Assembly: GCF_003589595.1 (NCBI RefSeq)
Contig: NW_020653337.1
Location: 2,680,935 to 2,744,934, forward strand
DNA: 64,000 bases
Reading direction: 5' to 3'
From: Hyposmocoma kahamanoa
Lineage: Eukaryota; Arthropoda; Insecta; Lepidoptera; Cosmopterigidae
Numbering within the stretch: the stretch's first letter is position 1; every line of letters begins with the position of its first letter. Shown one piece after another: positions 1 through 64,000 of the stretch. Under the pieces are notes generated by a model. The model was given only the letters and a program-made list of their open reading frames with translations. It searched no databases and was not told where the DNA came from. The translations under genes and the position numbers were made by a program.

Positions 1-304
1 GTATTGAAAATCTTCTTTGTCGGCTAGATTTCGCTCAACGTTAAGAAACTGACAGTTGTAGATATTAGTCCGGTTACATACTAATTAGTAATTTGAGTTT
101 TCTTAGATATGATTTTATTTCCAGACTTAGATAGGTCTTTAGTATAATTTGAAAAGTTTAATGAATTTATTTTATACAATATTGTAATCATGGCATTTGA
201 AGACGCTAAAGAATTCTTTTGACAATGATTTCGCCATTGTTCTTTGTTATAAATTGTACAGCGCTCCTAGCGGTAACAAGAAGAAACATTTTGTATACAA
301 ATAT

Positions 305-832
305 CATTGAGTATATAACCAGAAATAGAGACGAAATGTCATTTAATTTGTTTGAAAACTATTCTGCCAAATCATTACGGTGACAATTGCGCTCCGATTG
401 GCCAGCCCGAATTCGAAGCAATTGACGGGTGTCGTCAATTTTTCACTTCAAATCGACCATTTTAATTTGAGCTTTGCTATAATCGACGAAAATTGCTAAA
501 TTACATATTTAATTACCGATGAAATATGATTCTGATGACGTTTGTATTGTAATTAGTTGTTTTGCTGTTTTTCACACACCACCCAATGGAACTCCCCCCA
601 TAGTTAGAAACATATTATTATCTTTATTACAATAAATACAGAATATTTTTGGAATATACGGAGACGTACACACAGGTTAGTTGTCGGCGCTGTACTATTT
701 CAGCTTTCTATTTTGTGAATTCAATGCAAACGAGAGTTGACATTTAAAAGTGATATACGGTCCATTCACCTGATCAGTTGCCAGGGATGTACGGCCCTTA
801 TTTCGTCTCTATTTCTGGTTACATACTCGATG
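305..832. mobile_element. MITE-B copy 1, non-autonomous DNA element with 8-bp TSD
   Basis: A 528-bp element has terminal inverted repeats of about 33 bp: the left end reads CATTGAGTATATAACCAG and the right end, reverse complemented, reads CATCGAGTATGTAACCAG. It is flanked by perfect 8-bp direct repeats ACAAATAT at 297-304 and 833-840. No open reading frame of note lies inside. A second copy at 11346-12072 confirms the family. The 8-bp duplication points to a hAT- or P-type mobilising transposase, but the terminal sequence does not decide which. Confidence 0.85.
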
Positions 833-1046
833 ACAAATATTTTACGTGGTCGCTAGCGAGAACTGTCACTTTAATTTCATGGTAAAGGCACAGATCTGCC
901 CTCCTTATCATGACTGATGTAATCGACTTTATAGCGAAATTGAGTTATTAAAATATCTGGAATAAGCGAAACGATATCTGCAACTCGATATAATCGGTTT
1001 CGTTATATTTTATTTAGTTTCAGTTTTATTAATAATAATAAAACGG

Positions 1047-1258
1047 CTAAAAAGTCGTTAAAAACTAAATACAAAAATTCAACAACAAGCGCATAGAAAA
1101 ACTCGTGAGGTCCGCTGGTTTGTTCAGTTGGCATAGCGTCTGGCACGGTTTGCTAGGAGACGTCGGTTCGAATCCGGCCGGATCGAAGGAATATTTTCAA
1201 AGTGTTCGGTCTTTGTATTCATAATTATAGCAAACTAGTGGAGTTATATCACAAAAAA
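1047..1258 (+). mobile_element. tRNA-derived SINE (SINE-b) copy 1
   Basis: A tRNA-like segment lies at about 1110-1190, with a box-B-like GGTTCGAATCC and partly pairing ends (GGTCCG with CGGATC). It sits inside a unit that shares left and right flanks with 5469-5670. The repetition and the internal RNA polymerase III promoter-like boxes support a SINE rather than a functional tRNA gene. Confidence 0.65.
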
Positions 1259-1380
1259 TATGTGAATATCAATTCAATTATTTACTCAAACAACACATTT
1301 TTTAAGGTCCAGTAATGTTAGTAAACTTACAAATATAACTTAGAAACTAGGTAGTTGTAATAATAATAAATAGTTGAACA

Positions 1381-1544
1381 ATTTTTTTTTTATAATATCA
1401 AGTGACGGGACGGAGAAGTTGTGCGCCTGATGGTAAGTTACACGCCTGTCCATAACAGTTGCAGTGCCATTCAGAGTTTTAAATCGCAAAGATCTGAGGA
1501 GCCACCCTGAGACATAAGTTGACAAGTCTCATGTGCCTGTAACT
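1381..1544 (-). mobile_element. SINE-a, 5'-truncated copy
   Basis: This is the reverse complement of the abundant ~300-bp SINE-a family. The T-run at its left edge is the 3' tail (TATTATAAAAAAA read on the minus strand). It contains the recognisable block CAGTGGCAGTGCCCCTCAGA in degraded form and stops short of the family 5' end, as expected for incomplete reverse transcription. Confidence 0.75.
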
Positions 1545-1639
1545 TCACCAATCATAGAAAAGTGGCAGCCTACTATCTCTCACTTGCATCCAGACCCAAT
1601 AGTCTCTTGTGAGGCTATTCAATCAAGACGCGAATGAAA

Positions 1640-1900
1640 GATTTCATTATGGGTGGGTCATATCTATCAGGTATGACCTGTAAAATGGTTTTGATGTTGT
1701 TCCTCAGTCTGCTGAGCTATGAGGCTGTCTTTTTGAAGATAATGGCATTGAAACCATCAACCCGCTCCTCTGCAAACACGGTAGACACACTGCAAAAGTG
1801 GGGCAACCCCATCAACATTATAGATATTTTTAGTATAACTGAACCACAGGCTGCTCGTGTAGCATTGAACTTGAATAAATGTAGAACGATTGGTACTAGT
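1640..1900 (-). pseudogene. possible LINE ORF2-like fragment
   Basis: The minus-strand translation resembles a short stretch near the end of some insect non-LTR retrotransposon ORF2 proteins, with RVDGFNAIIFKKTAS and, later, IPDRYDPPIMKSFIRV. It carries a stop codon. The match is from memory and short, so this is a weak call. I see nothing else in this interval. Confidence 0.3.
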
Positions 1901-1953
1901 AGGATTTGAAAGATGTTATTTTTACTATTTCACTGTTAAGCAAAATCAGGTGC

Positions 1954-2208
1954 CATTGACTTACAATTATATGGACGTCGGGTCCGCGCTAAAAAGTGTC
2001 CGCACTTGTAAGGCGCTAAAAAGTGTCCGCACTTGTAAGGCGCTAAAATCGTATACAGAGCGCGACACTCCGCTTTAGTCTTCATTTGTTCTACGGACAG
2101 CGCGATACTGCGATGACATAACAATTTAAATTTCGAATAGGTTGACTTGGGACATTTTTTTCGTGGTTTTTGTATTAGACCCGTCGTCCATTTATTTGTA
2201 AGTCAATG
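1954..2208. mobile_element. MITE-A copy 1 (255 bp, TSD TCAGGTGC)
   Basis: A non-autonomous DNA element with ~31-bp terminal inverted repeats starting CATTGACTTACAA is flanked by 8-bp duplications TCAGGTGC at 1946-1953 and 2209-2216. Its left half holds an exact 27-bp tandem duplication around 1990-2043 (CTAAAAAGTGTCCGCACTTG followed by TAAGGCG), which makes it longer than the 228-bp copies. Short open frames over it are artefacts. Confidence 0.92.
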
Positions 2209-2216
2209 TCAGGTGC

Positions 2217-2955
2217 CAATATCTCGAAAGGTACTGAAATGCAAAGCTATGACAAGACTGAAAGAGATAAGGACATTATGGGACCACAAAAAATTTACCA
2301 GAGGAATGCAGTATTGAGAAACTAGAGTTAGCTAGACCGACAAGATAGATCACATCCCACTCGACCACGCCCACGGCAACCGGTGGAATGACTGCGTTGG
2401 CGTACCATAATGAACCAAGGAACTGTTTGCTGCTATGGTTCCGCGATTCCAGAGCTTTAGCTCATGTTTTAGTGGCCATTGTGTCGGCCTCTTTGATACT
2501 GAAGCGGTTAATTGATATCTTGTCAGAATTTATGGGCGCAGGAAATGAAACTCGGAAATTGGTTTCTAGATTTGTTTTTTGACTAGTTGGAATGGTATTG
2601 TGTTGGAGATCTCAGGTCCCGCTGGATCGTTCCTCACTAATTGACATTTTGTACTTATTGCCCTATACATATTCAAGGTGGTGGTGCCAGTGACCGTCAA
2701 GCACCAGTGATCGACATTTTTGTTAAATTCATTTCTAATAAGGTTTAGGACAAAATTTTCTGTTCACAGTAACACGTTTTTTATTGGTGAGGTCACTCGA
2801 TAGTAACCAATAATCAGGTTAGTTAATTAGTGGCTTTTTGGTGTTCATTACTGGAGATTTAGAGAAATTCTAGTTAAGGTTTCGTTTAGTAGTAATTAAT
2901 TATAAAGGTACTTTTTAGGTTAGCTTAAGTAGTCGAGTATATTATCGTGAAATTT
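2217..2955. other. unassigned AT-rich DNA
   Basis: No gene, repeat or hairpin is clear here. A 64-codon open frame at 2388-2582 has no features I recognise and no neighbours that would support it. Confidence 0.4.
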
Positions 2956-2959
2956 TGAA

Positions 2960-3545
2960 TAATATTTCAGGACAATCATCTTTTCTCACCTGTAAAGACT
3001 CTGAAACGTAACAATAGAGGTCTACACATGTTAAAGCGTCCTTTCAGTACTCTAGGTATATACTGTTCAGGGCCCCACTGTATGGTAATTAAAATATATA
3101 ATGCGATCCCAATAAATATAAAAACACAAGATACACATAAGACCTTTGTAACCCATCTAAAGAGCTATCTACAGAGCAAAGCTTTTTATTCACTTAAACA
3201 ATACTTTTTAGAAAATTGTGCTTAAAAACGAATTACCAAGTTTATAATTTGTAAAGTATGTCAAATAGACAGACATAAGTGTATCAGGAATGAGACCTAA
3301 ATGTAAAAGGAATTACTAATATGTATTGTTGATTTTGCCTAAAATTATTTATCAATCATTCATAATTTTATTAAAATAATTTAAGAGTTTTCTTATTGAA
3401 TTGTCTTATGTAATTTTATTTTAATAATATATATGTTTCAGTAAAGCAAGGACATAACCACGGGGTGTTACATATCAAGTACCATTAGCATAAGAACACT
3501 TGTTACATAACCATGTAACTTGCAAATAAAGAATATGAATATACT
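2960..3545 (+). pseudogene. 3' end of a Jockey/CR1-type LINE (ORF2 C-terminus plus tail)
   Basis: The open frame that continues through the Met at 3028 reads as the last ~90 residues of a non-LTR retrotransposon ORF2 protein. It has the typical pattern YNAIPINIKTQDTHKTFVTH and then FYSLKQYF just before the stop at 3225. An in-frame stop lies just upstream at about 2957, so the rest of the reverse transcriptase is missing. About 300 bp of 3' UTR follow, ending with AATAAAGAATATGAAT. This is a 5'-truncated, dead copy. Confidence 0.6.
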
Positions 3546-3594
3546 TTTACCCTTTTTATTTAAGAATATTTTTACTACGGAGTTTAGGTACCTG

Positions 3595-3725
3595 GGATAC
3601 TAAATTGCGCATGATTCAAACGAAGCTTCATACATGACTTTGTCTTTTGTTTTGTCGAGTATTACTTATTTGACAGTAATTGTTTCGAACGGAATGTCAA
3701 ACGAGAACGAGAGTAGATCCACTGG
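3595..3725 (+). repeat. dispersed repeat, partner of 20440-20560
   Basis: This block shares GTCGAGTATTACTTATTTGA and flanking sequence with 20440-20560 in the same orientation. The family is unknown. It lies directly beside the foldback element that follows. Confidence 0.5.
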
Positions 3726-3764
3726 TCTGTTCTTTATGCAGGATATTAAGTGAATTGCGTTCCT

Positions 3765-5000
3765 ACTATCGAGAGAACGGGAGCCTTCAGCAATTATAGT
3801 CGTCACCAAATAAAAGGCCAAATTTGACAGTTAAAGAAGGCGATAGTATGTAACATTGAATGCGATCAACGAAACAATTAACAAACAATGATTAGCATAA
3901 TTGACTTTAAAAAAAACACATGAATTTTATTGAAACATTATACAATGTGACAAAACATATTTGAAGTACTGTTCGCACGAATTCCAAAATTGTTCTGAAA
4001 ACAGTTACGTCCTAATGCAATTTTTTGAAATAAGAGTGTTGATAAGCAATTAACCGAGTCATTTCGATTTCTTAGAAAAAAATTTAAAAAAATATTTGAA
4101 AAAATTATGAGCATTGTTTGAGATTGTTTGTTCTTGACATTGACAACTTGAATCTTATTGCCAGCTGAATAATTGAAAATTTATGAAATCCTTGGTTTCT
4201 TGGTAATTTAATGCATTTATGTAGTTGTTTTATCGATGAACACACTTATTTACACTAAATTCTCGTAATAAACCATTTATGAACATTATAAAATCAAAAT
4301 TAAAAGAATTGGATACAATCATCGGAATGTGGGGCAATTTTACGAAAATAATAGGAATTGCTGCAGAATTGCAAGGAATTGTGTAAATGAATTGCTTTTA
4401 ACAGAATTGCACGATTTGGCCTTTCAGGCCCCCTGAACAACAATGAACCGAAAAATAATCTAAACAATCACAAACTTTTAAAATTTTTAATCGATTTCTA
4501 TGTGTGATGTGATTAGCGATATTATATGATTAGTCCACATCCCCATTCGCGTCACGATGAAATTAATGGGCTGGCAATAAGATACAAGTTGTCAATGTCA
4601 AGAACAAACAATCTCAAACAAAGCTCATAATTTTTTCAAATATTTTTTTTTCTTTAATTTTTTCTGAGAAATCGAAATGACTCGATTAATTGCTTATCAA
4701 CACTCTTATTTAAAAAAATAGCTTTAGGACGTAACTGTTTTCAGAGCGTTTCGGGGTAACTCAAAATTGCATTCTATTTTGGAATTCGTGCGAACAGTAC
4801 TTCAAATATGTTTTGTCACATTATATAATTTTTCAATAAAATTCATGTGTTTTTTTAAAGTCAATTATGCTAATCATTGTTTGTTAATTGTTTCGTTGAT
4901 CGCATTAAATGTTACATACTATCGCCTTCTTTACCTATCAAATTTGGCCTCTTATTTGGTGACGACTATAAAATTGTTAATTTCGTTGCTCCGGTCCTCA
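3765..5000. mobile_element. 1.2-kb foldback element with ~400-bp inverted arms
   Basis: The left arm (about 3791-4163) and the right arm (about 4569-4976) are near-perfect reverse complements over most of their length. For example, CAATTATAGTCGTCACC at 3791 is matched at the right end. Weaker similarity extends outward to about 3765 and 5000. The ~400-bp loop holds several GAATTGC repeats (4349-4420). No transposase is present, and I could not fix a target duplication. The open frames at 4767-5128 only cross the right arm. Confidence 0.75.
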
Positions 5001-5460
5001 TAGCACACAGTTTATTCAAGCTTGGGACTAAGCAATTAGTGTGGTCGTCTAGCACATTATTATTATTATTTGTCACCAAATATCGTACACAACACGCCGT
5101 GCTATCATTTTTATCGCACCAACTTTAATTATGTATTGATTTATATAATGAAAACGACGAGTGTCACGAACGATATAAATAAAACGAGTACCTATACAGA
5201 ATAGAGTGTATTAATGTCTCCGGTAAGTGTATATAGTTGTTGTTATTTGGTATATAGCGTGGTAAACCGTTATTAACACTACCCGATTTTACGGGACCTT
5301 AACTGTAAGTTAGGGAGGTGTAATGAGAGTTAGGGACTTAGGGTTCCTAATTTGGATGATTTCTATACAGGGTTATTTTTAAAATACTAACAACCTTGCA
5401 CTAGTTTACTAACATCATAAACAACAGGATGTAGCGCTATGTGTGATTTCGGCACGGATG
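5001..5460. other. unassigned DNA
   Basis: AT-rich sequence with a (TTA)n run near 5065. No gene or repeat recognised. Confidence 0.4.
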
Positions 5461-5468
5461 GCGCTACG

Positions 5469-5670
5469 GTAAAAAAGTCGTTAAAAACCAAAGCACATAG
5501 AAAAATTGGTAAGGTCCGCTGGTTCGTTCCATGGCTTAGTAGGCATAGCGTCTGGCACGGTTTCCTAGAAGACGCTGGTTCGAATCCAGCCGGATCGAAT
5601 GTTTTTTTCTAAGTGTTCGATCTTTGTATTAATAATTATATCAAACTAGTGCTGTAATTTCACAAAAAAA
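5469..5670 (+). mobile_element. tRNA-derived SINE (SINE-b) copy 2
   Basis: This is the second copy of the unit at 1047-1258, matching from AAAAAGTCGTTAAAAAC through the tRNA-like core (box-B-like GGTTCGAATCC at 5577-5587) to the tail CAAACTAGTG. It differs from copy 1 by scattered substitutions and small indels. Confidence 0.65.
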
Positions 5671-5842
5671 ATATCATAAATGAATAAACAATACAGGTAC
5701 CAAAGCCAACTTGCTACGATCCATTTGAGCACGTCATAAAGAAAAACCAAGTCGAGAGTACTATTAACCGACAAGTGTGTATAATAGAGATGCGCGAATT
5801 CGAATGGGCTAATCAATCGCCTAAGTCGAATCCAAGAACAAA

Positions 5843-5862
5843 CATTCGACTCGAGTCGAATG
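5843..5862. repeat. perfect 20-bp palindrome
   Basis: CATTCGACTC is followed at once by its exact reverse complement. It has no spacer and therefore no hairpin loop as DNA. It sits just left of a SINE-d copy. Confidence 0.7.
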
Positions 5863-5894
5863 ATGACAGAACAGCCCTTGCCATTAGGGAAACC

Positions 5895-6068
5895 CTGTGT
5901 CGCGGGTGGCATGGACATACACATAGACAACCACAAATTCAACCCAAACTCACGAAAGAGATAAATGTAGGCCATATAAATATTTCTCCTACCACGGGAA
6001 TGGAACCTGGGACCTTTGCGTGGTATAGTAAACGTTCGGCCACGGAGGCAGTTAAAACCATTCGCAAC
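5895..6068 (-). mobile_element. tRNA-derived SINE (SINE-d) copy 1
   Basis: On the minus strand this reads as a tRNA-like head (GTGGCCGAACGTTTAC, then a degraded box B GGTTCCATTCC). A body follows with GGCCTACATTTAT and GTGAGTTTGGGTTGAATTTG. The same order of blocks occurs at 55948-56118, which defines the family. Open frames of 109 and 110 codons across it (5646-6107) are not genes. Confidence 0.65.
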
Positions 6069-6180
6069 CGCGCATCGCTTGTGTATAAAAGCATTGATGC
6101 GTATTAAGAAATGGGAGGCTGTGGTCTCTGCCTATCCTGATAAGAAAAGGACGTGTTGTTTATGAGTATTTATGTATGTA
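6056..6180 (+). pseudogene. RTE-type LINE ORF2 3' end fragment
   Basis: In one frame the segment reads KKWEAVVSAYPDKKRT, the extreme C-terminus seen in this group of lepidopteran LINEs. Compare WKNVASAHPDGKKA at about 47200-47245. TATG-type repeats follow, as in the other copy. Only a tail is left. Confidence 0.5.
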
Positions 6181-6530
6181 CTCGTATCCTATAATAGCAG
6201 TAAGTATTGCACGAATCAGAATAAGAAAATACGGAAAGAAATTCAATAGATCAAACAGGTTCTCTGCGATAACACCCCGCCCTGGTCCGGTATTGGCCGA
6301 GCCTTAATATTTTCTAGATGTGTGTGACGTACTTTATACCATTTTGTTAATTGATTTATTTCGGGCTTGCTCAGAATTAGCGCCACGACACAGTTTTAAA
6401 AAGCGATTATGGCTAAAGCTGAGCAAGTCCCGTAGCAGTAGAGCTCCTAACGAAAGAGTTCGTCCAGGGAAGTACTGCCACCTTACCTATTTCTGCCGGC
6501 AAGCAGGAATGTCAGCATTACTATGTTGAA
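6181..6530. other. unassigned DNA with a possible SINE-a trace
   Basis: At about 6430-6530 there is a degraded stretch resembling the SINE-a 5' half (GTAGCAGTAGAGCTCC, AAAGAGTTCGTCCAGGGAAG, CACCTTACCTATTTCTGCC, AGCAGGAATGTCAGCATTAC). Nothing else was recognised. Confidence 0.5.
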
Positions 6531-6536
6531 GGATAT

Positions 6537-7905
6537 TTTTTTTATTTATTTATTTATTTATATTCAGGTTACTGAGACCCATAGATACATACCTTACAGA
6601 CTAACATACATAACAATATAAAATAATTACTAATTTAACACGTATTTAGGTTGTCGGCGACGTGTGGCGCCATCTGGTGTCAGGCAACCGGCCACGGAAT
6701 CGCCGGTATAGGACACCCTTCGGCCAGAACTCCTCCTTCATGAAGGTCGACAGATGTTCGGTCGGCACTCTCACCACAAACGAATTAAAGTTCACGTAGT
6801 GGCGGGACTCCAACCGCTCGACCCTCAGGGTGTATTTGGATTTCAACCTGATGTACTCCACTATCTCCTCAGACTTCGTGGAGTAATGCAGGCGTGACAG
6901 GTACAGCAGCGTTGTCGGGATTGCCGGACGCAGCAAAAAGTTGGACCCTGTCGGTGCAGTGCCGCACAGGTTACGGCTGGTGGGCTTCCTCTTCTTCTTC
7001 TCCACCTTTGTGAAGCCGTCATCGTCGCACCGGTCCGTCTGCCTCTGTGGTTTTGCAACTTCAGAGACAGGTACACGAGGTTTTTTCATCCCCTTCGTTG
7101 ATAGCTGCCTGGCTTGTGGTTGTGGAGCAACGGGTCGCTTAACAGCTGCGACAGCGGCGTAATCACGTGGAGGGGTCAACGTGTTTACGCGTGACGTCTC
7201 CGCCGGAGCGGACAATCGAGGGGCGGGGCGCGGGGAAACGCGCTCAGCGACAGCGGTCGGTGACGCATCCGTATGGGCCGACTCAAAACTGCCGATAGAT
7301 GCATTATGTGCCCCGCGACGAGTATTCACGTTACAGGCCTCGGGTGACCTACTTACCGAAGTTGCACTACTCAGTAATACAACTTGGGCACGTAACTCAC
7401 AGATGGTGTTATCCGAAGCCTCCAATTTACATTGAACTTCGGCCAGACTTGCTTTCAGGGATGTGATGTCCTTAAGCAGCCTAGTGACATCGACATGGTC
7501 GAACGTGACAGGGGGCAGCTTGTGCAGCTCCTTTGCCACGAAAGCAGGCACGTCGTCTGGGTCGGTTTCCTTTAACATCGTTATAATGTCCTGGATACTC
7601 TTCGTTCCTCCATCCCTCCGGCGAGATGGCATCTGCTCGGCCTTGCCAAGCACACGGAAAAGCAGCGCCTTGCCACTGCAAATCTCATCTTCTTTAAAGT
7701 TTGATTTGCAGATCTGCATGATGCTGACCTCGTCCATAGTGTCGATGGCGTGTTGTATGAACGCCAGCAGTTCATTGGCTATGAGTTGTTGGGAACCCAT
7801 AGTCAATTACGCGCAGCGGTCATTACCGCGCGGATCGCGAATTAATATAATTCTTACTGTGTGAGCACGTCCGAATCTGAGCGTGCATCGCACCGGACTG
7901 AATGG
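6537..7905 (-). mobile_element. ORF1-only LINE-type element, near full length
   Basis: Read on the minus strand, the unit has about 100 bp of 5' leader, a complete ORF (7806-6646), a ~110-bp 3' UTR and a (TAAA)n tail at 6537-6565. No reverse-transcriptase ORF lies between the ORF and the tail. The 3' UTR (for example GACCCATAGATACATACC at about 6580) recurs at 48340-48372 after a truncated version of the same ORF. The ORF-to-tail arrangement is therefore a family trait and not a one-off deletion. The 5' end abuts a SINE-a copy at 7914. Confidence 0.75.
6646..7806 (-). CDS. LINE ORF1-like nucleic-acid-binding protein (386 aa, intact)
   Basis: The product is probably the RNA-binding, particle-forming partner of a non-LTR retrotransposon. 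Visible parts: an alpha-helical N-terminus (1-95); the segment LPPVTFDHVDVTRLLKDI (97-114), leading into a leucine-rich coiled coil (to about 146); a low-complexity Ser/Pro/Ala linker (147-255); a basic patch after DDDGFTKVEKKKRKP (261-275); and a compact C-terminal domain (about 298-372, YLSRLHYSTKSEEIVEYIR onward) that looks RRM-like. No CCHC zinc knuckles are seen. The start is Met1, or Met3 two codons on. There is no stop or frameshift. The region is much richer in GC than its surroundings, as if recently inserted. A truncated relative lies at 48464-48907. The LINE-ORF1 identity rests on recalled lepidopteran families and domain order. Confidence 0.7.
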   Translation of the reverse strand: MTMGSQQLIANELLAFIQHAIDTMDEVSIMQICKSNFKEDEICSGKALLFRVLGKAEQMPSRRRDGGTKSIQDIITMLKETDPDDVPAFVAKELHKLPPVTFDHVDVTRLLKDITSLKASLAEVQCKLEASDNTICELRAQVVLLSSATSVSRSPEACNVNTRRGAHNASIGSFESAHTDASPTAVAERVSPRPAPRLSAPAETSRVNTLTPPRDYAAVAAVKRPVAPQPQARQLSTKGMKKPRVPVSEVAKPQRQTDRCDDDGFTKVEKKKRKPTSRNLCGTAPTGSNFLLRPAIPTTLLYLSRLHYSTKSEEIVEYIRLKSKYTLRVERLESRHYVNFNSFVVRVPTEHLSTFMKEEFWPKGVLYRRFRGRLPDTRWRHTSPTT

Positions 7906-7913
7906 CGCTGGTG

Positions 7914-8095
7914 AAATTACAGGGACATGGGACTTGTCAACTTATGTCTTAGGGTGACGGGCGCAGTGGCAGTGCCCCTCAGATCTTTGTGATTTAAAAC
8001 TCTGTGTGGCACAGCAATTGTTAGGGACAGGCGTGTCGCTTACCACCAGGCATCAAGAGTTGTTCGTCCCGCCACTTAGTATTATAAAAAAAGTC
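7914..8095 (+). mobile_element. SINE-a, 5'-truncated copy
   Basis: It starts at GGCGCTGGTGAAATTACAGG and runs through the CAGTGGCAGTGCCCCTCAGA block to the tail ATTATAAAAAAAG. The 5' ~120 bp of the family are absent. It directly abuts the 5' end of the ORF1 element. Confidence 0.85.
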
Positions 8096-8231
8096 CCGAT
8101 TGTACCAACCGCGACATGCATGACGGTAATGATAGTGTATATTGTTTAAATATTTTCGCGTTATTTTTATTATTATTACTGTTCCTCTGTTTTTTTTTTG
8201 TATATAAAAGGAGGGGATAAACTGTATTTTT

Positions 8232-8400
8232 AACCGACTCCAAAAAAGGAGGAGGTTCTCAATTCGACTGTATGTTCTTTTTTTTTCTATGTATGTTACG
8301 CGATAACTGCGGTATTTGTGAACCGATTTTCATGATTATTTTTTTGTTGGAAAGGGGGTACTTCCATAGTGGTCCCAAAAAGAATTTGACGCTGAAATTT
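8232..8400 (+). mobile_element. AACCGAC-end repeat, partial (left end)
   Basis: It starts AACCGACTCCAAAAAAGG and continues with GTTACGCGATAACTGCGG and ACCGATTTTCATGATT, matching the first ~170 bp of the full copy at 9517-9939. It then diverges. Confidence 0.75.
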
Positions 8401-8479
8401 GGTAGAGAAAACTAACCTGAAAATGGCCCTTTCAAATTTCTGCCTCTTATTTTTAATAATTCCGGCATTTCAGTAGGTG

Positions 8480-9510
8480 GTATTATCCAATATACTTGTC
8501 TTGTAGTTTATCTATGGTCTCTCATAATTTTGCAAAATCAGTGTCACGTTTTACGACAGTAAACTGAAATAACTAAATCCATAAACCTAGTTAACCGATC
8601 TGGTTTCAGTAATGGTTTGCAATAAACGTGTGAATATTGACCTATATTGAACGCGTGTTGAAATTACGCGAAAACATGTTTGTTGGAAAATTAAGTCATA
8701 ATATTAAATTTCGTAGTGAGATTAGAGTTACAGGGTATGGCAGTTGACGTAGAAAAAAGCAAAGAGCACAAAAGTAAACACATACGAGAGGCAGCTGACA
8801 AGTAATCTCTTTTGACTATTTACAATTCAAAATGAATACTGGCCACTATTGTGACGTATTCGTTGTTTATTCTTGTTTTCAAAATTAGTGACTTTGTTAA
8901 TTACGTTTCGCTTTCATAGACAAAATGGCGGACAAAAAAAGAAAAATGTTTAACCTTTTGATCGCCACTGACAAAAACTAGTTTCGTTCCAGAGACGCCG
9001 AGCCTATATAGAGATGTGACATGTTGCGAATTTCCACCTTATATTAATTGAATTCTCCTAAGTCAAAGAACATAACTGAACATAAAAATGCAACTATAAA
9101 TCCTTATTTAACTAGAATTTCCAAAAAACACAAGGAATATCTTAATATTTATTTATTAATTTCAATGGAAAATTAAAGTGTCCCATTGAGACTTTAAGGC
9201 GTCATTGGCGTATCAGCCAAGTTAATGTAAGACGCTTTAATGCAACCACGGTGGTCAAAGGGTTAAACAATAAGTACATATACAAGATTAACCATAAAGC
9301 TCTATTAGATCGCAAGCCGTTGACATTTGATCAAGTAGAGTAAGTTAATAAAAATAGGCCAAAGTAAAGGTTCGTTGTGTCGTAGCGGTTGTCGGCACCT
9401 CGGTACAGCAGTGGGACGAAAACAAGGTCCGCAAGTGACCTGAATTCTAGCCATGTGGTTATTGCTAATTCAGTTTGCCTTGTTTTTATATCCACATGAG
9501 GCATATATAT
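8480..9510. other. unassigned AT-rich DNA
   Basis: No gene or repeat was recognised. The 65-codon frame at 9331-9528 runs into the next repeat and has no support. Confidence 0.4.
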
Positions 9511-9516
9511 ATTTTT

Positions 9517-9939
9517 AACCGACTTCAAAAAAAGGAGGAGGTTCTCAATTCAACTGCGTGTTTTTTTTTGTATGTATGTTACGCGATAACTCCGGTATTT
9601 GTGAACCGATTTTCATGATTCTTTTTTGTTGGAAATATATGGTACCTCCATAGTGATCTCATTTCATTTTGAAGAAAATCATCCACCTCTAAGGGTGGCT
9701 GATCACGCATGAACATTCATTTTTATAAATAGCGCCTAAATTTTACTTAAGGAGCAATTATTTTAATGGTTGGTTTTGCTATTCTCCAATTCAAGGCGTT
9801 TTTCTCTCTCAATATACTTTGAGTAGTGAGAACTGATTTTTATTATCTCCTGGGTCAAGTCCTGTACAGTGGCGAACTAGGAGATATTTCATTACAACTT
9901 GGCAAATAGATGTAATTCCACGTACTTTTGAGGTCGGTT
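9517..9939 (+). mobile_element. AACCGAC-end repeat, full-length copy
   Basis: A 423-bp unit runs from AACCGACTTCAAAAAAAGG to TTTTGAGGTCGGTT, so the ends form an inverted repeat of about 14 bp. Its reverse copy at 57380-57809 has both ends too, and partial copies lie at 8232, 13225 and 45268. A- or T-runs flank every copy, so a target duplication cannot be separated from the ends. It has no coding capacity. Confidence 0.8.
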
Positions 9940-9984
9940 TTTTTGGTACTCTGCACTAGATTATTATTTACCATATCTACTTAC

Positions 9985-10320
9985 AACAAGTGGTCGTTTT
10001 AAAGAAGTCGTCATTGTAAGATATCTCTAACTTAAGACGTCGACATTATAAGAATTCGTCATTATAAAAAGTCGTCCCTTTAAGAAGTCTTCCTCATAAA
10101 ACATAGTCATTATAAAAAGTCGTCATTATAAGAAATAGTCATTATAAAAAGTCGTTGTTATAAGAATCATCATTATAAAAAGTCGTCCCTGTAAAAAAAT
10201 CCACGTTATAAGAAATCGTCATTATAACGTCGTAGTCGTCGTTGTAAGAAGTGTCATTAAAACAAGTCGTCGTTGTAAGAAGTCGTCATTAAAAGAAGTC
10301 GTAATTTTAAGAACTGGTAA
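9985..10320 (+). repeat. degenerate minisatellite, unit about 16-17 bp
   Basis: About twenty imperfect units of the type AAGTCGTCATTATAAA follow one another with variants (GTCGTTGTTATAAG, GTCGTCATTAAAAGA). There is no ORF. Confidence 0.85.
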
Positions 10321-10480
10321 TTTAACATGTATTATGTGTTATTTTAGTAAGTGGTTTTTGTTTGTGAACATTAATTGTCCAAAGGATTACAGTTTTTAAC
10401 TTTATGAGTTAAGTAATAGTGTATTTTTTGATGTTAGAAAACACACAAACAATTACATTAACAAAATCATAACGTCACAG

Positions 10481-10820
10481 CAGTGTTTCTCAAACATTGT
10501 ACTGCCATGGCCCGGTATTTTCATACTGCTTCTTCGTGACCCACTCAATACTTTCTTTTAAACTCAAGCTGGTTAAATTAAGTAAAATAATACACATTTA
10601 TTGTTAGTAAAAACGTTTTACTAATGTTATTTCGGTATTGCCTATTGAGTGCGAAGTATGGAGCTGCTGCTTAATTTTTACTAAAAAAATCCAAGTTCGC
10701 GGAAAATTAAAGTTTTATCCTTAGGTCTGGTTGCACATTGCGCTGTGGGAATGTTGCGACCCGGTATTTTATTTTGATGGCCCGGTACCGGGTCGCGACC
10801 GACCAAATTGGGAAACGCTG
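10481..10820. mobile_element. hAT-type non-autonomous element (340 bp)
   Basis: The left end is CAGTGTTTCTCAAACATTG; the right end, reverse complemented, is CAGCGTTTCCCAATTTGG. These are classic CAGNG hAT termini. The 8-bp flanks CGTCACAG (10473-10480) and CGTTAGAG (10821-10828) match at 6 of 8 positions, consistent with an old insertion. Inside, CCCGGTA motifs occur near both ends. It carries no transposase. Confidence 0.75.
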
Positions 10821-10828
10821 CGTTAGAG

Positions 10829-11300
10829 AATTTAAAAATGTACGTAAATTAATTAATAATAATAATGTTGAATTAATATCTACTCCATTTTAATAAAACG
10901 TAGAATTCCAAATGGTTTGAAATGCCTACGCTCTTCTCATATTAATTTATTTCAAATATAAGACTGTGTGTTCTGGTTTCACAATACAGGTATCATCAAT
11001 TTAAGATAAAATTCATCATGTAACAATGAACAATGCAAACATAATACGCAATATCACGCGAGTGACAATTGATCATCATACAACAGATAAAAATAGATGC
11101 TAGATAAAATTCCACACGTGCTCCAGTATGAAAACGTTAAGCATAAACAAGCACAAAAATATATGGGAGTGCTCCATGTAGCTCATTCTGGTTGTTTCTA
11201 TTGGTCCCCCAATAATAAATTGGCATACTTCTAAAAATCACATCTTTGGGACACTGAGACAAAAAAGTCAAATAACATATGAAGAAAAACTAATACATAA
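10829..11300. other. unassigned AT-rich DNA
   Basis: Nothing recognised. Confidence 0.4.
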
Positions 11301-11345
11301 CGTTGGGGTTAGTGCAGTTACGCGTAACTAGCAATGGGTTATGAG

Positions 11346-12072
11346 CATCGAGTATATATAACCGGAAATAGAGACGAAATGTCATTTAATTTGTTTGAAA
11401 ACTATTCTGCCATATCATTCATTGACTTACAAATAAATGGACGACGGGTCTAATACAAAAACCACGAAAAAAATGTCCCAAGTCAACCTATTCGAAATTT
11501 AAATTGTAATGTCATCGCAGTATCGCGCTGTCAGTCGAACAAATGAAGACTAAAGCGGAGTTTGGCGCTCTGTATACGATTTTAGCGCCTTACAAGTGCG
11601 GACACTTTTTAGCGCGGACCCAACGTCCATATAATTGTAAGTCAATGATATCATTACTGTGACTACTGCGCTCCAATTGGCCAGCCCGAGTTCGAAACAT
11701 CAATGGGTGTCGTCAACTGTTTCACTTCAAATCGATCAGTTGACTTGAGCTTTGCTATAATGTACGAAAATTGCAAAATTACATATTTAATTATCCATGA
11801 AATTTGATTTTGCTGTTTTTCCCTACACCACCGAATGGAACAGCACGCCATTGTTAGCGATATTATCTTTATTACAATAAATACAGAATATTTTTTGGAA
11901 TTTACGGAGACGTACACACAGGTCAGTTGTTGGCGCTGTACTATTTCAGCTTTCGAATTTGTAATTTCAGTGCAAACTACAGTTGATATTTGTAAGCGAT
12001 GTATCACTGATGAGTTATCAGGAATGTATGGCCCTTACTGCGTCTCTTATTTCATGGTTTGTATACTCGATG
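11346..12072. mobile_element. MITE-B copy 2, itself holding MITE-A
   Basis: Inverted repeats CATCGAGTATATATAACCGG and CATCGAGTATACAAACCATG (reverse complement of the right end) bound it. The flanks GTTATGAG (11338-11345) and GTTAGGAG (12073-12080) agree at 7 of 8 bases. The body aligns with 305-832 except for the 228-bp MITE-A insertion. The 114-codon and 80-codon frames here cross repeat sequence only. Confidence 0.9.
11420..11647. mobile_element. MITE-A copy 2 (228 bp, TSD ATATCATT)
   Basis: A perfect 8-bp duplication ATATCATT stands at 11412-11419 and 11648-11655. MITE-B copy 1 shows the corresponding uninterrupted site (AAATCATTAC at about 370). Orientation is opposite to copy 1. Confidence 0.95.
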
Positions 12073-12344
12073 GTTAGGAGTATCCATTTCGGTAATTTTG
12101 TGGTCAAGTCAAATCCGCGTAAATGTCGTGCCAACCAAATTTTGCGTGATTTACGGGAATCTATTGTTATCAGTCCGTAGATAACATAAATTAATGCTTA
12201 CTGTGCAAAAATCAAAGTCGTAGCCATTGAAATAACAAAGTAATAACGTTAAATCAGTCTCCTGTAAAATTTGATGCGCGATACGCGCCTTTTACCAATG
12301 CTACATACGCGTATTGTAAATACTACTACTATTCCCGACGATAT

Positions 12345-13220
12345 ATCGATTTTCATATCGAATATATTTGTTTATCGAGATTTTAGGTTTTCACGATTGT
12401 AACAAGTTGGAAATAAAACTTTTCGGAATTAAGGTTTCGAGCTAAGAGCTAAAGAGCTGATTGAATTCAATTTAATTTGAAAAAAAAAAAAAATTTTTTA
12501 TTCCAGCACTGCTCATATATTTATGGTGTCACGAACGTTTTTTGTTTCAATCTATTTTGCATTTCCCAAAAATTATAATTATTTAATACTTTTACTTTAC
12601 TCTAATACCTATATTCTCTATCTAATCTAATAATTAATATATATTAATTAATAAATATTATATATATTAAAAAATAAATATTAATATATAAATAAATAAT
12701 AAAAAATCTAATAATAGACTTTGTAATTCTTACACATCAGACGTCAGCTATAGTGGAATACATATGCCATACTTATAATAGAAAGATGATTTTTGACATT
12801 TATTACTCTGAAAAGATCAAAGGATAATTAGTGCAATATTACTCTGAAAAGATCAAAGGCCAATTAGTGCAATATTACAACCGTGTCAAGAAATTTCTTA
12901 CTTATAAAAAATAAAAACAAAAACTTCTAAACACCTTGTATACATTTAACATTATACCGACATCGTTTGACATTATCTTACTTATCTTTGTTAAACATGA
13001 ATTACATGTACGTGCACGATGTCAATTGTTGTTTATATAAGACCAACATTTAATTATTCTGAATTATTATTCAGAATTATATCCGTCTGTGTTTAAAAAA
13101 ACGACTTGGAGAAGAAATAGTGTAACTTTTTACAAGAAAAACTGACCCTAAAAATTAGTTTTTGACAAGTTTTATTGAAATCGGATACCGGAAAGTGCGC
13201 GAAACCGGATTCATCCCCTA
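12345..13220. other. AT-rich DNA with a 36-bp tandem duplication
   Basis: 12480-12500 is an A-run and 12590-12715 is almost pure A/T. At 12802-12873 a 36-bp unit starting ATTACTCTGAAAAGATCAAA occurs twice in tandem with two differences. A short palindrome, ATTCTGAATTATTATTCAGAAT, lies near 13054. No gene recognised. Confidence 0.6.
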
Positions 13221-13224
13221 CTTT

Positions 13225-13391
13225 ATATAATATTTACTTCAAATTAAAATGGGACCAATACTGAGGTACCCTCTTTCCAACAAAAAAAGAATTATCAAAA
13301 AAGTTCACAAATTAGAGTTCGAGTTATCGCGTAACATGCATACAAAAAATATAGTCGAATTGAGAACCTCCTCTTTTTTTGAAGTCGGTAA
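13225..13391 (-). mobile_element. AACCGAC-end repeat, partial
   Basis: It ends with the family terminus in reverse (TTTTTTTGAAGTCGG) and shares GTTATCGCGTAACATGCATAC and CTTTCCAACAAAAAAAG with the other copies. The far end is missing. Confidence 0.7.
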
Positions 13392-13684
13392 AAAAATAGA
13401 TATAAGAGATGGATGGACGACATGAGGATGCTCTGGAATAGACTTAAGTCCAACAGAGGATGTAATCATTAGGGGTGGTCTCGAGAAGTAGATAAAGGCT
13501 TTATACCTTTGCTACACAACGCTTAGTTACTAAAATAATCTAAAACTTATACTATATAGATACTACGGAAAAAAAGGCGTAAAAGCTTATTTTTTTCACT
13601 ATCCTTTGTTGCCTCTTTCAACCCTACTCAATAGTGTTATTCGAAAACAAAAATGTTTTTTTACGTAAACATTCAACACATGTA

Positions 13685-13966
13685 TATATTTTTTTATGAT
13701 ACCAAGTGCCAAGACAAACAAGTTTTGCGCCTGGTGGTAAGCGACACGCCTGTCCATAACATACATAACATATAATGGCACTGCAACTGCACCGATCACC
13801 CTGAGACTTGTTGACAAGTCCCATGTGCCTGTAATTTCACCAGAAATCTTACCCTTGAAAACAGGACCGCAGTAACGCTCGCATTACTGCTTGGCGGCAG
13901 ACATATAAAAGGTGGCAATAATTCCCTGGACGAACTCTTTAACAAGGAGCTCTACAGTTACTAAAA
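13685..13966 (-). mobile_element. SINE-a, near full length
   Basis: It spans from the reversed A-rich tail (TTTTTTTATGATACC) to the 5' end AAGGAGCTCTACAGTTACT. It has a small duplication around ATAACATACATAACAT. Confidence 0.8.
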
Positions 13967-13969
13967 TTT

Positions 13970-14820
13970 TCTTTTTTGTAATTTAAATGAAAAGAATCAA
14001 ATAACGTAATTTTTTGCAATCATTGCTTTGAAAAGGTGTTGACTCAGCATAAATTGCCCCCAAAGCTGAAAGGAATCTGAGAAAGACTATCAATTCTCAA
14101 GTGCGAATAGATTCGGCGAAATGTTTGCCATAAGATCTTCGGTCGATTAACCATAAAGTGCTACGTAGAAGCAGAGCTAATGGTACAATAGGCATAACAT
14201 TACGATACTTGGAAATAAAAACGTGATAATTTGACATGTAACGGTGCTGAATGCATGTATGTTCAAAGTTATAATAAATTAATAACAATGACGTAGGTAA
14301 ATTTGTGTCTACGTGATTAACTGCGGAATCTAAATTCTTTGTTTGTAAGTGAAATATATATTACTGTTTATAAAAACATTTACAAAATTCTGTGATCCGA
14401 GAATGTTAGGGATCGATTACATCGATTCGTTCCTTACAACACCAATGGCTGTATTGTAATATTTTGACGAAAATTAATTGCTTACATCATAACATAGACA
14501 CAACATCAAATTTTGATATGTTCCACAAATTATCACTAAAAATCCCCACTGGTGGGGATCATAAGTTTCATTATCACAAATCCCCACAGGCGTAGTACTT
14601 ACCTGCTACGGAGACACTGTCGCGCGCCTTCGATCGACGACTTAGTAAAAATTAAATTAAACTTTAGAATCCTCACCAATTCGGATTTTTTAGTGGAGAT
14701 TTGTGGGATATGACCAAATTTTGAATAGCACTTATTTCTGTCAAAATTACAAGTTACGATCATTAATCATGAAGAGGACAAACTAAGGTTTTGCCATTGA
14801 TACTATAAATAATAATAAAA
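13970..14820. other. unassigned DNA
   Basis: Two AATCCCCAC motifs (14540, 14578) and a reversed relative near 14695 may mark a worn inverted-repeat element. No gene recognised. Confidence 0.35.
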
Positions 14821-14824
14821 GTTA

Positions 14825-15070
14825 GCTTTATATAAGTCCCACTACTGGACACAGGCGTCCTCTCACAACTCTATAATTCAGCTGTAGTTTCCACGCAAGC
14901 TCTATGCAGATTGGGAACTGCTAATGTTTTACCGAAAAGCTCATGGTAAATTTCAAATCAAATTTTGCACATTCATTCCGAAAAACTCAAAGGTGCAAGG
15001 CCTATTTCGAACACACAACCCTCTGCTTGAGAGGCAGGAGGTTAAACCATTAGGCTACCACGGCAGTTAT
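14825..15070 (-). mobile_element. tRNA-derived SINE (SINE-e) copy 1
   Basis: On the minus strand it begins with a tRNA-like head, CCGTGGTAGCCTAATGGTTT, followed by a degraded box B (TGTGTTCGAAATA). On the plus strand the far end reads CCCACTACTGGACACAGGCG. This is the widespread lepidopteran repeat built on 'cactgctgggcacaggcctc'. It covers the start of the 79-codon frame at 14924, which is not a gene. Confidence 0.7.
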
Positions 15071-15234
15071 ACCATATTTATTATGATATTATTATTCATG
15101 CCTGACGTCACAAAAACACGACTTATAAGTAGGCCAAAGGGAAAATTGTTACACAGTAATTGAGGAAACCATACAAAAATAGACAACGCCATCTTGTGGT
15201 ATAACCGAAGAAAAGACTCAAAGATATTCCGTAT

Positions 15235-15420
15235 GGTGAAATTACAGGCACATGGGGCTTATCAACTTATGTCTGGGTGGGTGACGGGCGCCGGAAGCTT
15301 CCCAGATCTTTGGGACATAAAGCTATCAATGGTACTGCAACTGTTATAAGCAGGCGTGTCCCCTACCACTAGACCCACGACATGTTCATTTCGTTATTTT
15401 ATATCATAAACAAAAAAAAT
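15235..15420 (+). mobile_element. SINE-a, 5'-truncated copy
   Basis: It starts GGTGAAATTACAGGCACATGG and ends in an A-run near 15420. It is more diverged than most copies (GTCTGGGTGGGTGACGGGCG). Confidence 0.75.
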
Positions 15421-15756
15421 ACTCATCATATTCAGTAATGTGAAAACAATTGATTCGTCACCCAGTGCCATTAACGCAAGACAAAATGCCGCATAAAAAA
15501 AACGCAGTACATTTCCCCAGCGTTGCGAATATATGAAATAATAATCTTGTGTTTATAAAATACGATGATGTTATCAGTAGCTGTTACATACTGGGAATAC
15601 GCTGTTACATGACAATGATATTATTTGCTTAAAAGAACTTAAAAGATTATCTTTTGATATTAAATGAAATAAGGAAATGAAACTTGGCAAGTTTGTTGGC
15701 AATGGCTTTATTGTCAAATTAACGACATCTTTTTAACCCGACTTTTTTTTTGTATA

Positions 15757-15821
15757 CGTCGGGGATAGTGCAATTACGCGAAACTAGCATTTCATTATGA
15801 ATCTCCATTTTAGTAATTTAC
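15757..15821 (+). mobile_element. MITE-C end fragment
   Basis: CGTCGGGGATAGTGCAATTACGCG and about 40 further bases match one end of the 24094-24399 element. The match stops where a 20-bp hairpin (15822-15868) begins. Confidence 0.7.
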
Positions 15822-15868
15822 ACTAACACTACACTAGTTCAAAACCATTTGAACTAGTGAAGTGTTAG
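15822..15868. repeat. hairpin-forming inverted repeat
   Basis: AACACTACACTAGTTCAAA is matched by TTTGAACTAGTGAAGTGTT four bases later, with one mismatch. It lies between the MITE-C fragment and the dispersed repeat at 15872. Confidence 0.75.
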
Positions 15869-15871
15869 TAT

Positions 15872-16110
15872 GGTTAACCTAAATAGTGCCAGTGACACTG
15901 AACAAGAAGAACACAATTATAAAAGTGTCTTCGCCTTAATACATAATAAGAAAATTGCCAGTGGGTGAATGCTTAGTATAATTTGTTTATTTATTAGTTT
16001 AAGTGAAATGTAAATTACTAATTAGTCTTGTATTTGACTAGATTGTAATGCATTTATAATGTACTTTACTAGTACTTATAAATAAAACGAAAAAAATAAT
16101 TTTGGTAATT
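15872..16110 (+). repeat. dispersed repeat R17, uninterrupted copy
   Basis: The unit AATAGTGCCAGTGACACTGA ... AATTGCCAGTGGGTGAAT ... CTTATAAATAAAACGAAAAAA recurs at 16737-16891 plus 17882-17937, where it is split by a Penelope-like insertion. It ends with AATAAA and an A-rich stretch, as a retrotransposed 3' end would. The source is unknown. Confidence 0.75.
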
Positions 16111-16559
16111 AAGTAGTGGTCTCGTGGTTCCCATTAACCGATTACAATAAAACTTGGCAAAAAGGTGTAATTCCAATGAAAAAGCGGATAAGCAGTTTTG
16201 AGGTTAATTTTTATTATTACATGGAAATTCTGGTTTCATCTGGAATGTACGCAAGTTTTAATAATGTTAATCCACCCAAAGTAAATAGTGGGTGGCAATA
16301 CCACGCAATAGCGAGCAAGTAGTACATTCTTGTAGGCGGGAGTGCGTAAGTCTCCGTCAACGCAATGGTTCGTTAAATTTAAACAGAAAATCTGCGAATT
16401 AAATGGAAAGATAAAGACGGCATAATCCTACATAATTTACGAATAAAATTTCCATTTACAGATACTGTCAAATTTAAATTTGTTTATCACAAAATTACGG
16501 GCAACTGAAAACGTTACACACTTTACCTTTCTGGCTATAAGAAATATAATATTTATCAG

Positions 16560-16612
16560 CAGTAGAGCTCTTTGTCAAAGAGGTCGTCCTGAGAATTACT
16601 GCCGCCATACTT
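16560..16612 (+). mobile_element. SINE-a 5'-end fragment
   Basis: GCAGTAGAGCTCTTTGTCAA and AATTACTGCCGCC match the first ~50 bp of the family. Confidence 0.55.
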
Positions 16613-16736
16613 TCCTCGTATAGATCTCCATGTAGACTTGGAAATGGAATTCGTAGACAAGATAGCTCAGAAGTACGCCGAAGCCCACCAACGCAGGCTT
16701 CATCATCACGTGACATGAACGTGATATGATTAATCA

Positions 16737-16891
16737 AATAGTGCCAGTGACACTGAACATAAAGAACACAATTATAAAAGTATCTTCGCCATGATAGATA
16801 ATAAGAAAATTGCCAGTGGGTGAATTAGTTTACTTTGTTTATTTATTAGTTTAAGTGAAATGTTAATTACTTATTAGTCTTGTATTTGACT
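16737..16891 (+). repeat. dispersed repeat R17, left part of interrupted copy
   Basis: It aligns with 15876-16040 up to CTTGTATTTGACTA, where the Penelope-like element begins. The right part resumes after the duplicated target at 17871-17881 and runs to about 17937. Confidence 0.8.
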
Positions 16892-17870
16892 ATATAGATT
16901 TTAAGACTTTCGTGGTTATTCACTAAATGATTATCACTAGTAACAGGTTTCTTACCACGGTATAACTTCTTTTTATTTTCCCGATATTTCGGAACGGTTG
17001 CACGCTCCATGGTCACGGGTTGACTGGACGGCGGCAGATGACAGCTTTATGGGCAGACATATCTGTCTACCCTCTTGCGCTGTCGACGACTACCTTCATC
17101 GCGATTTGTTGTGGCGTTACCATTGTCACTCACTTTTTTCACACAAACCACACTTACTGTATCCACACGCGAAACTGAACTCGAGGTGTTTTTGTTTTTA
17201 TTACTGCACGCACTAAGGACCGGATTCCATGCACTGGACAGTTTAAAACCATCATCACGGTTAAATGTTTTGTACTTCGTGATCTCGATGGCTTCTCGTA
17301 CCAACCGTGGTATGTAGTGACGTTCTGTCGAGAGTACCTGGGGGCTATGCAACTCGATCCAGTGGTTAGTGTCAGTCTGTGTGAGATGTTGTGCTATAGC
17401 CGACTTCTGTGCATCATTGTTTTTTACTGCTCGGATGTGTTCCTTCATACGATCCAGGTACTCTCGACAGAACGTCACTACATACCACGGTTGGTACGAG
17501 AAGCCATCGAGATCACGAAGTACAAAACATTTAACCGTGATGATGGTTTTAAACTGTCCAGTGCATGGAATCCGGTCCATAGTGCGTGCAGTAATAAAAA
17601 CAAAAACACCTCGAGTTCAGTTTCGCGTGTGGATACAGTAAGTGTGGTTTGTGTGAAAAAAGTGAGTGACAATGGTAACGCCACAACAAATCGCGATGAA
17701 GGTAGTCGTCGACAGCGCAAGAGGGTAGACAGATATGTCTGCCCATAAAGCTGTCATCTGCCGCCGTCCAGTCAACCCGTGACCATGGAGCGTGCAACCG
17801 TTCCGAAATATCGGGAAAATAAAAAGAAGTTATACCGTGGTAAGAAACCTGTTACTAGTGATAATCATTT
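16892..17870 (-). mobile_element. Penelope-like element, 5'-truncated, with inverted arm
   Basis: The insertion is bounded by 11-bp direct repeats GTATTTGACTA (16882-16892 and 17871-17881). It has a 33-bp unpaired extension (16892-16924), an arm of 416 bp (16925-17340), a 114-bp spacer (17341-17454) and a 416-bp arm of inverted sequence (17455-17870). The arms are almost identical. The minus strand of the spacer plus left arm encodes the end of a GIY-YIG-type domain. An inverted terminal arm, a ~34-bp extension on one side and variable target duplications are known for Penelope elements. The uninterrupted target is preserved at about 16034-16060. Confidence 0.85.
17047..17460 (-). pseudogene. 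Penelope-like ORF C-terminus (GIY-YIG endonuclease remnant)
   Basis: The meaningful reading starts at about 17460: EYLDRMKEHIRAVKNN, KSAIAQH, HWIELHSPQVLSTERHY, LVREAIEITKY, FNRDDGFKLSSAWNP, then a basic tail ending RVDRYVCP. This order matches the C-terminal half of the GIY-YIG nuclease domain of Penelope-like elements. The GIY and YIG strands and the whole reverse transcriptase are missing. The open frame extends to 17580 only because it runs through the inverted arm, where the translation is meaningless. The plus-strand frames at 17317-17748 and 17075-17317 are arm images. Confidence 0.75.
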
Positions 17871-17939
17871 GTATTTGACTAGATTGTAATGCATTTATAA
17901 TGTACTTTACTAATGCTTATAAATAAATGAAAAAATAAA

Positions 17940-18855
17940 AAAGTACCTACTTATTTCTACCGCTTTCTACTACGTTCGGTTTGGAAGGGTAAGTAAGTTA
18001 TATTCGTATGTGCTATTGTCATGTCTAACGCTGGTGACAACAACGTCGGATACGGTAAAATGAAGGATTTCTAGCCACACTAGTGGCCGCGTCCAGCCAC
18101 TAGTGCTTGCGACTGGTGGCTTGACTCAGCCACTAATGGTAAAAACTTTAAATAGTTCTCGAATTCCTTTTTCCTCCACAATTTCTACGTTCGTTCGACT
18201 GAAAAATACTGGCAGCGATAGCTACTGCATATGCCCTAAAATCACCTTCATATATTCGTAAACTTCACGCTGTTTACTATTAAAATAATATAAATATATA
18301 GGGTCTTTTGGGGTATTATTACGTATTAGTGTATTATGTTTAATGTTATATAGAGCAAGTTTATTAATTGTATTTCTTTATTTTCGTCTATTTTTCCTCT
18401 TTTTACAATCAATTATGTGGCCGGAGTCTTCTGCATTCTCATTTCGCTATGGCTAGACTAGTCTACACAGTTATCACCGTTTGAAGTGCAAGTTTTCGGC
18501 GTGTTTATGTTTTTCTACCACGAATGTCGACACAAACCTATAATCACTTTGAGTCACACGTTAGATCGCATAGCAATAACGTTTGCAAACAATTTAACTG
18601 CAAAATGCTATTGTAATTTTTAGACCGATGATTTCATGATCAGTTCAAGTCACGTGTTAATAAATAGTACTTTAATTTAATAGCAGAAAAAGAGCAACAC
18701 AGAACACACCTTACTTAAGAAAAAGTTTTTAAATAAGCGCATAAGCACGCTTTTCATTTGTCAGTTCTATAGATATTCAATAATTTCATTTTTTACAACG
18801 TGCCTAAGTTTCAAATAGTGCCATCTATGTTTCCTAAACAAATTAATTCAACATA
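17940..18855. other. unassigned DNA
   Basis: Three GCCACTAGTG-like motifs cluster at 18072-18140. The rest is AT-rich with no recognised gene. Confidence 0.4.
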
Positions 18856-18857
18856 AA

Positions 18858-19300
18858 GTTGCAAGCTTTTTTAGACATAAAGTCTATGCGCTTAAACGTT
18901 TTTCTAAACGACTTTTTAAGCGTCAAACTAAAAAGCATGTAAGTGAAAAGCGCTTTTACAAACACGCCTTTTAAACGTACGTTTTAACTTTAAAAGAATA
19001 AGCAGTTTTTTCCATTTCAACGGTCAACAACTAAAGTTAAAGAACTTATGTTTTTAAACGCCAATGAACAAAATGTTAATATAATAATGTTATGTCATAA
19101 GTAAAAATATAACTTGTTATTTACAAAAAAACTTCTCTTGCGTTTCGCCATCAACACAACAACGTTGCAAACTTTTTTAACACAAAAGTCTATGCGCTTT
19201 AACAATTTTGTTGGCTTCAAACTAAAAAGCGTTGAAAAAAGCACGCTTTTTAAAAAAAAGCATAACGTTTAAACGTTTAAAAAAATAAGCAGTTTTTCCC
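18858..19300 (+). repeat. diverged direct duplication, spacing about 305 bp
   Basis: GTTGCAAGCTTTTTTAGACA, AAGTCTATGCGCTT, CAAACTAAAAAGC and AATAAGCAGTTTTTT at 18858-19020 recur in the same order at 19163-19300. The blocks are rich in AAACG/CGTTT. Confidence 0.6.
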
Positions 19301-19499
19301 GTCTCTATCTTGGCGACACTTAAACACGACTTATTAGCTATTATATACACAAGGTACTAGTATACTTCATTTCACTGGTTAACTTACCGTACACATTAAG
19401 TTTAGCACAAAATGTAGTATTTTAAAAATTTTAGGGAAGCCGGTGAAAATCGAGTAATATGGACGCTCGTCACTGATAGCGGTACACCTTGTGAAAAGG

Positions 19500-19678
19500 T
19501 TCGTAAAGTGAAATTTGCCAGCATGCGTATTTCTGTCGCCAAGCAGAAATGTCAGCTTTAATTTGCTGTCAAAATCAGCAACTGTCAACTTTTATAACTC
19601 AGGGTAATCGGTTGTTATAAATAGGCATGTCGCTTAACATTAGGCGCAAGGCTCGTCCCGTCATAATATAAAAAAAAT
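19500..19678 (+). mobile_element. SINE-a, diverged copy with internal loss
   Basis: Fragments TATTTCTGTCGCCAAGCAG, AACTGTCAACTTTTATAACTCAGGG, GGCATGTCGCTTAACATTAGGCG and the A-rich tail appear in family order. The CAGTGGCAGTGCC block is absent. Confidence 0.6.
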
Positions 19679-19679
19679 A

Positions 19680-20435
19680 TGAAGGAACGTAGAGTTTTAA
19701 AGGCACACTTCGAAAGATAGTGGGTATCTAACAAGTTATTACGTCACAGCGCTTTTCATTTAAGATTAAAAATTATAAATATGTAACGTAACTGTATAAT
19801 ATAAGGTATTTATGTAACTAGTCATCGAATCAGTTTCACATAACATCAAATTGATAATTATGGAATTACTTTTGCTTGGAATGCCGATTTATTGAAGCTT
19901 TATTACTATGGTTGCTTGGAATGCTGACCTAACCACACTGCGAAAGAACCGACCGACTCCAGTTAGATAAATTATCTTCTTTTGAACATACGCAGTTACT
20001 CTTTAAGTTTTTTAAATTAACGCAAAACAGCTTAACCAGCATTCTTGTTAATATTTTTTTATTTATTTATGATTTTAAAAAAGTGTTAAAAAATTTTTAC
20101 CTAACCTATGAACCTATGCTGTAGAATATCGATAGGCTGGCAAGTTTACGTCGGTGTTCAAACCCTTGCAGCTTCACCTTTGCTAATTCCGAGTCACCTA
20201 TAAGCCTCTTGGCACACGTTACCTTTACCTGAAGCGAAGTAAACGGGCTATTGCTTCCCAAATTCCCAACATCATTTATAATTGCACTCGAATTTTTGAT
20301 CACTGGGGGTAATATAACTGTCAGTGTTCTATTTTGATCGCGTGCCTACTAGAGGTCTCCAGGGTATCGATTGCACCAAGGCGCTATATAGGCTAACGCC
20401 GGCGCTGGGTATAATTAATATTCGACCAAATTGAA
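19680..20435. other. unassigned DNA
   Basis: No gene or repeat recognised, although a small direct repeat (GCTTGGAATGC) occurs at 19875 and 19914. Confidence 0.4.
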
Positions 20436-20439
20436 ACAC

Positions 20440-20560
20440 AATGTCATTTTTGAAGCTTCATTCGTATCATTCGTTTTTTTGATCTGGTCGAGTATTACTT
20501 ATTTGACAGTCATTGTTTCGGACGACTGTCGGGCGGAAAACGAAAGTAGACTCTCGGGCC
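20440..20560 (+). repeat. dispersed repeat, partner of 3595-3725
   Basis: It shares TTGAAGCTTCATTCGTATCA-like sequence and GGTCGAGTATTACTTATTTG with the earlier copy. Confidence 0.5.
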
Positions 20561-21059
20561 ATCCATATACCTTGTATGTAACAAGTATGATTATTTAGAG
20601 TTAAAAATTAACCCGTTTATACGTGGAAAATCGTCATTATTGTTAAATCATTAACATCACATTTTCATATACTAAATTCCGTTTAAAACGAGAGAGATTT
20701 GGACAATTTGAAATTAGTATTTTCCTGATACGAGCGACATTCGATAATTTCGATAACAACCTAATTATACGTACCTAACTCCTAATAATTAAGAAACATG
20801 ATTTGATATTATTCAAATTGATGTGACTCGTTTGGGGAGCATAAACGTAACTTGATGGAAGCCCGACGTGACTTCGTGCCACAAGAAAATCATAGTCGGG
20901 TGCTGCCTAATTATATTTCACGTAAAGTCAAGTGGGGTAAGAGGAATATACTTGAGCTGTAGGAAGAACAGATAAAGTTTTATAAGAATTTTGATGTACA
21001 CTAAACTTGCCTTTTCCTTGGATCAGGATTAGATGTTTTGACAATCATTACAGTAAATT

Positions 21060-21345
21060 CATTGACTTACAATTATATGGACGTCGGGTCCGCGCTAAAA
21101 AGTGTCCGAACTCATAGGGCGTGAAAATCGTATGCAGAGCGTCATTCACGCTTTAGTCTTCGTTTGTTCGACTGACAGCGAAGCAAGCAAAATTAGACAG
21201 TACTGCGATGACATTACAATTTAAATTCAACGTTTTAGCTTTTTCATATTCCTTTACATGTCACTACGTTTAAATAGGTTGACTTGTGACATTTTTTCCG
21301 TGGTTTTTGTATTAGACCCGTCGTCCATATAATTGTAAGTCAATG
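21060..21345. mobile_element. MITE-A copy 3 (286 bp, TSD AGTAAATT)
   Basis: This is the long subfamily, with the extra segment GAAGCAAGCAAAATTAGACA and TTTTAGCTTTTTCATATTCC. Perfect 8-bp duplications stand at 21052-21059 and 21346-21353. Confidence 0.95.
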
Positions 21346-21423
21346 AGTAAATTCAATACTTACGATGTATTTGCCGAAAACGTGCAAATTATACTAACGT
21401 TTTTCTTTTCCCAAAAGATGGGG

Positions 21424-21510
21424 TAAAGGGGTCCATTTATTATCCTGCACTGCACCCTGCCCGGCCGTCCGAGAAGGCTGCAGTGCAGGATAAATTAATG
21501 GACCCTTTAA
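21424..21510. repeat. strong hairpin, stem about 29 bp
   Basis: GGGTCCATTTATTATCCTGC at the left pairs with its near-perfect reverse complement ending GGATAAATTAATGGACCC. The loop is C- and G-rich. It could be a very short MITE. No target duplication was fixed. Confidence 0.7.
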
Positions 21511-23207
21511 GTGATGGAACAATCATCGTATTTCTTATAAAAATAATGTATACCTCGTGTTCTCAAGATATCACAAGTGTAAAATTTGCATTTTCCGCCT
21601 CTTGGATTTGGAGCATCGTAGCCCTGCCTTTTAAATCGTTTAGACTAATTTGTTTCTCTGTTGATCCACTGAGAAACTATAGTGCTAAACTTTTCATTAG
21701 ATTATTACTATGCGTTTAGGCATCAAGTCCCTCTTCCCCGATTTTCTATCACACCACCTGACCATAATAAAAAAATCATGCTATTTTATAAAAAGAGTGT
21801 AGGGGGTTTAAACACAGAACGAAGCCACGCTTACTGCGCCCCTGGCAGCCACAATTAAATCCTCAAGCGTGCAGGTGTCAGGGCACGCAGAAAACTATTT
21901 GAGGAAATTCATTGTTTGAATAGCAACACACAAACGACAACCGGCTTAGCCTCCTACGACAAACTACAATGAAAAAGTGATAAATGCAAAATGTACATTA
22001 AAATTGAATTTACATGCTTCAGGCCCAAGCAAGTATGTGTACGGTTTTGTCTGAAAAACGTATTTTCTGAAGAATATATAGCGCTACATTTGAATGCGAT
22101 ATTTTCATTATAGTGTACACTGGGCGTAAACGTGGTCATACGAATATTTTGTCTGATTCTGTATCACTCCACGTATTATGTAACATTATGAACAAATAGG
22201 AGGTAAAACTATCCGAAAAACCCCTTGTGGACAAATTGTCCTTACTCCAGCCAACCTGAGTCCGAAGCCTGTTCCAGATCGACAAAGTCGAAAAAATAAG
22301 GGGCGTTAATGAAAATATGGCGTACGACATTAGCTTTTAAAAACCGACATTGTTCAGTAATAAATATCTTTTTTACATATATATAAAAGTCATTGCTAGA
22401 GCGGGTTTGGAAAGAGTTCTAGATGCAAATGCTGAATCACCATAGGGCTGCTCTGAAAAATTTTCCTAATCTTTACTATAACATAGTCGACAGAGACAAC
22501 ATCAAGTTGCTCGTTGACAAGTGGACTTCAATAAAAGCGTCTTAGAAAAACATTTTTAAAACCGTTGAATATTTGCATAACAAACCAGAAGCAACGCATG
22601 ACAATGGCATTGGAAAATTGAAACTGTAATAACCAGATTCAATTCAAAAATAGCCCGACAAATAATCTGACGTGGTATTAACGCTGGATTTAATTAATTA
22701 ATTAGAATTCATTTAAAATCATCTAGATGATAATGTTAATAAGATAACAGTGATTGCTATTAGTTATATTTTTTTTTAAATAATGATATTTAATAATAAT
22801 ATCAACAGTATTCAACTATAACTAATTGGAAACTAGAGAAAAAAGCAAAAAATTCAAGACATTGCACGAACAGGTCACAGTATCGGAACAATCAAAGTAT
22901 GCAACTTCAATCACGTAGGTTTTCCCACAATGTTGCACATTCCTATCAATAGCCACTGGAAATAAAAAACACTGCGATCAAATTCTCTACCGTAAACACA
23001 AGAATATTTGCGGATACTATAAACGTGCGAGGTATTAACTTGTGACGTTGCCAAATTCGCGATCATGGATCGTTAAATTTGCTGCACGCGTTCGCACCGC
23101 GCGGAGTCACGCGACAGACTGAATCACAAATGCAACAGTACAGACTAGTTGATAGCGAAATTGGTTTCCGATCGTTGGCACATGTCAAACGCAACCTTCT
23201 TGCTCTA
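21511..23207. other. unassigned DNA up to the assembly gap
   Basis: Short frames (21483-21719, 21954-22330) have no recognisable motifs. The last 150 bp before the gap are more GC-rich (CGCGCGGAGTCACGCGACAG). Confidence 0.4.
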
Positions 23208-23217
23208 NNNNNNNNNN
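23208..23217. other. assembly gap (10 N)
   Basis: Ten N. The sequence on the right resumes inside a SINE-a copy, while the left side is not SINE-a. The join is therefore repeat-mediated or the gap size is nominal. Confidence 0.95.
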
Positions 23218-23340
23218 GCAACCTTACCTATTTCTGTCACTAAGCAGTAACGCTTTACTGTGTTCCGATTTTGGAGGACGTGGCATAGGCACTGCACCAG
23301 GCGCAAGACTTGTTCGTTCCGTCACTTGTGTAACAATTTA
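23218..23340 (+). mobile_element. SINE-a fragment after the gap
   Basis: It begins at the ACCTTACCTATTTCTGTC part of the family, skips its middle and ends with CAGGCGCAAGACTTGTTCGT. Confidence 0.6.
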
Positions 23341-23892
23341 CACTAAAAATTATTACTTCTCTTCAAGTCAGTTCATAAAAACTGGAATGTCTCCTATCTT
23401 CGTTGCATTGCGTGCGTAGGTATAATTTTAAGTTCAGGTATAACTGGCCTAGCCTTGTTGACATACACACCTACAATACTCAATCCTTTGGGTTCCCATA
23501 TAGGGGTAGGCAGAGCTTTAAGTGATGCAGTGCAACTAAAGTCACATTTGGCAAATGTGTGGGTTAAGATTGTATATAATCTCGTGTAACTTAGTGCACC
23601 TTATTAAACTATTAAACCCAATCCCGCAGTCGATTTTTATAGCGCGGGATGATAAGTAGCAGATATCTTCTGTTTTCTTAAGGTTCCAGATCAGCATGGA
23701 ACTATAGCCTTGTTAAGTGATTAAAAATTCTATAAAGCCAATGGATATGATATACGGTATTAATGAAAAACAAATGAACTGTAGCGGATCAATAACAGCA
23801 TGCGTCCACAAGAACCGATTTAAAGCGAACGTGGTAAATAATGCATAGTTGGTAGTAAAACGGCGGGTGAGTCAACATTTGAACATACTCGT

Positions 23893-23962
23893 ATTATGTG
23901 TTCTGGGTAGTGCCCCGGAGTCAATTGTAATACTCTGATACTCCGGGGAACTCTTGAGATAA
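23893..23962 (+). mobile_element. SINE-c internal fragment
   Basis: TCTGGGTAGTGCCCCGGAGT and TGATACTCCGG match the body of the tRNA-derived SINE at 52203-52430. Confidence 0.6.
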
Positions 23963-24093
23963 AGTAACTATATGATAAAAGTAGTTATATTGCAACATTT
24001 TTCTACTTTTAATGGAACTTAAATTTTAAATATTTAAAAGTTATGGCCCACAAAAATGTAAAACCATATCCATGTCGTACGGAAATGACATAT

Positions 24094-24399
24094 CGTCGGG
24101 GATAGTGCAAATCCGCGTATGCAGTACCTATTGGCAAAAAGCGCGTATCTGCACCAAACCAAATTTCACAGAAGAGGGATTTAACGTTATTACTTTATTA
24201 TTTCAATGGTTTTCATGTTTGCACAGCAAGCATTAATTTATGTTGTCTACGGACTGATAACAATTGATTCCCGTAAATCACGCTAATTTAGTTGCCACGA
24301 CGTTTACGCGGATTTGATGTGGAGACTAAAATTACCGACATGGAGACTCATAATCAAAATCAAATATGATAGTTACGCGTAATTGCACTATCCCCGACG
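24094..24399 (+). mobile_element. MITE-C, uninterrupted copy (306 bp)
   Basis: The inverted termini are CGTCGGGGATAGTGCAAATC and, from the other end, CGTCGGGGATAGTGCAATTA. ATAT stands on both sides (24090-24093, 24400-24403), which may be a 4-bp target duplication. This copy gives the reference length for the nested copy at 11301-12340. Confidence 0.85.
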
Positions 24400-24531
24400 A
24401 TATGGCTACATTTGTACTTTACCATTGTAACAACACACCAATAACACACCATTGTGTGTGTCGCTTTAATGTGGGTATTGGGAATTATGCAATAAAAAAT
24501 GTATATTATTGCAAAATATTTGTGTATTTTG

Positions 24532-24759
24532 CATTGACCTACAATTATATGGACGTCGGGTCCGCGCTAAAAAGTGTCCGCACTTGTAAGGCGCTAAAAT
24601 CGTATACAGAGCGCCAAACTCCGCTTTAGTCTTCATTTGTTCGACAGACAGCGCGATACTGCGATGACATTACAATTTAAATTTCGAATAGGTTGACTTG
24701 GGACATTTTTTTCGTGGTTTTTGTATTAGACCCGTCGTCCATTTATTTGTAAGTCAATG
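24532..24759. mobile_element. MITE-A copy 4 (228 bp, TSD GTATTTTG)
   Basis: Short subfamily, same orientation as copy 1. Perfect duplications GTATTTTG stand at 24524-24531 and 24760-24767. It lies only 130 bp from the MITE-C copy. Confidence 0.95.
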
Positions 24760-25077
24760 GTATTTTGTAATTGTTCGTCATCCAAAGGACGATTTCCGCC
24801 TTATTCCTACTATAATTTACCGCACAAGGTCACGTACGAATGTGATGGTATTTATTTTTACATAAGACAATAATTTAATTAGAGTTTTCACTCAATTAAA
24901 AATATGTTTAATATAAAATCTTTATTGCCCTATTACATATTAACCCCGTAGATTTTCAATATTTTTTACATGCAATAAAAAGTGGTTTATAACTGCATAA
25001 TTTAATACTAATGTGGTTTTCATGCGCGATGTTTGTGCATTAACCGGGTTAGTTTATGGGTCATGATCTTTTCTATG

Positions 25078-25180
25078 CAGAGGCGTGGATGGCGGGATGA
25101 CCTAAATGCGTTCTTGAATGACTGTGGTTAGAGAGAGTTGAAACTTCGAGGGAGAGGCCCAACAGTGGGACAATATAGTA
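25078..25180 (+). pseudogene. LINE 3'-end fragment (RTE-like group)
   Basis: The frames read RGWRDDLNAFLND, then after a shift ETSREAQQWDN-like residues. The DNA has GAGAGGCCCAACAGTGGGAC, the usual end of this group of lepidopteran LINEs. Only about 100 bp remain. Confidence 0.5.
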
Positions 25181-25407
25181 GTTTAATGAAAAAAGACAAA
25201 ATTAAGTGTAGTTGTAGGTATTTCAATTATCTTCCACAGCCCGACTACACCCAAAGCAGTAGTTTGTGCCGTCGCCGACATCTTGCTGGTCTCATCTATC
25301 TAAGAGCCGTAACTTTGACGATGATGTACAACCACTTAATAGCAACCATTTGATTGTCGCTTTATGTCCATCTGTCATCATCACCACGCCTGACATTTGA
25401 TTTTTTT

Positions 25408-25692
25408 AATATCTAGTGAAAAAGTCGTCCGCCTGATGGTAAGCTACAACGCCTGTCCATGACAGTTGCAGTGCCACTCAGAGTTTTAAATCGCAAAAAT
25501 CTAAGGGGCGCTGCCACTGCGCCCGTCACCCTGAGACATACGTCGATAAGTCCCAGGTGCCTGTAATTTCACCAGCACCCTTACCATTCAAAACCGGAAC
25601 GCAGTAACGCTGACATTACTGCTTGGCGGCAGAAACAGGTAAGGTGCGAGCACTTCCCTGGACCAACTCTTTCACAAGGAGCTCTACTGCTA
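25408..25692 (-). mobile_element. SINE-a, near full length
   Basis: All family blocks are present in reverse, from the tail side (TTTTTTAATATCTAGTG) to the 5' end GGAGCTCTACTGCTACTAAA. The 68-codon frame at 25623 lies over it and is not a gene. Confidence 0.85.
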
Positions 25693-25880
25693 CTAAATCA
25701 ACAAGACATCAAGATACCAAAGACAAATTAATTTGCAGAAATGTAGTTATTTTCGTTTTAACCCAGAATTATTTAAAATCTTCACAAATCTTAATACTGG
25801 CTGGCTGGATTTTACATTTACAGTCATGAATTTATTAAAAAACCTGTATGTTCATGAATCAAAAAATAGAATGTTCCAGT

Positions 25881-26166
25881 CATTGACTTACAAATATATG
25901 GACGTCGGGTCCGCGCTAAAAAGTGTCCGAACTTATAGGGCGTTAAAATCGTATACAGAGCGTCATTCACGCTTTAGTCTTCGTTTGTTCGACTGACAGC
26001 GAAGCAAGCAAAATTAGACAGTATTGCGATGACATTACAATTTTAATTCACCGTTTTAGCTTTTTCATATTCCTTTACATGTCACTACGTTTAAATAGGT
26101 TGACTTGGGACATTTTTTTCGTGGTTTTTGTATTAGACCCATCGTCCATTTATTTGTAAGTCAATG
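25881..26166. mobile_element. MITE-A copy 5 (286 bp, TSD GTTCCAGT)
   Basis: Long subfamily. Perfect 8-bp duplications GTTCCAGT stand at 25873-25880 and 26167-26174. Confidence 0.95.
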
Positions 26167-26174
26167 GTTCCAGT

Positions 26175-28130
26175 CTCGAAATATTTATGACATAAGAAAT
26201 TAGTTTTCAGGGCACCGCGCATAGAAACAAACATACAACTTTCGAGAAATGGCCATTAAAGTTCTGTAAGATTAAATTTGAAAAAGCGAGATTTTCGTTT
26301 AATGGCGGTATTGATTTAAGCGTGCAATATATTTCCAAAAACATTAACCATTTAAAGAGAGGCGTTGTACCGAAAAATTATGAAGATAAACACAAGCATG
26401 ACTATTTACGACAGGCAAACAGATGGCGGCAAACGACTACGCACAACTACAAAACACAAAACTAGGCGATATCAATAAACTTCCACAGTCCAATGTAATT
26501 AATATTGCGTCACATGTTGTTAAAAGACTGAACTTATTAAACGTAAATTAAAAAGTTATCGATCTCGACATGTGGAATGTCGGACCACTATCTTATCATC
26601 AGATTTAATTGTTTAATGCACGGAAAAAAAGGATTTCTACTAATAAGAAAGAGCAATTTCTCAAAATATTTGCTAATTCTGAAAAAATATTTATTGAAAG
26701 TAATAAAATATTGTCATTACAAAAATACTGCTTATCTTTTTCTAATACAATTTTACTCTTAACTTTATTCTAACTTTTAGACAAATATATTCACTGATTT
26801 TATTTCATTTCTAATTAATTAATTGGACATTACTTACATCAAGAAATTTTTATCTCTTACATCAAATTTAAATAATCTTAAATGAATTCAAAATTTCCTG
26901 GGTGTATTTAAGAAAATATATTCTTAAACAAAAAAAGAAGTAGTTTGCTATACAGATTAATATTCTATATTCTAGAGTATATTTTTAAAGCAATATTTCG
27001 TTGCGTTTTCATAGTCAATGTTGTCGTGACATGGCGCCGAAGGCGCACGCGGTAACGATTACTTTTACTTGTGCTTGTAATCATAAAAATCATAAACAGT
27101 CATTTATCCAAAGAAACAATACTATATAAGAAATTTGGTTACAGCATGAAATCAAACTACACTTGTAACAAGCACAACTTTAACATGCAATTAGTTCCAT
27201 CACGCCACTGCTAGATGGCATTAGTTGTGCTCTGAAACGCACTATCGTTTTGTTAACTTCAATATTATAAGTCATCTCATATATTTTGAATTGTTAGTGC
27301 TTTCTGCCGCTGTAGCATTTATACGGCACTGACTAGTAGTCAAGTATTTGAGAAGATTCCGTTCTATTTCTGCTACTTTAAGGTTTGGCACTGAACTGTG
27401 TGCTTTCACGCTAGTGAGACATACCGTTGGGTCCATAACCCTGTAAATTTACCCTTTTTGATATTAGAAAACATTAATCTTCAGTCAAACAATTAAGTAC
27501 CTCTCAATTTTTCATTCTTTTTTTTTGCAAATCAAAATCGGACATTTCTAATAACAAATAAATATTTTGTTGAATCTTGAGTGGCTTTGTAACTTGAAGT
27601 AAATTAATATGCTCTTGGATTAAATATTTCTGTCTTATAACTAAAATACACTTTTGAGACGTTTTTTTACTATTATCAAGTAATTATTCTCTAGCGCCTA
27701 TAGGGAGAGGGTCGTTTTGTTGGATTTAATAAATTTGTCTTCATAAAAAGAATTTTGTCTTTTTCTAAGTAATCTGTTTTTACCGTGTGCCAACAGAAGA
27801 TTCGCGAAAAGTCAACGCCTGAAGATCACAAATATCGATATTGGTTCAATCGATGACGTGGAAAATGTTTGTTCAGTTGTTTTCGTGAATGTATTTCAGT
27901 GTAAATAAAATTATATCGTTCACGAACACGTTAAATAGCTTGCCAAAAACGTTTTAATAGGAAGATATTTGTTGAATTTCAATACTCCATTTGACGTAAT
28001 TTTTCGAACAGTATTGACGCAATTTTAGTTTGAAATGACATGAATGCAATTCGGTTTCTTGTCCTTCAGAGTATTATGTTCCATTTTTATGTCGTCAATT
28101 GACTAAACGGTCCGTGAATTAAAAGAAACG
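26175..28130. other. unassigned AT-rich DNA
   Basis: No gene, SINE or inverted repeat recognised in about 2 kb. Scattered short frames look random. Confidence 0.4.
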
Positions 28131-28135
28131 TTTTA

Positions 28136-28205
28136 GATGGCTCTGTGGCCGAACTGTTACCATGCCTGTAGTGATTCCAAGACTGGATCGCCTAATACTT
28201 TGTAA
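28136..28205 (+). mobile_element. SINE head fragment (tRNA-like)
   Basis: GGCTCTGTGGCCGAACTGTTAC is a box-A-like head of the SINE-c/SINE-d kind. The box B position is worn (GACTGGATCGCC). Confidence 0.45.
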
Positions 28206-28908
28206 CGATGGGGCACTAAAAGTATGGTCCCATACAAAAAATGCACATTTTATTGTTTTCTTACTAAACTGTTAGATTTATGGCAAAATGTGATATGACA
28301 TTATTTAATTAGGACAATAGGCTATCTCCATTGGCATTTTTTTAGAGAGGTATCGTGAAAAATATCCAATGTCCGCAATATCGCTGATCCGACCCACTGT
28401 GTCGCAAAGTTAAGATAAATGTAGTGTACAGACAGCAAGATCAACATAAGTAAAAAAGAGGTCTCCATACGTCAACTGTAACCATTGCTTACTAGAGCTT
28501 GCAAAGTCTGATTCCATGTTTAGGAATATGGAGGTCATGCTGTTTTGGTATGCAGTCTACCTCTTAAATCAGCAAATCCAGTCATACATAATCTGTAAAT
28601 TCCTACCTTTTAGAACAACATTTCAAAGACTGATATGCGGTTATTCGTGGAACAAACAATATTAATAGCTAAAATGCACGTGCGGGTTCTAAAATTCTCT
28701 TTATAAATACTCCTGTCTATACAAACGACATTGATATATTCAATAATCGGTAATAATATTCCAGTGGATTGGATAGTAGGATGCACCCAAATAGTATCGA
28801 ACAAACATGATCACGTTTTCAAGGGTAGCATTCACGTTTCCCTCACGTTGCTCGTGACGTCTTGATGCAGACGTATTAGCACGATGTGTTCTGCTTTATA
28901 TGCACTTA

Positions 28909-29081
28909 CGTCCACTTGCAATAGCAACGTAATTTCGTAATTGCTTATAAAACCAATACGTCTTATTCGAACTTAAACCAATGCTTAAATTGATAAGACA
29001 CTCTTAACATAATATATTAAGAGTGTCTTTTGCATTACAAACATTGGTTTAAGACATACCTAAGTTTAGTGTAAGTGGACA
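28909..29081. mobile_element. MITE-D copy 1 (palindromic)
   Basis: The right part TTGGTTTAAGACATACCTAA ... GTGTAAGTGGACA and the core AAACCAATGCTTAAATTGAT match 50843-50980. The left side contains an extra ~50 bp between GTCCACTTGCA and the core. Confidence 0.7.
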
Positions 29082-29089
29082 CAAGTCTT

Positions 29090-30450
29090 GTAACAAAACT
29101 TAATTAAATTAAAAAAAAATCAGCAAGTACGTCAAGAGATATTACAGAGATTCCTAAATGATGTGCTCAAAACTCTGGTAAATGCTTCATGGTTTACATA
29201 AATTTATGATATTCATGATTATCTGAAAATCCCTACAGTCAAACATGAGATAAGTAGCATGACAAAAGCCTGTAAAGACAGAATCTCATGACATGAAAAC
29301 AGACTTGCACAACCTCTGAATGAACCTCTAAATAACAGACGATTTAACATGCGCCACACGTGGGATTAAGGGAAGGAGAAATTGGAAAGACGGAAGCAGC
29401 CAAACGCAGGGCGGGCGAGCCTAACACGTTAAATAGATCACAACAAAATAACTGCTCATGGTCCATGGACCTCTTTTAAGTCACCATCCGTAGGCTAACA
29501 ACTCGTCGAAATCAATTTAATGAACACAAACACGATAGTTTTACTGTACGTAGTTGGGTAGTCTCAAGACTGCAGCATCAAACCAGGTTACCATTATTAT
29601 TGTAATGTCATTATGTTTCCACAGTACCATATTTCAAATCAATCGGACAAATAGGAAATAAAGACTCAAAAAAACAATAAAGACTCTTTTTACAACTGCG
29701 ATCCCTACAGTAACTAAGAAAAGAGCTAATGATATTTAAACAGTTGACCAGATGTCCATCAAGCATAGCCAAGAACCATCCCGTATAAATTAACGTTTAA
29801 AAAACCGGTTTAAGATTTGTTATCCGGGAGTAAAAAGGAATCATTAAGAATTTTTCGCAGTGATAGTGGCGAGATTGCTTACTACTTTGCATAGGATCCT
29901 GAACCAATCGATCTACCTGGAAATCTGCACTCTTGACTTGAGCTATTTTCAAATCACGTGCAGTTTTTTTTATCTAGATATTAATAGTCAAGAAACAACG
30001 CGAGGAAACATGTACTTCGAAGAAAATTCGCAAAAACCTTCAAAGTGGTGTAGTCTTTCCTTCTCTAATCAGTAGATCCAGCGATGAACAGTATAGGAAT
30101 TGATGATATAGAGTGATTTTTAATCTTCATAGCAATCTTCATGGATGAATGGTTTAATTTGAAATGATAAGATTTTAACTCTCTTTTGTAAAACTGCTCA
30201 AAAGACGAAATGGGCAGAAGCAATTTTGCACAAGCCAGTGGTTCGTAGGGTCGAGTACGCGACGACAAGCTCAACGATTATTGAGGTGAAAATGATACCT
30301 GTACCGTTATTTTAAGATTATCCGAAGGCAACATTTTAGTTTTGAATCAGAATCTTATTGTAAATATATAAGAGGATGAAATACCTAGAGATATTATGTA
30401 ATTCGAAGTTGTCTACTAAAGATTGTCCTTAGTTAGGATTCTCTTGATAT
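29090..30450. other. unassigned AT-rich DNA
   Basis: No convincing gene or repeat. The 69- to 71-codon frames near 29860-30274 have no motifs. Confidence 0.4.
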
Positions 30451-30456
30451 TTTAGG

Positions 30457-30637
30457 GTCGTATTCTAGAACTCTACCCAATGCTCAAGTCAGGATTGCAC
30501 TGGAAACACAAGCACTGGCAATACGACTAAAGTCTAAAGACTAAAGACTTAATAGCAGGGACTTGAGTATGATTTCGAGTGCTTTAAACCATACTCAAAT
30601 CCTGACTTGAGCATTGAGTAGAGATCTAGAATACGAC
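30457..30637. mobile_element. inverted-repeat element MITE-E (181 bp)
   Basis: The left end GTCGTATTCTAGAACTCTAC and the continuing CAATGCTCAAGTCAGGATT are matched by the reverse complement of the right end over about 40 bp with few differences. Only one copy lies in the window and no target duplication was fixed. Confidence 0.7.
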
Positions 30638-30764
30638 TCTTAGAGTGGTTTACCGTCTCATGGTTACTAGCCTTGAACATCGCCGTAAAGTTGCATATTT
30701 ATCAGTTTTCTACAAGCTATATCATGGAGCGTGCAACGGAATTGCATGAAATAATTTCGCCATC

Positions 30765-31000
30765 CCCTTATTATCATAGGGATATACGCTTCCACATTTA
30801 TGTGGCGTACAGCATTGGAGCGGAATTTCCTGCCTGCAGATTTGTTCCCTGAAAGTTATAACATGAGTCTTTGCGAGGCGAGTGAAAAAGGCATCTCATA
30901 GGCGTGCATGCTCCATTGTGGTCGACCTCATCGCCACTTTCCATCAGATGAGTTGGAGGTCAAATGGACACTTACTTTTTTGCATAAAAAAAGTTGACAA
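30765..31000 (+). pseudogene. Jockey/CR1-type LINE ORF2 3' end, decayed
   Basis: One frame reads ERNFLPADLFPESYNMSLCE, then EKGIS and a stop. The expected family pattern is W-N-x-L-P-A-E-x-F-P followed by N-R-H-L. The DNA ends in TTGCATAAAAAAAG. It is a short 3' remnant. Confidence 0.5.
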
Positions 31001-31223
31001 GGTTGAACTAATGATAAGCGTTTATAGCAATACTTTTAAAGCAACGTCCACCACAATGTAACTGCAATCTACGGAGTGTGTTAACCTACAAACAAAAGTT
31101 TTTAGTACTTCAACTTCGCCGTCCCTGGGCACGTACATTTGGTTACAATGTACTTAACGTTGTGATCGTCTTCAATTCATTTTACTTCCCTCTGCTAAAC
31201 ACTCTTTCTAGGAAAGGAATTAG

Positions 31224-31266
31224 GTCATAGTCCATCCAGCTGGTCAATGCGGGTTTGGACTTTATA
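31224..31266 (-). mobile_element. SINE-e fragment
   Basis: TAGGTCATAGTCCATCCAGC and TCAATGCGGGTTTGGACTT match the middle of the SINE-e family (the 'ccacgctggcc ... gcgggttgg' part). Confidence 0.45.
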
Positions 31267-31269
31267 CGA

Positions 31270-32890
31270 AATAAACATAATTCTGGGTACTACAAAGAAA
31301 TAACAATGTTTCGTGAAAATTTCACGAAAATGATAAGTAATTAAAAATACACAACCAAAATGTTCCCTAAATTTTAAGTAATCATAGCTTCGAAATAAAA
31401 ATATATTTTAAATTTAAGAAACCCTTCAGTAATCTATTAATATTTAAAAAAGTAATTTTTCGTATTGATCCGGAGAAGGATCACCTTCCCAACTGTTCAC
31501 TGTTCTGTTATGGAGAAACTGTATTGGAAATAATTTATATAACTCATGTTGTACACGCGACCATTCATAATGGAAAGCCAGTAAAACGATTATTTCTGGA
31601 ACCAATAAGTTAGAACAACAATGGTTGACGTCACGTAGAGGTCACCACGTTCCGTTCTGTGTTAGTTTAAACTTTGCGATAACACAACTCCATACGATGG
31701 GCGATTGAAAAGTAATCTACCTAAATATGATTCAAAAGACGACTATGGTTCAATATCCCTGCAAGGGAAATGCACTAATTATATTTGTTACAGAGGTCAA
31801 GCAGTTGGGATTTTAAAATTTTGCTTTTATTCACGACATGTCCATACAAAGCGAAACGTAATAAACAAGTGTGGCTAATTTTGAAAAAAGAACTAACAGC
31901 GAATATGTCACGTAGTAGTAGTACAATTGGTCATCTTTCTGGACAGGCTAAGGCGTCTAATTGGCCATGCTGCCCACGGAAGAAAAAAAAAAAACAATGG
32001 AAGTGCCCAAGCCTCGATTACTATCAGAATCTCTGTCGTCAGAACTCACACGTTCATAGTTTGAAACACTGAAATCTTGATAATTATTGGTAGTTTTTAA
32101 TTTAAAAAGAAATAACAAATTCTGGACTGTTAATATAACTTAAACTTTACCCCGGCATATCGTTCAAAGTTCAATGCCTATTATTGCAAGTTATGACGTT
32201 TTGCTTTTATATTGACATTTCGATCAATGTGCTGTCATCTAGCTATCAATAGATGAACGACGATGAATACGAGATCTTTACTTAGTTTTCCAAAAAAGAA
32301 GCGACCATATTGCAGCAGTATAAAGTTTACTTTCGTTTTTTCTAACAAAAAAAGATAAACAGAAAATTGAAAATTTATTAAATGAAATAAAATGAGATAA
32401 TAGATAATATATTACAAGTGCGACTTACATTTTTGCACTGTAAAGTAGCTAAATAATGCGTTTTTGAACGATTTTCGAGACTTAGCGCGACCATAACGCG
32501 AAAGCGAAAAGTGCGGTTCGAGTTGAAGAGTTGAGTATGTGGAATTTCGCGTACTGTTATCACATGTAATCCGTAGTTATTGTTCTGCGATCCTGCCAGA
32601 TTTAAATTGTAATTTGTCTTCTATAGTTTAAAATTTCAGACATTTTTTGGCAGGTAATCGGTATATCTTGATGGAAGCCATTTTGAAACTCCCAAATACG
32701 GGCCAGTATTATTGTTTAATTGGGAAATGTCAAAAGAGGTTACTTTTCAGCCGCCACTCGTACATGCTGCCGGGTCTCATCCATTTATTTCCACAAGTGC
32801 TTCCAATATTTTTCGAAATAATAGAGCATGAGTGACATGAATTGTCATCAGTCAATTAATTTTCATGCATAAGTAAAAAAAGCAAAGTAA
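31270..32890. other. unassigned DNA left of the Transib
   Basis: AT-rich. A 95-codon frame at 31785-32072 includes an A-run and has no motifs. Nothing suggests a host exon. Confidence 0.4.
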
Positions 32891-32895
32891 CGTGC

Positions 32896-32928
32896 CACAT
32901 AGGAGTATTTGACTCAAAAATCCGGTCA
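32896..32928 (+). repeat. Transib left TIR with RSS-like order
   Basis: The heptamer-like CACATAG is followed by an 11- to 12-bp spacer and the A-rich TCAAAAATC, which matches 7 of 9 bases of the RAG nonamer consensus ACAAAAACC. The right TIR has TCTAAAATC in the same place. Confidence 0.6.
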
Positions 32929-33168
32929 AAATGATTTATTGGTTTTTTCTTCTTTGTGATGAAATAAAACACAATAAAAATAGTTTCTAGGTACATATTT
33001 TATATTAAATACATTAAAAATATCAATACAATATAAATTATACAGAAAAAATGTTTTAGAGCTATAAGTACATGATAATACAAAAAAAACAATTACAAAT
33101 AAAAATTAACAAAGAAAAACGGCTTAAATCTAAGATACTTAGAAATAAACAATAAAAAAATCTCTATT

Positions 33169-35529
33169 TTATTCTTCGGAGCTCTCGTATTCTTCGTTTA
33201 AAATAAACATTTCCCTTGCCTCCTTTGAGAAGGACTTCGACTTATTTGCTCGTTTTTTCCTGGTACAGCTTATTCCCCTAATAAGATCAGATGTTAATAA
33301 AAGTCTATTCAACACATCTCTATTGCATTCCACCCTACTAAATTTACGAGCAAAATCTATGCGATACTTTCGCAGATGTTTATTTCTAGCCTCTGAGGCC
33401 TCCTCTGACAACTGTCCTATTGGCAAAATGGCCTGTTCAATGACTTCAGCCCCATGCATTAAGATTTTGTGAACTGTAGGTGACATGGGGTACCATCCAT
33501 TCAATTCTACATACATTTTTGCTGTAGTTTGGGCAAATACATAAAATTTTTCGTGGTTAATGTTGAATCCACTCGATAAAATTTCCAATATAGTATGAAA
33601 CCTTTTTATTAGGGATATATCGATTCCAGTGATCCGAGACGAAGTTTCTGGGTCATTAAAAAATCTTCTGGATGTATTGCCATCATTACTGTTGCCGTAA
33701 CCTACTTTTGGGATGTCGACAAGTAGCCCCATTTCTTCCCTGAAACTTTTTTGTATCCGCTCTTTTGTTTCTTTAACAACTTTCTTTTCTTCTTCAGATC
33801 GGGCTTGCCACTTTTTGGTACGAGCTTTATATGCCAAATGCAACAATTGCTCGAAAAAACGGATTCGGGCATGGAGAATCGAAAGCCCAAACTTTAAAGA
33901 TTCTTTATTTGCTTCAACCCTTTTAAGATTATTAAAATCTTTTGACGTTTGGCCACATATATAACAACGCATTGTCGAAGCCGTATCAGTCGCAGCATTG
34001 CAGACCTTACCATCTACCATTGTCAAGAGCAGGGTGTGTTTTATTTTGGTACCTTGTTTGTTTAGTTCTGTACTTTTTAAACGTGTTTTTTGAGTTTCAA
34101 TGAATGATATCTCTTCTTTGGTTATATCTTTCGTCTCATGAACAAAACGGGCTCGGATAGGTCGACAAAACCTCACTGATGAGGGTACTGGATTTTGCCA
34201 CACTGTCTTCTTTGTTTCACCGTTAATAGAGACAATCAACCTCACTGGAACTAATGAACTAAAGAATATATTTGAATCATCATTGATTGTTTCGATAAAT
34301 CTTTGTTTGAATTGTGTCTGATGAGATCCGTCACAACCCCATTTTGACACCAAAATTAAATTCTCTCTTTCATTTTCAGCCAAAGAGTCTACGACATCAC
34401 TTAAATAATCCATCAGACGCAAAGTCGTATGGTCCAATAGTGCTTGAAGATCCACTTCAAAACTGGTCTCAGTAACTTTGATGTATTTTTCATCCGGGTA
34501 ACATTCCTTTTTCGCTTTTTGGATAATTGTGTAACAAGGGTACACATCTTTCCTTTCGCCTTGGATTAGTTCCCATTGTCTTCGTGTGAAGTCATCTTCC
34601 ACGAACAACGCCAACGCTTCTTGTGGTGTGTATTTCATTGTTGCCTTATCTTTCTTGGCTGATGATATGATACTTCGAAATTTTGTAGCTCTATTCGGAG
34701 AAGCCGTGATTTCTTTCAAAACTTTGGAAGTATCGGTATTCCTGGAAGTGCCGTGACTAACACGAGCAGCGAAGGTCAACTCATCAACGGGTACCTGGTC
34801 CCGTAAATCCTTTGTTCTCCGTCGCTTGCTCCTTTCACTTAATTCTTGGAATTGTTTTTGCGGCCTTCCCGGTTTATAACACCACGTGGGCAGCTCAATT
34901 GTTGTTTTGAGCCAATCTGCGTTCTTATTTAAGAATATATGTTCTATGCTGTGAGATTCTGTCCATTTTTTCTTGAAGCTGGTTTTGAAAAACCTCAACG
35001 AACGACTTAAAACGCTCTTTTCCTCGACTGGGCAACATGTGAGCCCTACGAGCTTTTTTTCTAATAAAATAAATTTTTCTTCATTTTTTTTTCCTTTAAA
35101 CTCCTTCAATATGTCATACAGTTCCAATCTAGTAAGTTTTTTTACTTTCTCCGGAGAATCTGAGACAAGAGAAAGCAAAATTAGTGAATTTTTATATTTT
35201 GAATATTGTATACCTAAAATTTAAAACACGTGTACAAAATAAAGTTGAAAGTTGTTGAATGCTTTTATTGCTTATTTATGTAGACAAAAGTCTGAAATAT
35301 ATGCTAACATGAAAAGTTAAGGGCGACAAGACGCGACACGTGGTCAAATCTACTATGATATCTCAAATTTAGTGAAAAAAATCAGGTAGTAAAAAGATGT
35401 TTCCAATATTGACTCAGTAAATAGGAAATTCGAGTAAAGAACTATAATAATGTGTGTAATAATATAGTACATACCTCCAACTTCCATGTCTAATTGTTGT
35501 TTTTGTTGTAGTCCACTACACGAAGCCAT
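33169..35529 (-). CDS. Transib/RAG1-like transposase, two exons (about 681 aa)
   Basis: A DDE transposase that would cut and paste its own element in the nucleus. Exon 1 (35529-35475) starts with ATG and encodes 18 codons plus one base. The intron (35474-35160, GTATGT...TTGTCTCAG) is followed by exon 2 (35159-33169). The junction restores Asp and stays in frame with the long ORF. Without splicing there is no ATG until residue 181 of that ORF, because the track-style start at 35178 is TTG. Numbering from that TTG, features aligned by eye to the RAG1 core are: GRPQKQF plus a basic helix (104-127, like the GRP nonamer-binding domain); CDGSHQ with Asp283; MVDGKVCN with Asp389; CYIC (405-408); H570 and H575 in VHKILMH; and Glu593 in SEEASEARNKH. 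These are the three catalytic acids and the Cys2/His2 zinc ligands. No stop or frameshift occurs. Confidence 0.9.
35160..35474 (-). other. intron of the Transib transposase gene (315 bp)
   Basis: The donor is G|GTATGT at 35474-35469. The acceptor is a pyrimidine run TTTTGCTTTCTCTTGTCTCAG ending at 35160. Splicing joins phase-1 ends and gives an uninterrupted reading frame. A 5' intron after a short first coding exon fits an insect gene. Confidence 0.8.
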
Positions 35530-35733
35530 ATTTCACTTAGAATTTAGTGTCACAAAAGAGAGAGTCGAGAACAAAGATGTGCGATTCCGACAACGACTGA
35601 GTTTCGACTGACCAGGTAGTCAGAGGGCCGGCGCGGGCGCTGGTGGGGAGCTTCCCCTTCGATAAACGGCTTACTGGGCTACATGAAACGAGCATTATAT
35701 GTGTCATTATATTAAAATTGTGATTTTGAATTA

Positions 35734-35766
35734 TGACCGGATTTTAGAGTCTAATACTCCTATGTG
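35734..35766 (-). repeat. Transib right TIR
   Basis: This is the reverse complement of the left terminus with two changes (position 15 T to A, position 21 A to T). It is followed directly by the target duplication CGTGC at 35767-35771. Confidence 0.9.
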
Positions 35767-35895
35767 CGTGCGCAGGACAATGCGACTACGCAAGTTTGGG
35801 CAGGTGCAAGACAATCGTGTTTATTTTACCTGAATGTGGTTTGAGTACGTAAAACCGCAATAGTTCTTGGTAATTGCCATATATGTCGTCAATTG

Positions 35896-36125
35896 ACGAC
35901 CTCGGTGGCCCTAGGGTTTGCGCTGTGGGCGCTGGATGTGGAGGTCCCGGGTTCGATTCAAAGTAGGATTCGGGTAGTACCAATTTAAGAAATGAACTTT
36001 TACTAAATTTGTTCTGCTCTGGGTGTTACGGGTAAATTCCGTTGCTCTGGTACTCATAGTAACAGGGAATTCCCTAGTTTCCGACCAGGCAATTTGGTGT
36101 GGTTGTCTCGAACAAAAAAAAAAAC
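35896..36125 (+). mobile_element. tRNA-derived SINE (SINE-c), full copy
   Basis: It has a box-A-like CTCGGTGGCCCTAGGGTTTG, a box-B-like GGGTTCGATTC and a body with TCTGGGTGTTACGGGTAAATTCC and TCTGGTACTCATAGTAACAGG. The tail is an A-run at 36114-36125. Related copies lie at 48166, 52203 and 56715. Confidence 0.75.
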
Positions 36126-36154
36126 ACTGAATGCTTTCGTTTTATTATTCTATA

Positions 36155-36386
36155 CAGAAAATAGAAGCCGACCCTCAAGTGAACTTTAATGGAATCAATC
36201 ACACTTTTTAATGGAATCAATGACACTTTTCCATTGAATCAAATCATAACATGACATTGTTCAAAACATCTGTACCTATCATGCACATTAAAAATTTGAA
36301 ACGTATAATTGAATCTCGTTGCAAATGATTCGGAAATGTGATTGATTCCATTAAATTTCACAAGACAAGAGTCAGCTTTTGTTCAG
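36155..36386. mobile_element. TA-flanked inverted-repeat element (232 bp)
   Basis: The ends form an inverted repeat of ~50 bp, best near AACTTTAATGGAATCAATCA (left) and its reverse near 36338-36358. TA dinucleotides flank it (36153-36154, 36387-36388), as for a Tc1/mariner-mobilised MITE. The AATGGAATCAAT motif is repeated inside. Confidence 0.6.
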
Positions 36387-36773
36387 TATATACAAACACG
36401 ATTTAAGTTAGGTCACGGTACTGAAGTGCGCATTTATATACGGTTTATCCTTTATATACTAATTATGATATAGTAGCATGCAACCTAGTTGCCAAGTCAC
36501 TGGTTATAAGGTCATGTCTTGTTTAACACATATAACTACTGCACTCGTAACTAGACGAGAACTAAAGCATGAACTGAAAGTCTAAGTGAAATAAGTATAT
36601 TATCAGAGGTTAATAACCATAACAATGAGCTCCTTGCGAATACAATAGGAATATTAATTAGTATTATGGAATTATATTACGTACAGTGAAGAGAACATTA
36701 TGTTTGACACTGACCTTAGGGCCGTTTATATCGCAAGCAGGCATAAAGTCGTTATCAAAATTTTCAGTTCTTT

Positions 36774-36998
36774 CTTTGATGACACCAAGTGACGAGGCGG
36801 ATAAGTCAACAACAAAGATCTGAGGGGCGCTGCCACTGCGTCCTTCACCCTGAGACAAGTTGACAAGTCCCATGTGCCCGTAATTTCATCAGCACTCTTA
36901 CACTTTCAAACAAACGCCACATTACTGTTTGGCGACAGAAATAGGTAAGGTGGCAGTACTTCTCTGAAAGAACTCTTTCACAAAAAACGCTACTGCTA
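36774..36998 (-). mobile_element. SINE-a, interrupted at its 5' end by the mariner
   Basis: The reversed family runs from GATGACACCAAGTGACGAGG to the 5' end CGCTACTGCTA. The TACTAAAA expected next in other copies resumes beyond the mariner at about 38252-38259. Part of the 69-codon frame at 36664 lies over it. Confidence 0.75.
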
Positions 36999-38248
36999 CG
37001 TGGGGTGCACTATAAGTTTCCGGAATTAATAAGAAAAAAAATACTATAAATGGTCAGAAATAAGTTTATTGTTTCACAATATTCTCCGTTAGCGTTAATG
37101 CACTTTTTCACACGAATGAATCAATTTTGGAAACATTTATGCCACTCCTCCGTGAAAATCTCTGAAACATATTTTTCATACTCTTCGACAGCCCCCTCAG
37201 GTGATGAAAATAGTTGACCGCGTAACTGGTTCTTAATTTTTGGAAATAAATAAAAGTCACAAGGTCGGGATAGTACGCGGGATGGCTCATAAGGTCAACG
37301 TTGTCCACCTTCAAAAATTCATTTGACTGTCTGGTCGTATGAGAACTGGCATTATCGTGGTGCAAGGTGATACAGCGTTTACGATTATTTTTACGGAGTT
37401 TGTCAATAACTTCCGGCAAACAAATGGTCATGTACCAATCACTATTCACGGTACAACGTTTCTTCAAATCAACAGTAGCCACGTGTCTAGTTTTATTAAA
37501 AAAAGAAACAATTGTCCGCTTAGAGGCATTTTCCACGCGCGCCACTTTGGTTGGTTTCGGCTCATCTCAAAAGACCCATACGCTCGATTGCTACTTTGTT
37601 TTGCTATCGTAACTATAAATCCATGTTTCGTCACCTGTTACTATGTTCCACACGAAATTTGACACGCCTTCTTTGAATCTGGTAAGCATGGTATTGCACC
37701 TAGTGACGCGATCCGTTTTTTGAGCCTCAGTCAAATTGTGTGGGAACCACCGAGAGCACAGCTTTTACACACCCAATTGTTTGTGTAGTATTGATTGTAT
37801 TCCACTCATGCCTATGCCTAAAGATGCCCCAATCTCATGATATGTAACATGCCTGTCTGTTTTGATCATACGGCGCACAGCATCGATATTTTTGTTGTTC
37901 ACAGCAGTGGACGGGCGACCATCAGGAAATTGAATTCTGCAAACCAGCTATAAATAGTCGTCTTTCACGGTGCTTCATCGCCAAAAGCAGTTTGAAGCCG
38001 AGCGAAGCTTCGCTGAGCTGTTAAATTACACTTAAAGTCGTAGAAAATCATACTATGAAAATTTTCACGAGTTTAATCCATGGCGATGTAGACAACCAAT
38101 TTCTAAAATCACGCCACTATGTAAAAACAAGTGACAGTCAGATGAAGCAAACAGTATTTTGCAGCCAAAGAGTTCCATTTTCAAATGTTCTAATTACTTT
38201 ATTAAGTTTTTATGTAAGTGGCCAGTTCCGGAAACTTATAGTGCGGCC
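36999..38248 (-). mobile_element. mariner element, decayed
   Basis: The inverted ends share GCACTATAAGTTTCCGGAA and are flanked by TA (36997-36998, 38249-38250). The length of about 1250 bp is normal for mariner. The transposase inside (minus strand) has several breaks, so the copy is dead. Confidence 0.85.
37077..38025 (-). pseudogene. mariner transposase (mori-like), broken
   Basis: Reading on the minus strand from about 38025: MIFYDFKCNLTAQRSFARLQ (the helix-turn-helix start), then frameshifts and stops, then QSILHKQLGV, LTEAQKTDRV, IVTGDETWIYSYDSKTK and a stop. The longest open piece (37545-37108) begins ARVENASKRTIVSFF and holds LHHDNASSHTTRQ. The first catalytic Asp (GDETW) and the second (HHDN) are kept. 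At the third, 35 residues after HHDN, the sequence is PDLVTFIYFQ instead of PDLAPxD, so that acid is gone. Family identity is clear; activity is not possible. Confidence 0.85.
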
Positions 38249-38426
38249 TATGTACTAAAATAGTTCACAAAAGTGTAAGATATATTTACATTAATCCAGT
38301 ATCTCACCTGATGTCACGTAAAAGTGCAGACGATGATGGTATATGCTCACTTAGAAGGTATCTGAACGCTGACCTTAAAAATAACTAGGTCGCGTCGTTC
38401 GACATGCACACGGCACAGAGCCGTTT

Positions 38427-38640
38427 AGTAGCAATAGAGCTCCTTGTGGCAGAGTTCATCCACGGTAGTACTACCTCCATACCTATTTCTGCAAGGGCAA
38501 GATTGCTGGTGACAACTAAAGGCAGATAAGATTTGTCAATTTTCTGTCTCAAGGTGATGGGTCCAATGGCAATGCCCCTCAGCTCTTTGCGATCTATAGC
38601 TCTCCGAGTGTCACTGCAATTGTTATGCATCGCTAACTAA
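38427..38640 (+). mobile_element. SINE-a, diverged copy
   Basis: It starts AGTAGCAATAGAGCTCCTTG and lacks the ATTACTGCGTTCCGG middle. It ends near TGTTATGCATCGCTAAC. The 81-codon reverse frame here is an artefact. Confidence 0.75.
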
Positions 38641-38659
38641 TTTCTTGCAATGTAAAAAA

Positions 38660-40105
38660 TAGAGGTATTGAACAATTCCACCCCGAAAAATCTATAAAAG
38701 AAACAAACATCCAAAACAATTGAGAGATCAAGAGGAACTATAGACGAAACTGCAGTGTGCATCGATCGGGAGACCCAGATTCCAGATCCAAAGGCAAATA
38801 GGTCATGAAACGCGTCGCGTTTAATTATTTATCTCGGTGCATTTCAAATACGGTGGAAACTACCAAAAGAGAAATTAATATAGTTTGGAATGCCTTTTAT
38901 TGTACAAAACTCGAATGACAGATGGATTAGAGTGCATTGACACCGAACCGGTTCTTTTAATATACCTTTGTTACAAATTTATAAAGTGGTTCATCAGTTT
39001 CAAACATGTACAAGGTTTGTAACTGAAATCATCAAAAATCTATTCACAAATATTAGAATAGAATAGAAACCATTTATAACAACGCTATAATATAAAAATA
39101 CACAGAAAATAAAATAAAAAAGAAAAAGCTAAAATGAAATCAAAAATAATAAACAACAAGAAAGCAAACATTAAATATCAACCACAACTTGAATAAACGT
39201 CTTATGTGCAGCTGTGGCATATACAAAAGGATCTACTCAGATTTTTAGTGGACCCTAGTAAATATTACCAACAATAAACGTTATTGAAATTCAAGAAATA
39301 GAGTTAGTAAAAACGAACTAGAATAGAATAATTTATTTTCATTGTCTGTCGTTGATTGATGTATTTCAAGGCTCCTGAAATTAGAGTTAGAGCTGTAGTT
39401 TCAAGGTCTACAGCAAGGACGTCTAATTTGGATGACAATGGTTAGTTTAACGTTGTTTTTGAACATACAGGCATACGCAAAACAAAGACCACAAAGATAA
39501 GAGGCCAAATTCCACTGGAGTATATTAAAGTAACAAATCTATTACGCTTCAGGAAGCACGAAACTAGCACAACATGTTAACAAAGTATAAAAACAAATGG
39601 AAATATTTGCATCTTCAATGTAAAACAAGAATGTATAGGTTACAGAAAAGAACTTTAACATAAATGTTTTGCTCTTCTCATATAATATTACTGTTAGTTT
39701 TAACTATGAGTATATAAGTTTGAAAACTTCTTGCTTCAGATATCTATTGACGTGATGTTGACATTTAGATCGACAGGCGTTCCGTCCGAGCTATAATTGT
39801 TATAGATAAGAATGCTATCGTCATTTTCAACATTTACTTGATTGATGTTCATAATTAGTTAACACTTTATTTTAACAACAGCCACAACAACACCAACAAC
39901 CTTATTATATGACCCTAGACCAGAGATGGGCAATGGATAAAAACCCAAACACCTCGAGTTTTAACCGGGTTTTTAACCAAAGTGCTGGGTTTTATCCCAT
40001 TTCTGCACAAAATCGTGGGCTGAAACGGCCAATACGGAATTTGTGCTACGGCCAAAATAAATTTTGATGTAAAAAAATATTTTTTAGACGAAAAAGAGAC
40101 AACAA
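38660..40105. other. unassigned AT-rich DNA
   Basis: 39040-39180 is very A-rich. No gene or repeat recognised. Confidence 0.4.
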
Positions 40106-40112
40106 AAAGAGT

Positions 40113-40360
40113 TCATCATCATATCATCATTACCCATTAGTGGACTGCCACTGCTGGACATAGGCCATTTCCAACGCCATTTCGCCGGGTCCACAGCTCG
40201 TCACTCCATCTGGCCAGAGGGCGACCTATATTACGTTTGCCGAGTCGTGGTTTCCATTCAAGGACTAGCTTCCCCCATCGGCTGCCAATTCTTCGACAGA
40301 TATGGCTAGCCCACTGCCACTTCAGCTTGCTTATTCTACCAGTTATGTTGAGGAACAAAA
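40113..40360 (-). pseudogene. RTE-type LINE ORF2 C-terminus plus 3' tail
   Basis: The minus-strand translation reads GRISKLKWQWASHICRR, SRWGKLVLEWKPRLGKRN and IGRPLARWSDEL, the conserved C-terminal block of RTE-like LINEs. It is followed by the typical end CCTATGTCCAGCAGTGGCAG and ATGATGAT repeats. The frame stays open, but the copy is cut off at its 5' side near 40360. Confidence 0.75.
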
Positions 40361-40856
40361 AGAGTGGTTTGCTTTTTTTATTATTATATATAAATATTAG
40401 GTATAACTGGTTGATGGCTTTATTGTCTCAATCAATCGTGATCTTGGAACCTGTAAAGGGCCCGAAACATTGGCAGTTACCGCTTTTAAGGCGAGTTACC
40501 GGAGGAGAGGTGGGAAAAACTGTTTTGCTAGATCAAATGGTTTAGGTATTTACTATTAAATGACGGTCTCACAAAAAAATTATAATACACTTAAGGATAT
40601 TGTTTAAACAATAGCTAACTTTGTAGATAATTTTCATACGTAGATATTTCTCCATAAGTACGGCAGAGACCGTGCTAAATTGAAGCCCTGTTAAATTCAC
40701 ATTTATCCCGAAATTTGACGTCGGATCTGTATCAATTTTCTCCGCCAGATTTTATTTTATTCATATTAATTTACAGTGCGCGGATTGCGGGACGCGAAGG
40801 ACGACCTGACCTAAAATCTAGGCACGAGTTGAAATTCGTCGCCTTAAGTCACAAGT

Positions 40857-41155
40857 TAGTAGCAGTAGAGCTCCTTGTGAAAGAGGTCTTTCAGGGTAGT
40901 ACTGCCTCCTTATCTATTTCTGCCGCGAAGCAGTAATGTCAGCATTACTGTGTTCCGATTTTGAAGGGTAAGTGTGCTGGTGAAATCACAGGCACATGGG
41001 ACTTGTCAACTTATGTCTCAGGGTGACGGGCGCAGTGGCAGTGCCCCTCAGATGTTTGCGATTTAAAGCCCTGCAACTGTTATGGATAGGTGTGTAGCTT
41101 ACCATCAGGCGGACGACTTGCTCGTCCCGTCACTTCATATTATATAATAAAAAAA
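40857..41155 (+). mobile_element. SINE-a, best full-length copy (299 bp)
   Basis: It starts at TAGTAGCAGTAGAGCTCCTT and ends with TATTATATAATAAAAAAAGG. In between it carries TACTGCCTCCTTATCTATTT, ATTACTGTGTTCCGATTTTG, GGTGAAATCACAGGCACATG, CAGTGGCAGTGCCCCTCAGA and TGTAGCTTACCATCAGGCGG. No clear tRNA, 7SL or 5S head is visible. Retrotransposition is supported by A-rich tails and by variable 5' truncation among copies. Confidence 0.85.
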
Positions 41156-41159
41156 GGCA

Positions 41160-41590
41160 GTGTTGACAAATTTCGTGTACATCTCAGAGTCTAATTATTG
41201 CATCATTTTTCTGTACATAAACTTTCACTTTCATATAGTTTAAAAACCTGTCCTGATGCTATTTTAGTATGCCTGATGTTACTAATAAATGTTAGTAAGA
41301 TAATAATAATACACAGAAAATAGAGGAAGACCATCAATAACATAGTATCTATTACGAGTGAAACCAAAATATAGCACAAATTGCTTCTTTTAAGCCTTGC
41401 GCGGAAAATTGATAAAGCCGAACTGAAAAGCAATTAACTTGGCAAGCTTAGCGGCTTAACCAGGGCACTATGTTATATGTAAGGAATTTAGATTACCCGA
41501 AAGAACATTTTCAAAGTATTATAGAAAACTGAGTTGCTTAATTTGGTTTGGAGCAAGAAGTATTGAGTAGAATTTGTTGAGACAACAAAT
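41160..41590. other. unassigned DNA
   Basis: A 76-codon reverse frame with hydrophobic residues (41203-41433) has no recognised motif and AT-rich codons. I do not call it a gene. Confidence 0.4.
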
Positions 41591-41596
41591 GTCATC

Positions 41597-41845
41597 ATCA
41601 TTAACCATCAACCCGTTTTTATACGTCCACTGATGGACAAAAGTCTCCTCTCAGATGAGGGTTTTAGGTCATAGTCATTTCACACAGTTACAGCCATTCA
41701 CACGCTTTCCGAGTGTTGTTTCCTTCTTCAAAATGCAGGTTCCGTTACGATGGTTTCTTTCACCGGAAAAAGCTCAAGCTTAAACTCACGGCCTCTACTA
41801 GAGACGCGGTAGGTGAAACTATCAGGCTATCACGGTTTTTTTTAT
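41597..41845 (-). mobile_element. tRNA-derived SINE (SINE-e) copy 2
   Basis: Plus-strand landmarks: GTCCACTGATGGACAAAAGTC, CTCCTCTCAGATGAGGGTTT, ATGGTTTCTTTCACCGG and the reversed tRNA-like head AACTATCAGGCTATCACGG. These are the same blocks as 14825-15070. Confidence 0.7.
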
Positions 41846-42540
41846 AATAAATGTAGCACTATTTAAATAGCTAGTCATAATCTTTCTATTCTCGTCAAGA
41901 ACAAAAAGGCTAAGAACAATGCACGCGGAAGTAGCACGTTGTACAAAGCCACGCGGATCCGCACGGTCCACGTGGTGCTAATCCTATTTGTAGATTCTAC
42001 CTCCGTCCAGGAGATTTCTAAGACAATGACAAAGTGTTTATTAAGTTGGTAAACAAAAGAAAGTCAATGAAAGAAAATGTTTACACACTTGGACATTGCA
42101 CGTTTGTCCCAACTGCTTCCTATTCTTTTGCGACCTTGTTTCACAGCAAAAAATCACTGAGAGAAGCAAGAGAATATGCCATTGGCGAAACATCGCTAGA
42201 TTTTACACGGACATAACTTAAAGACACTGTAGTAAATATATGATAAAACTGCCATGAAAGCTGACCGATAAAAGAGAAACTTTTGTTTGTGGAAATACTT
42301 CAAGATTTCACTCGGGAAGTTGAAGTACACTTGAAGTAAATACAATAGTTAGAGCATGAAAGTTGATCGATTCGTTAGACAAATAGAGAGGTATTCAATA
42401 GCCATTACGTAGTGTAATAAAAATACAATGTATAGTTCAAAGGTTTTATTTAATGTAAGATGAACGCTTGGTCATAATCTCGCCTACACAATACCTATTC
42501 AGTCTAGAATTGAATAGTCCAAAATGGTCGGGAAACATAG

Positions 42541-42792
42541 TTTAGTAGAGGTCCTTGTGAAAGATTTCGTCCAGGGGAGTACTGCTATCTTATCTATTTC
42601 TACCGCCAAGCAGTAATGTGGCACATGAGATTGTCAACTTATGTCTCCGGGTGACGGGCGCAGTGGTTGGAGATCCCTCCAGACCTTTGCGCTTTAAAGT
42701 TCAGACCGGCACTGCAACTGCTATGGACAGGCGTGTCGCTTACCACCAGGGGCACGACTTATTCGTACCATCACTTAGTATTGTAAAAAAAT
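42541..42792 (+). mobile_element. SINE-a copy with internal deletion
   Basis: The family 5' half runs to AAGCAGTAATGTGGCACATG, where about 50 bp are missing, then GAGATTGTCAACTTATGTC to the A-rich tail. Confidence 0.8.
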
Positions 42793-42989
42793 AAAATAAA
42801 AATAGAGTAGTCCATTTCTTTGCCATTTGAATTAGGAAGGAGAAAACGAATTGTTTCATACGAATGAGATACTAAATTTAAAAAGAAGATAGTTGAAAAT
42901 GTTTCTTCTTCATTGAACTTTGTTGATAGGCGGGATCGAAATGGCTCGAAATGAGAAATAACGGAGAGAAGCTCAAAGAGTCCTACGTA

Positions 42990-43114
42990 AGTTCAGTAGC
43001 ACTAAAGCTCCTTGCGAAAAAATTCGTCAAGGAAAGTACTGCTTCTGTCGCCAGGTAATAATGTGAAGCATTACTGCGTTCCGGTTTTGAAGGATAAAGG
43101 TGCTGCTGAAATTA
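42990..43114 (+). mobile_element. SINE-a, 5' piece of an interrupted copy
   Basis: It runs from CAGTAGCACTAAAGCTCCTT to GGTGCTGCTGAAATTA, where a Harbinger-like element begins. The copy resumes at 43985 with TTACAAACATATGGGACATG. Confidence 0.8.
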
Positions 43115-43984
43115 AGGCGCCTTCAATTAGACGCTTAAGCGTGAAACACACTGACAGTGCGTGCGCGTCAAGCGTGTCGAGTTGGGAGCACGGCGGGTGT
43201 ACCTGCGCCCGTCTTGCGCCCGCGTGTGGTAGCGATGAAAGAAACTCAGTCTTTTAAGGCCTTTTAAAAAACCTCGACTCATTTTGAACGCCTCACGAAA
43301 GTCTTGAGTCATAAGACTAAAACTAAAGACTAATTCGAGTCGAAGTCTTTTAACCCTAGGAAGCTTAAAAGACTTATAGGACTTTATATATCTAAAACTA
43401 CTGGCGCCTTATAGCCTCGGGAGTCGCGAGTCATGAGCCGTATGGCGTGATTTTATTTCTACCCACAAAATATTTATTTTACGATTGATGGATAACTTTA
43501 ACGTAGCTTTGTTCACAGAAGTCAGTTATTTATAACTAATTAAATAAACGTGATTATTTACTACCACGTCATTTTTATTCATAAGACATAAAATAGGTGA
43601 AAATTCATTGCAAACAACTCGAGTCGTTTAAGTCATATAAGTCATTTCAAGTCTTTTAATTCTTAGTATAACGACTGATTCTTATTAAAAAAAAAACTCG
43701 AACCTCCAGTCTTAATTTTGGAGTCGAGTCCTGGAAGTCTTTATGAAACGCCTTAAAAGACTGAGTCTCTTTCATCACTAATGTGTGTCGTCCACATAAA
43801 TACACGGAATTACACCCGCCTTGCTACCGACCCGACACGTGTCCGACCCGCACCTGTTCTCTCTGTGTTTCACGCTTTATATAAGCGCTGCAGGGCACTT
43901 TTGCAATCACAATTAGGGAGTTAAAAATTACTGAAGCGTAACCAGACGCGCGGCTGCAGCGTTTCTACAAATTTGTAAGCGCCC
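43115..43984. mobile_element. PIF/Harbinger-like non-autonomous element with TTA duplication
   Basis: It is inserted in a SINE-a copy at its GAAATTAC site, with TTA duplicated (43112-43114 and 43985-43987). The ends are AGGCGCCTTCAATTAGACGC and, reversed, GGGCGCTTACAAATTTGTAG. Related termini are seen at 55444-56339. A second inverted-repeat element is nested at 43231-43779. It carries no transposase. Confidence 0.75.
43231..43779. mobile_element. inverted-repeat element nested in the Harbinger-like one
   Basis: The left GCGATGAAAGAAACTCAGTC, continuing TTTTAAGGC, is matched by the reverse of CTTAAAAGACTGAGTCTCTT and TCATCAC at the right. Inside are many AGTCTTTTAAG / GAGTCGAG variants. The open frames at 43012-43312 only cross these junctions. 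Confidence 0.65.
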
Positions 43985-44115
43985 TTACAAACATATGGGA
44001 CATGTCAACATCTCTGCGGTATAAAGCTCTCAGTGGCATTGTAACTGTCATAGGTAGGTATGTCACTAACCTTAAGATGCATGACTGTAAGTTGTAGTTT
44101 AGTAGAAAATTAAAA
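43985..44115 (+). mobile_element. SINE-a, 3' piece of the interrupted copy
   Basis: ACATATGGGACATGTCAACA, TAAAGCTCTCAGTGGCATTG and TAGGTATGTCACTAACCTTA follow family order. The CAGTGGCAGTGCC block is deleted. Confidence 0.7.
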
Positions 44116-44119
44116 CCAG

Positions 44120-45255
44120 TTTCACCATAACAAAGCAAACGATTTGCAAATAGTGATCTGAAATGAGATTTTACGTAATCAAATTACATTGCCTTGGAAC
44201 TAATAAACATCAGGGTCATTACCCCATCTCTTATCACGGTTTACACGTGGGTAGGGTCGTTGGCTCACATCGCAGATGTAGCACAGATTCGCTTTACCTA
44301 CTTGGCTATTTAACAAACTTACTAATTGCTTTCATTATTTTAGATAAGGTAATGTATACAAGTACAAATTTTCTTGCTCTTTTACTATTCCTTCCTTTCT
44401 AGGGAAAGAGAGACAGAGAAAAAGATTGTTTACTGTAGCGTTCTGGTAATTGACCGGTTAAGGTGATTTAACTCTATAAAACAGATAACCTTATGAGAAG
44501 TTAATAAAGATATGTTCGTAGTTTTGCTGAACATTATTAAGATAGCATTAATCAGACACAGTTCAAGAAATAAAATGAATGATTACAAATTGTTTAATAT
44601 AACATTGAAATATGGGTACTATATCATCCTTCGATTACCCGACGCCTAGGAAAACAACCGGAAACCATATTTCCGGATCCAAAACGAGTATATTTCTTTT
44701 TTCTCAGATAAACCAACGTCTCGGACTCTTTTCAGTTTGCATGGTCACCGAGCCACTGACCCAGTTCGTAGCCAATATCCCGGGTCAGCCGCGACCATGA
44801 AACCTGTAAAGGGTTCGAAAAAACAATTTGTAAAATACAAACAACCTCGCAGAACTACATCATTGGCATGATAAATATGTATCGAGCTGAAATACACATG
44901 TTAGGTGAAGTACACATGTTAAATTTAAGAATGGAATCGATCTCGTTCATATGACATTTGCAGCGTTCAAAGACGTCAAATCGTATGAGCGAGGTAGCCA
45001 TTCGACCGGAACATTTAGCGAGATCTTAAATAGGTCTATTGTTTTACCGAACTGCAAACAAAATCCATTCAAAATGTAACATGTGTGTTGCACCTGGAAT
45101 AAATTTCATCTGGGTATCGCAATTATTCTGTGTGCTATTGAAATACAAAATTGTTACGTCCTCATTGAAAAACCTGATGCATCAGATTTTATTTCCTTAT
45201 AAAAATTAAAAATATTAAAATCGATCTAACCGGGAATAATGATAACTTTGTGCGG
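44120..45255. other. unassigned DNA, one possible Penelope-type trace
   Basis: CGCGACCATGAAACCTGTAA then AGGGTTCGAAA at 44791-44822 resembles the region next to the 3' end of the Penelope-like element (17781-17820). A similar phrase occurs at 40445-40475. Too short to call firmly. Confidence 0.35.
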
Positions 45256-45267
45256 TAGTAAAAAAAA

Positions 45268-45478
45268 TATTTATAAAAATGAATCTTCACGCGTGAACAG
45301 CCACCCTTAGAGGTGGATTATTTTCTTCAAAATTAAATCGGGCACTATGGAGTCACCCTCTTTCCAACAAAAAAATTATCATGAAAATCGGTTCACAAAT
45401 ACCGGAGTTATCGCGTAACATACATACAAAAAAACATAAAGTCGAATTGAGAACCTCCTTCTTTTTTTGAAGTCGGTT
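45268..45478 (-). mobile_element. AACCGAC-end repeat, partial
   Basis: It runs from AATGAATCTTCACGCGTGAA through CACCCTTAGAGGTGGATT and ATCATGAAAATCGGTTCACA to the reversed end TTTTTTTGAAGTCGGTT. The other half is missing. Confidence 0.8.
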
Positions 45479-45954
45479 AAAAATCACACTTCAAATCGTC
45501 ATATTCTCTCTCTTTTCTTAGTCTGTTAATATTGTTAACAGAACCTATTTACTTATATAGTTACATTACTATATAATTACAATTTTATAAACTCAAGTTG
45601 GTTTTTCAAAATACTATTTAACGCTAAAGAGTTTCAAACATTTAGAGTATACACGTATGTATTTGTGTGAGTGAGTGGCGTGATTTTGCTGCGTGATGAT
45701 AGGATAGGACTACGTAGAAAGCTATTATAGTAGTGCGTAGAGCTACAAACAACGCGGTACAATTCTAGCGCGAAATAATGTGTTTTCTAAGAAAATCTCA
45801 TTTGCCAAACAAAAATAAATCTAGTGACGCTTAAATTCACACCATACTACGTCTTATTTTCTTGTGATGTTTTCACAAATCTTTCAGCGTGACTCATTGA
45901 GTTCTGGAAATGCCATCCGGATCGGTCATTGTTCGAAACATCTAATTTAGTATA

Positions 45955-46498
45955 AGGCGCCGCGCAAACGTGTGTCTTGTGTTGGATGCAAGCACCCGGC
46001 AACTAGAAGCAAATATTATATTTTCATACAATTAATATGAATTTCACTTTATTTTATTAGTTTACAGCTATTTTTACAACATGGATTTAAATGTAATTAA
46101 TCAGATGCCAATTGTAAGCCGCCACATATGAAAATAACAAAATAACATTACAGTAACACAAACTAACACATAAATGAAAACACAATCGCTTTAACAGTCA
46201 CTTGATAAGAAGTTATAAGTCATAGTAGTTTTTATTTTCTTAACGCTGTTACAGAAAAAAATCTATGCGACGGTCGTCATTGATTTGTTTTGTTGTTTCT
46301 AAAATTAGTACGACTAAATGGAACATGGAGCAAATTAACATAACTGACAATTTTGAGCGTAATATTACTGATGAGCTCTGGACAATCAATCTTAGTCTGT
46401 GCAAAGTTCAGCAAAAATCAGCGTGAAATTGGCACAGTCGTTGCAATTGTTGCCAGTTGCTTGCATCCAACACAAGACACTTGTTTGCATGGCCCCTT
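45955..46498. mobile_element. inverted-repeat element MITE-J (~544 bp)
   Basis: The left GGCGCCGCGCAAACG, then GTGTCTTGTGTTGGATGCAAGC, is matched by the reverse of GCTTGCATCCAACACAAGACAC and TTTGCATGGCCCC at the right. There is no coding capacity; the 62-codon frame at 46353 overlaps the right arm. Confidence 0.75.
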
Positions 46499-46621
46499 AA
46501 GGACAAGATCTACATACAGTTCGTCGAACGCAATATTATAAACAAAGAAGTGGATGCAATGACTCGGGACTAAACTGCCTATGAATCGGTTAGTAGGAAT
46601 TTCAGACTATAATAGATGAAA

Positions 46622-47250
46622 GAAAAAAGGAGAGGAAGATAATGACGGATTGCACTATATTGATTGAAGGAGAGAAAGTGGAACAAGTCAAAGAGTTTGT
46701 GTATTTGGGTTCTATGTTTACGTGTAATGGAAGATATGAAAGTGACATTGAAAGGAGAGTGAACGCAGGGAATCAGGTGAATTGCATGCCTTCATGGGCA
46801 GCCGGAAAGTGTCTAAAAAGGCATGACTGGCTGTGCATGGGGGTGCTGGTTCCTACACTTATAAGAAGAAGAAGCACGAAAATGGAATTAATGTAGTAGA
46901 AATGAGAGCTTTGAAAAGTATGGCTGGAGTGAAGAGAACGTTGCGGCGTGAAAGAAGATGTAGTGACAAAAATAGAGAAAGGAGATGTTTAGATGGTTCG
47001 GACATGTAGAGAGAATGAACAGATTTATAAGGCGAGTGTGAGCGGGCAAGTTGGTATGGGCCGACCAAGAAGAACTTACCATGACCAATTGAGCCCATCC
47101 TAAAGAAGGGCCAGGTCAAGAGCACCCTTAACCGACGAGCGTGTATGAAATCAGTGATGCGTGTTGATGAGGTGAAAGATGTGTGTCAGGACCGTAGCAA
47201 GTGGAAGAATGTTGCCTCTGCCCACCCCGATGGGAAAAAGGCGTGAAGTA
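46622..47250 (+). pseudogene. RTE-like LINE ORF2 3' part, several frameshifts
   Basis: Successive frames read VEQVKEFVYLGSMFTCNGRY, ESDIERRVNAGNQVN, VVEMRALKSMAGVKR-like residues, RWFGHVERMN, GRPRRTYHDQL-like residues, LNRRACMKSVMRVDEV and KWKNVASAHPDGKKA, then a (TATG)n tail. This is the standard order for the end of the reverse transcriptase and C-terminal domain of this LINE group. The shifts and the missing 5' part mark it as dead. Confidence 0.75.
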
Positions 47251-47392
47251 TATGTATGTATGTAACAGATAAAACGAACAGGTAAGATATTTAATGACAA
47301 TATCGTAAAAGGTCAGAATCAAATCCACTGATAGATGCTGCATTTTATTTAGTCACTTAAGTGGTAGCTGCATCATTTTTATACAGCATATC

Positions 47393-47574
47393 AAAGATCC
47401 GAGGGGCACTGTCACTTGTCACTATCACAATAAGTTGACAAGTCCCATGTGCCAGTAATTACACCAGCAACCTTACCCTTCAAAACCGATAATGCTCACA
47501 ATACTGCTTGGCGGCAGAAATATGTAAGATGGCAGTAGTTCCCTGGACGAACTTTTCACAAGGAGCTCTACTGG
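47393..47574 (-). mobile_element. SINE-a, diverged reverse copy
   Basis: It runs from AAAGATCCGAGGGGCACTGT to the 5' end ACAAGGAGCTCTACT. It meets another copy head to head at 47575. Confidence 0.75.
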
Positions 47575-47640
47575 AATAGTTCCATCAGGGAAGTAACGAC
47601 TACCACCATAAATATTTCTGCCGAGAAGCAGTAATTTGAG
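47575..47640 (+). mobile_element. SINE-a 5' fragment, head to head with the previous copy
   Basis: AGTTCCATCAGGGAAGTAAC and ATATTTCTGCCGAGAAGCAG match bases ~20-80 of the family in plus orientation. Confidence 0.65.
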
Positions 47641-47644
47641 CACG

Positions 47645-48160
47645 ATACATACTTATTCACAGATTTATTCAAAGCTTCTCGTTTTATACGTTGCTTCCTA
47701 TCACGTATGATAACATGTTAAATTTTGGCACAATCTCGACTCAAGCGCTAAATAGGAAAGCAGACATTACGTTATACGAAAGTGAAACACGACGTTATTG
47801 TAACGTAATAAATCGTCGAACAATATTGTCTTGAAGCTCATTGTACAATAGGTTTCTAATGTGCTCGAACAAATTAGTTGGCACATTGCCTAAATACGTA
47901 AGACAATTACGATTTTATGTTGCAGAGAATTTGAAATACGCTTTATTGCACTTTAGAAATTATAATAACAATAACATGCTAGATACGGCACGTATTGTTA
48001 GCCGGTTCTTGAACCTGAGTCCCTGAACCCGGTCGACTGTGCCATTACCGGGGAATAAGCCATTTGGAAATTCAAAATTAATCTTTCAGGCCATGGGAGA
48101 GGCGAGTGTAAAATATCCATCCAAAATATTTTTTTGTTCGTTGTGAATTTTCATACGAAT
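47645..48160. other. unassigned AT-rich DNA
   Basis: No gene or repeat recognised. Confidence 0.4.
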
Positions 48161-48165
48161 ACGTC

Positions 48166-48297
48166 GTTTCGCGGTGGCCGAACGGTTAGTACTATGGGTA
48201 TTGGGTGGGGAACTTGGATTCGATTCCCAGTACAACCAATTTCGGAAAGGAAATTTCATTTAACAATGATCCTGATCGAGGCGTTCTGGGTGATGCA
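48166..48297 (+). mobile_element. tRNA-derived SINE (SINE-c), truncated
   Basis: It has the head GCGGTGGCCGAACGGTTAGT, the box-B-like GGATTCGATTCCC and the body up to GTTCTGGGTGATGC. It stops at the tail of the ORF1 element. Confidence 0.7.
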
Positions 48298-48905
48298 ATA
48301 ATTTATTTATTTATTTATTTATTTCAGGCAACTAGGACCCATAGATACATACCTTACAGACTAACATACATATAATATAGCAATTATATAATAAAACAAT
48401 AACAGAAATATTAAATAAATACCTTAAATACAATATAACATGATAATATACATATAACACTATTTATTTACACGTATGTAATTCGACGTGTGACGCAACG
48501 TGGGTGTCCGGTAGCCGTCCTCGGAAACGCCGGTACATGACACCCTTCGGCCAAAAGTCTTCTCTCATGAAGGTCGACAGGTGTTGAGTTGGTACTCGCA
48601 CCACAAATAAATTAAAATTCACATTGTGGCGCGACTCCAACCGCTCGACCCTCAGGTTTGCGTTGGCCTTCACTCGCATGTACTCCACAATATCCGCAGA
48701 CTTGGTGGAGTAATGAAGACGCGACACGTATAACAACGTCGTCGGTACCGCTGGACGCAATAAATGATGCGGGCCAGTCAGGGCGGTGCCACTAAGGTTT
48801 CGGCTGGTGTTCTTCTTTTTCTTTTCCACCTTCCGAAAGCCGTCCTCGTCGCACTGATCAACTCGTCTTGGTGGTACTGACGACGCAGCTCCAGATACGA
48901 GTTTC
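48298..48905 (-). mobile_element. ORF1-only LINE-type element, 5'-truncated copy
   Basis: The (TAAA)n tail at 48298-48327 and the 3' UTR with GACCCATAGATACATACC match 6537-6612. The ORF part follows and ends abruptly at 48905. Confidence 0.75.
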
Positions 48906-48907
48906 AA
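48464..48907 (-). pseudogene. LINE ORF1-like protein, C-terminal 140 residues
   Basis: It aligns with residues ~250-386 of the intact protein at 6646-7806: CDEDGFRKVEKKKK, LLRPAVPTTLLYVSRLHYST, VERLESRHNVNFNLFVVRV and EDFWPKGVMYRRFRGRLPD. The frame is open, but the N-terminal ~245 residues are lost; the Met at 48907 lies in flanking or diverged sequence. Many changes are conservative, suggesting past selection before insertion. Confidence 0.75.
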
Positions 48908-49024
48908 ATATTAAATAATATTATAATAAAAATAAAAACAATATTATAATAATATGATGAGTACAGTAAACTCTATAGATTAATACCAGGGTATTTAGTG
49001 TAAAAAGACTTGTAAAACGTACAG

Positions 49025-49116
49025 TCAACAGCACATGAAGCTACACATTGACGTATCTTGTTCCGTTGCACTGGTGGCGATTTTCGAACAACAATGTGTA
49101 GTCTGATATGCTGTTG
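49025..49116. repeat. imperfect hairpin
   Basis: CAACAGCACATGAAGCTACA at about 49026 pairs with TGTGTAGTCTGATATGCTGTTG at about 49092 (roughly 20 of 25 bases). Origin unknown. Confidence 0.45.
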
Positions 49117-49544
49117 TTCGACATTCCGATTGATTATTTTTAATAAATAAAAGGGTACCACTAGGCTACCTCTTTGACCCATCTTTGTTTTAACTCGAAA
49201 AGTATACAATGTTTTCGATTGCCAACTTCCGGTAGGAGATGGCACCCCAAGAAGAAAAAGAAGAATAACTAAATATAAACAACGAAAAAACTTCAAGCAA
49301 GTTCAATTACATTAGAATTGGATATGGAGAGTGTAAATATAATACACGTGCAGAGTTACAATTACAGTTAGGTACTACACATTCAAAGTTCGCAAGTAAT
49401 ATTTTTAGTATATGTTATACATATATCTCATTGCATACTATTACAACAAGCACACCCCACACAAGCACAACCTCCACACATGCAGCCACAGATTCACTTG
49501 TTTGGACAATACTTTCTTTCGTAACTTGTGCCATTGGCATTGGA

Positions 49545-50078
49545 CCGTTTTTTTTTTCGAAAATTCGGCTGGAAATGCGGTTACGGTCAATGGATTACGC
49601 TATCGAGAGATGTTAACAACTCAATTTGGGCCTATTATTGATAATATGGATATCAATAACAAGTGGTTTCAACAAGACGGAAAGACGTAATTTATTAACA
49701 AAGTTTCCCGATCGCTTAATTTCACGAAATTCATCCGTTAAGTGGCCGTAATTGATCATGTGATTTAACACCGCTGGATTCTTTTTTATGAGGTTACGTT
49801 AAAGTCAGAGTCTATACGCAATCGAATCGATTGCTGCCTTAAAACTCAAAATTCGTGACCCACCACCATTTAGTCAAAAAGTGATTAAAAACTTTGATGG
49901 AAGAATCGACATCTGTAACTGCGGTCGCGGTGGACATTTATCAGATATCATTTTTCATTCAAAATTGCCAAACCTTACTTTTTTTTAACACAATAAAAAT
50001 TTGAATCACTGTCATCTAAATTTATTGTTTTATTTTGATTTACAAAACAAAGCTCTTGTTGAAAAACCCTATATAATT
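49545..50078 (+). pseudogene. Tc1/mariner-superfamily transposase remnant
   Basis: In shifting frames: FFFFENSAGNAVTVNGLRYR, MDINNKWFQQDGKT, then the sequence expected after QQDGAT with the second acid block worn (SRNSSVKWP, later AGFFFM in place of the usual LDFFLWG), then SLYAIESIAALKLKI, and finally RIDICNCGRGGHLSDIIFH at 49895-49960. The order matches the insect family with FQQDGATCH and SRGGHLxDIIF near the end. An end-like GTTGAAAAACCCTATA lies at about 50058. The open frame 49412-49690 covers only its first part. Confidence 0.65.
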
Positions 50079-50481
50079 AGTTCCACTACTAGTTTGTGTA
50101 TTTTCGGAATTGTAATTCTATATTCTAATAATGTAGTGCTGTTAACTTGAACCTAGAATAAATAAAACATTAGGAGCTACTTTAAAAATTAAATCACACT
50201 GATAGCTGTACAAATAGCACCAATCAATCGAGTTCGGTTAAATTTATGATACCACTGCTAAGGGCAAAATTTATTGCCTACGCCCACGGATTCGAAATCG
50301 CCTGCGCCTGCGCTCGGCTACTTTCTATACAGGACCCCAGTGCGTGACTGCACGAGCCATTGGTCGTGTTGTGTCTACATTTTACATGGTCTAATTTACA
50401 AATGTTTCATTTAATGCATTTCTCCTATTTAACGCTGAACTGGTATTTCTATTTCAATTATATACAGACGAAATCGCATGA

Positions 50482-50570
50482 CAGCGGCGGTAGTCCAGTG
50501 GTATAACGGTTGCATTTTCAATTGAGTGTAGGGTTCTCGTCTCAGATATATCGGTGTCGAACATTTCTGG
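50482..50570 (+). mobile_element. tRNA-like SINE head fragment
   Basis: GGCGGTAGTCCAGTGGTATAACGG is a box-A-like head common in lepidopteran SINEs. The box B region (GGTTCTCGTCTCAG) is worn, so this is not a working tRNA gene. Confidence 0.5.
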
Positions 50571-50577
50571 GAATTTT

Positions 50578-50812
50578 TTAATTCGTGCACCTGGTGGTAG
50601 CGACACGGCTATCCATAACATTGCATAACATTGCACTCAGATATTAAAATTGCAAAAATCTTAGGAGCGCTGTCACTGCGCCCGTCACCCTGAGACATAA
50701 GTTGACAAGTCCCATGTGCCCGTAATTTCACCCTTACCCTTCCAAACCGGAATGCAGTAATGCTCTCATTACTGCTTGACGACAGAAATAGGTTCACAAG
50801 AAACTCTATACC
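50578..50812 (-). mobile_element. SINE-a copy
   Basis: Reversed blocks run from AATTCGTGCACCTGGTGGTA to GACAGAAATAGGTTCACAAG. A short tandem duplication, ATAACATTGC, occurs near 50615, and the part holding CTTCCCTGGACGAACTC is deleted. Confidence 0.75.
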
Positions 50813-50842
50813 TCAACGTTAATCAGCCCCTGAGAAGATTAA

Positions 50843-50980
50843 TGTCCACTTGCACTAAACTTAAGTATGTCTTAAACCAATGCTTAAATTGATAAGACAC
50901 TCTATACACAATGTATTAAGAGCGTCTTTTGCATTGCAATTATCGGTTTAAGACGTGCCTAGGTTTAGTGCAAGTGGACA
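50843..50980. mobile_element. MITE-D copy 2 (138 bp, almost fully palindromic)
   Basis: TGTCCACTTGCACTAAACTT at the left is the reverse complement of the right end, with few differences. The two halves pair along nearly their full length, with a short loop near GATAAGACACTC. The second copy is at 28909-29081. Confidence 0.85.
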
Positions 50981-51149
50981 TGAGTAAGAAACTCTAGGGG
51001 TTGCTCTGTGTAAATAACATTTGTACGCTTTTGTCATTTACAATATTTATTTTCGATCATAGATCGAGATAATTTTTCAACAGCCAAACGGGTTACTGTC
51101 ATGGAATTTTGACATTAAAATAACCTTCAGTGTAAAGTTTTTGTTTACC

Positions 51150-51250
51150 TATAATTTTAAGCCTACGAGGCTTATGGCTATATGGCAACTTATGACTCCT
51201 CTCCTTAGAAGAGGCCCATGCACAGCAGTGGGGCATCAATTAGGTAGCCG
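51150..51250 (+). mobile_element. SINE-e / LINE 3'-end fragment
   Basis: TCCTCTCCTTAGAAGAGGCC and CATGCACAGCAGTGGGGCAT form the usual 3' terminal block of this group. Confidence 0.5.
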
Positions 51251-51254
51251 ACGG

Positions 51255-51910
51255 CGAAGACGATGAACATCGTGAAATAAAATATCGTTCTAATTAACCA
51301 CGTGAATTTTCACCAATCTAAGTTAATCGTAACATAATTTTACATTTCAACTAATGTTTATTTAAATAATAATTTGTTAGGGGTTCACTACACTTATTAC
51401 GAGCTGGTCAGAGAAGTTCAGGCAATAAGAGCGAAAAAGAGAATCGGCAATCGCCGTAAAATAAAAATAAAAATTACAAGAAACTGGCTGAAATTCAAAA
51501 AAACCTAGACATTTAACACAAAACTAAATCGAATTTCAGAATAGAAACAAAGAACTTAAAAATAGAAGCGTAGAATGTAAAAATAGAAACATGTAGAATC
51601 ACTAAACGGCAACAATAGGAAATATTGCCTTTGTCCATTTTCCAAAAGTAACTGTGACATATAAGTGTTTCTTGTTTACATACCGCTTGGCAATTGAGTC
51701 GTATAATTATGTTCAGAAATGCTATTTACCGATATCTAAAATCGATAAACAATTCTTTAATAGATTTTTTTTCTTTGTTGTAACGCATGCATTGGTAAAT
51801 GAAAGTCAATTTCAAGCATTTCACGGTTGAATGAAACCTGGTACTTGACATTCTGAAATTTCGTATCCATTATTGTGTATTATATGTATGTTTGTCTCAA
51901 TCGTGCGTAA
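51255..51910. other. unassigned AT-rich DNA
   Basis: Nothing recognised apart from an A-rich stretch with repeated AATAGAA(A) motifs near 51540-51600. Confidence 0.4.
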
Positions 51911-51914
51911 GGTT

Positions 51915-52172
51915 TTTTTTATAATATCAAGTGACGGAACGAACAAGCCATGCGTCTGTTGGTAAACTACACGCCTGTCCATAACAGTTGCAGTGCCACT
52001 CACGAGCTTTAAATCGCAAAGAGAGGGGCACTGCCAATGCGCCCGTCACCCTGAGACTATATGTTGACAAGTACCTTGTGCCTGTAATTTCACCAGCACC
52101 CATACCCTTCAAAACCGGAACACAGTAATGCAAGTATTACTGCTTGGCGGCGGAAATAGGTAAGGTGGCAGT
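51915..52172 (-). mobile_element. SINE-a copy
   Basis: Reversed blocks run from TTTTTTATAATATCAAGTGAC to GGAAATAGGTAAGGTGGCAG. The first ~50 bp of the family are missing. Confidence 0.8.
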
Positions 52173-52202
52173 GTTTAAATCAAACATTATTATTCACACA
52201 CT

Positions 52203-52430
52203 GACCAGGGCCAGGTTCGATACCCGACAGGGCCAATTAATGAAATAAACTTTTCTAAATCGGTCCGGTCTGGGTGCCTGGGTAGAGCCCCGGAGTTAAT
52301 TCCGTCGCGCTGATACTCTATAAAAGAGATAATTTCCTAGTTCGCCAAATTGGTGCTACCGGGACCGAGAGCGGGTCTCAAGAACCAGTGCTCGCAATGC
52401 AAATAGCCATCGATATCGTTAAAATAAAAA
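52203..52430 (+). mobile_element. tRNA-derived SINE (SINE-c), head-truncated
   Basis: It begins at the box B region (CAGGTTCGATACCCGACAGG) and keeps GGTAGAGCCCCGGAGTTAAT, CGCGCTGATACTCT and TAGTTCGCCAAATTGGTG. Confidence 0.7.
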
Positions 52431-52439
52431 GCACCAACT

Positions 52440-53458
52440 CTTTATTCAGTAAGTACAAATAGACTTTAATACACATGTAATAGACGTTCTAGGGACACAC
52501 GATGCCCTTAACAAGTTTGGTACCTAGCGTCCTAAAATCACACGGTGTCTCGAAAACGCAACTGTGTTTTCATCCACCATTAAAAAAAATTGTGGTATTG
52601 ATTCAAATCCAGAAAAAAAATTTCATTTCCTTTGTGTAACAATCGCGAAAACCTAAGAACTCTAATATTTTTGAATTGTAATAAAAACAAAAAATACACA
52701 GATTATTTATCAGCAGTTTTAACAATATACAAAAAATGGTGAGGAAACTGGAAATAAGCAATATATTACTTCCGTAATTTGTATACATAAATGAAACGAA
52801 TAAGACTAGGAAACACACGCGGAGATAGTTTAGTCTAGACTCGAGACTGACGAGTCAATGCAGTAGATCAATACGTGCTACTATATTGACCGAGAGCCTC
52901 TTGGCTTCCAGCCAGAAAGTATTGCTTCGTCTTCGCTGCTGCGGACTCTTCAGACAGGTAGACTAGTCACCAAATACAGTTTTATTACATTAAAGCGGTG
53001 TGCGAAGTGATAATCATCATTAATATAAATGATAATTATGACGTCACGATAATTTTCTTCTTATTTATAAAATTAATTGCAGCAACAAAATACTACTGCT
53101 AACAATGTCGTACATTGTGTTTGTATCAGAGACGTTTTCAAACGTTTCAATGTCAATCTCAAAAAAGTCACAAACCACATCCATTTTCCCAAAATTTTTC
53201 TTTGTGATTATTTAATTTTCGTCGAAAAGAAAAAACATAACATAATTGTCATAACAAAGGGCGCTGACTCAGCATATGCCTAAGTTCCCAAAGGCGTTGG
53301 TTTTCTGTCAGTAGCACCGAAAGGGATTAAGTTATTTGTAAACAAATATATAACGACTATACGTAAAGTTACATATTGAAATAATATACATAGTAAAGTG
53401 TATATAAAATAACATATTCGATATTGCAAGTGCATGAGCGAGTGTGAATATAAGTACA
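52440..53458. other. unassigned DNA
   Basis: No gene or repeat recognised. The 71-codon reverse frame at 52603 is AT-rich and unsupported. Confidence 0.4.
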
Positions 53459-53466
53459 GCTGTAAG

Positions 53467-53752
53467 CATTGACTTACAATTATATGGACGTCGGGTCCGC
53501 GCTAAAAAGTGTCCGAACTTATAGGGCGTTAAAATCGTATACAGAGCGTCATTCACGCTTTAGTCTTCGTTTGTTCGACTGACAGCGAAGCAAGTAAAAT
53601 TAGACAGTACTGCGATGACATTACAATTTAAATTCAACGTTTTAGCTTTTTCATATTCCTTTACATGTCACTACGTTTAAATAGATTGACTTGGGACATT
53701 TTTTTCGTGGTTTTTGTGTTAGACCCGTCGTCCATTTATTTGTAAGTCAATG
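53467..53752. mobile_element. MITE-A copy 6 (286 bp, TSD GCTGTAAG)
   Basis: Long subfamily. Perfect duplications GCTGTAAG stand at 53459-53466 and 53753-53760. Confidence 0.95.
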
Positions 53753-53764
53753 GCTGTAAGAGTA

Positions 53765-54830
53765 AATTGTGATTGTAAATAGGTTTCATAAATAATAGAT
53801 ATGTACATTTATATTCCATTCTAGACAAACCACGGAAGAAAATACAAACATACTACTAGTTGTCAGAAGGCTTACAAGAGTATAATGAAACATTTTCAAG
53901 TAAATTGCAAGCGTGACGTTACGTATACACAAAATGAATAAGAATAACTTCTATCAAACATAAACATTATCGCCAACTTACACCCTATTTGCAGTTAAGA
54001 ATCTTAAACAACCAATTCCTTCATGCCTTGGGCTCTAAAATTGCCTACACTACACGGTAAAGGTCACACACGCTAGCCGCAAATTCGCAGAACCATAATA
54101 TTAACACAAATCGGGTGCCCCTGCAGACCCGAATGCCCCTACAGACCCCCATCTTAGGAAAGCTGTGTAAAAGTCGATAAAATTTTATCGTCACCACTTT
54201 CCTGCGGTCCTGGTATCCAACTTTGTTATCTAACCATTATTATACACCTAACAAGGTGTTATTAGTTCAATTATGGAACCTGATCGTGATAGATAGTATT
54301 AAATTAATTTCTGATTAGTACTTTATACGACGCCTTAGAACACGTAATGGGTAAACCCTGACATACACACCCGCCGGCACATTTAACGGAACAAAAAAAC
54401 GGAGAATATAAAATTGTAACGTTTATATTTAAAGAAATAAGAATTAGACGTAAATCAGCAATTAAATTAATTTAACATCAACTTAGTACAGGTTTACTCA
54501 ATCTTAACTGAAAATAATCGAAATTATTTTTTTTACGAATAGTGACAAAGCAGAAATAGCTGAAAATTAATAAAATTTACGTTTACAAGAACAGAAAATC
54601 AAGTTTGAACCACTCGACAAACATGTATTTAATACGAAATCAAAATCAGTTCATATTGTTAGTACAAAATACTAACAATATTTTGCATTCATATTGTTAG
54701 TACAAAATATTGTTTAATTAAAAATAATAAATTAATAAACGGTAGTAGGGGAAAACGGATTGAAATTCATGCATCGGCATGTCTTAACTATGATTTTAAT
54801 TTGTAAGTTAGGAACTTCTGTGAATATTTA
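53765..54830. other. unassigned DNA with a small hairpin
   Basis: CATATTGTTAGTACAAAATA occurs twice (54653, 54691) and pairs with an intervening reverse copy. CCCCTGCAGACCCGAATG is partly repeated at 54118-54150. No gene recognised. Confidence 0.45.
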
Positions 54831-54833
54831 CAC

Positions 54834-55368
54834 TTCGTTTCAATCCATTTTGAACAAAAAGTAAGCAAATAAGTGACTGACCTGACCATAGACGGTTTAG
54901 TGATGGCAAATTATAACGCCAACTACAAATCGATTAATTAATTCAATGAATCGGCTTGTTCAATTGAGTCATACTAGCGGTTCTCTTTACATAACCTATA
55001 TATAATATTTAAAATTTCAATTTAAATCCTTCAAATCCTTACACTTAGATACTCGTTCGCTTACGATTTAATAATCGATTACTAAACTTTAATAGATTGA
55101 ACCGAATGTTTTTTTTTTCGAACAGCACTATGCAACCATAGGTAACTCATAGTAGTATAGAGGAATAATAACCTCACTTTTGGACTACCATTTTTCAAAT
55201 GATTTTATGATGCTATTCAAATGAATATTGTTGGAAAAAGTGATGATATATCAAGTCGAAATATTCGAAATATATGTGAAACTGTTACTTATTCGATTTA
55301 TTGAGTGATTGCTTTAGAATTTTAACCAAACAGGTTACTTTTTGTTCAAAATGGATTGGAACAGACTA
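54834..55368. mobile_element. inverted-repeat element MITE-K (~535 bp)
   Basis: CAATCCATTTTGAACAAAAAG at 54841 has an exact reverse copy ending at about 55357, with weaker pairing outward. The interior is AT-rich and non-coding. Target duplication not fixed. Confidence 0.6.
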
Positions 55369-55443
55369 AAGTAACAATACTCTGCACATCGAAGACGGAT
55401 TACAAAACTTTGGAAAACGTGTGACCTCAGAGCAGAAGTCTAT

Positions 55444-56339
55444 GGGCGCCTTCAAATTAGACGCTTATAGAAGTGCTGCAATGGCACCATTGTGGCGCTG
55501 CCGTCGCGCTATTACTAATTTTCATATAATAAATATCTCGGTTTACATTTCTAAAACATCACGTAGCAGAACTAATTAGGGCACCCATTCTTCTGTGAAT
55601 AGAATCAGTATGGTATATGGGGAGCTTTGCAGTCGAGTGCCAGATTTGGATGTTTTCTATGATTCTTTGCCTTTGTTTAAACGTTGTGTATTGCAATCGT
55701 TGTCAGGTAAGTTAACTGTAAAATAATATATTATGTGTTAATATTGCTTAATTACGTGACTCTTGATAAGCGTCCATGTTGTCAATTATTGTATAAAATT
55801 ATATTATAGCTTTTAAATAATGTTTAAATTAATTTATAGTTGTATAAAACCAATTATAATTACTTCAAATTCAAATTGTTTATTCTACAGTGACAAATAA
55901 TGTATGAATGTCGTGTACTCCTTAATGGGATATGTATTAGAAATTAAAATAATTAATCGCCTCCTTGGCCAAACGGTTACCATGCCGGACAGCCACGCAG
56001 AAGTCCCGGTTCGATTCCCGGGCCAAGATAATTATTTGAGGGCCTACATTTATTCTCTCCTGAGTTTGGGTGTAATTTTTATTATCTATGCGTGTGTCCA
56101 TGGCAGCGGCGATACAGGGTTAGCGCGCGGCAATGAGTGTGTGCGTTTATTAATTATTTAAGTGTTTAGGAAAGTGTAATAAGTATTCTGTGGATGTACC
56201 TTATTAAATAAAATATTTAGAAGCGCAGTTGCAGAGCCACTGTCGTCACACACGCGCGCCACATAATTACTGAAATGCCACAGATGCGCGACTGCCGCGT
56301 CACTGCAGCGCTTCTACAAGCGTCTAATGTGAAACTCCC
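55444..56339. mobile_element. Harbinger-like inverted-repeat element with a SINE inside
   Basis: The left GGGCGCCTTCAAATTAGACG, then CTTATAGAAGTGCTGCAATG, is matched by the reverse of the right CACTGCAGCGCTTCTACAAG and CGTCTAATGTGAAACTCCC. It has the same kind of ends as 43115-43984. A SINE-d copy lies inside (55948-56118). A 3-bp duplication is not clean here (CTA/TTA). Confidence 0.7.
55948..56118 (+). mobile_element. tRNA-derived SINE (SINE-d) copy 2
   Basis: The head CTTGGCCAAACGGTTACCATG, box B CGGTTCGATTCCCGGG and paired ends CTTGG / CCAAG are well kept. The T-loop would be eight bases, so it is not a standard tRNA. The body GGGCCTACATTTATTCTC and GTGTCCATGG match copy 1 at 5895-6068. 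The 85-codon frame over it is an artefact. Confidence 0.75.
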
Positions 56340-56609
56340 TTAAGATATCAAGGTCCTCTGAAAGTTACTAAGACGTAGCAAATGATATATCAAACGAATC
56401 AAACAGATTAATTGTCAGATCAAAGGGCACGTCGTTCCCCGCACGTAAATCATATTCAATACAAGATAGTGAAATACGTCTCGATCCTTAACGATGTGGG
56501 ATAGTTCTCAATCAATACAAGCCGTGGAGATTGTAAATCAATCTTAGATTCCTATACAACTTGAAACCTGTAGCGTCTATATGACCCCTACCCTGGTTGG
56601 TCGAAGAAA

Positions 56610-56682
56610 CCGGAATCATTACTGCTTGGCCATAGAAACATATAAGGTGGCAGTACTTCCCTGGAGAGTTCCACTGCTACTA
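56610..56682 (-). mobile_element. SINE-a short fragment
   Basis: GGAATCATTACTGCTTGGCC and AAGGTGGCAGTACTTCCCTG correspond to the reversed 5' half. Confidence 0.65.
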
Positions 56683-56714
56683 TATGAATTTAGAATCTTT
56701 AGGAAACAATTGTG

Positions 56715-56850
56715 ATTGGTTGTTGCAGTGGTGCTGCAGTGTATGTGGTCGCTAGATGACGAGGACCCGGGTTCGATTGCCGGTAAAACCAATTTGGGAA
56801 ACTAACTTTTCTAAACTTTTCGTCTCTAGTTAGAGACCAGGGGCCAAATT
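56715..56850 (+). mobile_element. tRNA-derived SINE (SINE-c), partial
   Basis: GACCCGGGTTCGATTGCCGG (box B) and AAACCAATTTGGGAAACTAAC match the family. The CCCCGGAG body is missing. Confidence 0.6.
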
Positions 56851-57278
56851 CTGCAATTTTTTTTTTAAACCACTAGCTATTGCAATTCCACTGAGACTTG
56901 AGGTTATATTGCAATTATGGATAGTATTTGTTATTGTGCTAAAGTCTAGTTGCAATGGCAGTTGAGCCTCAATAACGTCAGTGGAATGGCAGTGATTGCT
57001 AGTGATTGATTCATTCATTCAATCACTAACAATCGATGATGCCTTACTAAAGCTATAATGGAAATTACTATGCATATCTTAATTATTGTCTCGTTTAATC
57101 AGCAATTTAGTCTTCAAATTAAAATTATATAATATTAGTGCACTACGCCATCGATGTGACATCACAGAATAACCAAAAAATTGCAATGGCAGTTGAATAG
57201 CAGCTCGATGGCTAGCTTCTGTCAAACCACTACTCTTAAGGTACGTATGTAAACGTACAAAATCCTGCCAATAGTGGG

Positions 57279-58056
57279 CTTTACACAGACACTATATCGC
57301 GCGTGATATAGCAATCGTGCGCGATTGAGCGCGCGTGTCAAGACGTTAGAAGGATAATCTCAGTACAGAGTACTAAAAAAACCGACCTCAAAAGTACGTG
57401 GAATTACGACTATTTGCTAAGTTTTATTGAAATATCCCCTAGTTCGCCACTATACAAGACTTGACGCTGGAGGTAATAAAAATAGGTTCTCACTACGACA
57501 CTACTCAAAGTATATTGAGAGAAAAACGCCTTGAATGGGAGAAATAGCAAAATCAACCATTAAAGTAACTGCTCCTAAATTAAAGTTAGGCGCTATTTAT
57601 TAAAATGAATCTTCATGCGTGAACAGTCACCCTTCGAGGTGGATGATTTTCTTCAAAATGAAATGGGACCACTATGGAAGTACCCCCCTTCCAACAAAAA
57701 AAGAATCATGAAAATCGGTTCACAAACACCGGAGTTATCGCGTAACATACATATAAAAAAAAAGAACATACTGTCGAATTGAGAACCTCCTCCTTTTTTG
57801 AAGTCGGTTAAAAAGGGAAAGACTACGCGATTGCGTTCAACAGTTGCGCACTCCAACACGCGCCAGTTTCACGTGATCTATCCTGCGCTAGTAGCTTTTA
57901 CACGGACGCTCTTTCCGTTATAACAAAAACGAATACGAACATTCGCGCGCGAAAGTACGTTAGCTTAAAAATTCAAAGAGGTAATCGCGGTAAAGGCATT
58001 CCCGCGCGCTACCCCGTAGACTCCTGATCACGCGCGATAGAGTGATTGTGTAAAGG
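57279..58056. mobile_element. inverted-repeat element MITE-H, holding an AACCGAC-end repeat
   Basis: CTTTACACAGACACTATATC and GCGCGTGAT at the left are matched by the reverse of the right GATCACGCGCGATAGAGTGA and TTGTGTAAAG. GC-rich arms surround the AT-rich inserted repeat (57380-57809). Without it the unit is about 350 bp. Confidence 0.75.
57380..57809 (-). mobile_element. AACCGAC-end repeat, full-length copy (430 bp)
   Basis: It runs from AACCGACCTCAAAAGTACG to TTTTTTGAAGTCGGTT and aligns along its length with 9517-9939 in reverse. It is inserted inside MITE-H. Confidence 0.85.
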
Positions 58057-58292
58057 TAAGCTATCGGCACTCTCTCGACACACAACTGAGATATTTTAAA
58101 ATTAGCAGACTTGGGGCGATTGTCTGGCACATCATTATATCATAGCCTTGATATAATAAAGCCACATGTGATCATACGTCAAAAGCGCTTTTACCACATG
58201 ATATTGTACGAACTCGACTGAAAAAACTGCATTCGTAATCATCAATTTGCTCAATTCACAAGACTGTGACTCATGGAGGTGGCTTAGCCTTA

Positions 58293-58732
58293 GGGCGCGT
58301 TTCCATTATATCATGACGACAGATAGTCGTGCAGTTTAAAGTGTCGTGGCTTGTATATTTAAATGAAGTTTTTCACACATAGAATAACACGATTAACTGT
58401 CATTCACGACTTTTTTACATTACGACAGATTGTCGTGACAATAGGAAGAGCTAGAACGACAGTTGTCCGATGATAAATAAAACGTCACGATAAAAATGTG
58501 ACAACAGATAATCGCAGTAACAAACAATTCTGTCGTGCAATCGACAAGCCAGCTGCCGTGTACCGACAAATTGTCGTCACTATCTAGTGGGAACAGCTAC
58601 ACACGGCAGTCGTTCGACGATAAAATAAACGTTCACGACACAGTCACGACAGATAGTCGTGATATGGGAACAGCCTACTCGCGACAGTGGGCAACGCTAA
58701 ATAAAACGTTACGACATAATAAAAACGCGCCT
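58293..58732. mobile_element. Harbinger-like element rich in short palindromes (440 bp)
   Basis: TTA stands on both sides (58290-58292, 58733-58735). The ends are GGGCGCGTTTCCATTATATC and, reversed, AGGCGCGTTTTTATTATGTC. Inside, ACGACAGATAGTCGT-type palindromes and GGGAACAGC...CGACAGT...AATAAAACGTTACGACA units repeat in diverged tandem. The 77-codon frame at 58535 lies over these units. Confidence 0.75.
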
Positions 58733-58739
58733 TTAGCGA

Positions 58740-60300
58740 CTGTAAAACAAGGGCAATTAGATGTATAAAATGAAAGAACAAAAGGCTTTAACAAAAATAC
58801 AATGATATGAAAAGGTACAACAGTATAAAATACTCCCTAAACAGTCTTATGAACAGTCCACTTACCCCAAGAGGGCCTACGTACGTATTGTAATGATGAA
58901 AAATAAGTAAATCACGTAAAGTTGGGGTTTTAAGTGAGGATACTTCATGAGCACGTCCTCTCGCTTTAAGAATTTTGATGGGAGTAATGACGGAACGAAC
59001 CAACGTAAGAGTAACGAAGAAAAGGAGCTAGAGAACAATTCAAAATTTCAAATGTAAGTGTGGCCAGGGGTCAGAAAAGAGGGTGATAAAAAATGAGATG
59101 AAGGAGGTCGCATCGTCGCAATGGAATCTTAAATGGATTTTTTTCGCTAGACATGAGGTTATAGACAATTGTGTACGGCCCGGCGCCGTTTGAAGACGTC
59201 ACGGTAGGGAATTTTTAGTTGACGAATGGTAATATAACATTATGTTATGATATTACAGTTGAAATTCCAATTATAACGGTCGTAGCTACTAAAACGAAGC
59301 TGCGGTAAGAACGGCAGGCTTCCGAAGGTTATTCACCCAGCTTCCAACATTACGATTGATCTGAAGAGAGGTTAGGTGCGAGCACGATGTGGCGGCGGTA
59401 TGCTTCGGCATGTCTAAGATGCCGCGACGTGATAGTCGTCAGTGCGCACTTGCACATAGGAATGCCGAAGGATTGCTTTCAATGCCGTCCTGCCAATAGA
59501 GGCCGGGTCTAAAACGGGAAAGCCAGCAGCTTGATTTTGATTGCCTCTCCCGATCGGAAACTGCGTCTCTTCCGAGTCAAGGCGCATAATTGCGATTCAC
59601 AACTGGCCGATCGGAAACTTTTGACATTTATAATGGGAACAATAGTTGATTTAACTCACACATTACAAAGATATAGTAGGAATCTGGGGGTCTACTCTCG
59701 ATCTCCGTCCGAAACAATTACTGCCAAATAAGCAATACTTGACCAAATGAAAAGACGCGTGATGCGAATGAAGCTACATACTTGATACTTGTCTTTTAAG
59801 ACCCCCCTGGTTCATCTTCTCGCTCAGTAACCCATCTGATTTCGAGACCACCCTATCTGATCGATTCCGATTTGCATCAAAATCAGGACGCAGGTATGTA
59901 AACACATTCACTTGAGCCTAATAATTGCCCTGTCTCAAAGTAGTGAATGTCCACAGAATACCTTACACTACGTATTAGTACATATAAATAAACCTACCCA
60001 GTAATACGTAAAATTATATATAATTAATTGCCATTATTAATATGATTTGCACACGTACAATTTTATTGATTAAACGTAGCCTTCAAAAGTTGGGTTACAT
60101 CTACTTCATATACTGTAATTTTTACTTAATATTACGATTGAAACAAATATTGTTCGTTTTTGGTCTATTGTAACAAAACTATTTCTTTTTGTAACCTGAT
60201 TGTGAGAGAAATTAAATAGTATGCATGTAACGTAAAAATTGTAAATGTCACAGTACCCATCCTATGTAAAATGGACCATAGTTTGGATTTTACTATTTCT
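58740..60300. other. unassigned DNA with a GC-richer block
   Basis: 59160-59600 is richer in GC than its surroundings (CGGCCCGGCGCCGTTTGAAG, GATGTGGCGGCGGTATGC) but shows no ORF above 66 codons and no rRNA or LINE motif I recognise. The rest is AT-rich. Confidence 0.4.
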
Positions 60301-60309
60301 GGAATTCAT

Positions 60310-60430
60310 TTAACGTGGTTTCCATATAACGCGATAGTGGTTTCTATATAACACGGTACGAGTAATCTAATTCTTATAACGCGGTTTCCATATAACGCGG
60401 CATTGGTTTCTATTTAAACAACGCGGGATT
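60310..60430 (+). repeat. short degenerate repeat cluster
   Basis: ATAACGCGGTTTCCATATAA and its variants occur about four times in 120 bp (ATAACGCGATAGTGGTTTC, ATAACACGG, ATAACGCGGCATTGG). Confidence 0.6.
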
Positions 60431-60760
60431 TAATCGCTCTAAATCAATCTAATTCATTAATGCGTAGCCAAATATTTTATATTATGTAAGGGAACGAGAT
60501 TAATGAAGAAACGTTTATGGACATCGATGTATAAACAACTGCAGCTAAAAAGTAATGTGATATTAATGATCTAACCACTGTAAGAATAACAAGATTAATA
60601 ATGTACCAACGTGAATCATCAATATCACGTGTCAATGGGAAAGTCTAATCGATTTAATGGTGATGTAATAATTTTATGAAACCTTGTTTATTGCCCTTCT
60701 TCTTTGTTCTTATTTAAGAGATACGCTCATGTCGGTGGAATAATAGCCAACCCTCTTTGA

Positions 60761-60990
60761 TCAGCGCCCAAACTTTTTCCCTTATCGTAGTAATAATATC
60801 GTAGTAACTTCGTCTCGGTTGTCCTCTGCTTCTCTTTCCATCATTCTTCCCTTCTATGATGTTTCTAAGACAACTGTCGTGACGTATCAGAGATGCCCAA
60901 GAATTTCTCCCCTTCGGTTCTCTATTGTCTCTAATAAGCTTCTTTAGGGATGAATTGTCCTTAATAAGCTTCTTTAGGGATGAAATTAAA
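60761..60990 (-). pseudogene. RTE-like LINE ORF2 fragment
   Basis: The minus strand reads residues like WASLIRHDSCLRNIIEGRMM, in place of the usual GHVLRHDSLLxxIIEGK, then REAEDNRDEV and a stop. Only about 200 bp remain. At 60932-60985 a 28-bp unit, TAATAAGCTTCTTTAGGGAT..., is repeated in tandem at its 5' side. Confidence 0.55.
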
Positions 60991-61109
60991 AATAGTCATG
61001 TCTACTATGAGACCGTGTTCTTAATTATTATGGTCGTCTATTTCACGTTTTATAACTGTGAAAGGGCCTGTGATATTTATCACTGTATGTACATCATTAT
61101 CGACTGCCC

Positions 61110-61297
61110 TGTAAAAGAGTTCGTCCAGGGAAGTACTGCCACTTTACCTATTTCTGGCGTCAAGCAGTAATGTCGGCATAACTGCGTTCCGGTTTTGAAT
61201 GGTAAGGGTGCTAGTGAAATTACAGGCCCATGGAACTTGTCATCCCTTAGATCTTTGCGATTTAAAGCTCTGAGTGGCACTAGTACAGATAGCCGTG
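61110..61297 (+). mobile_element. SINE-a, 5' piece of an interrupted copy
   Basis: AAAAGAGTTCGTCCAGGGAA to TAGCCGTGTCGTTTA follows the family, with a deletion of the CTCAGGGTGACGGG part. The copy resumes at about 61604. Confidence 0.75.
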
Positions 61298-61299
61298 TC

Positions 61300-61603
61300 G
61301 TTTAAGGATCGAAACACAAAACTGCGAATCGACGCGGTGCGAATTCAAAAGCGGCAAGGCATCTCACTGCCTCCAGGTAATCATTCCTTCGACTATCGTC
61401 AACCGTACTGAACGTATTTTTTAAACTAGGTAGCGACATGGATCATATAAAAAGTATTGCACTGCTGTTATTCATAAGAAAGTCTAGGGAAACAACACAA
61501 AGAAGATTAACATCGCAGGAATGCGCGATGCGGAGCAATTCGCAAATTCTTGCGAGGTCGTAGATTTCTGCGACGCGACGTCGTATCGCAGTTTTGTGTT
61601 TCG
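61300..61603. mobile_element. inverted-repeat element MITE-I inserted in the SINE
   Basis: GGATCGAAACACAAAACTGC at the left is matched by the reverse of GCAGTTTTGTGTTTCGGCCC at the right, continuing with GACGCG-type sequence (~35 bp). SINE-a sequence lies on both sides in register. The 97-codon frame at 61521 crosses the right junction. Confidence 0.7.
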
Positions 61604-61662
61604 GCCCAGCAACAAGCGCACTCTGCTTGTTCATACCGGTACTAGGTTTCATAAAAAAATTG
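61604..61662 (+). mobile_element. SINE-a, 3' piece of the interrupted copy
   Basis: CAAGCGCACTCTGCTTGTTC, GGTACTAGG and the A-run tail correspond to the family end (CAGGCGCACGACTTGTTCGT ... TATAAAAAAA). Confidence 0.6.
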
Positions 61663-61664
61663 TT

Positions 61665-62335
61665 AACTTCCGTAATATCTCTTCTTTATCTGGAATTTTA
61701 TCAAATATCAACCAACTAAAACCACCCAATAAGTTTCATGTCTTTATTTGCGATCATTTAATGGCGTATTTAAAATTTGCAATAATTTCTCGAATTCATA
61801 ATCGGTTCATATAGTTCAGTCAACGTTTAACTACCGATCAAATTACCAGGTGTAACAGCACTCTCTAATCTAGACAATAAACCGACAGACGGGCAGCAGA
61901 CGACAGTGAAAGTGTAACAAAGATCAACAGTGTGCCAATTGAAATTGCCAATGATTGACGACGTTGATCCATTAATGGAGCTAGATGTTATTTGAATTAC
62001 GGCTTAGACAACTAACGTAATAACGAGCACGTGAAGCTTGACACTGTAACGTTAATTCAACTCTATGCCGCTTACGATAAGAACTTTCCAAAGTCCAAAA
62101 TATCAAGCTTGCTGTGCTCTTATTTCCATAGCTATGAGTACCGAAGCAACGAAACTACCTGGACATTACCGGGAAACTTCAGGTCAGAATGAAATTAGAA
62201 AAGTAGTATTTACAAATGTAATCTGAATAAAGGTAGCACTTAAACAAATCCGACAGCAGCCGAATTCACATCAAAAAGTAATATTCCACGTTATCTTTGA
62301 GAAAATCAAGATTTTTTTAAATGCCATCAGAATTT
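61665..62335. other. unassigned DNA
   Basis: No gene or repeat recognised. Confidence 0.4.
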
Positions 62336-62336
62336 T

Positions 62337-62605
62337 TTTTATAATATCAAATAACGGGACGAACAACTCGTGCGCCAGAAGGTACTACACGCCTGTCCAT
62401 TACAGTTGCAGTGCCACTCAGAGCATTAAATCGCAAAGGTCTGTAGGGCACTGCCACATCTGACAAATGCCTGTAATTTCGCCAGCTCTCTTTTCCTTCA
62501 AAACCAGAATAGTGCTAACATTACTGCTTGGCGGCAGAAATAGGTAATGTGGCAGTACTTCCCTGGAGAAACTCTTTCACAAGGAGTCGACTCTTTCTAC
62601 TGCTA
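62337..62605 (-). mobile_element. SINE-a, reverse copy of a head-to-head pair
   Basis: It runs from the reversed tail (TTTTTTTTATAATATCAAAT) to TTCTACTGCTACTAAAA. A small deletion lies after CACTGCCACATCTGACAAAT. Confidence 0.85.
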
Positions 62606-62636
62606 CTAAAAGGATATTCTATCCAGATATATTTTA

Positions 62637-62910
62637 GAAGCAGTAGAGGTCGTTGTGAAAGACATCGTTCAGGGAAGTTCTGTCACCTTACCTACTTCTA
62701 CCGCCAAGCAGTAATTACATTCCAGTTTTGAAGAGTAGGGGTGCCGATGGAATTCCAGGTAAATGGGACTTGTCTACTTATGTCTCAGGGTGACGGGCGC
62801 AGTGGCAGTGCCCATCAAATCTTTGCGATTTAAAGCTCTTAGTAGCTAACTGCTATGGACAGGCGTGTCGCTTACAACCAGGCGCACGACATGTTCGTCC
62901 CGTCTAAAAA
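62637..62910 (+). mobile_element. SINE-a, forward copy of the head-to-head pair
   Basis: It runs from AAGCAGTAGAGGTCGTTGTG to CAGGCGCACGACATGTTCGT and the A-rich end. Its 5' end faces that of the previous copy about 30 bp away. Confidence 0.85.
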
Positions 62911-63027
62911 ACATATATCACATCAAAATATGTATGTATTATGTGGTACTACGTAACAAATAGTTATGGTCTTTTCACTACCACGGTAGTCACTGCTAGT
63001 TACACGTCAAAAATATAGAACAAAATA

Positions 63028-63314
63028 CATTGACTTACAAATAAATGGACGACGGGTCTAATACAAAAACCACGAAAAAAATGTCCCAAGTCAACCTATT
63101 TAAACGTTAGTGACATGTAAAGGAATATGAAAAAGCTAAAACGTTGAATTTAAATTGTAGTGTCATCGCAGTACTGTCTAATTTTGCTTGCTTCGCTGTC
63201 AGTCGAACAAACGAAGACTAAAGCGTGAATGACGCTCTGTATACGATTTTAACGCCCTATAAGTTCGGACACTTTTTAGCGCGGACCCGACGTCCATATA
63301 ATTGTAAGTCAATG
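63028..63314. mobile_element. MITE-A copy 7 (287 bp, TSD ACAAAATA)
   Basis: Long subfamily in reverse orientation. Perfect 8-bp duplications ACAAAATA stand at 63020-63027 and 63315-63322. Confidence 0.95.
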
Positions 63315-63324
63315 ACAAAATACA

Positions 63325-64000
63325 ATAATTCCGAAATTTCAGAGTGAGGTATTATCAAAATCATGTGTATTACTTCTTTGAACTTTAGTTAAAATACCTA
63401 TTCAGATCTCTGCTAATGTAACTTCATTTTATGGCATTAATTCTAGAAAGCTCAATTTACTGTCTACGACAAGTATTTCTCGGGCTAGTTAATTGCCTCA
63501 ATAACTACCATAGCAGGAGACATTTAAATTGAACCTAAAATTAAACTTCAATTGTAGCCTTTTAAGGTAATGGTAAATAAATAATAATTTTATAGCACAT
63601 TTCTAAATAACTTGCAGAGACAGCTTTATCTCGTAGCATTGTCTACGGGGGTAATTTAATTAGGAAGTTCAGATTAGAGCAATCGTTAATAACTTTTATT
63701 CAAGGGTTATGAATTAAACTACGTGGTTTAATAGACAATAGGTTGTCTTAGATGGTTTATGAAGTTAATTAAATTGTACATTAGAAACGAAACTACATAC
63801 ATCAAAAGTGACTAAAGATCACGTTTCTGACAATTACTGAAAAACTTTTTTTTTTCATCAAGGTGACACTCGCAGTCATAAGGCTTGACATGAAGGTTTC
63901 ATCATGTTTTCTTATGTAAAGTAAAAGATAATAAAGGTATAAAGACAATTTGAAATGAAACTGACTGACTTCAAGGCTGACTCTATGGGATCTGTAAACA
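63325..64000. other. unassigned AT-rich DNA to the window end
   Basis: No gene or repeat recognised. Confidence 0.4.

Follow-up and report, generated by a model that had tools for sequence, protein, structure and literature searches.

A young, low-copy Transib family in the moth Hyposmocoma kahamanoa and the probably impaired transposase of one of its four complete copies

A Transib element of 2871 bp was found at positions 32896–35766 of the analysed stretch of Hyposmocoma kahamanoa DNA (64,000 nt of contig NW_020653337.1, hereafter the window). Its inverted ends are 37 nt long, with two of their three mismatches inside the first 33 nt, and a 5-bp target site duplication (TSD) adjoins each end (Table 1). 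The original prediction, made from the letters of the window, had described a structurally intact Transib. Its coordinates, end length, two mismatches in 33 nt, CGTGC duplication and 315-bp intron were all correct, and the complete ends, the TSD and a stop-free transposase frame were confirmed. The element ends start with CACATAG, a CAC start resembling the heptamer of recombination signal sequences (RSS), and this was observed at all eight ends of the four complete copies in the genome. An A-rich nonamer-like block lies 11–12 bp further in and agrees with the nonamer at 7/9 positions in the left end and 6/9 in the right end. These nonamer scores were reached by 2–3% (left) and 9–12% (right) of control stretches and are thus weak against chance, so that a 12/23-RSS-like layout of the ends is not claimed.

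The spliced transposase model, with splicing predicted from the sequence, encodes 681 aa with no internal stops. Alignment to HzTransib showed that the DDE triad (D295, D401 and E608) is retained, and a CxxC motif lies at residues 417–420. Inside the ends, no stop-to-stop frame longer than 107 aa was found besides the transposase.

Table 1. Features of the Transib element and its target site in the window
Feature	Position	Strand	Remarks
Left TSD, CGTGC	32891..32895	.	5-bp target site duplication
Left terminal inverted repeat (CACATAG...)	32896..32932	+	34/37 complementary; adjoins gene 3' end
Putative polyadenylation signal AATAAA	32935..32940	-	Sequence match alone
Exon 2, including stop	33169..35159	-	GRP/NBD-like region, RNase H core, CxxC, C-terminal region
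Private 6-nt in-frame insertion and three neighbouring base differences	33275..33284	-	From four-copy comparison
Intron, GT-AG	35160..35474	-	315 bp; length and splice sites same in all four copies
Exon 1, ATG at 35529	35475..35529	-	55 nt; N-terminus MASCS shared with P0003
Right terminal inverted repeat	35730..35766	-	Adjoins gene 5' end
Right TSD, CGTGC	35767..35771	.	5-bp target site duplication

In the rest of the window, no further Transib pieces were found by protein (none better than E 3) or by DNA (none at E 1e-3). Other repeats were present. A large inverted repeat at 16925–17870 has 417-nt arms and a 112-nt spacer; the arms were reported as 100% complementary and were not exactly equal in a strict string check. 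Nested inverted repeats (91–97%) of about 1.2 kb at 3794–4971 are foldback-like, a degenerate 16-nt tandem repeat lies at 9999–10337, and a DDE_3 (mariner-like) transposase remnant at 37111–37566 scored under the Pfam cut-off. A lepidopteran retroelement is represented by related open frames at 6649–7806 and 48467–48910. Among the best 120 of 301 relatives of the 6649–7806 frame, the named ones were Lepidoptera, with H. kahamanoa itself at the top (77%).

The original prediction had proposed counting copies in the same genome and measuring their divergence as a check. The genome (728 Mb, 2727 contigs) yielded four complete copies, each on a different contig of 19–26 Mb, genome copy counts being lower bounds. 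The copies are 2867–2871 bp long and 99.27–99.65% identical, with the TSDs CGTGC (window), CCACG, CGTCA and CGACC. The 34/37 match of the ends was the same in each copy with no between-copy variation there, and the first 57 nt of the left end held zero variants. Since the three end mismatches are common to all four copies, they are a family trait rather than decay. Chance is excluded as the source of these features because three more copies share the ends and the splice sites, each with a different TSD. A scan of the whole 728 Mb for the ends, allowing up to 3 mismatches, returned nine matches, namely the eight ends of the four copies with 0 mismatches and one with 3; the control, the end pattern read backwards, returned 0. 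The ninth end is part of a different, decayed Transib (L023:3001-5685). No short derivatives of the family were found in the genome, where only full-length copies were seen.

That decayed element represents a second Transib family, 2685 bp long with a TSD of GATCG, a broken frame and ends that start with CACAGTG, the canonical RSS heptamer. Further Transib relatives in the same genome (L005–L008) had 1, 13, 0 and 12 stops in the matched pieces. Among them, L007:702-2622 is 54–67% identical and has two overlapping stop-free frames, apparently separated by one frameshift.

The substitutions among the four copies are all singletons, giving a star-like pattern; the one exception is a non-singleton difference in poly-A length. 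The window copy has 10 singleton substitutions, leaving out the three base differences within its inserted stretch, and the other copies have 3, 7 and 8. This corresponds to a divergence per copy of 0.10–0.35%, and equal rates were not rejected (p 0.29) although the window copy has the highest count. The mutation rate of Heliconius is 2.9e-9 per site and generation, with which the age of the copies would be approximately 0.4–1.2 million generations. No shared flanks adjoining the junctions were detected at E 1e-5. Similarity between the flanks was limited to diverged pieces of 70–86% identity, none of which begins nearer to a junction than about 277 bp. The possibility that a larger segment had been duplicated was rejected on this ground. 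Overall, the recent insertion that had been proposed for the window copy was borne out by the high identity of the copies, their own TSDs, their unrelated adjacent flanks and the star-like variants. There is good support for recent activity of the family.

The state of the window copy's own enzyme was assessed against homologs, of which 548 were found at E 0.001 among 7991 scored candidates and the best 120 were listed and used. Seven missense changes occur in the window copy and in none of the other three. In addition, the change at 33275..33284 repeats the neighbouring bases in inverted orientation and alters the near-invariant SDPL motif at residues 644–647; such a product would be expected from template switching within a near-palindrome. 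Several replaced residues are strongly conserved: Y at 572 in 115/117, G at 158 in 117/119 and P at 644 in 111/117 of the homologs with a residue at that position. The private missense residues at 158, 179 and 466 were seen in at least one of the 120 homologs (the one at 179 in 24) and these changes may be tolerated. The private missense residues absent from all 120 homologs amounted to 4/7, compared with 20/146 in six control lineages (p 0.012) and an expected fraction of 0.477 for random missense changes. An earlier tally of 5/7 vs 20/146 (p 0.0013) was discarded, as it included residues 644 and 645 of the inserted stretch and left out 179 and 466. Similarly, F179 had been taken as the ancestral state from P0001 and outgroup polarity, and was reassigned as private because all three other copies have V179.

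Across 200 columns with at least 90% conservation, the window protein departed at 3. Among the 121 aligned proteins, 96 departed more often, 9 others equally often and 15 less often, so that by this measure the window protein is no outlier. In one of the other copies, the CxxC motif is interrupted by a stop at position 420; the frames of the remaining two are open and carry one and four missense changes. The four copies together gave 16 non-synonymous or nonsense to 7 synonymous changes (neutral expectation 0.726, p 0.82), a test with little power at 23 changes in all. About 70% of frames would remain free of stops after approximately 9 random point mutations, frameshifts uncounted. The open frame is therefore a sign of youth and not of function, and it is weak evidence of function also because the coding changes fit neutral drift.

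The suggestion in the original prediction of perhaps a working enzyme was weakened by these results. The open frame and the triad stand in its favour, and the seven private missense changes and the 6-nt insertion speak against it; judged from its sequence, the enzyme of the window copy is probably impaired. The ends of the window copy are unchanged in look, and a working relative could mobilise it. That the window copy is instead fully active and among the present sources of the family is unlikely. A frame that is open after splicing, an intact triad, intact ends, an exact TSD and few departures in conserved columns relative to the other listed homologs agree with full activity, but the private changes fall partly on strongly conserved residues (572, 158 and 644), the copy has the most substitutions of the four, though not significantly, and an open frame survives so often that it counts for little. 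A domesticated, immobile RAG1-like host gene is very improbable: an open frame with a conserved core would be expected of it, but there are four dispersed copies with separate 5-bp TSDs and conserved inverted ends, one copy carries a stop codon, and the coding changes look neutral.

We are confident in reading the element as an autonomous-type cut-and-paste DNA transposon of the Transib superfamily that belongs, with three other complete copies, to a young family. This family presumably spread in a short burst and then drifted unselected, with the window enzyme probably impaired. By analogy with HzTransib and RAG, a transposase dimer would nick at the CAC ends, make hairpins on the flanking DNA to release the element, and join the element ends 5 bp apart into new DNA. 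A single source, now missing or altered in the assembly, would have spread in the burst, after which the copies, including that in the window, would have drifted with the transposase under no selection. A tentative further possibility, which we hold to be doubtful, is that the family, though not the window copy in particular, is still mobile, which would mean that a Transib invaded a lepidopteran very recently.

The closest of the best 120 homologs was P0001, which is 98% identical and lies on a 2182-base public contig (lgn, read as Logan). From residue 19 on, P0001 has the majority state of the genomic copies. In a comparison that took in the window copy, L002 and L003, each of the three differed from P0001 at its private sites alone, that of L002 being residue 284. 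Since P0001 has the four-copy majority state, relatives without the changes of the window copy exist. P0001 may represent several copies collapsed in assembly, and its start inside the intron frame suggests that it comes from unspliced or genomic DNA. The hosts of the named relatives among the best 120 are beetles, moths, butterflies, a bee and a cockroach, and no relatives with DNA context in viral and prokaryote contigs were confirmed. LOC126883234 of Diabrotica virgifera (P0003) is Transib-type, of similar length and 70% identical, with identical first five residues; its host is a beetle and its family is different from that of the window element. P0003 and P0049 of the butterfly Parnassius apollo were 87% identical over 509 residues, a likeness that suggests horizontal transfer, and massive horizontal transfer of Transibs has already been proposed (PMC9435367).

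Transib is a superfamily related to the RAG1 enzyme of the immune system. By its sequence, the element is a member of this superfamily with a RAG1-core-related DDE transposase, which matched HzTransib (PDB 6pqn) at E 1.8e-113 and RAG1L at E 4.7e-10. RAG1 and amphioxus RAG1L also matched it by fold. The Pfam RAG1 search, proposed as a check in the original prediction, stayed under the cut-off (21.6 vs 25 bits; 20.2 for P0001). Pfam PF26100.1 was precomputed on many of the listed homologs (P0021, P0023 and others) and was absent from our Pfam scans of the window protein and P0021; the scanned Pfam copy may not include it. The 5-bp GC-rich TSD of Transib was present in 4/4 copies, with G or C at 3–4 of 5 bases. 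A GC-rich 5-bp target duplication is also stated for RAG (PMC11844651). The least probable reading of all makes the element a RAG-like (RAGL/ProtoRAG) transposon that encodes both RAG1L and RAG2L; this would account for the fold matches but is at odds with the lack of a second frame above 107 aa and with the far better match to HzTransib.

The family offers a clean view of a young, low-copy Transib with four complete copies, unchanged ends and coding changes that agree with neutral drift. It also illustrates how little the open transposase frame of a recent copy says about activity. For work on the origin of RAG, it is usable as a Transib with an NBD-like domain. Should the family be mobile, experiments would gain a second natural lepidopteran Transib, and the end-binding role of the NBD-like domain would be testable in a transposon, HzTransib having been solved without that domain.

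Among known systems, the characterised active Transib is HzTransib of Helicoverpa zea (PDB 6pqn, 6pqx), which is 39% identical to the window protein in structural alignment. Approximately 190 N-terminal residues of the window protein, including a GRP (NBD-like) motif, precede the part that aligns from HzTransib residue 21. Cut-and-paste transposition via flank hairpins was reported for HzTransib (PMC6941560), and earlier work has described both the activity of a Transib (HzTransib) and the presence of the GRP/NBD region in Transibs (PMC8355894, PMC9435367). Transib Subgroup II was defined by the loss of the RAG2-binding alpha11-alpha12 region and by the CTT2 tail (PMC9435367). The RAG1 core and amphioxus RAG1L (ProtoRAG) are 15–18% identical to the window protein in structural alignments, and whereas RAGL (ProtoRAG) combines RAG1L with RAG2L, the window element has a single gene and no RAG2 partner. 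The family is thus a young new member of the known Transib superfamily.
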